Source: Clostridia bacterium (GTDB taxonomy: Bacteria > Bacillota > Clostridia > Oscillospirales > Acutalibacteraceae). Taken from it: 46,582 nt of DNA. Position 1 is the stretch's first letter, and the number at the start of each line of letters is the position of its first letter. Both the position numbers and the translations under genes were made by a program. Shown here piece by piece: positions 1-46,582 of the stretch. The stretch covers positions 1 to 46,582 of the forward strand of contig JAFTEL010000031.1 of assembly GCA_017453685.1 (NCBI GenBank), written 5' to 3'. The notes beneath the pieces were generated by a model. The model worked only from the letters and a program-made list of their open reading frames with translations, had not been told where the DNA came from and ran no database searches.

Positions 1-48
1 CAACAAAAGCGGGCGGATTTTCCTTCCATCTCTGCCATTCTTTTTGCA

Positions 49-77
49 TTGACCGCCAATAGAAAGAATGATAGCAT
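49..77 (+). promoter_or_regulatory. Putative sigma-A promoter of the surface protein gene
   Basis: TTGACC (49-54), a 17-base spacer and TAGCAT (72-77) resemble a vegetative promoter and lie about 40 bases before the first start codon. The -10 is imperfect, so this is a moderate call. Confidence 0.45.
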
Positions 78-119
78 GGCATTGTCGAGAGACGAAAACA
101 CAAGGAAGGAACGATGGAA

Positions 120-704
120 ATGAACAAAAAGAAACTGTTAAGTTTTCTCCTGGCAGTCGTGCTCTGCCTGAGCATGGCGTTCGGCGCCTTCGCCGCGCCC
201 GAAGAGGAAAGCTCCGTGCCTGCGCAGCTCACCCATGAAGACGAGAGCAGTCAGCCCGCCGCCGAAAACGAGCCTGACAAAGCCGATGTTGTCGCCGCGA
301 TCATACGGCTGCTCGGTTCTGCCGACCTGAAAGACGTCAAAAAAGCGCTCAACGACATCAACGAAGCCATGGGACTGCCCCGCGTGGAGGATTTCACCGA
401 TATGGCAGCCTATGCCGATGCGCTGTACGGGAAGTTCAAGGAAATGGGGCTGAGCTATGACGCCATCATCAACGCCGTATCTTCGAGCGAGCTGATCGAC
501 TGGGTGAACGGCATCCTGTTCGGGAGCCATGACAAGCCTGCCGCCGAACCGATCAAAGAAGAAAACGAACCCGTACAGAACGACGAACTCACCAGCCCTG
601 ACACCGGTCTTTCCCATTCAGCCGCGGGCGCTGCCGCCGTCACGCTCCTGCTTTCGCTCGGCGTGGTGGTGCTGCTGAAGAAAAGAGGATTTTACGCCGA
701 ATAA
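120..704 (+). CDS. Secreted cell-wall-anchored protein with SPDTG sorting signal
   Basis: About 194 residues. An N-terminal signal peptide (Lys-rich start, then a hydrophobic run ending near AFA, residues 1-25) precedes an acidic Glu/Asp/Pro-rich linker and a helical middle region of unknown function. The C-terminus has SPDTG near residue 159, a hydrophobic segment and a KKR tail, the layout of a sortase substrate. SPxTG-type motifs are known for clostridial class B sortases; no sortase gene is in the window. ATG 120 is preferred over ATG 114 because AGGAAGGA (103-110) is then about 9 bases upstream rather than 3. It is a single gene closed by a terminator. The middle domain is not recognised. 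Confidence 0.75.
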   Translation: MNKKKLLSFLLAVVLCLSMAFGAFAAPEEESSVPAQLTHEDESSQPAAENEPDKADVVAAIIRLLGSADLKDVKKALNDINEAMGLPRVEDFTDMAAYADALYGKFKEMGLSYDAIINAVSSSELIDWVNGILFGSHDKPAAEPIKEENEPVQNDELTSPDTGLSHSAAGAAAVTLLLSLGVVVLLKKRGFYAE

Positions 705-743
705 AGCTTCGACCTTTGGTCAAGAATAACTCCTGTTGAAAAG

Positions 744-776
744 CCGTATCGAGCCTTTCGATACGGTTTTTTCTTT
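744..776 (+). terminator. Rho-independent terminator after the surface protein gene
   Basis: A 9-bp perfect stem (CCGTATCGA at 744-752 with TCGATACGG at 758-766), a 5-base loop, then TTTTTTCTTT. It separates the surface protein gene from the CtsR operon. Confidence 0.85.
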
Positions 777-863
777 GTTCAAACAATTTGAAAAATCGAG
801 AAAATTCATGAAAATCGAAGGAAACAGGAGATATTTTGAATTTTCGAGCGTTAAACAAACGAC

Positions 864-936
864 TTTGACCTTTTTTGACCTTTGACGAAAGGTCAAACTT
901 GATGTAGACTATGGTCAAAGATAGTCAAAGTCAAAC
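864..936 (+). promoter_or_regulatory. ctsR operon promoter flanked by two CtsR operators
   Basis: A sigma-A promoter, TTGACG (882-887), 17 bases, TAGACT (905-910), is bracketed by two heptad-repeat operators of the CtsR type RGTCAAA-N3-RGTCAAA. The upstream one is on the minus strand (864-880, read as GGTCAAA-AAA-GGTCAAA). The downstream one covers the expected transcription start (913-929, GGTCAAA-GAT-AGTCAAA). Further single heptads lie at 891-897 and 930-936. Both full operators match the known consensus, so the operon should be autorepressed by CtsR and induced by heat or protein stress. Confidence 0.9.
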
Positions 937-949
937 TGAGGTGATCCAA

Positions 950-1405
950 ATGAACATCAGCAATCATATCGCCCAGCTCATTCTGGATATGATCGAGCAG
1001 GACGGCGGCAGCGCCGAGATGAAGCGCAACGATCTGGCGCAGACGATCGGCTGCGTGCCAAGTCAGATCAATTACGTGATCGCGTCCCGCTTCACCCCCG
1101 AGCACGGCTACATCGTGGAAAGCCGTCGGGGCGGCGGCGGATATATCCGCATCACCCGCGCCAATTATTCCTCGCCCAACGCCGTAGTGATGCACGCCGT
1201 GAACGCCATCGGCGACGCGATCGACGAAAAGAGCGCCAAGGCGCACGTCGTCAACCTCGCCCACGCCTCGATCCTGCCGGTCGAAAGCGCCAAGATCATG
1301 CTGGCAGCCATGGCGGACAGTTGTTACCACGGCCTCACCCCTCAGCAGCGCAACGAAGTCCGCGCCGCGCTGCTCAAACAAATGTTAATGCAAACCTTGA
1401 AATAA
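950..1405 (+). CDS. ctsR: Transcriptional repressor CtsR
   Basis: About 151 residues, the usual CtsR size. The N-terminal winged helix-turn-helix (SNHIAQLILDMI onward) is followed by the glycine-rich wing RGGGGYIRI near residues 60-68, which serves in the family as DNA-contacting tip and temperature sensor. The C-terminal half is the helical dimerisation domain. CtsR represses class III heat-shock genes and is removed when stress frees McsB. ATG 950 is chosen because GAGGTGAT (938-945) sits just before it; the upstream ATG at 911 overlaps the promoter and operator and would add a non-conserved extension. First gene of the ctsR-mcsA-mcsB-clpC operon. Confidence 0.96.
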   Translation: MNISNHIAQLILDMIEQDGGSAEMKRNDLAQTIGCVPSQINYVIASRFTPEHGYIVESRRGGGGYIRITRANYSSPNAVVMHAVNAIGDAIDEKSAKAHVVNLAHASILPVESAKIMLAAMADSCYHGLTPQQRNEVRAALLKQMLMQTLK

Positions 1406-1428
1406 GAAGGATTTAGGAGGAATGAATC

Positions 1429-1938
1429 ATGTTATGCGAAAACTGCAACCGTTCCGAAGCGACCACCCACATCAAACGCGTGGTCAACGGAGAAACCACC
1501 GAACACCATCTTTGCACATCCTGCGCCAATGAATTGGGCTACACCGATATGTTCTCCGGTTTTGCCCCGCTGAGCCTGAGCGACTTTTTCGGCGACCTGC
1601 TCGGCGATATGAACCGCAAGGCCATCGGCACCGCCGCCGTGACGCGCTGCCCCAGATGCGGCAACTCGTTCCACGACATCGTGCGCGAAAGCCGTCTGGG
1701 CTGCGCCGAATGTTACCGCACCTTCTATGACAAGCTCAAGCCCTCGCTCGAGCGCATCCACGGTAGGGTCATGCACAGCGGCAAGCACATCGACGTCAAG
1801 CCCGAGGTCCACAAGGAGCCGACCAGAGAAGAAAAGATCGAGCTGCTCAAAACGAAGCTGGATCAGGCCGTGCAGGCACAGGAATTTGAACAGGCCGCCA
1901 AGCTGCGCGATGAGATCAAAGCGCTGGAAAACAGCTGA
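1429..1938 (+). CDS. mcsA: McsA, zinc-binding activator of the McsB arginine kinase
   Basis: 169 residues. Four CxxC pairs form zinc-binding modules: C3/C6, the pair in HLCTSC near residue 30, the pair in CPRCG near 75 and the pair in GCAEC near 95. A C-terminal UVR-type helical hairpin (about residues 132-167, with AAKLRDEIKALE) resembles the UvrB/UvrC interaction motif. In the family McsA binds zinc and activates McsB for protein arginine phosphorylation. A strong TTAGGAGGA precedes the ATG. It lies 23 bases after ctsR and 16 bases before mcsB, so it is cotranscribed. Confidence 0.95.
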   Translation: MLCENCNRSEATTHIKRVVNGETTEHHLCTSCANELGYTDMFSGFAPLSLSDFFGDLLGDMNRKAIGTAAVTRCPRCGNSFHDIVRESRLGCAECYRTFYDKLKPSLERIHGRVMHSGKHIDVKPEVHKEPTREEKIELLKTKLDQAVQAQEFEQAAKLRDEIKALENS

Positions 1939-1954
1939 GAAAGGAGCGAGAACG

Positions 1955-2959
1955 ATGAGTAAATGGTATAAAAACAGCGGTGAAAAAAGCGAAGTCGTGG
2001 TCAGCACGCGCGTGCGGCTGGCCCGCAATCTGGAAGAATACCCCTTCCCCGCCAAGCTCGACACGGCAGGGAAAAAGCAGGTGAACGACCTCGTCAGAGA
2101 CGCGCTGCTGGGCAACACGGAGGACGACCTGAGCTTTATCGAAATGGAATCGCTCAGCCGCGCGCAGACCATCTCGCTGGCGGAGCGGCACCTCATCAGC
2201 CCCGAATTCACGGGCGGCGCCGGTCACGCCCTGCTGCTCAGCGACGACGAATCGGTGAGCATCATGCTGTGCGAAGAAGATCACGTACGGATTCAGGTCA
2301 TGGAAGCCGGTCTCGCGCTGGATTCCGCCTATGAACGCGCCGACAAGATCGACAACGCGCTGGCTGCCCGCCTGCCGCTCGCGTTCGATGAGCGCATCGG
2401 CTACCTGACGCAGTGCCCCACCAACCTCGGCACCGCCATGCGCGCCTCCGTCATGCTCCATCTGCCGGGGCTCGGCCGCAGCGGTCAGGTCGCGAAGATT
2501 TCCGCGACGGTCGCCAAGCTCGGGCTGATCATCCGCGGCTGCTACGGCGAAGGCTCTTCGCCCATCGGCGACATGTATCAGCTGAGCAATCAGGTCACGC
2601 TGGGCATCAGCGAAAAGACCGCCATCGACAACCTCAAATCCATCACCCAGCAGCTGGTCGCGCAGGAGCTCGCCATGCGGGAAAGAATGTTGAAGAATCC
2701 CGCGTGGGAAGATAAGGTCTACCGCGCGTGGGGCGTGCTGAAATCCGCCCGACTGCTCAGCTGCGAGGAGTTCATGGATCTCGCGTCGCTCGTCCGCATG
2801 GGCGCGGCGCAGGGATTGTTTGACGTAAAGCTCGAAAAGATCGGCGAACTGTTTGCCGACCTGCAGCCTGCCACCATCAACGCCAGAGAAGGCAAGAATC
2901 TGGAGGCCTCGCAGCGGGACGCGCTGCGCGCGGCAGCGGTGCGGGAAGCGCTCGCGTAA
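1955..2959 (+). CDS. mcsB: Protein arginine kinase McsB
   Basis: About 334 residues. A phosphagen (guanidino) kinase fold is shown by STRVRLARN (residues 16-24, nucleotide phosphate-binding arginines) and CPTNLGTAMRAS (about 154-165, the conserved catalytic-loop signature). Near the C-terminus an RDALRA segment (about 321-326) resembles the RDxxRP allosteric phosphoarginine-binding motif, with Ala for Pro. McsB phosphorylates arginines of CtsR and misfolded proteins, marking them for ClpC-ClpP. ATG 1955 follows AAGGAGCGAG; the frame stays open upstream through mcsA but without coding similarity there. Confidence 0.95.
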   Translation: MSKWYKNSGEKSEVVVSTRVRLARNLEEYPFPAKLDTAGKKQVNDLVRDALLGNTEDDLSFIEMESLSRAQTISLAERHLISPEFTGGAGHALLLSDDESVSIMLCEEDHVRIQVMEAGLALDSAYERADKIDNALAARLPLAFDERIGYLTQCPTNLGTAMRASVMLHLPGLGRSGQVAKISATVAKLGLIIRGCYGEGSSPIGDMYQLSNQVTLGISEKTAIDNLKSITQQLVAQELAMRERMLKNPAWEDKVYRAWGVLKSARLLSCEEFMDLASLVRMGAAQGLFDVKLEKIGELFADLQPATINAREGKNLEASQRDALRAAAVREALA

Positions 2960-3038
2960 CGGGCGCACCAATGAAAAAGAAACAGTTTGGCAGCCGTTGA
3001 GGGAAGCAGCGGCTGCCTTTAGAAGGAGTGAATGACTT

Positions 3039-5504
<2,466 letters not shown>

Positions 5505-5508
5505 TCGG

Positions 5509-6387
5509 ATGAAACGGACTCTGACCTTTGAAGTGCCGCCGGAATACGACGGCGAAAAAACAGTGAAATTTTTGCGCGAGGCGGCGGGGATCTCCTACCG
5601 CCTTGTTCGCACGCTTCGGCATACTCCTGGTTCGGTGCTGGCCGACGGCGCGCCCGTGCGCACCATCGACCGCCTGAAAGCGGGGCAGACCGTGACCGTG
5701 CACGTACCGCTTGACGGCGGCGCAAGCGTAGAGCCGAGCAAAGCGGAATTCGACGTGGTGTATGAGGACGACGACATCCTCGTGCTCAACAAGCCCGCGG
5801 GGCTCGCCATGCACCCCACCCACAACCATCAGGGCGACACCCTCGCCAACGCCGTGGCATATTACCTGACCGAGCGCGGCCGCCCCTGCGTGTTCCGCGC
5901 CGCCGGAAGGCTCGATAAAAACACCTCGGGGCTCGTGGTCTGCTCGCTGAACAAGCACGCCGCCGCGAAGCTCGCGGGTCAGTTTGAAAAGGAATACACC
6001 GCCATTGTGCAGGGCACGTTCGCGGGCAGCGGCACCATCGACGCGCCGATCATCCGCCCCGACCCGATGAAGACGCTGCGCGCCGTGGGCGAAGGCGGTG
6101 AAAGCGCCGTGACCCACTGGACGGCGCTTGGCAGCAAGGACGGGCTGACGCTGCTGCATATCACACTGGAAACCGGCCGCACGCACCAGATCCGGGTGCA
6201 TTTCGCCTCGCTCGGCGCACCGCTGGCGGGCGATGAGATGTACGGCGGCAGCGCGGAACAGATCACACGTCACGCTCTGCACTGCGGTCGTCTCACCCTC
6301 ACCCACCCCGTCACCGGCGAAACGATGACCTTCACCGCACCGCTGCCGGAGGATATGCAGCAATTGGCAGATGAGATCATGAAATGA
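5509..6387 (+). CDS. RluA-family pseudouridine synthase
   Basis: 292 residues. An S4-like N-terminal region (about 1-70) is followed by the catalytic domain with GRLDKNTSGLVV (about 132-143); the Asp in RLD is the family nucleophile. HQIRVHFASLGAPLAGDEMYG near the C-terminus is a further RluA-type signature. It isomerises uridine to pseudouridine in rRNA or tRNA; the target site (RluA, RluC or RluD type) cannot be told from sequence alone. It begins 4 bases after clpC, so it is likely cotranscribed, and ends at a strong terminator. Confidence 0.92.
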   Translation: MKRTLTFEVPPEYDGEKTVKFLREAAGISYRLVRTLRHTPGSVLADGAPVRTIDRLKAGQTVTVHVPLDGGASVEPSKAEFDVVYEDDDILVLNKPAGLAMHPTHNHQGDTLANAVAYYLTERGRPCVFRAAGRLDKNTSGLVVCSLNKHAAAKLAGQFEKEYTAIVQGTFAGSGTIDAPIIRPDPMKTLRAVGEGGESAVTHWTALGSKDGLTLLHITLETGRTHQIRVHFASLGAPLAGDEMYGGSAEQITRHALHCGRLTLTHPVTGETMTFTAPLPEDMQQLADEIMK

Positions 6388-6397
6388 ACCTAAAAAA

Positions 6398-6430
6398 GAG
6401 CCCGATGAAAACCATCGGGCTCCTTTTTGC
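6398..6430 (+). terminator. Terminator of the ctsR-clpC-rluA operon
   Basis: A 10-bp perfect stem (GAGCCCGATG 6398-6407 with CATCGGGCTC 6413-6422), a 5-base loop, then CTTTTTGC. Confidence 0.9.
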
Positions 6431-6479
6431 TGTCATTCATCTTTCACGTTTTTCAAGAAAGCACACAAGAAAAGAAGCA

Positions 6480-6508
6480 TTGACGGAAAAGAGCGGAAGG
6501 ATTATAAT
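6480..6508 (+). promoter_or_regulatory. Sigma-A promoter upstream of the hairpin leader
   Basis: TTGACG (6480-6485), 17 bases, TATAAT (6503-6508). Transcription from here would give a leader of roughly 245 bases before the GH42-like gene, carrying the whole hairpin series. Confidence 0.7.
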
Positions 6509-6561
6509 ATAATTTGAAATATGAGTCGATTTATCACTGTTCTGAACTGTGAAATATATCG

Positions 6562-6739
6562 ATATATTTGCTTGGCAAATTCGATATACGCTTTCTTCGT
6601 TCGCGTTTGATATGATGTCAATTCCTTTCTTGCCCCGCAGGGCATATCGCGTGCGAAGCACATATCGAATCCGACAGGATATATCGAAAATTCCGTCAGG
6701 AATTTATATCGCTTCGTAATTTGGCACAGGCAAATTACG
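6562..6739 (+). repeat. Series of six short hairpins punctuated by ATATCG
   Basis: Six perfect short inverted repeats: 6566-6580 (6-bp stem), 6631-6644 (5), 6651-6661 (4), 6669-6680 (4), 6688-6705 (7) and 6715-6739 (9). Loops are 3-7 bases (TTG, CGCA, GAA, GACA, GTCA, GCACAGG). The last four are joined by spacers TATCGC, ATATCGA, ATATCGA and ATATCG, and CGATAT elements flank the first. Stem sequences all differ while the spacer is kept, unlike a CRISPR or simple tandem repeat. The series lies between a good promoter and the ribosome binding site of the GH42-like gene, so it is probably transcribed as its 5' leader. Function unknown. Confidence 0.8.
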
Positions 6740-6759
6740 ACGAGGGGAGGCGGATACCC

Positions 6760-8667
6760 ATGCATCGGATCATCAGCTTCTTTCTGGTTCTGCTCGCCGT
6801 GCTCGGCGGGTGGTTCAATTTCTACACGCCGCCCAAAGAAGCGGCGTTCAGCGCGGATTACGGAACCGAGGAGCGGAACATGGACAAGTATCGCGGCATT
6901 TATTCCTGTGTGGGCGACTGCGGCGGCGTGCCGACCCTGTTCGTCAACGGCGAGTCCTGCCCCGCTGCGGCGTACATGACCTATCTGGAAGAATACAACA
7001 ACTACGCCGAATTTGCCTCAGCGGGCTACACGCTGTTTTCCGTTCCCGTGCTGTTTTCCGGCCGGTGGATCAGCGCGACCGAGCTGTTCAAGCCGTTCCA
7101 CACGGGAATGTTCGACGTTAAAGACGAGCCGGATTTTGCCACGCTCGACGCCTCCGTTGACCGCATTTTAGCCGCCTGCCCGCAGGCGCTGATCTTCCCG
7201 CGGGTGAACGTTTCCATGCCCCTGTGGTGGATCGAGGAAAACCCCGACGCCGTAGACGGCACGGGCAAGCGCGAGCTGCTCTATGCCCAAAAGTTCCGCG
7301 AAACGGCGGCGGACATGCTCCGCGCCGTGATCGACCATGTGAACCAAAGCGACTACGCCGCGCACATCGTGGGCTATCAGCTCGGCGGCGGCAACACCGA
7401 GGAATGGTTCCACTTTGACATGAACGGGGGTTACGGCAAGAACGCGGAACAGGCGTTCAACGCCTACCTCGAAACGTATTATCCCGACTGCGGATTTTCG
7501 GGGCTGCCCGATCTGACGCTGCTGCAGGGCAAAGGTCCTTACCACAAAAACGAGCATTTGGCGCGGTATCTGGAATTCGCGAGCAACACGGTCGCGGACG
7601 ATATCTGTTACCTCGCCGCCGTCGCCAAGCAGGCCACCGGCGGCAACGTGGTCATCGGCACGTTTTACGGCTATTCGCTGGAGGTCACGTCCTCCCTGCA
7701 GGGCACGCACGCGCTGAACACCGTGCTGGCGTGCGACAGCATCGACTTCACCTGTTCGCCCAATTCCTACATCGGCACGCGCGACATGAACACGGACTGG
7801 ACGGAGATGTACCCCGCCGATTCGCTGCGCCTGCACAACAAAATCTGCATGCAGGAATGTGATATCCGCACCCACCTGACCAAGCCGCTGTATGAGCGCG
7901 CGCCGGAATACGACGAGGGAAAGAACCTGAACGCGCCGATCTGGAACGGGCTGGCAAACGAAGCGCAGTCGGTGAGCATGATCCGCAAATCGTTCTGCCG
8001 CCAGCTTATCAAAGGCAACGGCTTCTGGTGGTTCGACATGTGGGGCGGCTGGTACAACAGCCCGACTCTGCTCGCCGAAATGCGGCAGATGCACGAAATC
8101 TACGCCGGTTCGCTCAGCGCTGCGAATCGCGCGAGCGTCGCCGAGGTCGGCGTCTTCGTGGACGAAAGCGCCTACAAACACCTGACCGAGGGCGCCATCC
8201 GCGGCACCGCCTTCAACGCGCGCCAGCCGCTGGGTTATTTAGGCGCGCCGTATGACTTATACGACGTGAACGATTTTGAAAGCGTTTATCAAAAATATAA
8301 GGCGATCGTGTTTTTATCGGATTGCAAAACCGAACGCATGAGCAAGGCGCTCGCCCTGTGCCGGCAGAACAGAATCCGATACCTGACCACCTCGGACGTC
8401 AAAAAGACGTTTTCGGTCAAAGAACTGCGCGCGTTTTGCAAGACGCAGGGCGTTCACATTTTTTGCAGCAGCGACGATATCGTCTACGTCAACGAAAACT
8501 TCATCGCCATCCATGCCGTCACGGCGGGCAGCAAGACGCTGACCCTCAACAGCGTTTACGCCTACCGCGCGCTGCTCGGCGGCGACGGGCTGCAGGGAAG
8601 CGGCGAAAGAATCACCATCCAAATGAACGAAAACGAAACCGTTTTGTTCCAAATCACCAAACAATAA
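6760..8667 (+). CDS. Secreted GH42/GH-A-clan-like putative glycoside hydrolase
   Basis: About 635 residues. A hydrophobic N-terminus (HRIISFFLVLLAVLGGW) suggests a signal peptide or membrane anchor. The body resembles a beta-galactosidase-type (GH42-like) TIM barrel: MPLWWIEENPDA, then GYQLGGGNTEEW, where a paired Glu could be the acid/base, and a later MQECD where Glu could be the nucleophile; a domain like the GH42 trimerisation domain follows (about 460-560). The catalytic assignment is inference. ATG 6760 is chosen because GAGGGGAGG (6742-6750) precedes it; an upstream in-frame TTG at 6721 falls inside a hairpin. A 41-residue membrane protein gene follows, likely cotranscribed. Confidence 0.7.
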   Translation: MHRIISFFLVLLAVLGGWFNFYTPPKEAAFSADYGTEERNMDKYRGIYSCVGDCGGVPTLFVNGESCPAAAYMTYLEEYNNYAEFASAGYTLFSVPVLFSGRWISATELFKPFHTGMFDVKDEPDFATLDASVDRILAACPQALIFPRVNVSMPLWWIEENPDAVDGTGKRELLYAQKFRETAADMLRAVIDHVNQSDYAAHIVGYQLGGGNTEEWFHFDMNGGYGKNAEQAFNAYLETYYPDCGFSGLPDLTLLQGKGPYHKNEHLARYLEFASNTVADDICYLAAVAKQATGGNVVIGTFYGYSLEVTSSLQGTHALNTVLACDSIDFTCSPNSYIGTRDMNTDWTEMYPADSLRLHNKICMQECDIRTHLTKPLYERAPEYDEGKNLNAPIWNGLANEAQSVSMIRKSFCRQLIKGNGFWWFDMWGGWYNSPTLLAEMRQMHEIYAGSLSAANRASVAEVGVFVDESAYKHLTEGAIRGTAFNARQPLGYLGAPYDLYDVNDFESVYQKYKAIVFLSDCKTERMSKALALCRQNRIRYLTTSDVKKTFSVKELRAFCKTQGVHIFCSSDDIVYVNENFIAIHAVTAGSKTLTLNSVYAYRALLGGDGLQGSGERITIQMNENETVLFQITKQ

Positions 8668-8711
8668 AAGGCGCCGACCGCGACGCCAAAGAATAGAAAG
8701 GAAGAGTGTTT

Positions 8712-8837
8712 ATGTGGAAAATGATTTTACTGTTCGGCATGCCGCTGCTCATCCCGTTTGAGATCGCCTACGGACTGCTGATGAAGGTGTTCGGCCCGCT
8801 GGGTCTGCCCGATTTTCTGGGCATCATGATGAAGTGA
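8712..8837 (+). CDS. 41-residue hydrophobic small membrane protein
   Basis: A short ORF starting MWKMILLFGMPLL and ending FLGIMMK. AAAGGAAG (8697-8704) lies at good distance from the ATG, and a terminator follows the stop within about 10 bases. The residues are almost all hydrophobic with two Pro-containing helices, suggesting one or two membrane segments. It follows the GH42-like gene by 44 bases, so it should share its transcript. No family is recognised; it could be a membrane-inserted regulator or partner protein. The ribosome binding site and terminator support it, but there is no homology evidence. Confidence 0.6.
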   Translation: MWKMILLFGMPLLIPFEIAYGLLMKVFGPLGLPDFLGIMMK

Positions 8838-8846
8838 CCGACCTAC

Positions 8847-8890
8847 AAAGAATCCACGCAGAGAACCGTTTCTGCGTGGATTCTTTTTGC
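8847..8890. terminator. Bidirectional terminator between convergent glycosidase genes
   Basis: A 16-bp stem (8847-8862 with 8871-8886) and an 8-base loop; T-rich runs on both strands let it stop the plus-strand small protein gene and the minus-strand GH99-like gene. Confidence 0.9.
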
Positions 8891-8907
8891 TTTTTAAACA
8901 GCATTTG

Positions 8908-10719
8908 TCAATACACAAACATGAACCGGCCGCCGGGGGCGACGTCGCCGCTCTTGTAAAAGTCCATAATATCGCCATCGGTCTGCATATTGTCCGAAAG
9001 TTTAAAATTGAAATGGATATCGCCCGACAGACCGAGCGCGGCAAGAGGGATTTCCAGCACCATTTCATTGCCGTTGACCGTGCAGGCCGCCTCCCCCGTT
9101 TTTTCAAACTGCCAGCCGCCAACGGAGCGTTCCACGTTCACCATGCCGCCCGCCGCGCCGTCGCGGTTGAGCACATATTCAAAGCCCTCCCAGTTGGGCT
9201 GACTGCCGCTCGGGTCGGTGTCCAGCAGCACGCGGATGGGCGTGCTGCCCTGCGGCACGATGGGGTCTTTGGTCTGAATGGTCATATAAATATAGTTTTT
9301 TTCATTTTTGACCTGCACCTTGACGAAATCGTTGCGCATGGTGTCGGAAGCATAGGTCGTGCCCTGCCAGCCCGCGCTGTTCCGCGGATAAGTGCTGTTG
9401 GTGTAGTGATAATAAGTCTTGACGCCGTCGACCGCCTTGACCGAATCGGAAACGCCCTTGAACCGGCGGATATTCGCGACGAGCTGGTAATAATAGTTGT
9501 CCTTGAGTACGCCGTCGTGCGGCTCGATGTCGCGGCTGAATTCCGCGCTGAACTGATCGGGAAAGGCGTTGGGCGTGCCGCACCATTCCTGCCAGCGCCC
9601 GGCGATCCACTCGTTCCAGCCGGTCACAAAAATGAAATCGGGGTCGACGGCAAGGGCGTAGTCCCACTGCTGCTGGAAATTCAGCCCGTAGAGGAGCGCG
9701 TCCTCGGTGTTTTGGTCGACCGTCACGGTCTGCCCGCCGCGCTTGAACGAATAGGAATAGTCGCCCTTCACAAAGCTCCTACCCTGCACGTTTCCGTCTG
9801 CGTTCATGGCAACCAGCGCGCCGTCCGCCGCATTCTGGGCAACGGAAACGCACATCTGCTCCACGCGGCCGTTCCATGATTGGCCGAACTTCGTCTGCGG
9901 GTGATCGCTGCACCAACCCCAGACCTTTTCGCTGTAACGGGTATTCTCTGCGAAATAGGTCGGCTCGTTGTAACGGAAGGTAAAAAAGCTATAGATTTCC
10001 CGCTGCAGCTTATCCGTCAAGTCAAGCGCGGCGCCATGCGCCATGATCAGCGGCTTGCCGTCCCATAGAAACCACAGGTCTTTGTACCGACCCGGGGAAT
10101 AAATGCGCTCATACAGATTTTTGAGCGAGGTGACCGTGTCGCTGTTCGCGGCAAACGGCAGCATAAAAGCGACCTGCGGCACGTTTACGCCATCCTCCTT
10201 CGCCTGTTCAAACACCTCAAACAGCTTTTCGTAGCTCTCATCCCACGTCGCCGTGCCGTTGGTGCAGTCAAAAACGATCACGTCAACACCCGCGTCCGCG
10301 ATCAGCTCGGCGTGCTTGCGCAGCACATAGGCGTCGGTGTCGCGGTAATAGCCGTAAAGCGGCTTGCCCCAGTAATACGGGCGGCCATCCTGCGCGGAAC
10401 GCCACAGCGGCGAATCGTAATCATAAAGAATTTCGGGATGTTCGGCAAGGATCTCCGACGCGTCGAGCGCCTCAAACGATTCGGCAAAACTCGTGTGCCA
10501 GATCCAGTAGAACATGCCCACGAATTTTCGGCTGTTCTTTTTGCGCACATCGTTTTTCATGGGCAGCGTGCGCCCGAGCGCGTCCGTTGCCGCCCAGGTG
10601 TCCGGCTTCACCAACGAATCGGTGCCGACGTTTTTATTGCGGCTGCCGAAAACAGCGCCCGACAGTGTCGAAAAGAAGGTCATTATCGCCATGATCAACG
10701 CAATGATTTTGGAATACAT
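8908..10719 (-). CDS. Secreted GH99/GH71-like glycoside hydrolase with C-terminal carbohydrate-binding-like domain
   Basis: 603 residues. The N-terminus (KIIALIMAIMTFFSTLSGAVFG) is a signal peptide. A TIM-barrel-like region (about 60-420) has YYRDTDAYVLRKHAELIADAGVDVIVFD and VTGWNEW, typical of GH71/GH99-like and related alpha-glycan hydrolases. The last 150 residues (YIYMTIQTKDPIV, then LDTDPSGSQPNWEGFEY) resemble a CBM9/DOMON-type beta-sandwich. It probably cuts host or dietary glycans outside the cell; linkage and substrate cannot be read from sequence. AAAGGAGAA precedes the ATG. It converges on the GH42-like unit. Confidence 0.72.
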   Translation of the reverse strand: MYSKIIALIMAIMTFFSTLSGAVFGSRNKNVGTDSLVKPDTWAATDALGRTLPMKNDVRKKNSRKFVGMFYWIWHTSFAESFEALDASEILAEHPEILYDYDSPLWRSAQDGRPYYWGKPLYGYYRDTDAYVLRKHAELIADAGVDVIVFDCTNGTATWDESYEKLFEVFEQAKEDGVNVPQVAFMLPFAANSDTVTSLKNLYERIYSPGRYKDLWFLWDGKPLIMAHGAALDLTDKLQREIYSFFTFRYNEPTYFAENTRYSEKVWGWCSDHPQTKFGQSWNGRVEQMCVSVAQNAADGALVAMNADGNVQGRSFVKGDYSYSFKRGGQTVTVDQNTEDALLYGLNFQQQWDYALAVDPDFIFVTGWNEWIAGRWQEWCGTPNAFPDQFSAEFSRDIEPHDGVLKDNYYYQLVANIRRFKGVSDSVKAVDGVKTYYHYTNSTYPRNSAGWQGTTYASDTMRNDFVKVQVKNEKNYIYMTIQTKDPIVPQGSTPIRVLLDTDPSGSQPNWEGFEYVLNRDGAAGGMVNVERSVGGWQFEKTGEAACTVNGNEMVLEIPLAALGLSGDIHFNFKLSDNMQTDGDIMDFYKSGDVAPGGRFMFVY

Positions 10720-10750
10720 TGCTTTTCTCCTTTATCATATATAAATATAA

Positions 10751-10788
10751 AGAACAAGAGCCGCACCCAAACGGGTGCAGCTCTTGTT
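10751..10788 (-). terminator. tRNA-Pro terminator
   Basis: Directly after the encoded CCA of tRNA-Pro (minus strand), a long stem, AACAAGAGCTGCACCC with GGGTGCGGCTCTTGTT, closes on a GTTT loop and is followed by CTTTATATTT. The stem sequence is nearly the same as that of the tRNA-Leu(CAG) terminator at 11116-11155. Confidence 0.85.
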
Positions 10789-10865
10789 TGGTCGGAGTGA
10801 CGGGACTTGAACCCATGGCCTCTTGGTCCCGAACCAAGCGCGATACCAAACTTCGCCACACCCCG
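10789..10865 (-). tRNA. tRNA-Pro (anticodon CGG)
   Basis: The acceptor stem CGGGGTG pairs with CACTCCG (one G-T wobble). Anticodon stem CTTGG/CCAAG encloses loop TTCGGGA, giving anticodon CGG. The T-arm GGGTTCAAGTCCC is canonical and CCA is encoded (77 bases with CCA). It is transcribed on the minus strand from its own promoter, back to back with tRNA-Leu(CAG). Confidence 0.97.
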
Positions 10866-10887
10866 ATGGAATATTTACAGCTTTGTT

Positions 10888-10916
10888 ATTATATATGATG
10901 CCGCAGCAAAAATCAA
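10888..10916 (-). promoter_or_regulatory. tRNA-Pro promoter
   Basis: Reading the minus strand: TTGATT (10916-10911), 17 bases, TATAAT (10893-10888), about 20 bases before the tRNA 5' end. Confidence 0.8.
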
Positions 10917-10966
10917 GCCTTTTTCAAAAAAAACGAAACACTGCTAAAATTATTTTAAAACTTGGC

Positions 10967-10995
10967 TTGACAAACCCGATAAAATGAATTATAAT
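10967..10995 (+). promoter_or_regulatory. tRNA-Leu(CAG) promoter, full consensus
   Basis: TTGACA (10967-10972), 17 bases, TATAAT (10990-10995): a perfect sigma-A promoter, as expected for a highly expressed tRNA. It is divergent from the tRNA-Pro promoter. Confidence 0.92.
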
Positions 10996-11027
10996 GCGTC
11001 TTGCGTTCGGAAGAGCGCAATGAATAA

Positions 11028-11114
11028 GCGGGTATGGCGGAATTGGCAGACGCGTTAGATTCAGGTTCTAATGGTCGCAAGGCTGTGCAGGTTCAAGTCC
11101 TGTTACCCGCACCA
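11028..11114 (+). tRNA. tRNA-Leu (anticodon CAG)
   Basis: 87 bases with encoded CCA. The acceptor GCGGGTA pairs with TACCCGC. Anticodon stem TTAGA/TCTAA encloses TTCAGGT, giving anticodon CAG. A long variable arm typical of leucine tRNA is present (TGGTCGCAAGGCTGT region), and the T-arm is GGTTCAAGTCC. Confidence 0.97.
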
Positions 11115-11115
11115 A

Positions 11116-11155
11116 GCAAGAGCTGCATCCATGCGGGTGCTGCTCTTGTTTTTTG
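11116..11155 (+). terminator. tRNA-Leu(CAG) terminator
   Basis: CAAGAGC...GCTCTTG with inner GCATCC/GGGTGC pairing, then TTTTTTG. Its stem matches the tRNA-Pro terminator almost base for base. Confidence 0.88.
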
Positions 11156-11170
11156 TCCGCACCGGGAAGG

Positions 11171-11202
11171 CTCTTGCGGTATTTACCGCGGGAGTCTTTT
11201 CT
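11171..11202 (+). terminator. Second possible terminator downstream of tRNA-Leu(CAG)
   Basis: A 10-bp stem, CTCTTGCGGT with ACCGCGGGAG (two G-T pairs), loop ATTT, then TCTTTTCTG. It may be a back-up terminator or an unrelated fold. Confidence 0.5.
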
Positions 11203-11225
11203 GTTTGTTTTTGAATGGCAAAATA

Positions 11226-11254
11226 TTGATTTCATCTGATTTTGAATGTATAAT
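11226..11254 (+). promoter_or_regulatory. Promoter of the glycan cassette
   Basis: TTGATT (11226-11231), 17 bases, TATAAT (11249-11254), about 57 bases before the GT-C gene start. Confidence 0.7.
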
Positions 11255-11310
11255 ATAAAAAATACTGAAAAATGCCACCGTTATGCTGTGAAAACGAAAG
11301 AAGGTTTGTG

Positions 11311-12873
11311 ATGGAACTCATAGGCGTTTTGGGGTTGTCCGTTATCTTTTTGATCGCTTACAAACGGGAAGAGAAAATGGAGCGGTTCTTTTCCGATCAT
11401 CGTTTTTTGAGTCGTTCTTTTCCTTTTGCGGTTTGCTTTGTTATTTCTTTTTTACTATCGCTTAATTTCAGCCTGTCCCCGTTCAACGCCGATGCGTCCG
11501 GGATCGACTCGTCCGTGTTTTTATACATCGGGCAATCGATGCACCACGGGCTGGTCCCTTACAAAGATCTATTCGATCATAAAGGGCTTGTTTTGTACTT
11601 CATTGAATATCTGGGGTATTTGATCGGCTTCGGCAGCAATGTCGGCGTCTGGATCATTGAACTGATCAACCTATATGCCATCGCGCTGATTTTTTACTGC
11701 ACGGCAAGGCTGTTTACGGACAGCAGGATCGTTTGTCTGCTGTCTGCCTACATCGTTCTGCAGTTGAGCACCCTCCCCTTTTTCAGCAGTGACGGCGGGA
11801 ATCTGACCGAGGAATACGCGCTCCCGTGGATCGCACTTTCGTTGTATTTCGTCGTGAAGTTCTTTTTAACGGAAGAATACAAAAACTGGCATATCGTCGC
11901 CATCGGTTTCGGCTTCGCGGCAGTATTCTTTTTGCGCGTCAACATGGTCGGTCTGTGGGGCGCGTTATTGCTGGCCGTGATCATTCATCTGATCAAAAAC
12001 AAGAGGATTGCGGAGCTGTTCAAATGCGCGCTCCTGTTCATTCTGGGCTGCGTCATTGTCGTGGTTCCGATTCTGGTCTACCTGCTGGCAACGGATTCCT
12101 TAAAGGGAATGATTGACTACTACTTCCTGTTCAACTTCTCTTATACCGGCTCTTATTCAAGAAAAGGCATCGTCACCTTCTTCTTTGACTGTGTCACGCT
12201 CGCCGGAATTTCAAGCTTTTTCATCGTCTATTCCCTTGTTTTAAACTACAAGAACAAGATACTCTGGGTGAACACAGCAGCGCTGCTGATCGCTTACGCT
12301 TCCTCCTCCATCAGCGGCAGATCGTTTATCCATTACGGCATTATCCTCTGCCCGTTCTTTATCATTCCCGCGGTTTTATCCCTGATCCCGCTGATGGAAA
12401 AAACGAAAGAGAAGCAGATACCGATCCGAAAGCGCGGGCTTCTGGCCTGTGTGATCGCCGTGTGCGTTATGTGCGCGGCGCTGAATCCCCTTTACCTGTT
12501 CTACATCAAATTGAGAACGCCGGACGAACCGAGCGCGCTGTATGAATACCTGCGTGACAACACCACGGAAGAAGACGACGTATTGTTTTTGGGCACTCAC
12601 GTGGTCGATTCTCTGAACACCAACCGAAAAACCAGAAATAAGTTTTTCTTCCAGACGCCGATCGATCTGAGTGATAAACTGTATCAGGAATTCATGGCCG
12701 AATTAGAGAGCAAGCCTTCCGATTACATTATCGATCAGGATTTCAACGAAAGCAGTGACCCGGCAACGAATCAGCAAAAAGTAATCGCATATTTAAACGA
12801 CCTGTGTGAGCAAGGGATCTATCAGCTTGAAAAGCATGATGATTTTCAAGTATATGTCAGAAAGGGGAAATAA
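11311..12873 (+). CDS. Multi-pass membrane protein, GT-C-type glycosyltransferase-like
   Basis: About 520 residues with roughly eleven hydrophobic segments between residues 1 and 400, then a soluble C-terminal part (about 420-520). The acidic FNADASGIDSS after the early membrane segments, and the large-loop layout, fit GT-C (GT39/PMT-like) transferases that use polyprenyl-phosphate sugars; identity is inferred from topology, not a decisive motif. ATG 11311 follows GAAAGAAGG; an upstream in-frame ATG at 11272 lacks a ribosome binding site. GC is lower than in core genes. It is followed after 3 bases by a GT2 gene likely to make its lipid-linked sugar donor. Confidence 0.7.
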   Translation: MELIGVLGLSVIFLIAYKREEKMERFFSDHRFLSRSFPFAVCFVISFLLSLNFSLSPFNADASGIDSSVFLYIGQSMHHGLVPYKDLFDHKGLVLYFIEYLGYLIGFGSNVGVWIIELINLYAIALIFYCTARLFTDSRIVCLLSAYIVLQLSTLPFFSSDGGNLTEEYALPWIALSLYFVVKFFLTEEYKNWHIVAIGFGFAAVFFLRVNMVGLWGALLLAVIIHLIKNKRIAELFKCALLFILGCVIVVVPILVYLLATDSLKGMIDYYFLFNFSYTGSYSRKGIVTFFFDCVTLAGISSFFIVYSLVLNYKNKILWVNTAALLIAYASSSISGRSFIHYGIILCPFFIIPAVLSLIPLMEKTKEKQIPIRKRGLLACVIAVCVMCAALNPLYLFYIKLRTPDEPSALYEYLRDNTTEEDDVLFLGTHVVDSLNTNRKTRNKFFFQTPIDLSDKLYQEFMAELESKPSDYIIDQDFNESSDPATNQQKVIAYLNDLCEQGIYQLEKHDDFQVYVRKGK

Positions 12874-12876
12874 AGC

Positions 12877-13590
12877 ATGTCAGACACTCTGTACATCGTG
12901 ATGCCGGCTTATAATGAGGAAGAGAACATCAAAACCACGCTGGATGCGTGGTATCCGATCATTGAAAAGTACAACGTCGACGGCAGTTCAAGGCTGGTGG
13001 TCGTCAACGACGGCAGCAAGGACAACACCTACCAGATGATGCTGGAATATGCCGAAACGCACCCGCTGTTCACGCCTTTGACCAAACCCAATGGCGGTCA
13101 TGGGCCGACCGTGATCTATGCCTATGATTACGCGGTCAAACAAGGCGCCGACTGGATCTTTCAAACGGATTCCGACGGGCAGACCGATCCAAATGAATTT
13201 GACGCGTTTTGGAACGATCGGAACGATTACGACGCTCTGTTCGGAAACAGAACCGAACGCGGCGACGGACAATCGCGGGCTTTGGTTGAAAAAGTCGTCT
13301 GCCTGCTGGTCAGGTATTTCTTCGGCGTCAAGGTGCCTGATGCAAACGCGCCGTTCCGTTTAATGCGGGCGGAAAAAGTCAAACAGTATCTCACCAAGCT
13401 GAAACCCGACTATAACCTGCCGAACATTATGATGACAACTTACTTTGTTTATTACAAAAACAGAGTAGATTTCAGACCGATCACGTTCAAGCCCCGCGAA
13501 AAGGGAACGAACTCCATCAACGTTAAAAAGATCGTCAAAATCGGTCAGGCTGCGCTGAAAGATTTCAGAGAGCTGAAAAAAACGCTGTAA
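12877..13590 (+). CDS. GT2 family glycosyltransferase, polyprenyl-phosphate sugar synthase-like
   Basis: 237 residues. The GT-A fold is shown by VMPAYNEEENI (residues 8-18), VVVNDGSKDNT (about 42-52) and the metal-binding QTDSDGQTDP (about 92-101). It resembles dolichol/undecaprenyl-phosphate mannosyltransferases that move a sugar from a nucleotide donor onto lipid phosphate at the inner membrane face; no C-terminal membrane helices are visible, so it is the soluble type. It sits 3 bases after the GT-C gene and 18 bases before glf, consistent with one operon for surface glycan assembly. The sugar is unknown. Confidence 0.82.
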   Translation: MSDTLYIVMPAYNEEENIKTTLDAWYPIIEKYNVDGSSRLVVVNDGSKDNTYQMMLEYAETHPLFTPLTKPNGGHGPTVIYAYDYAVKQGADWIFQTDSDGQTDPNEFDAFWNDRNDYDALFGNRTERGDGQSRALVEKVVCLLVRYFFGVKVPDANAPFRLMRAEKVKQYLTKLKPDYNLPNIMMTTYFVYYKNRVDFRPITFKPREKGTNSINVKKIVKIGQAALKDFRELKKTL

Positions 13591-13608
13591 TAATCGGGTG
13601 TGTGTGAT

Positions 13609-14736
13609 ATGAAGTATGATTATCTGATCGTCGGCGCAGGCTTATATGGCGCCGTGTTCGCGCAGCAGGCAATCGCGCGCGGCAAAAGGGTTCTGGTCAT
13701 TGATAAGCGCAACCACATTGCCGGCAACATTTACACCGAAAAGACGGAGGGCGTCAACGTTCACAAATACGGCGCGCACATTTTTCACACCAATAACAAA
13801 CAGGTCTGGCAATATATTACGCAGTTTGCCGACTTCAACCGGTATACGAATTCTCCCGTGGCCAACTACAAAGGGGAACTCTATTCACTTCCGTTTAATA
13901 TGTACACATTCAACAAAATGTGGGGCGTGATCACACCCAGTGAAGCAAAGGCAAAGATTGAAGAACAGCGCAAGGCCGCGAACATAACAGAACCTCGGAA
14001 TCTGGAAGAACAGGCCATTTCGCTGGTGGGAAAAGACATCTACGAAAAGCTGGTAAAAGACTACACCGAAAAGCAGTGGGGCAGGCCGTGCACGGAGCTG
14101 CCGAGCTTTATCATCAAGCGGCTTCCCGTTCGCTTTACTTTTGACAACAACTATTTCAACGCGCTGTATCAAGGCATCCCGATCGGCGGCTATACAAAGA
14201 TGGTCGAAAAAATGCTGGCGGGGGCTGACGTTCGTCTCGGCGTTGATTATCTGGAAGCAAAGCAAGAGCTTGACGCTGTCGCGGAAAAAATCGTATACAC
14301 AGGCTCTGTTGACGCCTATTTCGGCTATTGTTTAGGAGCTTTGGAGTATCGCTCGGTCAGCTTTGAAACCGAACTGATCGATACGGAGAATTATCAGGGC
14401 AACGCCGTCGTGAACTATACGGACAGAGAAACGCCGTTCACCCGCATCATCGAGCACAAATGGTTTGAATTCGGCAAAGACGAGGCCGGAAACGACCTGC
14501 CGAAAACGGTCATCAGCCGGGAATACAGCGCCGAATGGAAGCAGGGCGACGAGCCGTATTACCCCGTCAACAACGAAAAGAACAGCAAGCTGTACAGCGA
14601 ATATAAAAAGCTGACCGATTCCGAAAGCAAGGTCGTTTTCGGCGGCAGATTAGGCGAATACAAGTATTATGATATGGACGCCGTGATTGCCGCCGCGCTG
14701 GAAAAAGCGAAGGCGGAATTCGGAGAGATCAAATAG
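13609..14736 (+). CDS. glf: UDP-galactopyranose mutase
   Basis: About 375 residues. The N-terminal FAD-binding motif VGAGLYGAVFA (about 8-18) and KRNHIAGNIYTE, then KYGAHIFHTNNKQVW, NRYTNSPVANYKG, VKDYTEKQWGRP and a late GGRLGEYKYYDMDAVI are all characteristic of Glf. The enzyme converts UDP-galactopyranose to UDP-galactofuranose, the precursor of galactofuranose in surface glycans. ATG 13609 is preferred to GTG 13600, although neither has a strong ribosome binding site. It belongs with the two upstream transferases; a galactofuranosyltransferase is not evident in the window. Confidence 0.95.
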   Translation: MKYDYLIVGAGLYGAVFAQQAIARGKRVLVIDKRNHIAGNIYTEKTEGVNVHKYGAHIFHTNNKQVWQYITQFADFNRYTNSPVANYKGELYSLPFNMYTFNKMWGVITPSEAKAKIEEQRKAANITEPRNLEEQAISLVGKDIYEKLVKDYTEKQWGRPCTELPSFIIKRLPVRFTFDNNYFNALYQGIPIGGYTKMVEKMLAGADVRLGVDYLEAKQELDAVAEKIVYTGSVDAYFGYCLGALEYRSVSFETELIDTENYQGNAVVNYTDRETPFTRIIEHKWFEFGKDEAGNDLPKTVISREYSAEWKQGDEPYYPVNNEKNSKLYSEYKKLTDSESKVVFGGRLGEYKYYDMDAVIAAALEKAKAEFGEIK

Positions 14737-14771
14737 AAATTACTGCTTTGCAGTTGAACGGAAGGAAAACC

Positions 14772-15848
14772 ATGGCACGTGTGATCGTCGGAATGTCGGG
14801 CGGCGTGGACAGCGCCGTCGCCGCCTACCTGCTCAAGCAGGCGGGCTATGACGTCATCGGCGTCACACTGCGCACGTGGGAAGGCGCCGACGGGCAGGAG
14901 AGCCGCTGCTGCGAGATCGACGACGCACGGGAGACCGCGCGGAAGATCGGCATCCCCTATCACGCCTTCAACTGCATTTCGGACTTTCGGAACAAGGTGA
15001 TCGAGCCGTTCATTCAGGATTATCTGCACGGACTGACGCCGAACCCCTGCGTGGTGTGCAACCGCGCGATCAAATGGGAGCGGCTGCTCTATCACGCCGA
15101 CGTTCTGGAGGCGGATTATATCGCCACGGGGCATTATGCCGCCGTGATCCGGCTTGACAACGGGCGATACACCGTCCGTCAGGCGCAGCACGCGGAAAAG
15201 GATCAGACCTATATGCTGCACCGGCTCACGCAGGAGCAGCTCGCCAGAACGCTCATGCCGCTGGGCGATTATGCCAAGCAGGAAGTGCGCCGCATCGCGG
15301 AGGACGTCGGTCTGACCGTAGCGGGCAAACCCGATTCGCAAGAGATCTGCTTCGTCACCGACGGCGATTATGCCGACTTCATTCGGGCAAACGCCGGCGG
15401 CGCGATCCCGGGCGAAGGGAATTACGTGGACGAAGCGGGGAACATCCTCGGCACCCACAAGGGCATCATCCATTACACGGTCGGTCAGCGCAAAGGCTTG
15501 GGCATCGCGCTCGGACATCGGGCGTATATCAAAAAGATCTGCGCTGAACGCAACGAGATCGTGATCGGCTCGGGCGGCGCCGCACTCTGCCGGGCGCTTC
15601 ACTGCCGCGACGTGAATTTCATGAGCATTCCGGCGCTGAAAGCGGGCGAATCGCTTCGCTGCAGCGTCAGGGTCAGATACCGCCACGGCGGTCAGAACGC
15701 CCGCGTGGAAGCGCTTGCCGACGGTCAGATCAGCGTGACCTTTGACGAGCCCGTTCGGTTCGCCGCCCCGGGGCAGTCCGCCGTTTTTTACGATGAAAAC
15801 GGCTATGTGATCGGCGGCGGTTTCATCTCCGATCCGGTTTTTGACTGA
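14772..15848 (+). CDS. mnmA: tRNA-specific 2-thiouridylase MnmA
   Basis: About 358 residues. The PP-loop motif GMSGGVDSAVAAYLLK (about 7-22) binds ATP; NPCVVCNRAIKW carries the first catalytic Cys and DSQEICFV the second, giving the persulfide/disulfide chemistry; GQRKGLGIA starts the C-terminal beta-barrel region. MnmA thiolates uridine 34 of tRNA-Lys, -Glu and -Gln. ATG 14772 follows GGAAGG. It lies 35 bases after glf with no terminator, so some readthrough is likely, though the function is unrelated. tRNA-Leu(GAG) follows from its own promoter. Confidence 0.96.
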   Translation: MARVIVGMSGGVDSAVAAYLLKQAGYDVIGVTLRTWEGADGQESRCCEIDDARETARKIGIPYHAFNCISDFRNKVIEPFIQDYLHGLTPNPCVVCNRAIKWERLLYHADVLEADYIATGHYAAVIRLDNGRYTVRQAQHAEKDQTYMLHRLTQEQLARTLMPLGDYAKQEVRRIAEDVGLTVAGKPDSQEICFVTDGDYADFIRANAGGAIPGEGNYVDEAGNILGTHKGIIHYTVGQRKGLGIALGHRAYIKKICAERNEIVIGSGGAALCRALHCRDVNFMSIPALKAGESLRCSVRVRYRHGGQNARVEALADGQISVTFDEPVRFAAPGQSAVFYDENGYVIGGGFISDPVFD

Positions 15849-15884
15849 GCGCCCGCAAAAATTGCAAAAAATCCAAAAAACCTC

Positions 15885-15913
15885 TTGACTTGTCAGCGCC
15901 TATTTGCTACAAT
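15885..15913 (+). promoter_or_regulatory. tRNA-Leu(GAG) promoter
   Basis: TTGACT (15885-15890), 17 bases, TACAAT (15908-15913), 11 bases before the tRNA 5' end. Confidence 0.8.
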
Positions 15914-15924
15914 GCCTGTGCTGA

Positions 15925-16008
15925 GCGAGAGTGGCGGAATCGGCAGACGCGCACGTTTGAGGGGCGTGTGGTAATCCCGTACGGGTTCAAGTCCCGTCTC
16001 TCGCACCA
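15925..16008 (+). tRNA. tRNA-Leu (anticodon GAG)
   Basis: 84 bases with encoded CCA. The acceptor GCGAGAG pairs with CTCTCGC. Anticodon stem CACGT/GCGTG (closing T-G) encloses TTGAGGG, giving anticodon GAG. The variable arm is long, and the T-arm GGGTTCAAGTCCC is canonical. Confidence 0.96.
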
Positions 16009-16055
16009 AAGAGCTACCCCCGACCGTTGGTCGGGGGTAGCTCTTTGGCTTTTGA
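16009..16055 (+). terminator. tRNA-Leu(GAG) terminator
   Basis: A 17-bp perfect stem (16009-16025 with 16029-16045), loop GTT. The tail TGGCTTTTG is weak in T, but the stem is very strong. The outer AAGAGCT/AGCTCTT is shared with the other two tRNA terminators. Confidence 0.8.
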
Positions 16056-16059
16056 AAAA

Positions 16060-16166
16060 GACGGGACTTGAGGACGAGCGGTGCAGAGCAAGTGTCCGGT
16101 GGACACTTGCGACCGCGAGTGACCAAGCGCCCGCAGGCGCGCGAGTCAAGTCCCGTCGTTTTTTTG
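16060..16166 (+). other. Structured element bounded by tRNA T-arm-like inverted repeats
   Basis: Terminal 12-base inverted repeats GACGGGACTTGA (16060-16071) and TCAAGTCCCGTC (16146-16157) enclose a perfect 10-bp hairpin (16088-16097 with 16101-16110), an outer GCGGT/ACCGC pairing around it and a GCGCC/GGCGC hairpin, so the RNA could fold as a multibranched structure ending in a T run (GTTTTTTT, 16158-16165). The right terminus is identical to the T-arm 3' part of tRNA-Leu(GAG) at 15987-15998, and the left terminus equals the complement of the tRNA-Pro T-arm (10799-10810). No ORF is convincing inside. It could be a small RNA, a complex terminator or a miniature tRNA-associated repeat. Confidence 0.55.
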
Positions 16167-16181
16167 CATATGGAATCATAT

Positions 16182-16228
16182 GAAAAAGAACTGCATTCCC
16201 ACATTTTGTGAGTTTGCAGTTCTTTTTG
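16182..16228 (-). terminator. Terminator of the small minus-strand operon
   Basis: AAAAAGAACTGCA and TGCAGTTCTTTTT form a 13-bp stem around a partly paired loop; the minus-strand reading ends in TTTTT. It lies 12 bases beyond the lipoprotein stop. Confidence 0.75.
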
Positions 16229-16239
16229 TCGGGGATTCG

Positions 16240-16470
16240 TCAGCCCGCGGTGGTGCTTTCGATCATGCCGTCGCTGGCGTCGGGCAGATCGATCAGATCG
16301 TCAACGTCCCGCGAAAAGTCGTCCGCGCGCGATTCGATATCCTCTTTGATCGTCGTCAGCGCGTCCGCCACGGTCGTTTCGGCTTCCTTCATCTTGTCGC
16401 TGCCGCAAGCCGTCAGCAGCGTCGAAAGGCAAACCAGACTCAAACCGATGATAGCGATCCTTGTTTTCAT
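16240..16470 (-). CDS. Small putative lipoprotein
   Basis: 76 residues. The signal peptide KTRIAIIGLSLVCLSTLLTAC ends in lipobox LTAC with lipidation Cys at residue 22. The remaining 54 residues are acidic and helical (KMKEAETTVADALTTIKEDI), probably a short coiled coil on the outer face of the membrane. GGAGGA precedes the ATG by about 8 bases. Last gene of a three-gene minus-strand operon with a 59-residue protein and an 89-residue membrane-anchored protein. No family recognised. Confidence 0.75.
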   Translation of the reverse strand: MKTRIAIIGLSLVCLSTLLTACGSDKMKEAETTVADALTTIKEDIESRADDFSRDVDDLIDLPDASDGMIESTTAG

Positions 16471-16485
16471 GTTCTCTCCTCCTTA

Positions 16486-16665
16486 TCAGTCGTCCGCATC
16501 TTGTTCCGGCTCCGCTTCATCCGCGTCGTAGGGACGCCCCCGATAAGAGCCGGGCACGTCCATGGGGTTGAACTCTTCGCCGGTTTCCCACAGCGTGACC
16601 ATGTTTTCAATTTTGCGGCTGCGGCGCGCCGCCTTGGCGCGCTTATCGCCCTTGTCGAATATCAT
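16486..16665 (-). CDS. 59-residue hypothetical protein
   Basis: It starts MIFDKGDKRAKAARRSRKI and ends in an acidic tail (EAEPEQDADD). A basic first third, a short MVTLWETGEEF helix and an acidic C-terminus suggest a soluble protein, perhaps binding RNA, membrane or a partner. GAAAGGAG lies 7 bases before the ATG. The stop lies 15 bases before the lipoprotein start, whose ribosome binding site sits in that gap. Function unknown. Confidence 0.65.
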   Translation of the reverse strand: MIFDKGDKRAKAARRSRKIENMVTLWETGEEFNPMDVPGSYRGRPYDADEAEPEQDADD

Positions 16666-16678
16666 ACCGTTTCTCCTT

Positions 16679-16948
16679 TCAACGCAGCAGAAGGGTCAGC
16701 GCCGCCGTCACGGCTGACCCGATCGCCGCGGCGGATATCAGCCAGAGCGCCTTCACCAGACGGGAACGGTATACCTTGGTCGCCGGCGGTCTGCCGCCCG
16801 CCTCGGCAATGGCGTTGGCGCGTTCCCGCAGTTTGCCTTCGCTGACGCCGGCACATTCCGGCTTGACGAAGAACATCACTTTTTCAAAGTATTCCCCGTC
16901 CGCTTCGTTGATCTCAATGACCTGTCTGTTGATTCCTTTTATCATCAT
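16679..16948 (-). CDS. 89-residue conserved-type protein with C-terminal membrane anchor
   Basis: It begins MMIKGINRQVIEINEADGEYF and ends with a hydrophobic helix (about 66-88, LWLISAAAIGSAVTAALTLLL) after a basic KVYRSRLVK stretch, so the N-terminus should face the cytoplasm. The small beta-rich N-terminal part with FFVKPECAG recalls a conserved clostridial hypothetical family (recollection, not checked). GGAAAGGAA before the double ATG sets the start at 16948 or 16945; the frame runs on upstream to 17215 without a ribosome binding site. First gene of the operon. Confidence 0.7.
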   Translation of the reverse strand: MMIKGINRQVIEINEADGEYFEKVMFFVKPECAGVSEGKLRERANAIAEAGGRPPATKVYRSRLVKALWLISAAAIGSAVTAALTLLLR

Positions 16949-17355
16949 TCCGTTCCTTTCCCGCGCGTTTACTGCTTCAAACGCAACCATATTGTTGGCG
17001 GTTGACCGATCAATTATTCTCGACAAAACGACGGAAAGTTTTTGACATTTACCATCTGTATAGTGAAAAACATTTGTCCATGTGAAAAACCCTGTGGAAA
17101 ATGTGAGTAACTCGCGATTTTTCGCCTGTTTTACGCCGTTTTGCCTGTGAAACGGCTTTTGGCGCCCGCTTGCGTGATAACAAACTGTAATAAAATTTTT
17201 GTCGAACGGTGTCAAAACACGGCTTCTTCCCCGCTTTTTACCGCTGATTTCCCCCGCGATCCGGCGAAAAGTATTCCGTCAAGATGTTTGCCTGCGGCTT
17301 AATCAGCGTTTACTTAATATTAAAGTTAAGAAAATATGAAAATCACGCTTTTCCG
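16949..17355. other. Intergenic region without a recognised gene
   Basis: About 400 bases between divergent transcription units. A possible GCCGTTT/AAACGGC hairpin with TTTTGG lies near 17133-17160. ORFs here are short and lack ribosome binding sites. No clear promoter for the minus-strand small operon was found. Confidence 0.5.
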
Positions 17356-17384
17356 TTGACACGGCGGCGGCAGAAGAATATAAT
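17356..17384 (+). promoter_or_regulatory. Consensus sigma-A promoter of the aminomutase-like gene
   Basis: TTGACA (17356-17361), 17 bases, TATAAT (17379-17384), a perfect vegetative promoter. The leader before ATG 17463 is about 70 bases and contains a small hairpin (GATCGGTC-GCAA-GACCGGAT near 17421-17440). Confidence 0.85.
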
Positions 17385-17462
17385 AAATAAAACTATGCGT
17401 TTTCATGCCGAAAGCGCAAGATCGGTCGCAAGACCGGATTAAAAGACACGGAGGTATGTGTT

Positions 17463-18959
17463 ATGAGCAACGGTTACGCCATTTCAAAATGACAGGACGC
17501 CAAAACGATTTACAAACAGCTTGGTGAGCTGACATCAAAGCCCATCTACAGCATTTCGGACGAAGAACTGAAAAGCGTGCTCGCATATTTTGACACGAAG
17601 TGCGTCAAATCCAAAGAGATCACCACCGAGGCGAAAAATTACATCCCCGGCGGCGTGCAGCACAACCTGGCGTTCAACTATCCGTTCCCCATCTGTGTGG
17701 TGAAGGCTGACGGCGCCTATCTTTACGACCGCGACGGCAACCAATACATCGACTTTTTGCAGGCCGGCGGCCCGACGATCCTGGGCAGCAACTATCCCGC
17801 CGTGCGTGACAAGGCCATCGAGCTGATCAAAGAATGCGGTCCCGTCACCGGCTTGTTCCATGAGGCGGAGCTTTTGCTTGCCAAAGAAATCAACAAGCAT
17901 ATGCCGAACGTCGAAATGTTCCGTATGCTCGGTTCCGGCACGGAATCGGTCATGGCAGCCATCCGCGTGGCCCGCAACGCCACCAAAGCCAAGCGCATCA
18001 TCAAGGTCGGCGGCGCGTATCACGGCTGGTCCGATCAGATGGTCTACGGTCTGAAAATCCCCGGCAGCCGTCAGTTCCTCGAATCGCACGGCATCCCGCA
18101 CGGCTGCTACGGCACGACGGATGAAGTGCGCCCGAACGATCTGAACATGCTCGAAGCAATGCTCCGGCGCAACAAGCTCCGCGGCGGCACCGCGGCGGTG
18201 ATCGTGGAGCCGGTCGGCCCCGAAAGCGGCACCCGTCCGATCGATTTTGAATACAACAAAGGCGTGCGTGAGCTTTGCAATAAATACGGCGCGCTGTTCA
18301 TCATGGACGAAGTCGTCACCGGTTTCCGCATCGGTCTCGGCGGCGCGCAGGGCTTCTTCGGCGTTGTGCCCGATCTGACGATCTTCGGCAAGGTCGTTGC
18401 CGGCGGTTATCCGTCCGCGGGCGGCGTCGGCGGCAAGCGCGAATTCGTCAGCGGCATGGCGGCAGGCGTCGGCACGATGATGAAACGCGCCTATGTCGGC
18501 GGTACGCTGGCGGCGAACCCGCTTTCCGCGTTTGCGGGCTATTGCGCGATCCAGGAGATCGCCAAGACCGACGCTTGCTACAAAGCGGGTCAGGCGGGCG
18601 ATCGTCTGACGGACGGTCTGAAGAAGCTGATCGAGCAGTACAAGCTGCCGTTCGTGGCCTACAACCAGGGCTCCATCGTCCACCTCGAATGCTCCGGCGC
18701 CATGAGCTTCGATTTCAGCTCCATGAACGTGCTCGGCTCGGTCATCCCCATGCTCAAGAAAAAGCCCGAAATGCTGCGCAGAAAGGTCGCCATGGAAGAA
18801 ATGGGCGCCGCCTACATGGCGCACGGCATCATCACGCTGGCGGGCAGCCGTTTGTATACGTCGCTGGCGGATACGGACGAAGTCATCGACGAAGCGCTCA
18901 ACCACTTTGAAGACGTGTTCAAGACCGTTCAGGTCTGCAACAGAAACCTCGATAAATAA
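17463..18959 (+). CDS. Glutamate-1-semialdehyde aminomutase-like class III aminotransferase with in-frame TGA at codon 10
   Basis: A PLP fold-type I enzyme: FHEAELLLAKEI, GSGTESVMAAIRVAR, the cofactor Asp in MDEVVTGFR (about residue 280) and the Schiff-base Lys in FGKVVAGGYPSAG (about 308). It resembles HemL-type aminomutases and related amino-group enzymes; no haem genes lie nearby, so the substrate is open. The oddity is at the start: GGAGG, 8 bases, ATG 17463, nine codons (MSNGYAISK), then TGA (17490-17492), after which the same frame continues with protein-like sequence (QDAKTIYKQLGEL) into the conserved enzyme. The next in-frame start, GTG 17577, has no clear ribosome binding site. Readings: nonsense mutation or sequence error of a Trp TGG, recoding, or a short leader peptide. 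Other genes here use TGA as stop. Confidence 0.8.
17517..17531 (+). promoter_or_regulatory. Possible bacterial SECIS-like hairpin downstream of the in-frame TGA
   Basis: A 5-bp stem CAGCT/AGCTG with loop TGGTG, its GGT beginning at the second loop base, 29 bases after the TGA at 17490-17492. Spacing and loop G fit the general bacterial SECIS description, but a 5-bp stem is short and could be chance. Recorded as a candidate only. Confidence 0.25.
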
Positions 18960-18994
18960 AACAGTTCGCCAGTATAACACGACAAGCGGAAACG

Positions 18995-19048
18995 GAGCAT
19001 ATTTGCGCCTTCAAAGAAGGTTCAGATATGCTCCTTATTTCTTCTCTC
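18995..19048 (+). terminator. Terminator after the aminomutase-like gene
   Basis: GGAGCATAT...ATATGCTCC (9 bp) encloses a second CCTTC/GAAGG stem, followed by TTATTTCTTCT. The T run is interrupted. Confidence 0.65.
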
Positions 19049-19127
19049 CATCAAACGGAGATCCAAGCAAATGTGCATCCTGCGGATTGTTTTTTCGCTT
19101 TTGCAAGGCTTCTTCATATATTGATTC

Positions 19128-19156
19128 TTTACAACTCTTAATAAAAGGTGTATAAT
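19128..19156 (+). promoter_or_regulatory. Promoter of the TagD-LicD unit
   Basis: TTTACA (19128-19133), 17 bases, TATAAT (19151-19156). The leader to ATG 19291 is about 130 bases and AT-rich; the rest of the 330-base gap holds only this and the upstream terminator. Confidence 0.7.
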
Positions 19157-19290
19157 ATTTATTATTCCCGAATAAAAAGAAGCTATCCCTAAGGCTTAAG
19201 GAAAACCGGCTGCTTTTTGGGTTGGAAAAATGAAACTATTATTTCTTCACGTCGGATAAGATCGCGTTGTGAAGATACAGGAGGCTTGTT

Positions 19291-19743
19291 ATGAAGCAGG
19301 ATATCGCCGAAAAAAAGTACCGCATAGGGTTCACTGCGGGAGTCTTTGATCTGCTGCATATAGGACATCTGAATCTGCTGGAACGCTGCAAAAGTATGTG
19401 TTCTTATTTGATTGTCGGTGTTTGCGACGACGATTATGTCAGAAATGTTAAGCACAAAGAACCGGTATATCCACTTATGGATCGAGTCAGACTGCTGAAC
19501 GCTCTGAAATGTGTTGATGAAGTTGTTGTGATCAACACGGCGGAAACCGAAGACAAAATGCTTTGCATCAAAGAGTTGAAATTCGATGTGCTGTTTTCAG
19601 GTGATGATTGGAAGGGAACGCCTCGTTATCTGAAAACAGAAGAGCAATTCGCGGAATTCGGAGCAAAAATCGAATATTTTCCTTATACGCAGGGCATTTC
19701 AACGACCCAGATCAAAGAACGGACAAAGAGCGAAACGAAATAA
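19291..19743 (+). CDS. TagD-like cytidylyltransferase (glycerol-3-phosphate type)
   Basis: 150 residues. GVFDLLHIGHLNLL carries the HxGH nucleotidyltransferase motif (H23-I24-G25-H26), and the C-terminal ISTTQIKER matches the CTP-binding RxxxISTTxI-type end of the family. These enzymes form CDP-alcohols (CDP-glycerol for teichoic acids, or related CDP-choline or CDP-ethanolamine precursors). AGGAGG precedes the ATG. The licD gene that follows uses such activated groups to decorate surface polymers, which supports this role. GC is lower than in the core genes. Confidence 0.85.
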   Translation: MKQDIAEKKYRIGFTAGVFDLLHIGHLNLLERCKSMCSYLIVGVCDDDYVRNVKHKEPVYPLMDRVRLLNALKCVDEVVVINTAETEDKMLCIKELKFDVLFSGDDWKGTPRYLKTEEQFAEFGAKIEYFPYTQGISTTQIKERTKSETK

Positions 19744-19928
19744 AGCCCCAAGCGGATACCCCCGTTTTTAAATACCGCAGGAGAGAAGCCATGCTTCAGT
19801 GACCGAGAACAACGACCGTTATCTTTTCGTCGTTCAGTTAAAAAAAACGACATTCTTTTGCGAACGACGGCGGACATTTTCGCAAGGCTTTTGGATCAAT
19901 ACAACAGAGAATGAGTGGAGGACAAAAA

Positions 19929-20729
19929 ATGGCTTGCACGCTGGAAGACCTTCAGAAAGCGGAATATGGTATGCTTTGTCAATTTGCCGATTTTTGTGAT
20001 AAGTATCAAATTACTTACGGACTGGCTTGGGGTACGCTTTTGGGTGCCGTTCGGCATAACGGCTTCGTTCCATGGGACGATGATATCGATATTCATATGG
20101 AAGTGCACGAATTCAAAAAGCTGTTGCGTTGTTTGCGCAAGCATCCGATCCATGGATTGCACTTGTCATGGATGGATTCAGAGCCGGACAATCCATTTTT
20201 TATTGCGAAATTACGGAAGAACGGTACCTTTATGCCGGAACCCTTCTCGGGCTTGAAGAATATCGATATTCACAACGGGATATGGATCGATATCTTTTGT
20301 TATACCGGTATACCGAAAAGCAAAAAACTCGCCGCTTTGCAGAAAAAACTGCTTTTCTATTACCGCTCTGTGTCACACATTATCTTTTTTAAATATGACC
20401 CCGACATTGATCACCCGCTTACCAAAACAAAAGCGTATTCTTTGGGCATGAAAATGTCGAATAAAAATATCTTTCGTATACGCAAGCTGTTGTTTTGGCT
20501 ATATACCAATATGGGCAGTCGCCATTCTGAGGAAGTGCTTTATAATTCGATCGACTTTATGCGCTCGGCACCGCGAAAATATGAACTGCCGCTCTGTCGG
20601 CATACGTTTGGCGACCGTGAATTTTCCATACCGCAGAATTATGATGAAGCACTGACAGATATGTACGGCGACTATATGACACCGAAGCAGTTTCCGTCAC
20701 ATGCCGATTATGCAAACGTTCAGCTTTGA
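19929..20729 (+). CDS. LicD family phosphotransferase
   Basis: About 266 residues. The diagnostic LicD block LAWGTLLGAVRHNGFVPWDDDIDI (about 32-55) has the catalytic DDD-x-D acidic cluster at residues 50-54. LicD proteins transfer phosphocholine or similar phospho-groups from CDP donors to sugars of teichoic acids and other glycans. ATG 19929 follows TGGAGG; ATG 19911 would put that site inside the gene. It lies 185 bases after the cytidylyltransferase with no clear terminator between, so the two probably form one functional pair. The phospho-group is not known. Confidence 0.88.
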   Translation: MACTLEDLQKAEYGMLCQFADFCDKYQITYGLAWGTLLGAVRHNGFVPWDDDIDIHMEVHEFKKLLRCLRKHPIHGLHLSWMDSEPDNPFFIAKLRKNGTFMPEPFSGLKNIDIHNGIWIDIFCYTGIPKSKKLAALQKKLLFYYRSVSHIIFFKYDPDIDHPLTKTKAYSLGMKMSNKNIFRIRKLLFWLYTNMGSRHSEEVLYNSIDFMRSAPRKYELPLCRHTFGDREFSIPQNYDEALTDMYGDYMTPKQFPSHADYANVQL

Positions 20730-20756
20730 TCCTTCTTCTGAACTAAATCCGATCTT

Positions 20757-20797
20757 CCGACCCGCCGGTTTTCTGCCGGCGGGTCGGTTCTTTCTGC
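20757..20797 (+). terminator. Terminator after licD
   Basis: A 12-bp GC-rich perfect stem (20757-20768 with 20776-20787), loop TTTTCTG, then TTCTTTCTG. Confidence 0.87.
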
Positions 20798-20806
20798 CTG
20801 TTCGTC

Positions 20807-20835
20807 TTGACGGATGAAAGAAAAAATGCTACCAT
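20807..20835 (+). promoter_or_regulatory. Promoter of the secreted hydrolase gene
   Basis: TTGACG (20807-20812), 17 bases, TACCAT (20830-20835), 30 bases before ATG 20866; CGGGAGGA acts as ribosome binding site. Confidence 0.65.
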
Positions 20836-20865
20836 GCAGTCAGTTCTTTTCGGGAGGAATCTCAT

Positions 20866-22572
20866 ATGAAAAAGAGGTTGTTATGTATGTTCCTGACGGT
20901 TGTGTTGGCGGCTGCGGGTATGACGCCCGCATTGGCGGCGAGCGACAAAACGCCCACCGTGGTCGTGTCCGGCTATTCCTCCTGCCAACTGTATTATCAC
21001 TACGGCAAAGCCGATCAGGAACAGGTCTGGCCGTTTGCTGCGAAGGACGCCGTGACCGAGACGGTCAAGGACGCGCCGAACGCGGTCTACTCACTGGCCT
21101 GTCTTGCGCTCGGCAACGGCGAACCTGCCGGCAAGGCGATCTCGGGCGGCGGACAGCGGATTCTGAAAAAGATGTTCTGCGACCCGAACGGCAATTCACT
21201 TTATGATGTGACCACTTATCCCAACGATCCGGCGATCTCTAACTATGCCTATATGAAAGAGAACGCGCCCGACGATATTGAAGAGCCGGTGCTCTGTGAG
21301 GCTTTAGCGGAAAAGATCGGCGAAGAAAACGTGTTCGTGTTCCACTATGATTTCCGCATGAGCAGCTACGACTGCGCCGCCAATCTGAACAAGTTCATCA
21401 ACGCCATCTGCCGCTACACCGGCAGCAAGAAGGTGAACGTGTTCGGGTTCAGCTACGGCGGTCTGGTGGTCGGCATTTACCTGAGCCGCTACAAGAAGAC
21501 CGCGCCGGTCAACAACGTGGTGCTCAACGTGCCCGTGCTGGGCGGCACCTCGTTTGCGCGGCGGTTCATTGAAGGCGACGCGCAGTTCCCCGTGGGCAGT
21601 CTCGCCGGTCTGTTTGAGTTCGGGCTGGACAGTGAAAGCAATCTTTCCGGCGCGCTGCAGGGTGTGTCGCTGCGCAAGATCGAACAGATCGCCAACGCCT
21701 TCCTGACGGATATTTCCGTGCTGCCGCTCAATTGGGGCAGCTTTTGGGATCTGACCACGCCGGAGGATTACAACGAGCTTAAGCCGCAGTATCTGGACAG
21801 CCAGAAGAACGCGGAGCTCATCCGCAAAAGCGACATCGTGCACGGCTACATGAAAAACTACGTCGGCACGTTCCGCACGCTGAAAAACCGCGGCGCGAAA
21901 ATTTCCATCATCTGCAACTATGTGGATTATTCCGCTTTCGGCGGCGACGTGCTCAACGACATGCTCGTGGACGCGCGCTCGGCGAGCGGCGCGGTGACGC
22001 CGAAGGTCGGCGAGCGGTTCGCGGATGATTACAAGCCCGTTTACAAAACCTGCAAAAACCATGCGCACAGCCACGTGGCGCCCTCGAGGAAGATCGACGC
22101 GACGAGCGCCTATCTGCCCGAAAACACCTGGTTTGTCGACGGGCAGTATCACGGCATGTATACCAAGGAGCCGTATTCCTTCAACCTCGTTCTGCTGCTG
22201 CTCACCACGAAAAAGGCGGTGGATATTTACACGGACAAAGCCTATCCGCAGTTCAACTATTCGCGCGCGGCTTACCGCGCCGTGACGGCGGATTTCAACG
22301 GCTGCAAGCCCTGCTACGTGGCGGCGGGCAGCAACCTGCTCACCATCACCAATCCTTCGACCGATAAAAATATCCTCATCACAGGGGTCGAAATGGATGG
22401 CTTTGCCTTCCGCCTGCCGAAAGACCGCCTTCTCAAACCCGGACAGAGCATGACGGTGCCGTGCAGCGGCAAGCTGCCCAAAGGGCACACGCTGCTCAAG
22501 GTCAGCTACATCAAGCCGACCGTCGGCAAGTCGGTGACGGCACGGGAATTTGACATTGTGCCTGCCAAATAA
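20866..22572 (+). CDS. Secreted alpha/beta-hydrolase (lipase/acyltransferase-like)
   Basis: 568 residues. The signal peptide KKRLLCMFLTVVLAAAGMTPALA is followed by an alpha/beta-hydrolase domain: TVVVSGYSSC near the start of the mature protein (possible oxyanion strand) and the nucleophile elbow GFSYGG (about 194-199, catalytic Ser in GxSxG). It resembles PGAP1/LCAT-like lipases; the acid and His are not assigned with certainty, though DGQYHGM near residue 427 is a candidate for the His. The C-terminal 100 residues form a beta-rich domain. Single gene between two terminators. Substrate unknown. Confidence 0.72.
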   Translation: MKKRLLCMFLTVVLAAAGMTPALAASDKTPTVVVSGYSSCQLYYHYGKADQEQVWPFAAKDAVTETVKDAPNAVYSLACLALGNGEPAGKAISGGGQRILKKMFCDPNGNSLYDVTTYPNDPAISNYAYMKENAPDDIEEPVLCEALAEKIGEENVFVFHYDFRMSSYDCAANLNKFINAICRYTGSKKVNVFGFSYGGLVVGIYLSRYKKTAPVNNVVLNVPVLGGTSFARRFIEGDAQFPVGSLAGLFEFGLDSESNLSGALQGVSLRKIEQIANAFLTDISVLPLNWGSFWDLTTPEDYNELKPQYLDSQKNAELIRKSDIVHGYMKNYVGTFRTLKNRGAKISIICNYVDYSAFGGDVLNDMLVDARSASGAVTPKVGERFADDYKPVYKTCKNHAHSHVAPSRKIDATSAYLPENTWFVDGQYHGMYTKEPYSFNLVLLLLTTKKAVDIYTDKAYPQFNYSRAAYRAVTADFNGCKPCYVAAGSNLLTITNPSTDKNILITGVEMDGFAFRLPKDRLLKPGQSMTVPCSGKLPKGHTLLKVSYIKPTVGKSVTAREFDIVPAK

Positions 22573-22585
22573 AAACAAGATGCAA

Positions 22586-22635
22586 CAAAAAAACAGCTTC
22601 GTATCAAGTGTTCGATACGAAGCTGTTGCTTATTT
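22586..22635. terminator. Bidirectional terminator between hydrolase gene and Vor operon
   Basis: A 14-bp stem (22592-22605 with 22614-22627) and an 8-base loop. The minus-strand side has a TTTTTTTG tail for the Vor operon; the plus-strand tail GCTTATTTG is weaker. Confidence 0.85.
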
Positions 22636-22645
22636 GTGGAGTCAA

Positions 22646-23182
22646 TTATTGCGCGCGGCCGATCTCGATGGCTTTGAGGTTGAAATCGACCATGGCGGCC
22701 TTCTTGGCGGGCACGCATTTGCGCACGCTCTTTTCGATGGATTCGTCGGTGGCGAAGCCGAGCTCTTTGAGCATCTTGCCCAGCAGCACGATGTTGGCGA
22801 GCCCTTTGATGCCGTTTTCTTCGGCGAGCTTCGTGGCGGGAACGTAATAGACGTTCACGTCCGTGCGTTCCACCTTCTTGTCGATGATGGCGCTGTCCAG
22901 GAAGATGGAGCCGCCCGGCACCACGGCGTCAACGAATTTGTCGAGCGAGGGCAGGTTCATCGCCACAAGCACGTCGGGGTTGACGACCAGCGGAGAACCG
23001 ATCGCCTGATCGGACAGGCACACGCTGCAGTTGCAGGTGCCGCCGCGCATTTCGGGGCCGTAAGAGGGTAGCCAGGAAAGCTCCTTGCCGTCAAACAGTC
23101 CGGCGTAGGCCATCACCTTTCCCGCGAACAGGATGCCCTGACCGCCGAAGCCGGCGAACAATACGTTGAGGGAATTGCTCAT
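22646..23182 (-). CDS. 2-oxoacid:ferredoxin oxidoreductase gamma subunit
   Basis: About 178 residues. FAGFGGQGILFAGKVMAYAG (about 9-28) is the gamma-domain signature of pyruvate/2-oxoacid:ferredoxin oxidoreductases, and SYGPEMRGGTCNC follows as usual. This subunit helps form the CoA-binding and interface part of the heterotetramer. ATG 23182 overlaps the stop of the beta gene (ATGA) and has GGGAGGAG upstream; the frame's upstream extension is not coding. Last gene of the operon, before a strong terminator. Confidence 0.92.
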   Translation of the reverse strand: MSNSLNVLFAGFGGQGILFAGKVMAYAGLFDGKELSWLPSYGPEMRGGTCNCSVCLSDQAIGSPLVVNPDVLVAMNLPSLDKFVDAVVPGGSIFLDSAIIDKKVERTDVNVYYVPATKLAEENGIKGLANIVLLGKMLKELGFATDESIEKSVRKCVPAKKAAMVDFNLKAIEIGRAQ

Positions 23183-23934
23183 TTGTTTTCTCCTCCCTCT
23201 TTGATGTCTTTGTAAACGCCCAGCGGGTAATAGGGCAGCATATTTTCCCGCAGCCAGCCGAGCGCTTCGATGGGGGAGAGGCCCCAGTTGGTCGGACAGG
23301 TGGAAACGACTTCCACGATGGTGTAGCCGAGCCCTTCCATCTGATACTGAAACGCCTTTTTGATCGCTTTTTTGGCGATGTTCACGTTTTTCACGCAATC
23401 CACGGTCACGCGCTGCGCCAGCGCCACGCCGTCGAGCGTGGAAAGCATTTCGCACACGCGCACGGGGTTGCCGGCGATCTTGACGTCGCGGCCGTAGGGC
23501 GTGGTCTGCGTGACCTGACCGGGCAGGCTGGTGGGCGCCATCTGACCGCCGGTCATGCCGTAAATGGCGTTGTTGATGAAGATGACGGTGATGTTCTCGC
23601 CTCTGGTCGCGGCGTGAACGGTTTCGGCGGTGCCGATGGCGGCCAGGTCGCCGTCGCCCTGATAGGTGAACACGACGCCGTCGGGCAGGCTGCGGCGCAG
23701 CCCCGTCGCCACGGCGGGGGCGCGACCGTGAGACGCCTCGACCATGTCGCAGTTGAAATAGTTATAAGCAAACACGGAGCAGCCGACCGGCGCGACGCCG
23801 ACGGTTCTCTCTTCAATGCCGAGTTCGTCGATCACTTCGGCCACCAAACGGTGAACGATGCCGTGGGTGCAGCCCGGGCAGTAATGGAACGGCGCGTCGG
23901 TGAGCGCATGAGGCTTTTGGAACACAACAGCCAT
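23179..23934 (-). CDS. 2-oxoacid:ferredoxin oxidoreductase beta (TPP-binding) subunit
   Basis: 251 residues. CPGCTHGIVHRL near the N-terminus and the TPP/Mg-binding GDGDLAAIGTAE (about 92-103), followed later by NNAIYGMTGGQMAPTS, are the beta-subunit signatures. It holds thiamine pyrophosphate and performs oxidative decarboxylation (or reductive carboxylation) with ferredoxin. Start and stop overlap the neighbouring alpha and gamma genes (1 and 4 bases), implying translational coupling. Substrate class (2-oxoglutarate or branched-chain 2-oxoacid) is not fixed by sequence; the alpha subunit suggests Vor-like. Confidence 0.93.
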   Translation of the reverse strand: MAVVFQKPHALTDAPFHYCPGCTHGIVHRLVAEVIDELGIEERTVGVAPVGCSVFAYNYFNCDMVEASHGRAPAVATGLRRSLPDGVVFTYQGDGDLAAIGTAETVHAATRGENITVIFINNAIYGMTGGQMAPTSLPGQVTQTTPYGRDVKIAGNPVRVCEMLSTLDGVALAQRVTVDCVKNVNIAKKAIKKAFQYQMEGLGYTIVEVVSTCPTNWGLSPIEALGWLRENMLPYYPLGVYKDIKEGGENK

Positions 23935-24995
23935 TATTCGGCACCTCCTGACTTTTTGATCTGGTCAAGCACTTCGGCGGGGGTGGGGATCACGCCGCCG
24001 GTGCGGCCGTAGAACGCAACGGGCTTCGCGCCGTTGACGGCGAGGCGAACGTCGTCCACCATCTGACCCATGCTCATTTCCACGCAGAGGAACTGCTTCG
24101 CGGTCGGCACGGCGGCTTTGATCGCCTTGTCGGGGAACGGCCACAGGGTGATCGGGCGGATGAGACCCGCCTTGATGCCCTGCTCGCGGGCGGTGTTCAC
24201 GGCGCTGCGCGCGATGCGGGAGGACGCGCCGTAGGCGACGACCACGATCTCGGCGTCGTCGGTCAGATAGCATTCCGCTTTCTGATGCTTGTCCTTGATC
24301 TCGTCGTATTTCTTGAACCGCTCAAACACGAGCTGCTCCAGCTCGGTGGGCGTGATGTAAAGCGAGTTGATGATGTTGTGCGGCCGGCCGCCCTTGGTGC
24401 CGTTGGTCGCCCAGGGCTTTTCGGGCAGGGGCTTGTCGCTCGCTTCGGGCAGCACGACGGGCTCCATCATCTGACCGAGCATGCCGTCGCTCAGGATCAT
24501 GGCGGGCATGCGGTACTGGTCGCCCAGATCGAACGCGTCGGAAACAAGATCGACCATCTCCTGCACGGTGGACGGCGCAAAGACCAGAATGTGGAAGTCG
24601 CCGTGACCGGTCGCGCGGGTCGCCTGCCAGTAGTCGGACTGGGAGGGCTGGATGCCGCCCAAGCCGGGACCGCCGCGCTGCACGTTGATGATCAGCGCGG
24701 GCAGGTCGGCGCCCGCCAGATAGGAAATACCCTCGGATTTCAGGCTGATGCCGGGGGAGGAAGACGAGGTCATCACGCGCATACCGGCAGAGGACGCGCC
24801 GTAGACCATGTTGATGGCGGCCACTTCGGATTCCGCCTGAAGATACGTGCCGCCGATCTTCGGCATCCGCTTGGACATATAAGCGGCGACCTCAGTCTGC
24901 GGGGTGATCGGGTAACCGAAGAAATGGCGGCAGCCGGCGGCGATGGCCGCTTCCGCTAACGCTTCGTTGCCCTTCATCAATACTTTTTCTGCCAT
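23934..24995 (-). CDS. vorB: 2-oxoacid:ferredoxin oxidoreductase alpha subunit, VorB-like
   Basis: About 353 residues. MKGNEALAEAAIAAG, FFGYPITPQTEV and QAESEVAAINMVYGAS are alpha-subunit motifs, and the length and N-terminus match proteins named 3-methyl-2-oxobutanoate dehydrogenase VorB in Clostridia (family knowledge, not a search). It supplies the 2-oxoacid-binding half of the active site. GGGAGTG precedes ATG 24995. It lies between the ferredoxin subunit and the beta gene in the usual delta-alpha-beta-gamma order. KorA is the alternative name. Confidence 0.85.
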   Translation of the reverse strand: MAEKVLMKGNEALAEAAIAAGCRHFFGYPITPQTEVAAYMSKRMPKIGGTYLQAESEVAAINMVYGASSAGMRVMTSSSSPGISLKSEGISYLAGADLPALIINVQRGGPGLGGIQPSQSDYWQATRATGHGDFHILVFAPSTVQEMVDLVSDAFDLGDQYRMPAMILSDGMLGQMMEPVVLPEASDKPLPEKPWATNGTKGGRPHNIINSLYITPTELEQLVFERFKKYDEIKDKHQKAECYLTDDAEIVVVAYGASSRIARSAVNTAREQGIKAGLIRPITLWPFPDKAIKAAVPTAKQFLCVEMSMGQMVDDVRLAVNGAKPVAFYGRTGGVIPTPAEVLDQIKKSGGAE

Positions 24996-25008
24996 TGTTT
25001 CACTCCCT

Positions 25009-25215
25009 TTATCTTTCAACCGTAATCGCAACGTCGGGGCACATGGTGGCGCAGGAAGCGCAGCCTACGCACTTTTCGGGCGCAATGCACTGCGCCGGAT
25101 GATAGCCCTTGGCGTTGATCTTATCCTTCGCCAAAGCGATGATCTTTTTGGGGCAGGCGTTGACGCACATTTCACAGCCCTTGCAGACGTTTTCATCGAT
25201 CGTGATTTTTCCCAT
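25009..25215 (-). CDS. 2[4Fe-4S] ferredoxin-type delta subunit of the 2-oxoacid oxidoreductase
   Basis: 68 residues. Two CxxCxxCxxxC clusters, C11/C14/C17/C21 and C49/C52/C55/C59, each with a following Pro, form a bacterial 2[4Fe-4S] ferredoxin. As the Vor/Kor delta subunit it carries electrons from the TPP site to free ferredoxin. ATG 25215 follows AAGGAAGAAAG; the longer in-frame reading upstream overlaps the P-loop gene. It sits 13 bases before the alpha gene. Confidence 0.94.
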   Translation of the reverse strand: MGKITIDENVCKGCEMCVNACPKKIIALAKDKINAKGYHPAQCIAPEKCVGCASCATMCPDVAITVER

Positions 25216-25246
25216 ATCTTTCTTCCTTTCTGTTCGGATAAATGGA

Positions 25247-25903
25247 CTAACTTTCCCACGGGGTTCTGACAAACGGCTCCACGGGATAGAGGTTCGGAAT
25301 TTCGCGCAGCTGCTCCGCCAGCGCCTTCGGCGCGGTGGTGTAACGCACCGGCAGACCGGTCAGGCGGCTGACTTCGGCGGCGAAGGGCAGGGAATCCCGC
25401 ACCGTTTTCGGCTCGGTGAACTGCTTGAGGTGGGTGTTGTTGACCAACGCGGTCGTTTTCAGGCGGCTTGCCTGTTCAATTTCGCGCAGCAGCTCGGCGG
25501 CCTGTTCGGGTTCGGCGGTGAGGTTGCGGCGCGCGTTGATGACGCAGAGCATCTCATACCCGCGCTGTTCGATCTGGCGGGTAAAGCGCCCGAGCGCCGT
25601 CGCGCCCGCGTCGTCGCCGCCGACGTCGAGGATCACTTCGCCCGCGCGTTCAAACGCGCCGTAGATCTGTGCGGATAAACCGGGCAGGTCGAGGTTGGTG
25701 TTGGCGTAGGGCGGGGAGATGACGGTGACGCCGTGAGATTCGAGCATGGCGCGGTGATCCTCGGTGCGGAAATACGGGTTGACAATGTCAAGGTCAACGA
25801 TGGTGACCGCTTTGCCCGCGGCGGCGAGATCGCACGCCAGATTCAGCGCAAAGGTCGTTTTGCCGCTGCCGTAATGACCGGTGATGATGGTCAGCCGTTC
25901 CAC
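25247..25903 (-). CDS. ParA/MinD-like P-loop ATPase leading the Vor operon
   Basis: 218 residues with Walker A GHYGSGKTT (residues 9-17) and IVDLDIVNPYFR, a deviant-Walker ATPase pattern, then ILDVGGDDAGATALGRF and VINARRN. Unlike partition ParA proteins it stands as the first gene of the oxidoreductase operon. A role in assembling or loading the iron-sulfur enzyme, as for CooC- or Mrp-type ATPases, is possible but inferred only. It starts with GTG, preceded by GGGGGAAG. Its own promoter is visible at 25938-25966. Confidence 0.8.
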   Translation of the reverse strand: MERLTIITGHYGSGKTTFALNLACDLAAAGKAVTIVDLDIVNPYFRTEDHRAMLESHGVTVISPPYANTNLDLPGLSAQIYGAFERAGEVILDVGGDDAGATALGRFTRQIEQRGYEMLCVINARRNLTAEPEQAAELLREIEQASRLKTTALVNNTHLKQFTEPKTVRDSLPFAAEVSRLTGLPVRYTTAPKALAEQLREIPNLYPVEPFVRTPWES

Positions 25904-25937
25904 GCTCTTCCCCCTTATTCTTCAAACTATAAAAACA

Positions 25938-25966
25938 ATAATAGCGCTTTCCGCCCGTGTAGTCAA
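25938..25966 (-). promoter_or_regulatory. Promoter of the ATPase-Vor operon
   Basis: On the minus strand TTGACT (25966-25961), 17 bases, TATTAT (25943-25938). It diverges from the plus-strand promoter at 25991; the two -35 boxes are 24 bases apart. Confidence 0.72.
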
Positions 25967-25990
25967 CTGTAAAATCTTCCGAAAAACGCC

Positions 25991-26019
25991 TTGACAAAGA
26001 GAGCTTTCTCATATAAAAT
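25991..26019 (+). promoter_or_regulatory. Promoter of the XRE-cupin/acyl-CoA synthetase operon
   Basis: TTGACA (25991-25996), 17 bases, TAAAAT (26014-26019). The leader to ATG 26114 is about 90 AT-rich bases with an imperfect inverted repeat around 26044-26069, which could be an operator for the first gene's product. Confidence 0.72.
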
Positions 26020-26113
26020 AGGTAAAATAATAATCAATTAAGTTGGAATAGTGTTTATAATTCCCCAAAGAATTTGACTTTTTGAATAATCTTTCACAAC
26101 TGAGGTGGATATG

Positions 26114-26713
26114 ATGAAATCCGGCATTAAGGACATTGCGGAACGCATCTGCGCGCTGCGCGAGATCATGGGCTTTTCCCCCGAGGAAATGGCACAGGCG
26201 ACGAAAACGACCGTCGAGGAATACGAAAGAATGGAGAAGGGCGAAAGCGATTTTTCCTTCATCTTTCTGCTCCTTTGCGCGCAGAAATTGGAGGTCGAAC
26301 TGGTCGCGCTGCTCACCGGTGAAAACCCGCACCTGGCGCGCTGCGCCTACACCAAGGCGGGCACGGGGCTGCCGCATAAACGCGGCGCGGAAAACCTGAA
26401 TTATTTCCACCTTGCCGCCAACCTGCGCCACAAGCTCGCCGAGCCGTTTCTGGTGCAGGCGCCCTATTCCGACGAGGCGCAGGGCATGCCCATCCACCTT
26501 TCCACCCACCCCGGTCAGGAATTTGACTATGTGCTCAAGGGCTCGCTGCTCTTCACGCACGAGGGGCACACCCGCGTGATCCACGAGGGCGATTCGGTCA
26601 TGTACGATTCCGGCATGCCTCACGGCATGATCGCCACGGGCGGCGAAGATTGTCTGTTTTTGGCAGTCATCATCTCCAAGAAAATCGAGGACGAGGAAAC
26701 AGAGGAAGCGTAA
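26114..26713 (+). CDS. XRE-family HTH regulator with C-terminal cupin domain
   Basis: About 199 residues. An N-terminal XRE-type helix-turn-helix (about 5-60, with REIMGFSPEEMAQATKTTVEEYERME) is joined to a double-stranded beta-helix cupin_2 domain (about 105-195, with HPGQEFDYVLKGSLLF and GDSVMYDSGMPHGM, including ligand-type His and Glu residues). Such proteins sense a small ligand, often an acid or metal complex, and control the adjacent operon. ATG 26114 fits GAGGTGG best; ATG 26111 and GTG 26105 are alternatives. It is 3 bases from the first acyl-CoA synthetase gene, so it probably regulates its own operon. Confidence 0.88.
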   Translation: MKSGIKDIAERICALREIMGFSPEEMAQATKTTVEEYERMEKGESDFSFIFLLLCAQKLEVELVALLTGENPHLARCAYTKAGTGLPHKRGAENLNYFHLAANLRHKLAEPFLVQAPYSDEAQGMPIHLSTHPGQEFDYVLKGSLLFTHEGHTRVIHEGDSVMYDSGMPHGMIATGGEDCLFLAVIISKKIEDEETEEA

Positions 26714-26716
26714 GCC

Positions 26717-28384
26717 ATGAGAAACATCAACCTGCGATATATCACCGAAACCTACGACGCCAACGGCGTCATTCAAAAAATCGACATGACCAGTCCGGAG
26801 TATTTCAACTTCGGCTGCGATATTGTGGACGACATCGCCGTCAACGACCCCGACCGCCGCGCGCTGGTCTGGTGCAACGACAAGGGGGAGGAAAGAACCT
26901 TCACCTTCGCCGACATCAAGTATTATTCCGACAAAACCGCCAACTTCCTGCGCGCGCAGGGCATCGGCAAGGGCGACATGGTGCTCGTGGTGCTCAAGCG
27001 GCACTATCAGTTCTGGTTCACCGCCGTCGCGCTGAGCAAGCTCGGCGCCGTGATGATCCCCGCCACCTTCATGCTCAAAAAGCACGACGTGGAATACCGC
27101 ATCCAGGTCAGCGGCGCGAAGGCCGCCATCGTCACGGCGGACGGCGACGTGGCGGAGCAGTTCGACGAATGTGAGGCGACCTGCCCGACGCTGAAAACGA
27201 AGATCATCGTTAACGGGCAGCGCGAGGGCTGGCTCGATTTCAACGCCGAGGTCGAAAAGGCGAGCGATCAATTCGAGCGCATCTACACCAAGAGCACCGA
27301 CCCGATGCTCAGCTATTTTTCCTCCGGCACCTCCGGCTACCCAAAAATGATCATGCACTCCTGCGATTATCCCATCGGTCATATCCAGACCGCCAAGCAC
27401 TGGCAGTGTGTCGTGCCGGACGGGCTGCATCTCACCATCGCCGATTCCGGCTGGGCGAAATGCGCCTGGGGCAAAATTTACGGGCAGTGGATCATGGAAG
27501 CGGGCCTGTTCGTTTATGACTTTGACAAATTCGACCCCGGCAAAATTCTGCCGAAGATCGAGCAATACAAGATCACCACGCTGTGCTGTCCGCCCACGAT
27601 GTTCCGCTTCTTCCTCAACCACGGCATCGAGGGCTACGATCTTTCGAGCCTGACGCACACCAATATTGCGGGCGAGGCGCTCAGCCCCGACGTTTACAAC
27701 ACCTGGTACAAGGCGACGGATCTGAAGCTGTATGAGGGCTTCGGTCAGTCGGAATCGACCCCGATCGTGTGCAACACGCGCGGCATGGAACCCAAGCCCG
27801 GCTCCATGGGCAAGCCTTCTCCGCAGTATACGGTGGATATCGTGGACGCCGACGGCAATTCCTGCGAAACGGGCTTCACGGGCGAGATCGTGGTCAAGTA
27901 CGATCCCGAGAACCATCCGCAGGGTCTGCTGACCTGCTATTACGGCGACAAGGAAAAGACCGACGAGGTCATTCACGACGGCTGGTACCACACGGGCGAC
28001 ACCGCATGGCGCGATGAGGACGGGTATTACTGGTACGTCGGGCGCAACGACGATATGATCAAATCCTCCGGCTACCGCATCGGGCCGTTCGAGATCGAAA
28101 GCGTGCTGCTGGAGCATCCCAGCGTGCTGGAATGTGCCGTCACCTCCGTGCCCGACCCCGTGCGCGGACAAGCCGTGAAGGCGACCATCGTGCTGCGCGC
28201 AGGCTACGCGGGCACCGACGAACTGACCAAAGAGCTGCAGACCTTTGTCAAAAAAGAGACTGCGCCGTATAAGTACCCCCGCGTCATCGAGTACGTGGAC
28301 GCGCTGCCCAAGACCTCCAGCGGCAAAATCCGCCGCGTGGAAATTCGGGCAAACGATCTGAAAAAGTGGAGGGAGAAGCAATGA
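26717..28384 (+). CDS. AMP-forming acyl-CoA synthetase (medium-chain/acetyl-CoA synthetase-like)
   Basis: 555 residues. ANL superfamily: the P-loop SYFSSGTSGYPK (about 198-210), YEGFGQSESTP, the hinge-side WYHTGDTA and GRNDDMIKSSGYRIGPFEIE, and the catalytic Lys in TSSGKIRR (about 532-539). It activates a carboxylic acid as acyl-adenylate and passes it to CoA. The sequence looks closest to MACS-type synthetases that take medium-chain, branched or aromatic acids; the acid is not known. Its stop overlaps the next synthetase's ATG (ATGA), so the two are translated together. Confidence 0.9.
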   Translation: MRNINLRYITETYDANGVIQKIDMTSPEYFNFGCDIVDDIAVNDPDRRALVWCNDKGEERTFTFADIKYYSDKTANFLRAQGIGKGDMVLVVLKRHYQFWFTAVALSKLGAVMIPATFMLKKHDVEYRIQVSGAKAAIVTADGDVAEQFDECEATCPTLKTKIIVNGQREGWLDFNAEVEKASDQFERIYTKSTDPMLSYFSSGTSGYPKMIMHSCDYPIGHIQTAKHWQCVVPDGLHLTIADSGWAKCAWGKIYGQWIMEAGLFVYDFDKFDPGKILPKIEQYKITTLCCPPTMFRFFLNHGIEGYDLSSLTHTNIAGEALSPDVYNTWYKATDLKLYEGFGQSESTPIVCNTRGMEPKPGSMGKPSPQYTVDIVDADGNSCETGFTGEIVVKYDPENHPQGLLTCYYGDKEKTDEVIHDGWYHTGDTAWRDEDGYYWYVGRNDDMIKSSGYRIGPFEIESVLLEHPSVLECAVTSVPDPVRGQAVKATIVLRAGYAGTDELTKELQTFVKKETAPYKYPRVIEYVDALPKTSSGKIRRVEIRANDLKKWREKQ

Positions 28385-30048
28385 AAGAAGTAGAGTTATG
28401 GCACAAGACCATCGGCGCCCAGCTGGATGAGCTGGCCAGAGATTACCCCGACAACGACGCCGTGGTTTATAACGATATCGACTATCACCGCAGTTGGAAA
28501 GAATTCAACGAGGAGTGCAACACCGTCGCCCGCGGGCTCATGGATTTAGGCGTGGGCAAGGGCGATCACGTGGCCATCTGGGCGACAAACATCCCCGAAT
28601 GGCTGCTCACCTTCTACGCGTCCGTCAAGATCGGCGCCGTGCTCGTCACGGTGAACACCGCCTACCGCGTGTTCGAGCTGGAATACCTGCTGCGCCAGTC
28701 CGACACAAAAGTGCTGGTCATGGGCGAAGGCTACCGCACGACCAAATACGCCGACATCGTCAACGAGCTGTGCCCCACCCTGCCCACGCAGAACCCCGAA
28801 AAGCTGATGCTGCCCATGCTGCCGTGCCTGAAAAACATCATCTGCACCCAGCCCGATACCCCGGCGGGTATGCTCAACTTTTCCGAACTGTATAAGCGCG
28901 CCGAAAACACGCCCGTTGAGGTGTTTCAGGCGCTGTCCGACAGTCTTGACGCCGACGAGGTCACCAACATGCAGTACACCTCCGGTACGACGGGCTTCCC
29001 CAAGGGCGTCATGCTCACCCACAAGGGTATTCTGAATAACGGCCGCTTCATCGGCGACAACATGAAGTTCAGCCCGACCGACCGCCTTTGCATCACCGTG
29101 CCGCTGTTCCACTGCTTCGGCATGGTGCTGGCGATGATGGCGTGCATCACCCACGCCACCACGATGGTACCCGTCGATTATTTCCAGGCGGAAAAGGTCA
29201 TGCGCACGCTCGATAACCAGCGCTGCACCGCCATTCACGGCGTACCCACCATGTATATCGCCATGCTGGAGCACCCGAATTTCTCCACCTATCATTTCTA
29301 TCTGCGCACCGGCATCATGGCGGGCTCTCCCTGCCCGATCAAGACCATGGAGGACGTGATCGAAAAAATGGGCATGCGCGATATCACCATCGTGTTCGGT
29401 CAGACCGAGGCGTCGCCCGGCTGCACCATGTCCTCTGCCGATGACACCATCGAGCGCAAGGTCAACACGGTGGGGCGCGACCTGCCCGGCTGCGAAAACA
29501 AGATCATCGATTTGCAGACCGGCGAGACCCTCGGTCCCAACCAGAAGGGCGAATTTTGCTCCCGCGGCTACCACATCATGAAGGGCTATTACAAAATGCC
29601 CGAGGCGACCCGCCAGGCGATCGATGCCGACGGCTGGCTGCACACGGGCGACATCTGCATGGTGGACGAACAGGGTTATTATAAGGTCACAGGCCGTACT
29701 AAGGATATGATCATCCGCGGCGGTGAAAACATTTACCCGAAGGAAATCGAGGATTTCCTCTATCATCTGCCCGAAGTCAGCGATGTTCAGGTCGTCGGTA
29801 TCCCCAGCAAGAAATACGGCGAAGAAGTCATGGCGTTCATCGTCCTCAAAGAGGGCTGCACGCTCACCGAGGATCAGGTCAAGGACGCCGTGATGAAGAA
29901 CATGGCGCGCCACAAAACGCCGTCCCACGTTGCGTTTATCGACGAATTTCCCATGACCGCCAGCGGCAAGATTCAAAAATTCAAACTGCGCGAGCTCGCC
30001 GTCAAGATCTATCATCTGGAAGACGCCGCCGGCATCGAAACGGCATAA
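28381..30048 (+). CDS. AMP-forming acyl-CoA synthetase (FadD-like)
   Basis: About 555 residues, a second ANL enzyme in tandem but clearly distinct from the first. It has QYTSGTTGFPKGVMLTH (about 198-214), FGQTEASP, GWLHTGDICMVDEQGYYKVTGRTKDMIIRGGENIYPKEIE and the catalytic Lys in TASGKIQKF (about 525-533). It makes acyl-CoA from a fatty or related acid via acyl-AMP. ATG 28381 overlaps the preceding stop, with GGAGGGAG upstream. Two non-identical synthetases side by side suggest two acid substrates or two steps of one pathway. Confidence 0.9.
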   Translation: MKEVELWHKTIGAQLDELARDYPDNDAVVYNDIDYHRSWKEFNEECNTVARGLMDLGVGKGDHVAIWATNIPEWLLTFYASVKIGAVLVTVNTAYRVFELEYLLRQSDTKVLVMGEGYRTTKYADIVNELCPTLPTQNPEKLMLPMLPCLKNIICTQPDTPAGMLNFSELYKRAENTPVEVFQALSDSLDADEVTNMQYTSGTTGFPKGVMLTHKGILNNGRFIGDNMKFSPTDRLCITVPLFHCFGMVLAMMACITHATTMVPVDYFQAEKVMRTLDNQRCTAIHGVPTMYIAMLEHPNFSTYHFYLRTGIMAGSPCPIKTMEDVIEKMGMRDITIVFGQTEASPGCTMSSADDTIERKVNTVGRDLPGCENKIIDLQTGETLGPNQKGEFCSRGYHIMKGYYKMPEATRQAIDADGWLHTGDICMVDEQGYYKVTGRTKDMIIRGGENIYPKEIEDFLYHLPEVSDVQVVGIPSKKYGEEVMAFIVLKEGCTLTEDQVKDAVMKNMARHKTPSHVAFIDEFPMTASGKIQKFKLRELAVKIYHLEDAAGIETA

Positions 30049-30062
30049 TGGAGGGAAACAAC

Positions 30063-30881
30063 ATGAAGTTATCTTTTACTACCGCCGGCTGCCCCGGCTG
30101 GAGCTGGAACGAGATTTTTGCGATCACCACGGATATCGGCTTTGACGGCATGGAGATCCGCGGCGTGGGCGACGAAATGTACGCGCCGTCCATCCCCGAA
30201 TTCAGCGGCGATCAGCTTGAAAAAACCAAGGCGAGGCTCGCCGAAGCCAACCTGACCATCCCCGTGCTGGATTCCACCTGCGCGCTGGCGATCGACGCCG
30301 TGAAGGAAGCGGCGATGATCGAAGCCAAGGCTTATATCAATCTGGCGGCGAAGCTCGGCACGCCCTACGTGCGCGTCATGCCCACCGAAAAAGCGCATCC
30401 GACCCACGCCGATCTGGACTTGTGTCGGGAACAGTATGAAGCCGTCTGCGCATACGGCGCAGAAAAAAACGTCACGCCGATCATGGAGACCAACGGCGTG
30501 CTGGCGGATTCCGCTCTCATGCGCGCTTTCATGGACGGCATTGCGAGCGAAAACAAGGGCGTTCTTTGGGATGTGCATCACCCCTACCGTTTCTTTGATG
30601 AAACGCCCGAGACCACCTTTGCCAATCTCGGCTCGCTCATCAAGCACGTTCACGTGAAGGATTCGCTGAAGATCAACGGCGAGATCAAATACAAGATGAT
30701 GGGCTACGGCGATGTGCCCGTAATGCAGGCGATGGACGAACTGAAAAAGAGCGGCTACGATGGCTTTATCTCGCTGGAATGGCTCAAACGCTGGAACCCC
30801 GATCTGCAGGAGCCCGGCATCGTCTTCGCCCATTACAAGAGCTACATGGATTTCATCCTTTCGCAAAGCCCGAACGCATAA
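30063..30881 (+). CDS. Sugar phosphate isomerase/epimerase-like TIM barrel protein
   Basis: About 272 residues of the AP-endonuclease-2/xylose-isomerase-like TIM-barrel family. Barrel-edge metal ligand candidates are in PIMETNG, LWDVHHPY, HVHVKD and SLEWLKRW. Members isomerise or epimerise sugars, inositols or hydroxy-acids. The link to acyl-CoA synthetases is unusual and not explained. ATG 30063 is preceded by TGGAGGGAA and lies 14 bases after the synthetase stop. Last gene of the operon, before a strong terminator. Confidence 0.85.
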   Translation: MKLSFTTAGCPGWSWNEIFAITTDIGFDGMEIRGVGDEMYAPSIPEFSGDQLEKTKARLAEANLTIPVLDSTCALAIDAVKEAAMIEAKAYINLAAKLGTPYVRVMPTEKAHPTHADLDLCREQYEAVCAYGAEKNVTPIMETNGVLADSALMRAFMDGIASENKGVLWDVHHPYRFFDETPETTFANLGSLIKHVHVKDSLKINGEIKYKMMGYGDVPVMQAMDELKKSGYDGFISLEWLKRWNPDLQEPGIVFAHYKSYMDFILSQSPNA

Positions 30882-30894
30882 TTGAAAAATCACA

Positions 30895-30940
30895 AAAAAA
30901 CTCCCCTGTGCATGAGATCGTGCACAGGGGAGAACTTTTT
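30895..30940. terminator. Bidirectional terminator between the acyl-CoA synthetase operon and the EF-G-like gene
   Basis: A 12-bp perfect stem (30901-30912 with 30921-30932), an 8-base loop, AACTTTTTG on the plus side and TTTTTTTG on the minus side. Confidence 0.92.
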
Positions 30941-30947
30941 GATTCGA

Positions 30948-33002
30948 TTATTCTTCTTCCGCGGCGAGCTTGGCTTCTTCGATGACCTTCTTCTGAACGT
31001 CCATCGGAGCGTCCTCATAGCGGGCGAACTCCAGCGTGAAGTAGCCGCGGCCGGCGGTGACGGAACGAAGGATGGTGGAGAAGTTGCCCATTTCAGCCAT
31101 GGGAACTTCCGCGACCAGCTCCTGCATCTTGGGCTCATCGGCCGCGCCCATGCCGAGCACACGACCGCGGCGCTTGGTGATATCGCTCATGATGTCGCCG
31201 AGGTTGTCGTCGGGCATGTAGGCCTTGAGGGTGCCGATCGGTTCGAGAATGGTGGGCGCTGCTTCGGGGATGGCGGCCTTGAAGGCAAGGCTCGCGGCGG
31301 TCTTGAACGCCATTTCGGAGGAGTCGACCGGATGGTAAGAACCGTCATGCAGGGCGGCTTTGATGCCGACCATCGGATAACCGGCGATCAGACCCTTGGC
31401 GATGCAGTCGCGCAGACCTTTTTCAACGGCCGGGAAGAAGTTCTTCGGCACGGCGCCGCCGACGACTTCGTCAGACGTGAACACGAAATCTTCTTCGCCC
31501 GCGTACGGCTCGAAGCGGATCCACACGTCGCCGAACTGACCGTGACCACCGGACTGTTTCTTGTGACGACCCTGCTTGTCGACCGTCTTGCGGATGGTTT
31601 CGCGGTAAGCGACCTTCGGAACGGTCAGGTCGATCTCAACGCCGAACTTGGTCTTCAGCTTGGTCTTGATCACGTCAAGATGCTGTTCGCCCAAACCGCT
31701 GATGACCTGCTCGCGGGTCTCTTTGTTGGTGAAGAAGTCGATGGTGGGGTCTTCTTCCATCAGACGGGTCAGACCGGCAGCGACCTTTTCTTCCTCGCCC
31801 TTCTTGTGAACGCTGACCGCCATGGACAGGCAGGGTTTCGGCGAATCGACGGGAGCAAGCACGATGTCGGTCTTGGGGGCGCGGAGCGTGTCGCCGGTCT
31901 TGGTGTCGGCGAGCTTGGTCACAACGCCGATGTCGCCCGCGGGGATGCAGGCGGTGTCTTCCTGTTTGTTGCCCTTGACGAAGATCAGCTTGCCCATGCG
32001 TTCCTGCTCTTCGGTCGTGGCGTTGATCGCCTGAACGTCGGGCGTGAGCTTGCCGGAAACGACCTTGAAGAAGGACATCTTGCCGACGAACGGGTCGGCG
32101 ACGGTCTTGAAGCAGATGGCGGCAAGCGGGCCGTTTTCGTCGCATTTGAGGTCGCCTTCGCCGGCATAGGTCGCGGCGTCGGGCGCGTAGTTGGCGATGG
32201 CGTCAAGCAGCATATCCACCGCGTCGGTCGTGTAGCCGGAGCAGGCGAACACGGGGTCGATCGCGCCGGAGGTGATGCCGGCTTTCAGACCGTTGACGAT
32301 TTCTTCATGGGTGAATTCTTCGCCCTCGAAGAATTTTTCCATCAGCTCATCGTCAGCGGAAGCAACGGCTTCGTTGAACGCGTCTTTCATTTCGGCGATG
32401 GTGTCGTCGTCGGGCACGGCGACTTCTTCGGCCTTGCCGTTTTTGTAGGCGAACGCCTTGCCGGTGGCGAAGTTGACGAAGCAGTCGACCTTGTCGCCGC
32501 TCATGTGCGGCACGATGACCGGGCAGATGCTCGGGCCGATGGCGTCTTTCAGCGCCTTGAGGGTCTTATAGAAATCGGCGTTTTCGGCGTCGACTCTGGT
32601 GATGGCGAACATCTTGGCGATGCCGCGTTTTGTGGCAGCTTTATAGGCTTTTTCCGCGCCCACGTCAAAGCTCTCGGTGCCGGCTGCCAGCACGATCAGA
32701 GCAGCCTCGGCTGCGCGGATGCCTTCCGCGACGCCGCCGGCAAAGTCGAACATGCCGGGCGTGTCAAGCAGGTTGATCTTGGTGTTTTTCCATTCGATCG
32801 GAGCCATCGCCGTGGAAACGGAAGCGACTCTTCTCTTTTCTTCGGCGTCAAAGTCCAGCGTGGTGTTGCCGTCGGCAACGCGGCCAAGGCGTTCGGTCGC
32901 CTTGCCGATGTAGAGCATGGCTTCCGCGAGGGTGGTCTTGCCCCTGCCGCCGTGACCCGCCAGCGCGATGTTGCGGATATCCTTTGCGTTATATTGTTTC
33001 AT
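30948..33002 (-). CDS. Elongation factor G-like GTPase
   Basis: About 684 residues with EF-G domain order. The GTPase domain has G1 GHGGRGKTT (residues 16-24), G3 DTPGMFDF and an altered G4 (TRVD instead of NKxD). Domain II and domains III-V follow, with SGGHGQFGDVWIRFEP (domain IV) and GYFTLEFARYEDAP near the end. It belongs to the EF-G-like paralogue group common in Clostridia rather than canonical FusA, whose G1 reads AHIDAGKTT. Its role, in translation or in stress or ribosome protection, is not known. ATG 33002 follows AAGGAGG; the 93-base upstream extension includes the promoter. Confidence 0.88.
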   Translation of the reverse strand: MKQYNAKDIRNIALAGHGGRGKTTLAEAMLYIGKATERLGRVADGNTTLDFDAEEKRRVASVSTAMAPIEWKNTKINLLDTPGMFDFAGGVAEGIRAAEAALIVLAAGTESFDVGAEKAYKAATKRGIAKMFAITRVDAENADFYKTLKALKDAIGPSICPVIVPHMSGDKVDCFVNFATGKAFAYKNGKAEEVAVPDDDTIAEMKDAFNEAVASADDELMEKFFEGEEFTHEEIVNGLKAGITSGAIDPVFACSGYTTDAVDMLLDAIANYAPDAATYAGEGDLKCDENGPLAAICFKTVADPFVGKMSFFKVVSGKLTPDVQAINATTEEQERMGKLIFVKGNKQEDTACIPAGDIGVVTKLADTKTGDTLRAPKTDIVLAPVDSPKPCLSMAVSVHKKGEEEKVAAGLTRLMEEDPTIDFFTNKETREQVISGLGEQHLDVIKTKLKTKFGVEIDLTVPKVAYRETIRKTVDKQGRHKKQSGGHGQFGDVWIRFEPYAGEEDFVFTSDEVVGGAVPKNFFPAVEKGLRDCIAKGLIAGYPMVGIKAALHDGSYHPVDSSEMAFKTAASLAFKAAIPEAAPTILEPIGTLKAYMPDDNLGDIMSDITKRRGRVLGMGAADEPKMQELVAEVPMAEMGNFSTILRSVTAGRGYFTLEFARYEDAPMDVQKKVIEEAKLAAEEE

Positions 33003-33066
33003 CTTGGTTCCTCCTTGCGTTTTGTCCGCTTTGCGGGGATAAGCCCCACTGCGACACATTAGTTGA

Positions 33067-33095
33067 AGTATAACACATCGCCTTTCTGATTTCAA
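33067..33095 (-). promoter_or_regulatory. Promoter of the EF-G-like gene
   Basis: On the minus strand TTGAAA (33095-33090), 17 bases, TATACT (33072-33067); the leader is about 58 bases. Confidence 0.75.
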
Positions 33096-33173
33096 CTGTT
33101 TTTGTAGAAAATGTCAATGCCTTTCGGCGGGTTTTGCCGATCGGCGGCGGGCGCGCTGTTCCGCAAATTTCAT

Positions 33174-33202
33174 TTGTATTTTTTTGCCTGTGATGGTATA
33201 AT
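33174..33202 (+). promoter_or_regulatory. Promoter of the topoisomerase III gene
   Basis: TTGTAT (33174-33179), 17 bases, TATAAT (33197-33202), about 40 bases before the start codon. Confidence 0.68.
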
Positions 33203-33242
33203 ATAATTTATTATAAACGAACTGCCGAAAGAGAGAACGGAA

Positions 33243-35414
33243 ATGGGAAAAACACTGGTACTGGCGGAAAAGCCGTCGGTCGCGCGCGATCTGGCGCGGG
33301 TGCTGGGCTGTAAAAAGAGCGGAAACGGCTGCCTGATCGGCGACAAATACATCGTGACGTGGGCGCTGGGTCATCTGGTGACGCTGGCGGACCCTGAGCT
33401 TTACGACAAAAAATACAGCACGTGGCGGCTGGAAGACCTGCCGATGCTGCCGCAGAAAATGCAGCTGGTGGTCATCAAACAGACCGCCAAGCAGTTCGGC
33501 GCGGTCAGCCAGCTGATGCGCAGCCCCGAGGTCGACAGCCTCGTCATCGCGACCGACGCGGGGCGCGAGGGCGAACTGGTGGCGCGGTGGATCATGCAGA
33601 AAGCGGGCTGGCGCAAGCCGACCAAGCGCCTGTGGATCTCCTCCCAGACCGACAAGGCGATCAAAGAGGGCTTCGCCGCGCTCAAACCCGCGGTGCAGTA
33701 CGATAATCTTTACCGTTCGGCGCAGGCAAGGGCGCAGGCGGACTGGCTCGTGGGGCTGAACGTGACCCGCGCGCTCACCTGCAAGCATAACGCCCAGCTT
33801 TCCGCCGGCCGCGTGCAGACGCCGACGCTGGCGCTGATCGTCAAACGCGAAGAGGAGATCGCCAAATTCGTGCCGAAGGATTATTACACCGTGACGGCGC
33901 AGTTTGACGGCTTCAGCGGCTTATACAAAAACAGCAAGCTGCAGAGCGCATTCAGCGACAAAGCGCAGGCGGAACAGCTCGCCGCCGCCGTCAAAGGCAA
34001 GCGCGCCACGCTCACGCAGGTCAAAAAGGAATATCGCCACGTTGCGCCGCCCGCCGCCTACGACCTGACCGAGCTGCAGCGGGACGCCAACAAGAAATAC
34101 GCCTATTCCGCCAAGCAGACGCTTTCCCTGATGCAGAGCCTGTACGAAACGCATAAGATTCTGACCTATCCCCGCACGGATTCCCGCTACATCACCAAAG
34201 ACGTTGCCGCCACCCTCGGCGAGCGGCTGAAAGCCATCGCCATCGGTCCCTACAAAACGGCGGCGGGCGAACTGCTGCGCAAGCGCCCGCTCAACACGAA
34301 ATATATCGTCAACGACGCGAAGGTGACGGATCACCATGCCATCATCCCGACCGAGCAGTACGTCGACCTTTCCGCGTTATCTCACGAGGAACGCAACATT
34401 TACGATTTGGTCGTCAAGCGCTTTCTGGCGGTGCTGAGCGACCCGTTTGAATATGAGGAAGTGAAGCTCACCGTTTCGGTGGACGGCAAGAATTTTTACG
34501 CCAAGGGCAAGACCGTGAAAAACGCCGGCTGGAAAGCGATCTACGGCATGGCGGAGGACGACGAGGGCGAAGAAGAACGCAGCCAGACCCTGCCGCCGCT
34601 GCGGCAGGGCATGACGATGGCGGTGCAGAACGCCGCCGTCAAATCGGGCAAGACCAAGCCACCCGCGCGCTACACCGAGGCGACGCTCCTCACCGCGATG
34701 GAGAATCCTTCCGGTCAGATCACCGACGACCGGCTGAAATCCGTGATGGAAACGACGAGCGGGCTCGGCACGCCTGCGACGCGGGCGGACATCATCGAAA
34801 AGCTGTTCGATACGTTTTATGTGGAACGCCGCGGCAAGGAACTGGTGCCGACCTCCAAGGGCAAGCAGCTCATCGGTCTGGTGCCGCCCGATCTGAAATC
34901 GGCGGAGCTGACGGCGAAATGGGAACTGGAGCTGCAAAGAATCGCTAAAGGGCAGGCGAAGAGCGAAGCCTTTGTAGAGGATATGCGCCGCTACGCCGCC
35001 CATCTGGTCTCGGGTGTGATCGCCTCCGACGCCACTTATCGGCACGACAACGTCACGCACGAAAGATGTCCCGACTGCGGCAAAAACCTGCTGGACGTGA
35101 CGGGCAAAAACGGGCGCATGCTCATCTGCCCCGATCGGGAATGCGGTTACCGCAAGAGTATCAGCCGCATCACCAACGCCCGCTGCCCCAACTGCCACAA
35201 AAAGCTGGAAATGCGCGGCGAGGGCGAAAAGAAATCCTTCTACTGCGTGTGCGGCTACCGCGAAAAACTCAGCGACTTTGAAAAGCGAAAAGAGAGCCAG
35301 GGCGCGGGCAAGCGCGACGTGGCCAACTATATGCGCAATCAGGCGAAAAATGAGCCGAAGGGCAACAGCGCTTTGGCTGACCAGCTTGCCAAATGGATGG
35401 AGAACAACAAATAG
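33243..35414 (+). CDS. topB: DNA topoisomerase III (type IA)
   Basis: 723 residues. The Toprim domain begins LVLAEKPSVARDLARVLG and includes ATDAGREGELVARWI (about 104-118, acidic metal site). The active-site Tyr is in ILTYPRTDSRY (about residue 309), and LSAGRVQTPTL is a type IA signature. Two C-terminal Cys-rich zinc ribbons start near residue 608 (CPDCG, CPDREC, CPNC, CVCG). It relaxes and decatenates single-strand-containing DNA. Chromosomal TopB of this layout is common in Firmicutes; mobile elements also carry it, but no mobility genes are nearby. The next gene starts 22 bases on. Confidence 0.95.
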   Translation: MGKTLVLAEKPSVARDLARVLGCKKSGNGCLIGDKYIVTWALGHLVTLADPELYDKKYSTWRLEDLPMLPQKMQLVVIKQTAKQFGAVSQLMRSPEVDSLVIATDAGREGELVARWIMQKAGWRKPTKRLWISSQTDKAIKEGFAALKPAVQYDNLYRSAQARAQADWLVGLNVTRALTCKHNAQLSAGRVQTPTLALIVKREEEIAKFVPKDYYTVTAQFDGFSGLYKNSKLQSAFSDKAQAEQLAAAVKGKRATLTQVKKEYRHVAPPAAYDLTELQRDANKKYAYSAKQTLSLMQSLYETHKILTYPRTDSRYITKDVAATLGERLKAIAIGPYKTAAGELLRKRPLNTKYIVNDAKVTDHHAIIPTEQYVDLSALSHEERNIYDLVVKRFLAVLSDPFEYEEVKLTVSVDGKNFYAKGKTVKNAGWKAIYGMAEDDEGEEERSQTLPPLRQGMTMAVQNAAVKSGKTKPPARYTEATLLTAMENPSGQITDDRLKSVMETTSGLGTPATRADIIEKLFDTFYVERRGKELVPTSKGKQLIGLVPPDLKSAELTAKWELELQRIAKGQAKSEAFVEDMRRYAAHLVSGVIASDATYRHDNVTHERCPDCGKNLLDVTGKNGRMLICPDRECGYRKSISRITNARCPNCHKKLEMRGEGEKKSFYCVCGYREKLSDFEKRKESQGAGKRDVANYMRNQAKNEPKGNSALADQLAKWMENNK

Positions 35415-35435
35415 AAACAGACAGGCGGACGATTT

Positions 35436-37043
35436 ATGAAAAAAATCATTCGGATCACGGCGCTTTTTTTGATCGCGCTTTTGTGCGCGAATCTTTGCGC
35501 CTGCTCCAAAACCGTGAAGGACGCCACCGTGCGTCTGCCTCTGTCGGAAGAGCCGCATACGCTCGACCCGCAGATCGTGACGACCGACAGCGAGAGCTGC
35601 GTGGTCGCCAACTGCTTTGAAGGGCTGATGAAGGCGGACGCGAACGGCAAGATCGTGCCCGCCGCCGCCGAGCAGGTGACGGTGAGCAGCGACGGGCTGA
35701 CCTATCTTTTTACCTTGAAGTGCGACGCCAAATGGCACATCAACTCGAACCATGAGGATTTGTTCGGCGAGGGGTATGAGACCGCGCTCGATCTGAACGT
35801 GACCTCGGCGGATTTCGCCTTCGGGCTGCAGCACGCCCTTGACCCGACCCCGCAGGCGCCTGCCGCGAGCAAGCTTTATATGATCAAAAACGCCGCGGCG
35901 GTCAGTCAGGGCAAAAAGCCGATGAAAGACCTCGGCGTGAAAGCGCTTGACCGTTACCGGCTGGAGATCACGCTGGAATACCCCAGCGCGAGCTTCCTGC
36001 AGGCGCTGACCGAACCCGTCGCCATGCCGTGCCACCGCCTGTTTTTCGAGGCGACCAAGGGGCGCTACGGGCTCAACGCCGCGTGCATGCTGTGCAACGG
36101 ACCGTTCTATCTCTCGCGCTGGTACGCGGGCGATTCCATCGTTCTGCGCCGCAACCCGGATAACGGGCATTTTTCCGCGAAGGTCTATCAGGTGAACCTG
36201 CCGTTTGCCGTGTCGAACGACGTGCTGGTCAAGAACCTGACGAACGGCGTTTACTGTTCCGCTCTGGTGCAGCCCGATCAGATCAAAGAGCTGGAAAGCA
36301 AGGGCGTGACGGTGCAGACCGTGCAGAACGGGCTGCTGGCGCTGTTCTTCAACTGCGGCGACGCGCTGACCAAAAACGCCGCGCTGCGCTTTGCGCTGGT
36401 GAAGGCGACGGATTTTTCCGCCCTCGGGTTTGCGCAGCAGATGAAAGGCATGGTGCCGCCCTCCTGCATGGTGGCGGGACGCAGCTATGCCGAGATCGCG
36501 CCCGCCATCGGACGGCTGGCTTACGATGAAAAAAAGGCCGCCGAGTATTATAAAAAAGTCGCCGGAGAGAACGGCGTATCGCTGCGGGTTTTGTGCCCGC
36601 AGGAATATGAAAACGGCGTGCGCGCCGTGATGCAGAACTGGCAGAAGGTGTTCGGCATTTCGTTTGCCGTTGAGGTGGAGGCGCTCGAGGAAAAAGAATT
36701 GCAGGCGCGGTTTGAAAGCGGCGATTATCAGTGCATCCTCACCACGGTGGAGACCGCCGCGCAGACGCCGCTCGGCTTTTTGGAGGAATTTCAGGCCGAC
36801 AATTTCTGCCGCTTCAATTCAAAGAAAATGACCTCTCTGCTGGAGGACGTCCGCCGCGCCGCCAGCGACAAGCTGCAGGCGGAAGCCGCAACGGCGGCGC
36901 AGGCCTATCTCATCCAGAACGCGGTCGTCTGCCCGCTGCAGTATACCGCCTGTTACCGCGCGGTGGCGGAAAAAGCGCAGGGTCTGATCGTGAATCATTC
37001 CGGCAAGACCGTGCTGATGGCGGAAATGGAGATTTTGAAGTGA
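35436..37043 (+). CDS. Peptide-binding lipoprotein of ABC-transporter family 5 (OppA/DppA-like)
   Basis: 535 residues. The lipoprotein signal has lipobox LCAC with Cys at residue 23. SEEPHTLDPQIVTTDSESCVVANCFEGL is the family-5 solute-binding N-terminus, and KWHINSN, TSADFAFGLQHALDP and CNGPFYLSRWYAGDSIVLRRNPD are typical internal blocks. It binds oligopeptides or similar solutes outside the membrane. No permease or ATPase genes lie near, so it may work with a transporter elsewhere or as an orphan receptor. GACAGGCGGACG is a weak ribosome binding region. It probably shares a transcript with topB and the VanZ-like gene. Confidence 0.88.
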   Translation: MKKIIRITALFLIALLCANLCACSKTVKDATVRLPLSEEPHTLDPQIVTTDSESCVVANCFEGLMKADANGKIVPAAAEQVTVSSDGLTYLFTLKCDAKWHINSNHEDLFGEGYETALDLNVTSADFAFGLQHALDPTPQAPAASKLYMIKNAAAVSQGKKPMKDLGVKALDRYRLEITLEYPSASFLQALTEPVAMPCHRLFFEATKGRYGLNAACMLCNGPFYLSRWYAGDSIVLRRNPDNGHFSAKVYQVNLPFAVSNDVLVKNLTNGVYCSALVQPDQIKELESKGVTVQTVQNGLLALFFNCGDALTKNAALRFALVKATDFSALGFAQQMKGMVPPSCMVAGRSYAEIAPAIGRLAYDEKKAAEYYKKVAGENGVSLRVLCPQEYENGVRAVMQNWQKVFGISFAVEVEALEEKELQARFESGDYQCILTTVETAAQTPLGFLEEFQADNFCRFNSKKMTSLLEDVRRAASDKLQAEAATAAQAYLIQNAVVCPLQYTACYRAVAEKAQGLIVNHSGKTVLMAEMEILK

Positions 37044-37495
37044 TGCAGCAGAAAAAAATATTATGCGCCGCAAGCTGGGTGCTCACGGCGCTTTGCATGG
37101 CGCTGATCTTTTTCTTTTCTCATCAGACGTCGGATGATTCGGCTGAGATCAGCATGGGGTTTTATTCCAAAATCCTTGAATGGCTCGGTCAGATCGTGGA
37201 GAAGATCGGGCACGACGGCATCCGCACCCTCGCGCATTTTGCCGAATACACGGGGCTCGGCTTTTTGATGAGTACGTCGCTGATGTTCACCTTTTCACGC
37301 CGCCGACCGTGGCTCACGCTCATTTTCTGCGCGGCGTATGCCGTGACGGATGAGATCCATCAGATCTTCGTGCCGGGGCGTGCCTTTCAGGTGACGGATA
37401 TCCTGGTGGATTCCGCCGGGGCGCTGCTGGGCATCGGCGTGTTCTGCCTGCTGACGTTGATCGTTGTCAAACTTCGCAAAACGAAAGCAGATTAA
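37043..37495 (+). CDS. VanZ-like membrane protein
   Basis: 150 residues with a VanZ-family pattern: an N-terminal helix (ILCAASWVLTALCMALIFFFSHQ), a soluble segment, LAHFAEYTGLGFLM, and the conserved AVTDEIHQIFVPGRAFQVTDILVDSAGALLG, then a last helix and a basic tail. VanZ-like proteins are membrane proteins of uncertain role, some linked to glycopeptide tolerance. ATG 37043 overlaps the stop of the lipoprotein gene by one base. The 3' end overlaps the end of the convergent MGMT-family gene by 4 bases. Confidence 0.88.
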   Translation: MQQKKILCAASWVLTALCMALIFFFSHQTSDDSAEISMGFYSKILEWLGQIVEKIGHDGIRTLAHFAEYTGLGFLMSTSLMFTFSRRRPWLTLIFCAAYAVTDEIHQIFVPGRAFQVTDILVDSAGALLGIGVFCLLTLIVVKLRKTKAD

Positions 37496-37821
37496 TCCGA
37501 CAGCTGCGGCCGCCATTGGTATTGTTTCAAATCGACGCAGCCGTCCGTGACCGTGACGCCGTCGGCTTCCAGCAGCGCGATCTGCCGGTTTTCGCCGCCG
37601 AAGGCGAACGCGGGCGAAACGCGCCCGTCGCGGTTGACCACGCGGTAGCAGGGGATGCCGTCGGGGTCGGGATTAACGTGCAGCGCGTAACCCACTACAC
37701 GCGCCCAGCGCGGATTGCCCGCGAGCAGGGCGACCTGCCCGTAGGTGGCGACAGCGCCGCGCGGGATGCGGCGCACGACTTCATAGATTTTTTCAAACGT
37801 ATTCTCCAAATCGATCACCAC
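37492..37821 (-). CDS. MGMT-family (alkyltransferase-like) DNA-binding protein
   Basis: About 109 residues, only the C-terminal half of Ogt/Ada alkyltransferases, as in alkyltransferase-like proteins. It has VRRIPRGAVATYGQVALLAGNPRWARVVGYAL (helix-turn-helix) and GIPCYRVVNRDGRVS. The alkyl-acceptor Cys of PCHRV is kept while His is Tyr, so activity is unclear; it may bind alkyl-guanine and recruit repair. The start is uncertain: GTG 37821 or 37818 lies at the expected transcription start of the promoter at 37826-37853, giving a leaderless message, or TTG 37809 could start with a weak GGTG site. Confidence 0.8.
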   Translation of the reverse strand: MVIDLENTFEKIYEVVRRIPRGAVATYGQVALLAGNPRWARVVGYALHVNPDPDGIPCYRVVNRDGRVSPAFAFGGENRQIALLEADGVTVTDGCVDLKQYQWRPQLSD

Positions 37822-37825
37822 GATT

Positions 37826-37853
37826 AGTATACCAAAAACAACACACTTTACAA
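37826..37853 (-). promoter_or_regulatory. Promoter of the MGMT-family gene
   Basis: On the minus strand TTGTAA (37853-37848), 16 bases, TATACT (37831-37826). Expected transcription start falls on or beside the GTG codons at 37821-37816. Confidence 0.55.
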
Positions 37854-37869
37854 GGGCGGGGCGCTTTTT

Positions 37870-39249
37870 TTGAAAAAGAACGACAGAATCGAACTGGATA
37901 TCACCGGCATGACATCCGAGGGCAGCGGCGTCGGCCATGCGGAAGGCATGGCGGTTTTTGTGCCGCTGACCGCCGTGGGCGACCGTATTGCGGCGCATAT
38001 CCTCAAAACCAAAAAGACCTACGCCTATGCCAAAATCGACGAGATCATTACGCCGTCCGCCGATCGTGTGGCGGCGGATTGTCCCGTGTTCGCGCCGTGC
38101 GGCGGCTGCGTTTACCGCCATATCAAGTATGAAGCGGAACTGAGAATCAAGCAGGATTATGTCGAAAGCTGTTTTCAGCGCATCGCCAAGCTGCCGCTCA
38201 GGCTCTGCCCGATCGTCGGGGCTGAGCAGACCGTCGGCTACCGCAATAAGGCGCAATTGCCCGTGCGGGAGGAAAACGGCGAGATCAAAATCGGCTTTTT
38301 TTCGCGCCACAGTCATCGCGTGGTGAACAGCGCTGCCTGCCGTCTGCAGCCCGAAGCGTTCAGCCGCGTCACCGAAGCGGTACGCGACTGGATCAAGGAA
38401 AACCACATTTCCGTCTATGACGAAACGGCTCATACGGGGCTGCTGCGCCATATTTTCATGCGCGCGTCAAAGGATTGCCGAGAACTCGTGCTCTGCCTTG
38501 TCATCAACGGCGCGGCGCTGCCCCATGCCGATGCGCTTGTTGAGCGCTGCGTGCCGCTGGGCGTAACAGGGATTCTGCTCAACGTCAACCGTGAGCGCAC
38601 CAACGTCATTCTGGGGGATGAGTGCCAAACGCTTTACGGCAAGCCGTATATTACTGATACACTGTGCGGCAGGGAATTTGATATTTCGCCGCTTTCGTTT
38701 TATCAGGTCAACCGCGCCCAGGCCGAGCGGCTTTACGAAAAGGCGGCGGAATACGCCGGGTGCGATGAGAACACCGTGCTGCTCGATCTCTACTGCGGCG
38801 TGGGCACCATCGGGCTGACCATGGCGGACAAAGTCAAACAGCTCATCGGCGTGGAGATCGTGCCGCAGGCGGTGGAGGACGCCGCCCACAACGCGGAAAA
38901 GAACGGGATCACCAACGCGCGCTTTCTGTGCGGCGACGCCGCCGAAGCGGCGCGGCAGCTGGAGCGGGAAAACCTTCGCCCGACCGCCGTCATCCTCGAC
39001 CCGCCGCGCAAGGGCTGCGACGAGTCGCTGATCCAAACCGTGGCCGGCATGCGGCCGGAACGCGTCGTCTACGTTTCCTGCGACCCCGCCACCCTCGCCC
39101 GCGATTACGCTCGCTTCGCCGCGCTGGGCTACGTTTGCCCCGAGGAAAACGGGTTTCATTGCATTACGCCGTTTGATTTGTTTCCACGAACGCAGCATGT
39201 GGAGACGGTGTGTTTATTGTCCAAACTTTCAGAGGCGAGTGAATTTTAA
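37870..39249 (+). CDS. RlmD/RumA-type 23S rRNA (uracil-5-)-methyltransferase
   Basis: 459 residues. It has an N-terminal TRAM RNA-binding domain (about 1-58), iron-sulfur Cys ligands C71, C77 and C80 (DCPVFAPCGGC) plus a fourth near 159, a SAM-binding LLDLYCGVGTIGL (about 306-318) and the catalytic Cys in YVSCDPATLARD (about 404). It methylates carbon 5 of a uracil in 23S rRNA; RlmD or RlmCD specificity cannot be decided. It begins with TTG, preceded by a GGGCGGGG site about 8 bases upstream; no ATG is available. Confidence 0.92.
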   Translation: MKKNDRIELDITGMTSEGSGVGHAEGMAVFVPLTAVGDRIAAHILKTKKTYAYAKIDEIITPSADRVAADCPVFAPCGGCVYRHIKYEAELRIKQDYVESCFQRIAKLPLRLCPIVGAEQTVGYRNKAQLPVREENGEIKIGFFSRHSHRVVNSAACRLQPEAFSRVTEAVRDWIKENHISVYDETAHTGLLRHIFMRASKDCRELVLCLVINGAALPHADALVERCVPLGVTGILLNVNRERTNVILGDECQTLYGKPYITDTLCGREFDISPLSFYQVNRAQAERLYEKAAEYAGCDENTVLLDLYCGVGTIGLTMADKVKQLIGVEIVPQAVEDAAHNAEKNGITNARFLCGDAAEAARQLERENLRPTAVILDPPRKGCDESLIQTVAGMRPERVVYVSCDPATLARDYARFAALGYVCPEENGFHCITPFDLFPRTQHVETVCLLSKLSEASEF

Positions 39250-39273
39250 TCTTTAAAATCCTTTTATATGTGA

Positions 39274-39279
39274 TATAAT
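39274..39279 (+). promoter_or_regulatory. Possible -10 element before the AT-rich hypothetical gene
   Basis: TATAAT at 39274-39279, with only a weak -35 candidate TTTAAA (39252-39257, 16-base spacing). Confidence 0.4.
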
Positions 39280-39309
39280 CGTAGCATATTTTTGAGGGGA
39301 GCGATATAT

Positions 39310-39804
39310 GTGAGCTTTGCAGATGAGTTGCTTAAAAAAAACAAACCATCCAAAATAAAGTACAGCGATGATTTGTATGTAAACTGTATTATAGGTGCGA
39401 TTAAGAATCAATGTAGTTATGCAAGCGCAAATGGAAAGAAAGGCATTAAAGGATATTTGTGGAAACATTTAGATACAGAATACGTTGCCGATTATAGTTG
39501 CCATATAGTGCCGTCTGTGCAAAGTAAGAAGGAACTATCTTCTTACGCAAGGCAACATATTGGTGTCAATACAGTATACTATCCTTTTGATTCAAGTAGA
39601 GATTGGGATGGCCCATTGTTTGATTTGAAGAATAGCACTATTGATATGATTAAATCCAAATTTGATGAACTTGGGTTTAAAAATTCTATAATTCGTTTTG
39701 ATAGGGTGGAAGTTGAAAAGGGAACAAAGGGGTTAATGCACATAGTGACATTTACAAAAACAGGTGAAGTAGGATATTTGATTTATGTTGAAATAAATTG
39801 GTAA
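39310..39804 (+). CDS. AT-rich hypothetical protein
   Basis: About 164 residues, soluble by composition, starting SFADELLKKNKPSKIKYSDDLYVNCIIGAIKNQCSY. It is mixed alpha/beta with no membrane segment or recognised motif; VEVEKGTKGLMHIVTFTKTGEVGYLIYVEINW at the C-terminus reads like a beta-sheet ending. GTG 39310 is chosen because GAGGGGAG (39294-39301) lies 8 bases upstream. Base composition is much more AT-rich than rlmD beside it, suggesting recent acquisition. Not identified. Confidence 0.65.
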   Translation: MSFADELLKKNKPSKIKYSDDLYVNCIIGAIKNQCSYASANGKKGIKGYLWKHLDTEYVADYSCHIVPSVQSKKELSSYARQHIGVNTVYYPFDSSRDWDGPLFDLKNSTIDMIKSKFDELGFKNSIIRFDRVEVEKGTKGLMHIVTFTKTGEVGYLIYVEINW

Positions 39805-40098
39805 GAGCTATAAAAGAGGATCGGAATTCCCGACCTTTTTTCATGCCGTGGAGGAGGTGATGATTTGTACCCGGTAACAGATAATAAAGACAGCTTTTGA
39901 GTATGTGATGATTCAAAAAGATTAATAGCCACTGGGTGGTAAACCATACATACTGCCGTCATTGGCGGCGAGAGTCCGAAAACATGAAAAAACAAATAGA
40001 CAAGCTTGTCCGGCGTCAAAAACACGGCATTTCTCGCTTTGTGTCGTGTTCAAAGATGCTTGGGGATGATACGCTGGCATGGAAAGGAGGTCGCCCGC
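39805..40098 (+). other. Gene-poor spacer with possible degenerate small-toxin ORF
   Basis: A strong GGAGGAGGTGATG lies at 39850-39862. The ATG at 39860 is followed after five codons by TAA, then by an in-frame stretch (TAFEYVMIQKD) and two stops at 39923-39928. A CCAC-TGG-GTGG hairpin and a GCCG/CGGC hairpin follow. The order of ribosome binding site, AFE-type small peptide and hairpin recalls holin-like type I toxin loci in Firmicutes, but here it would be broken. Low-confidence reading. Confidence 0.3.
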
Positions 40099-40782
40099 AT
40101 GGATCAGGCGAAGATCGGTTCCTTCTTAAAGGAACTGCGAAAAGAAAAACAACTGACGCAGGAAAATCTGGCGGAACGGCTCAACGTTTCCAACAGGACC
40201 GTATCCCGATGGGAGACCGGAAGCAACATGCCGGATATCGGGATGCTGGTCGAGCTGGCGGATTTTTATGACGTCAGCATACCCGAAATCATCAACGGAG
40301 AAAGGAAAAGCGAGAAAATGAATCAGGAAACAAGGCAGACGGCTGTCGCGATGGCGGAATACAGCCGCAACGAGGTCAAAAGCGGAAAGAAAAAAGTTAT
40401 CGGCATTCTATTGGCGGTCTTCGGCGTCTTTGTCATCATATCGGCGCTGATGATGTTCCCGAACGAAAGCAGCTGGGGCAGCGTTTACGCGGTGCTCGGC
40501 AGTATTTTCTTAGTGGTCGGAATATCCGTCCTCATCAAGCCTTTGGTGGCAAAACGGAGCCTGCGCATCCTGACCGTCGTCGGCTGCATCCTCTTGCTGT
40601 TCGGCGCTTTTACGGTCTCGGATTATATGGCGGTGAAAGAGTTCCATCAGGTGCCGCGGTTCCGTTATGAAACCATCTATGACTCGGGAGAACCGAAGCA
40701 GATCGTGCATAAGACCTTGTTTTTCACGGTCGTTCAGGAAAACCCCGGCACGGAAAACGAGAAGGTCTATATCGTCAAATAG
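40099..40782 (+). CDS. XRE-family HTH regulator with membrane segments
   Basis: About 227 residues. The N-terminal HTH (about 5-58, FLKELRKEKQLTQENLAERLNVSNRTVSRWETG) is a classic XRE domain. A linker is followed by three hydrophobic segments (about 97-120, 126-148 and 157-177) and a short C-terminal domain. Membrane-tethered XRE proteins of this kind usually regulate neighbouring genes in response to envelope signals. AAAGGAGG (40083-40090) sets the ATG at 40099. It is followed by a small membrane protein and a 110-residue protein in the same direction, probably one operon. Confidence 0.85.
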   Translation: MDQAKIGSFLKELRKEKQLTQENLAERLNVSNRTVSRWETGSNMPDIGMLVELADFYDVSIPEIINGERKSEKMNQETRQTAVAMAEYSRNEVKSGKKKVIGILLAVFGVFVIISALMMFPNESSWGSVYAVLGSIFLVVGISVLIKPLVAKRSLRILTVVGCILLLFGAFTVSDYMAVKEFHQVPRFRYETIYDSGEPKQIVHKTLFFTVVQENPGTENEKVYIVK

Positions 40783-40826
40783 AGTTGCAGGCTGAGCCGA
40801 AAAAACGAATGGACGGAGGGCTCGAA

Positions 40827-41129
40827 ATGGAATACGGATATTCGATCCTGATGGGCTGCTTTTCGGCGGCGCTGCTGCTGTACGCGGGCTTGATGGCGCT
40901 GACAAAGGATTACAAGCTGCTGCCGCTTCGGGCAAGAGTCTCGGTGAAGCCGAAGAATGAAAAACGGTATATGACGCAGTTGGCGAAATCGGTCGCGCTC
41001 GCGGCGCTCGCTCCCGCCCTGAGCGCAGCGGTCGGGCTTTGGAACGTGTTTGCCGCGCTGATCGTCTGGGTCGCCGCGGAAGCGATCCTCATCCGGCTGG
41101 GTACGAAATTCATGAAAAACGCGGAATAA
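40827..41129 (+). CDS. Small membrane protein
   Basis: About 100 residues. Segment MEYGYSILMGCFSAALLLYAGLMAL (about 1-25) and a long Ala/Leu-rich stretch (about 52-90, ALAALAPALSAAVGLWNVFAALIVWVAAEAIL) indicate two or three membrane helices, with a basic loop KNEKRYM between. GGAGGG lies 6 bases before the ATG. It follows the membrane XRE regulator by 44 bases; proteins of this shape often accompany such regulators. Family not recognised. Confidence 0.72.
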   Translation: MEYGYSILMGCFSAALLLYAGLMALTKDYKLLPLRARVSVKPKNEKRYMTQLAKSVALAALAPALSAAVGLWNVFAALIVWVAAEAILIRLGTKFMKNAE

Positions 41130-41173
41130 ATGAGAACCAAGGGTCAAACCAACAGATTTTGGAGGTTAATGAT

Positions 41174-41506
41174 ATGAACAATCCATCACAGCAGGCAGTC
41201 ATTTACATCGGGCTGAACGATTCCGAAACGGGCGTTCAGAAGTTTGTTTCGGAAAAATACCTTTCGGTTTTGAAAAACGTCTGCCGAAGCTACAGGATCG
41301 CCTTTTCCGTGCAGATGATCAACGGGGGCTATTTCCACGAGGACGGCCGTTATACGGAAGAAAACACGCTGATGCTCAGCCTTTTGAACGTTTCGGAGCA
41401 GACCGTCACCGAGATCGCGAAGGATCTTTGCGCCTTTTTCCATCAGGAAAGCGTCATGGTCACTTTTTCCCCGGTTTCGGTGATTTTTATTCAGGAAGCG
41501 CTGTAA
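41174..41506 (+). CDS. Conserved-type hypothetical protein, 110 residues
   Basis: Soluble, starting NNPSQQAVIYIGLNDSETGVQKFVSEKYL and containing GGYFHEDGRYTEENTLMLSLL. The alternating pattern suggests a small ferredoxin-like alpha/beta fold. GGAGG (41161-41165) lies 8 bases before the ATG. I recall similar unnamed proteins in Clostridia, but no function is known to me. Third gene after the XRE regulator, 44 bases from the membrane protein gene. Confidence 0.7.
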   Translation: MNNPSQQAVIYIGLNDSETGVQKFVSEKYLSVLKNVCRSYRIAFSVQMINGGYFHEDGRYTEENTLMLSLLNVSEQTVTEIAKDLCAFFHQESVMVTFSPVSVIFIQEAL

Positions 41507-41696
41507 CGCTCATAGGGTGATTTCCTGTTTGCAAAAACATATTCCTTTTTGAAACAGAGAACGACAACCACCCGCCTGGATTGCATTATAGTTTTTTTCC
41601 TTTTATTCGTAAGAAGGGCTTTAATTTCGCAATAATGCTTGATTATCCTTAATCCACGTTATAAAATAATACTACTAAACAAAAAGGAGCGGAAAA

Positions 41697-42635
41697 ATGT
41701 ATTGTTCAAAGTGTGGTAGCGAAATAAAAGATTCCGATAGCATTTGTTCAAATTGTGGTGAGAGAATTGATGGACATACAGATGTGATAAAAGAAAAGAG
41801 CAAAAACATAGGAGTTGTCATTCTGCTCATTTCGTTAGTCATGCAAGTGATTATTCTGTTGTTTGGTGGAACTTTAGGTAACGCGTTACGCTTTGCTTTA
41901 TTAGGAACTATTTGCTTAACTTTTATTTCAAGCCTCTTTTGTGTTATTATGTCTAAGAGCGTTCATAAACACAAGGGAAGGATAATAGGTATAATATTCG
42001 CTATCCTAAGTGGTATCACTATTATTGTCATGTCTTGTATAATGCTCTTCGGTTTTGACGAAAGCCCAAATAGTATAAACAAAGAGGGTGCTTCTGAGAG
42101 TGCTTCTGGTTATGAGATTAATGATAATGCTGAATTGCAACAAGAAATTGACCAAGGATTAACAACATCTATCAAACTAAATTCTCCGTTTAATGTTGGA
42201 AATATAATGACGATTACATTAACATCTGCTGAGTGGTGTGATAAAATACTGCCTTCAAATCCTCATGGAGTTTATTCATACATAGCTGACACTGAAGGCG
42301 AAAAATATTTTGTTGTTCATGGAAACTTAAAGAATTATGCAAGCAAAGAAATTGATATTGAATACTCTGGCGAAGCAAAATTGCTTATTGACAACAAATA
42401 TCATATTGCCGCAAACATGGAGCTTGAAGAGAGTGATGGGACTTCTTTCTATGGTAATGCAAAACCGCTTCAAACGCTCCCAGTTATTATATATGCTTCT
42501 GTGTCGGACGAGTTGTATAATAGTTGCAAGAACATTGATTTAACTTTAGATTTAATTACAAATGATGAAAATGTTGGCTATTTTTACGATGAAGAGTTTC
42601 CGCACAATACATACTGTATTTCATTCAAAAAATAA
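41697..42635 (+). CDS. Zinc-ribbon membrane protein with extracytoplasmic C-terminal domain
   Basis: 312 residues, AT-rich. An N-terminal zinc ribbon (C3, C6, C17, C20) is followed by three hydrophobic segments (about 37-56, 61-84 and 97-120), a low-complexity Ser/Glu linker and a soluble beta-rich domain (about 150-312, with GEKYFVVHGNLKNYASKEIDIEY), similar in character to domains that follow zinc-ribbon anchors in Firmicutes. AAAAGGAG precedes the ATG. Composition differs sharply from the flanking alpha/beta hydrolase genes. Function unknown; likely a horizontally gained envelope protein. Confidence 0.75.
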   Translation: MYCSKCGSEIKDSDSICSNCGERIDGHTDVIKEKSKNIGVVILLISLVMQVIILLFGGTLGNALRFALLGTICLTFISSLFCVIMSKSVHKHKGRIIGIIFAILSGITIIVMSCIMLFGFDESPNSINKEGASESASGYEINDNAELQQEIDQGLTTSIKLNSPFNVGNIMTITLTSAEWCDKILPSNPHGVYSYIADTEGEKYFVVHGNLKNYASKEIDIEYSGEAKLLIDNKYHIAANMELEESDGTSFYGNAKPLQTLPVIIYASVSDELYNSCKNIDLTLDLITNDENVGYFYDEEFPHNTYCISFKK

Positions 42636-42646
42636 CTGAAAAAGAA

Positions 42647-42686
42647 CGACGGTCACCCGCTTGGATGACCGTCGCTTTTCGTTTTT
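42647..42686. terminator. Terminator between convergent genes
   Basis: A 9-bp stem (42647-42655 with 42666-42674), a 10-base loop, then CTTTTCGTTTTT. It lies just beyond the zinc-ribbon gene and abuts the stop of the minus-strand esterase, where the minus side has a TTCTTTTTC tail. Confidence 0.82.
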
Positions 42687-43572
42687 ATCCGTTCAAGATG
42701 TCGATGATCTCATCCTGCGCCCGCTTGGCTTCGGGGATGGGGTAGAGCACGAACACGTGGTTCATCTCTTCCCATTCGCGGTAGTCGAGGTCGGCGCCTT
42801 TCTGCTCGCACAGGTCGCGGAACTTCCTCGCCTCGGGCAGGATCGCCTCGTGCGTGCCGATATAGAGCGTGATAGGGGCAAGGTTGGTCACGTCGCCGTA
42901 AATCGGGCTGAGGCGGTAATCGTGCACGTCCGTGCCGCCCGCCCAGTTCTTGCCCGCCTGCGTGAGGTATTCGCGCTGCAGCGACGGGTCGAGCTTGTCC
43001 AGCTCCTCGGGGAACGGTTCGTCCATGCTGACGTCCAGCCACGGGGAGAGCACGACGATCTTCGCGGGCTGGGGCAGACCGATCTCGTTGAGATATTCGG
43101 CGAACGAGAGCGCGAGCCCGCCGCCCGACGAGTCGCCCATGAAGACGATATCCTTCGGGTCGGTGCTTTCCAGCAGCTCTTTATAGTAAGTCTCTAAGAA
43201 TTCATAGGTCGTTTCAAAGGTCGATTTCGGCGCCCGCTTGTAGATCGGGAAAATGATCTCGTAATCCGTGTGGGTCGAGACCCGATCGCAGAAGACGAAA
43301 TGCACCACGCGCGCCGGTTCGCAGAAAGCGCCGCCGTGCAGATAGATGATCTTTTTCTTCCTGCCGCGGTTCAGGTGGAACACCTCAAAGCCGTGTTCGA
43401 TGCGCTTTTCCATGCGGCTGCGGTAGGGGTACGGCGCCGGGTGGTAGGGCTTGTCGCACAGTCTGCCGAGCTTGTCGAGAAACTGTTCGCGTTTGACGGG
43501 GTCTGCCACCTTTTTCTTGAAGCCGCTGCTCTTGATCGCGAAGGCGGCGAATTTGCTCATGAAACTGCTCAT
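42685..43572 (-). CDS. HSL-type esterase (alpha/beta-hydrolase)
   Basis: 295 residues. The oxyanion-hole motif HGGAF (residues 79-83) and the nucleophile motif GDSSGG (146-151, Ser148) place it in the hormone-sensitive-lipase-like family. The His is probably in EMNHVF near the C-terminus. At the usual Asp position the sequence reads YIGTHEAILPEAR, so the acid may be Glu. It hydrolyses short acyl esters in the cytoplasm; there is no signal peptide. GAGGTGAT precedes ATG 43572. Divergent from the next alpha/beta-hydrolase gene. Confidence 0.87.
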   Translation of the reverse strand: MSSFMSKFAAFAIKSSGFKKKVADPVKREQFLDKLGRLCDKPYHPAPYPYRSRMEKRIEHGFEVFHLNRGRKKKIIYLHGGAFCEPARVVHFVFCDRVSTHTDYEIIFPIYKRAPKSTFETTYEFLETYYKELLESTDPKDIVFMGDSSGGGLALSFAEYLNEIGLPQPAKIVVLSPWLDVSMDEPFPEELDKLDPSLQREYLTQAGKNWAGGTDVHDYRLSPIYGDVTNLAPITLYIGTHEAILPEARKFRDLCEQKGADLDYREWEEMNHVFVLYPIPEAKRAQDEIIDILNG

Positions 43573-43601
43573 CCAATCACCTCAGTTTTCGTTCTTCGTT
43601 T

Positions 43602-43630
43602 ATGATACATGAATTCGCGGCGGACTGCAA
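43602..43630 (-). promoter_or_regulatory. Promoter of the HSL-type esterase gene
   Basis: On the minus strand TTGCAG (43630-43625), 17 bases, TATCAT (43607-43602). Confidence 0.65.
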
Positions 43631-43664
43631 GAATTATTCTGAAAATATGCGCCTTTATCCGTTG

Positions 43665-43693
43665 TTGAATCGAGGCGCGAAGTGTGCTATGAT
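43665..43693 (+). promoter_or_regulatory. Promoter of the second alpha/beta-hydrolase gene
   Basis: TTGAAT (43665-43670), 17 bases, TATGAT (43688-43693), 37 bases before ATG 43731. Confidence 0.68.
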
Positions 43694-43730
43694 GGAGCCG
43701 TCAAGAAAAACGAGAAAAGGAAAAGGATCG

Positions 43731-44531
43731 ATGATCGAGATCAAAACCGTTATAACTGAGACCTTCGCCATGCGTTTTTTTCAGTTCGGAACGGGCGCAA
43801 AGCAAATGGTCATCCTGCCCGGGCTGAGTGTGCAGAGCGTGATGGACGCCGCAGACGCGGTGGCAAGCGCTTACGAATCGCTGACAGATGATTTTACGAT
43901 CTTTGTTTTTGATCGCCGCGAGGCGCTGCCCGAAACATATTCGATTCGGGAAATGGCGCGGGACACGGCCGAGGCGATCAAGACGCTCGGTCTGCGGGAC
44001 GTATCTTTGTTCGGTGCGTCGCAGGGCGGCATGATTGCGCTGGAGATCGCGCTCGAACAGCCCGAACTCGTGCGCAGGCTGGCGCTCGGTTCGGCGGGTG
44101 CCCGCGTGGACGAAGAACGATACCGTGAGATCAGCAAATGGATCGGGTATGCCGAACAAAAAGACGCGGTCGGGCTGTATCTTGCTTTCGGCGAAACGGT
44201 TTATCCGCCCGCCGTGTTCCGGCTTTGCCGCCCTTCGCTGATCGCCGCCGCGCGGACGGTGACCGAAGCGGACTTAAAGCGCTTTGTGACCCTCGCCGAG
44301 GGGACAAAGGGCTTTGACGTGACCGACCGGCTGAACGACATTTCCTGCCCCGTTCTGGTGCTCGGCGCGGCGGACGATGCGGTGCTCGGCTCATCTGCTT
44401 CGCGGGAACTGATCGAAAGCCGGACGAAAGAACCGCCGTTTGCCTGTCATTTCTATGATGGGTACGGACACGCCGCTTTTGACACGGCGCCGGATTACAA
44501 AGAAAGGTTAATGCAATTCTTTTTGAAATAA
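43731..44531 (+). CDS. Alpha/beta-fold hydrolase
   Basis: About 266 residues. MVILPGLSVQS (oxyanion region), the nucleophile elbow GASQGG (about 95-100), CPVLVLGAADDAVL (acid Asp region) and GYGHAAFDTAP (catalytic His) give a complete triad in the order of the alpha/beta-hydrolase-1 family. Substrate unknown; esterase, peptidase or thioesterase are possible. ATG 43731 follows AAAAGGAAAAGGA; the longer upstream frame has no ribosome binding site. A GH31 gene starts 15 bases after its stop, so they are cotranscribed. Confidence 0.85.
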   Translation: MIEIKTVITETFAMRFFQFGTGAKQMVILPGLSVQSVMDAADAVASAYESLTDDFTIFVFDRREALPETYSIREMARDTAEAIKTLGLRDVSLFGASQGGMIALEIALEQPELVRRLALGSAGARVDEERYREISKWIGYAEQKDAVGLYLAFGETVYPPAVFRLCRPSLIAAARTVTEADLKRFVTLAEGTKGFDVTDRLNDISCPVLVLGAADDAVLGSSASRELIESRTKEPPFACHFYDGYGHAAFDTAPDYKERLMQFFLK

Positions 44532-44546
44532 AAGCGAGGTGCCAAC

Positions 44547-46250
44547 ATGAAAAAATTCACCTTCGGAACGCCGGAACCGCTCGTTCCCTCTGTGTACTGC
44601 GACGGGTTCCGCTATGAAGAAACGCCGGTTTCGTTTCAGCCCTCCGATTTTTCGTGCCGCCAGACGGCGCGGGGCTTCGTGCTCGAATTTGAAATGGAGG
44701 AGGGCACGCAGGTGTTCGGCTTCGGGCTGCAGCTCAAGCAGCTGAACCACACCGGCGCGAAGCTGACCCTGAGCTGCAACGCCGACCCGAAGACGCCCAA
44801 CGGCGATTCGCACGCGCCCGTGCCGTTCTTCGTGACCAACAAGGGCTACGGCATGTATTTCGACACCGCCCGCACCGCCGAATTCTATTGCGGCGTGGCC
44901 AAGACCGAACGGGCGGAACGGAAGGGCTACGAGGTGAAGCTCAGCGAGCAGGAGCTTTACGCCGCCGAGACCGACGGCAAGCGCGTCATGTCTGTGTTCA
45001 TCCCCGTCGCGCAGGGCGTGGACGTCTACGTCATTGAGGGCAAAACCATCCTCGATATCACCGCGCAGTATAACAGGCTCGCCGGCGGCGGGTGCGATGC
45101 GCCGGATTGGGCGCTGGGTGTGCTCTACCGCACAAAAGGCACGTATAACGCGCAGGAGGTGATGGACACCGCCCTGTATATGCGTGAAAACAACATCCCC
45201 TGTGACATCATCGGTCTGGAGCCCGGCTGGCAGACGCACGCCTATTCCTGCACCTACGTCTGGAACAAGGAGCGCTTCCCCGACCCGAAGGGCTTTATCG
45301 AAAAGCTCAAAGGCATGGGCTTCCACGTGAGCTTGTGGGAGCACGCGTTCGTCAACCCCGCCAGCCCCGTCTACCGCGACCTGCTGCCGTACAGCGGCGA
45401 TTACCGCGTCTGGAACGGCTTAGTGCCCGATTTCGCCCTGCCGGAAGCAAGAAGAATCTTTGCCGATTATCAGCGCGAAGCCCTCACGGCGCTGGGGGTG
45501 GACGGCTTCAAGGCTGACGAGTGCGACGGCAGCGACAACACCGGTGGCTGGTCGTTCCCCAACCACAGCGCGTTCCCCTCGGGGCTGGACGGCGAACAGT
45601 ACCACCATCTGTTCGGCACGCTCTACGCCAAAACCATGTGGCAGGCGCTCGATCACGGTCCGACGCTGTCCGAGTCGCGCAGCATGGGCGCGCTCGCGGC
45701 GCCCTATCCCTTCGTGCTTTACAGCGACTTGTATGACATCAAAGATTTTGTCCGCGGCGTGGTCAATTCCGGCTTTTCCGGTCTGCTCTGGGCGCCCGAG
45801 CTTCGCTACGCCAATTCCAGAAAGGAAGTGCTGCGGCGGCTGCAGGTGGTCACGTTCAGCGCGCAGTGCCTGATCAACGCGTGGTCGAACGAGGGAATCC
45901 CGTGGGTGAAATTCGACTGTGTGGACGAAGTCCGAGCCATTCTGGAGACCCGCAAAAAGCTGCTGCCCAAGCTGAAAGCGGCGTTTGAAAAATACAAGGC
46001 GACGGGCATCCCGCCCGTCCGCGCGCTGGTGATGGAATACACCGATGACCCCGAGACCTACAAAATCGACGACGAATACCTGTTCTGCGACGATCTGCTC
46101 GTCGCACCCATCACCGATTTTGAAAGCGACAGCCGCGAGGTCTACCTGCCCGCGGGCGAATGGTTCGATTATTACACGGGCGAGACCGTGCCGAGCGGCA
46201 AATTCACCGTGACCAATGAGAATATCCCCGTGTTCGTCAGAAAGAAATAA
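44547..46250 (+). CDS. GH31-family glycoside hydrolase
   Basis: 567 residues. An N-terminal beta-sandwich (about 1-185) has FGFGLQLKQLNHTG and PVPFFVTNKGYGMYFDT, as in GH31. The TIM barrel (about 188-490) has the nucleophile block GVDGFKADECDG (Asp near residue 323, KxD position) and ESRSMGALA later; C-terminal beta-domain with LVAPITDFESDSREVYLPAGEWFDYYTGE. It lacks a signal peptide, so it should act in the cytoplasm on imported oligosaccharides. Specificity is not clear, since the nucleophile loop differs from common alpha-glucosidases. GCGAGGTG precedes the ATG. Confidence 0.9.
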   Translation: MKKFTFGTPEPLVPSVYCDGFRYEETPVSFQPSDFSCRQTARGFVLEFEMEEGTQVFGFGLQLKQLNHTGAKLTLSCNADPKTPNGDSHAPVPFFVTNKGYGMYFDTARTAEFYCGVAKTERAERKGYEVKLSEQELYAAETDGKRVMSVFIPVAQGVDVYVIEGKTILDITAQYNRLAGGGCDAPDWALGVLYRTKGTYNAQEVMDTALYMRENNIPCDIIGLEPGWQTHAYSCTYVWNKERFPDPKGFIEKLKGMGFHVSLWEHAFVNPASPVYRDLLPYSGDYRVWNGLVPDFALPEARRIFADYQREALTALGVDGFKADECDGSDNTGGWSFPNHSAFPSGLDGEQYHHLFGTLYAKTMWQALDHGPTLSESRSMGALAAPYPFVLYSDLYDIKDFVRGVVNSGFSGLLWAPELRYANSRKEVLRRLQVVTFSAQCLINAWSNEGIPWVKFDCVDEVRAILETRKKLLPKLKAAFEKYKATGIPPVRALVMEYTDDPETYKIDDEYLFCDDLLVAPITDFESDSREVYLPAGEWFDYYTGETVPSGKFTVTNENIPVFVRKK

Positions 46251-46264
46251 AAAGGAGAAAGAAA

Positions 46265-46582
46265 ATGGAATTCAGAGAATTGATCCACGCGCGCTATTCC
46301 TGCAAAAAATATGACGGGCGCCCCGTGCCGCCCGAGAAGCTCACCGCCATTTTAGAGGCGGGCCGCACCGCGCCTACCGCCAAGAACGGGCAGGAGCAGC
46401 GCATCTACGTGCTGCAGTCCGCCGAAGCGCTCGCGGCGTTCGACACCACCACGCCCTGCCGCTACGGCGCGCCCACCGTGCTGGTGGTGGCCTATAATAA
46501 AGACACCGTCTATTCCTACCCCGGCGGGAAGTATTTTTCCGGCGCGGAGGACGCGACCATCGTCGCCACCCACCTAACGCTG
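46265..46582 (+). CDS. Nitroreductase family protein (truncated by window end)
   Basis: The first 106 residues are visible. MEFRELIHARYSCKKYDGRPVPPEKLTAILEAGRTAPTAKNGQ is the FMN-binding nitroreductase-like start, with RYSCKKY for the usual RRSxRxF. The family uses FMN and NAD(P)H to reduce nitro groups, quinones or other acceptors. AAAGGAGAAAG precedes ATG 46265, 14 bases after the GH31 stop, so it is likely in the same operon. The C-terminus lies outside the window. Confidence 0.85.
   Translation, partial: MEFRELIHARYSCKKYDGRPVPPEKLTAILEAGRTAPTAKNGQEQRIYVLQSAEALAAFDTTTPCRYGAPTVLVVAYNKDTVYSYPGGKYFSGAEDATIVATHLTL

Follow-up and report, generated by a model that had tools for sequence, protein, structure and literature searches.

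A lone in-frame TGA at an invariant tryptophan codon of a clostridial aminotransferase-like gene: very probably a single-base error or recent mutation and not a recoding site

The window, i.e. the whole stretch of DNA analysed here, comprises 46,582 nucleotides and belongs to the gut-type bacterial genome G000, a MAG consensus of 184 contigs that is 80.6% complete. A sigma-70-type promoter of the form TTGACA-17-TATAAT is located at 17356..17384 on the forward strand and agrees with the consensus in 12 of 12 bases. Both hexamers recur ahead of the gene in G009 and G008, and are thus common to two sister species despite the divergence of much of the upstream sequence around them. A GGAGG ribosome binding site (17450..17454, forward strand) stands 8 bases upstream of an ATG at 17463, which, read directly from the window sequence, lies within acGGAGGtatgtgttATG. 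The start ATG and the rest of the first nine codons (17463..17489, forward strand) encode MSNGYAISK, and the same nine residues are found in G009 and G008. The tenth codon is an in-frame TGA (17490..17492, forward strand), and the translated frame reads MSNGYAISK*QDAKTIYKQLGELTSKPIYS..., remaining open after the TGA until a TAA at 18957-18959. A first-pass annotation had described a ribosome binding site and start followed by a frame that meets a TGA and then continues in a protein-like manner; this was borne out, with 488 more codons. The first ATG, GTG or TTG in frame past the TGA is a GTG (Val39) at 17577..17579 on the forward strand, 28 codons on as previously claimed. This GTG is the start given in the list of open reading frames, where it opens a frame of 460 codons, and it has no GGAGG-like site directly upstream.

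The remaining 488 codons and the TAA (17493..18959, forward strand) encode an aminotransferase class-III, glutamate-1-semialdehyde-aminomutase-like protein. The protein scored 186.8 bits with PF00202 (aminotransferase class-III), above the Pfam gathering score of 30.5, and missed the equivalog cut-off of TIGR00713 (HemL, glutamate-1-semialdehyde 2,1-aminomutase), scoring 273.3 bits where 527.3 are needed. Judged by sequence, the aminotransferase-like family is a conserved, predicted clostridial enzyme below the HemL cut-off. The TIGR00713 match begins at residue 49 of the window protein; about 48 N-terminal residues of the family thus lie outside the HemL model, and W10, I16, L20 and L23 among them are invariant in 26 aligned rows. 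In one group of relatives (L029, L030, L035 and L039) an insertion of about 42-44 residues follows the position of window-protein residue 300. The neighbours at 13600-14736 and 19911-20729 match UDP-galactopyranose mutase (GLF) and the LicD family, which suggests a cell-surface polysaccharide neighbourhood.

The codon aligned with the TGA was compared between the window and its relatives, as the first-pass annotation had proposed to do for position 10 of the homologues (W, C or U). The outcome was W throughout: the codon reads TGG in all 90 loci besides the window's own (L001-L080 and L082-L091), a set that includes at least five duplicates, being, to judge by their lengths, the same contigs under two identifiers. 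These loci are the best 80 from a genome scan together with further copies from a genus search, and a subset of 40 of the 80, inspected first, had likewise given only TGG. Trp10 is also invariant in alignment A1, which has 26 rows, i.e. 25 relatives and the window row, in which the TGA was entered as Trp. Across 200 genomes of the family, sampled evenly from a larger set, 49 strong matches (E of at most 1e-150) were found, spread over 48 of the genomes, and only the window's match had an internal stop. The gene is present in all 11 genomes of the genus, one copy being partial and ending with its contig. Additionally, a degenerate pattern spanning the TGA was searched for in viral contigs, of which 0 matched.

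The gene is under purifying selection. The dN/dS ratio was 0.097 between the window and G009 (497 codons), 0.089 between the window and G008 (282 codons) and 0.072 between G009 and G008, i.e. about 0.09 for the window gene against its sister genomes. Within the first 283 codons, five private changes at the amino-acid level fall on the window branch, counting the stop, against one in G009 and two in G008. This excess is a weak hint of relaxed constraint, unexpected under a pure error. Decay into a pseudogene was considered and rejected, as there is no second stop before the TAA and dN/dS is about 0.09, even if private replacements are more numerous on the window branch than in the two sisters.

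Downstream of the TGA, the sequence CAGCT-TGGTG-AGCTG (17517..17531, forward strand) may form a hairpin with GGT in its loop and had been proposed as a SECIS element 29 bases past the TGA. That distance holds for the loop, but the stem begins at 24 bases. Folded in isolation (17 bases) the hairpin has an energy of -6.2 kcal/mol, beating 200 of 200 shuffled sequences; it is not part of the best fold in contexts of 53, 61 and 114 bases, where its bases are paired otherwise. The 53-base fold beats 198 of 200 shuffles (z -2.2), and the 61- and 114-base folds are ordinary (z -0.53 and 0.07, respectively). In G008, a sister genome with TGG, the hairpin bases are identical, and in the eleven other sequences compared (G009, G005, G001, G007, G010 and six further loci) the stem is non-complementary. 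A strict rule, requiring a 5-bp hairpin with GGT in its loop 10-50 nt past a TGA, was satisfied by 17 of the 1631 TGA triplets on both strands of the window, and a looser rule, asking for no more than a G among the first two bases of the loop, by 174 of the 1631. Hits resembling a SECIS are common; in the part of PMC1242214 consulted, a bacterial SECIS search is described in which 1.5% of the UGA codons examined gave hits. No Rfam family matched positions 16800-19300 at E up to 1.

The selA, selB, selC and selD genes named in the first-pass annotation were searched for as SelA, SelB, SelD and tRNA-Sec. Each was above its cut-off in none of the 11 genus genomes, all of which were searched, while 2, 2, 2 and 5 of 14 control genomes, respectively, passed the same searches. 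The best scores in the genus stayed below cut-off, with 180.7 of 242.25 bits for SelB, 41.1 of 125 for SelD and 43.3 of 47 for tRNA-Sec, and the top tRNA-Sec match in G000 is a tRNA-Ser(tga) according to ARAGORN. In G000, which holds the window, 150 of 314 tRNA-Sec candidates were scored; since this genome is also only 80.6% complete, its own absences weigh less than those in the six relatives that are at least 90% complete.

For the genetic code of G000, 204 CDS-like open reading frame matches of relatives were compared with 857,811 bases of the genome. Matches without an excess at the third codon position were removed before counting (23 of 119 in one pass, 18 of these 23 holding stops). Of 59,089 codons compared, 513 align to Trp, with TGG accounting for 460 of them, and the terminators of a sample of 161 genes are TGA in 75, TAA in 82 and TAG in 4, all these counts being approximate because the filter leaves some antisense frames. 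Release factor RF2 is present with 514 bits, over the cut-off and in an open frame. TGA is a stop codon in G000. ARAGORN typed 41 of 42 tRNA hits in this genome, among them one tRNA-Trp, with anticodon CCA, and none of the 41 hits called has a UCA anticodon; the set lacks Asn, Ile, Lys and Phe and is therefore incomplete, so that an unseen suppressor tRNA may exist. With five pairs in its anticodon stem (GCGGT/ACCGC), A9 and G24, this tRNA-Trp corresponds to no UGA-reading variant given in the consulted part of PMC13092985. The tRNA-Trp(CCA) with a 4-bp anticodon stem described there resembles the present case in that UGA stands at a Trp position, and differs in the stem and in positions 9 and 24. 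UGA-reading variants of tRNA-Trp were accordingly rejected as candidates for the sole tRNA-Trp found.

Four readings besides a plain base change have to be weighed against these results. Selenocysteine directed by the hairpin at 17517..17531 would resemble known bacterial selenoprotein genes with a SECIS, in which a short hairpin whose loop contains a G stands downstream of an in-frame TGA, and the stability of the isolated element, with its GGT loop at 29 bases, speaks for it. The case differs from such genes in that the homologues have Trp in 90 of 90 loci and neither Cys nor Sec, in that sel genes exceed the cut-off in 0 of 11 genomes where controls pass, and in that the hairpin is not linked to the TGA, its bases standing beside TGG in G008 and pairing otherwise in longer contexts. 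We therefore hold selenocysteine, one of the options put forward in the first-pass annotation, to be extremely unlikely. The same annotation had stated that Trp in the homologues together with a lack of sel genes would reduce the case to a mutation or an error, and this is the combination found. Reassignment of TGA to Trp has in its favour that the residue replaced is Trp; as RF2 is present, TGA terminates 75 of the 161 sampled genes, 460 of the 513 Trp-aligned codons are TGG and no tRNA-Trp(UCA) was found, its probability is practically nil, and it was rejected for the sampled part of the genome, i.e. the 59,089 codons. A nine-residue leader peptide controlling a downstream start such as the GTG at 17577 had also been suggested, and the 460-codon frame from there would retain the whole part that matches the aminomutase (from about residue 49). 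This option is not supported: none of the 90 relatives has a stop at this codon, residues 1-38 with their invariant W10, I16, L20 and L23 lie within the relatives' reading frame, and no ribosome binding site precedes the GTG. We consider such a leader peptide very improbable.

A TGA with C as the next base is regarded as leaky, and the base after this TGA is a C, so a tolerated real stop is conceivable. The TGA would then be real and fixed in the strain, and a near-cognate tRNA-Trp would partly read through it, resulting in a low level of enzyme; we regard this as unlikely, though less so than the readings above. The downstream frame is intact and under purifying selection, as such a reading would have it, but this selection may all be older than the mutation, and the tRNA-Trp lacks the 4-bp anticodon stem as well as both readthrough changes, A9C and G24A. 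According to the sections of PMC7918605 available to us, in-frame stops in genes with dN/dS below 1 are widespread in bacteria, TGA being a leaky stop at which Trp is incorporated at a low rate, and such real stops mostly persist on the scale of population polymorphism. The stops treated there by Belinky et al. (2021) are like the present one in being internal to a gene with dN/dS below 1; as far as the same sections state, only stops common to two or more genomes were counted, whereas the window's stop is found in a single genome. Because no searched relative has the stop, nothing shows that it is maintained. It is unlikely that the TGA is a leaky early stop kept by the lineage, throttling the enzyme while ordinary tRNA-Trp supplies Trp10 at low frequency. 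If it were real and maintained, it would offer an example, well suited to study, of leaky termination at the invariant Trp of a conserved enzyme.

The explanation that we consider very probable is an ordinary gene in the standard code, in which a single-base change from TGG to TGA has hit an invariant Trp codon, with no recoding signal involved. The first-pass annotation had called a TGG-to-TGA mutation or sequence error the simplest option, and this fits the tests made; its observation of the interrupted gene was confirmed, and its interpretation was supported in part. The TGA could have arisen as a wrong base or minor variant in the 184-contig, 80.6%-complete MAG consensus, or as a very recent nonsense mutation in the sampled strain. 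By our estimate an error or minor variant is slightly more likely than a real mutation. That internal stops in bacterial genomes can stem from assembly errors is documented in the part of PMC11017572 consulted, and the spurious stops described in that part by Cooley and Wright (2024) resemble the present one, each standing alone in a conserved gene that is otherwise intact and belongs to a fragmented draft genome. Should the mutation be real, we infer that most ribosomes would halt after nine residues and that a small amount of full-length enzyme would arise by leakage, with Trp from ordinary tRNA-Trp. As far as the codon comparison can tell, the change looks recent, the relatives examined having Trp, and does not look like a new way of reading the code. 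The finding carries little biological weight, and it provides a clean example of a recoding-like lone TGA that is explained through its relatives.

Other stops in G000 were also listed. A first pass, prior to the filtering of matches, had given 48 stop rows, and one of the removed matches (window position 26622, minus strand) had TGA against Trp. The final list contains 17 positions including 17490-17492, and we judge from position and flanks that most of the other 16 are antisense open reading frames, over-extended N-termini or C-terminal ends. TGA stands at Trp in two of the listed positions, the second being L177:9834, where another TGA follows two codons on and the stretch lies upstream of the likely ATG start of another gene. 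At L172:158 (G000:C6, minus strand), 158 bases from the contig end, a TAG stands against Arg in a conserved frame, and this may be a second genuine nonsense mutation or assembly error in G000. Two further stops are found in matches of high identity, L167:9018 with TGA against Phe and L175:9168 with TGA against Cys.
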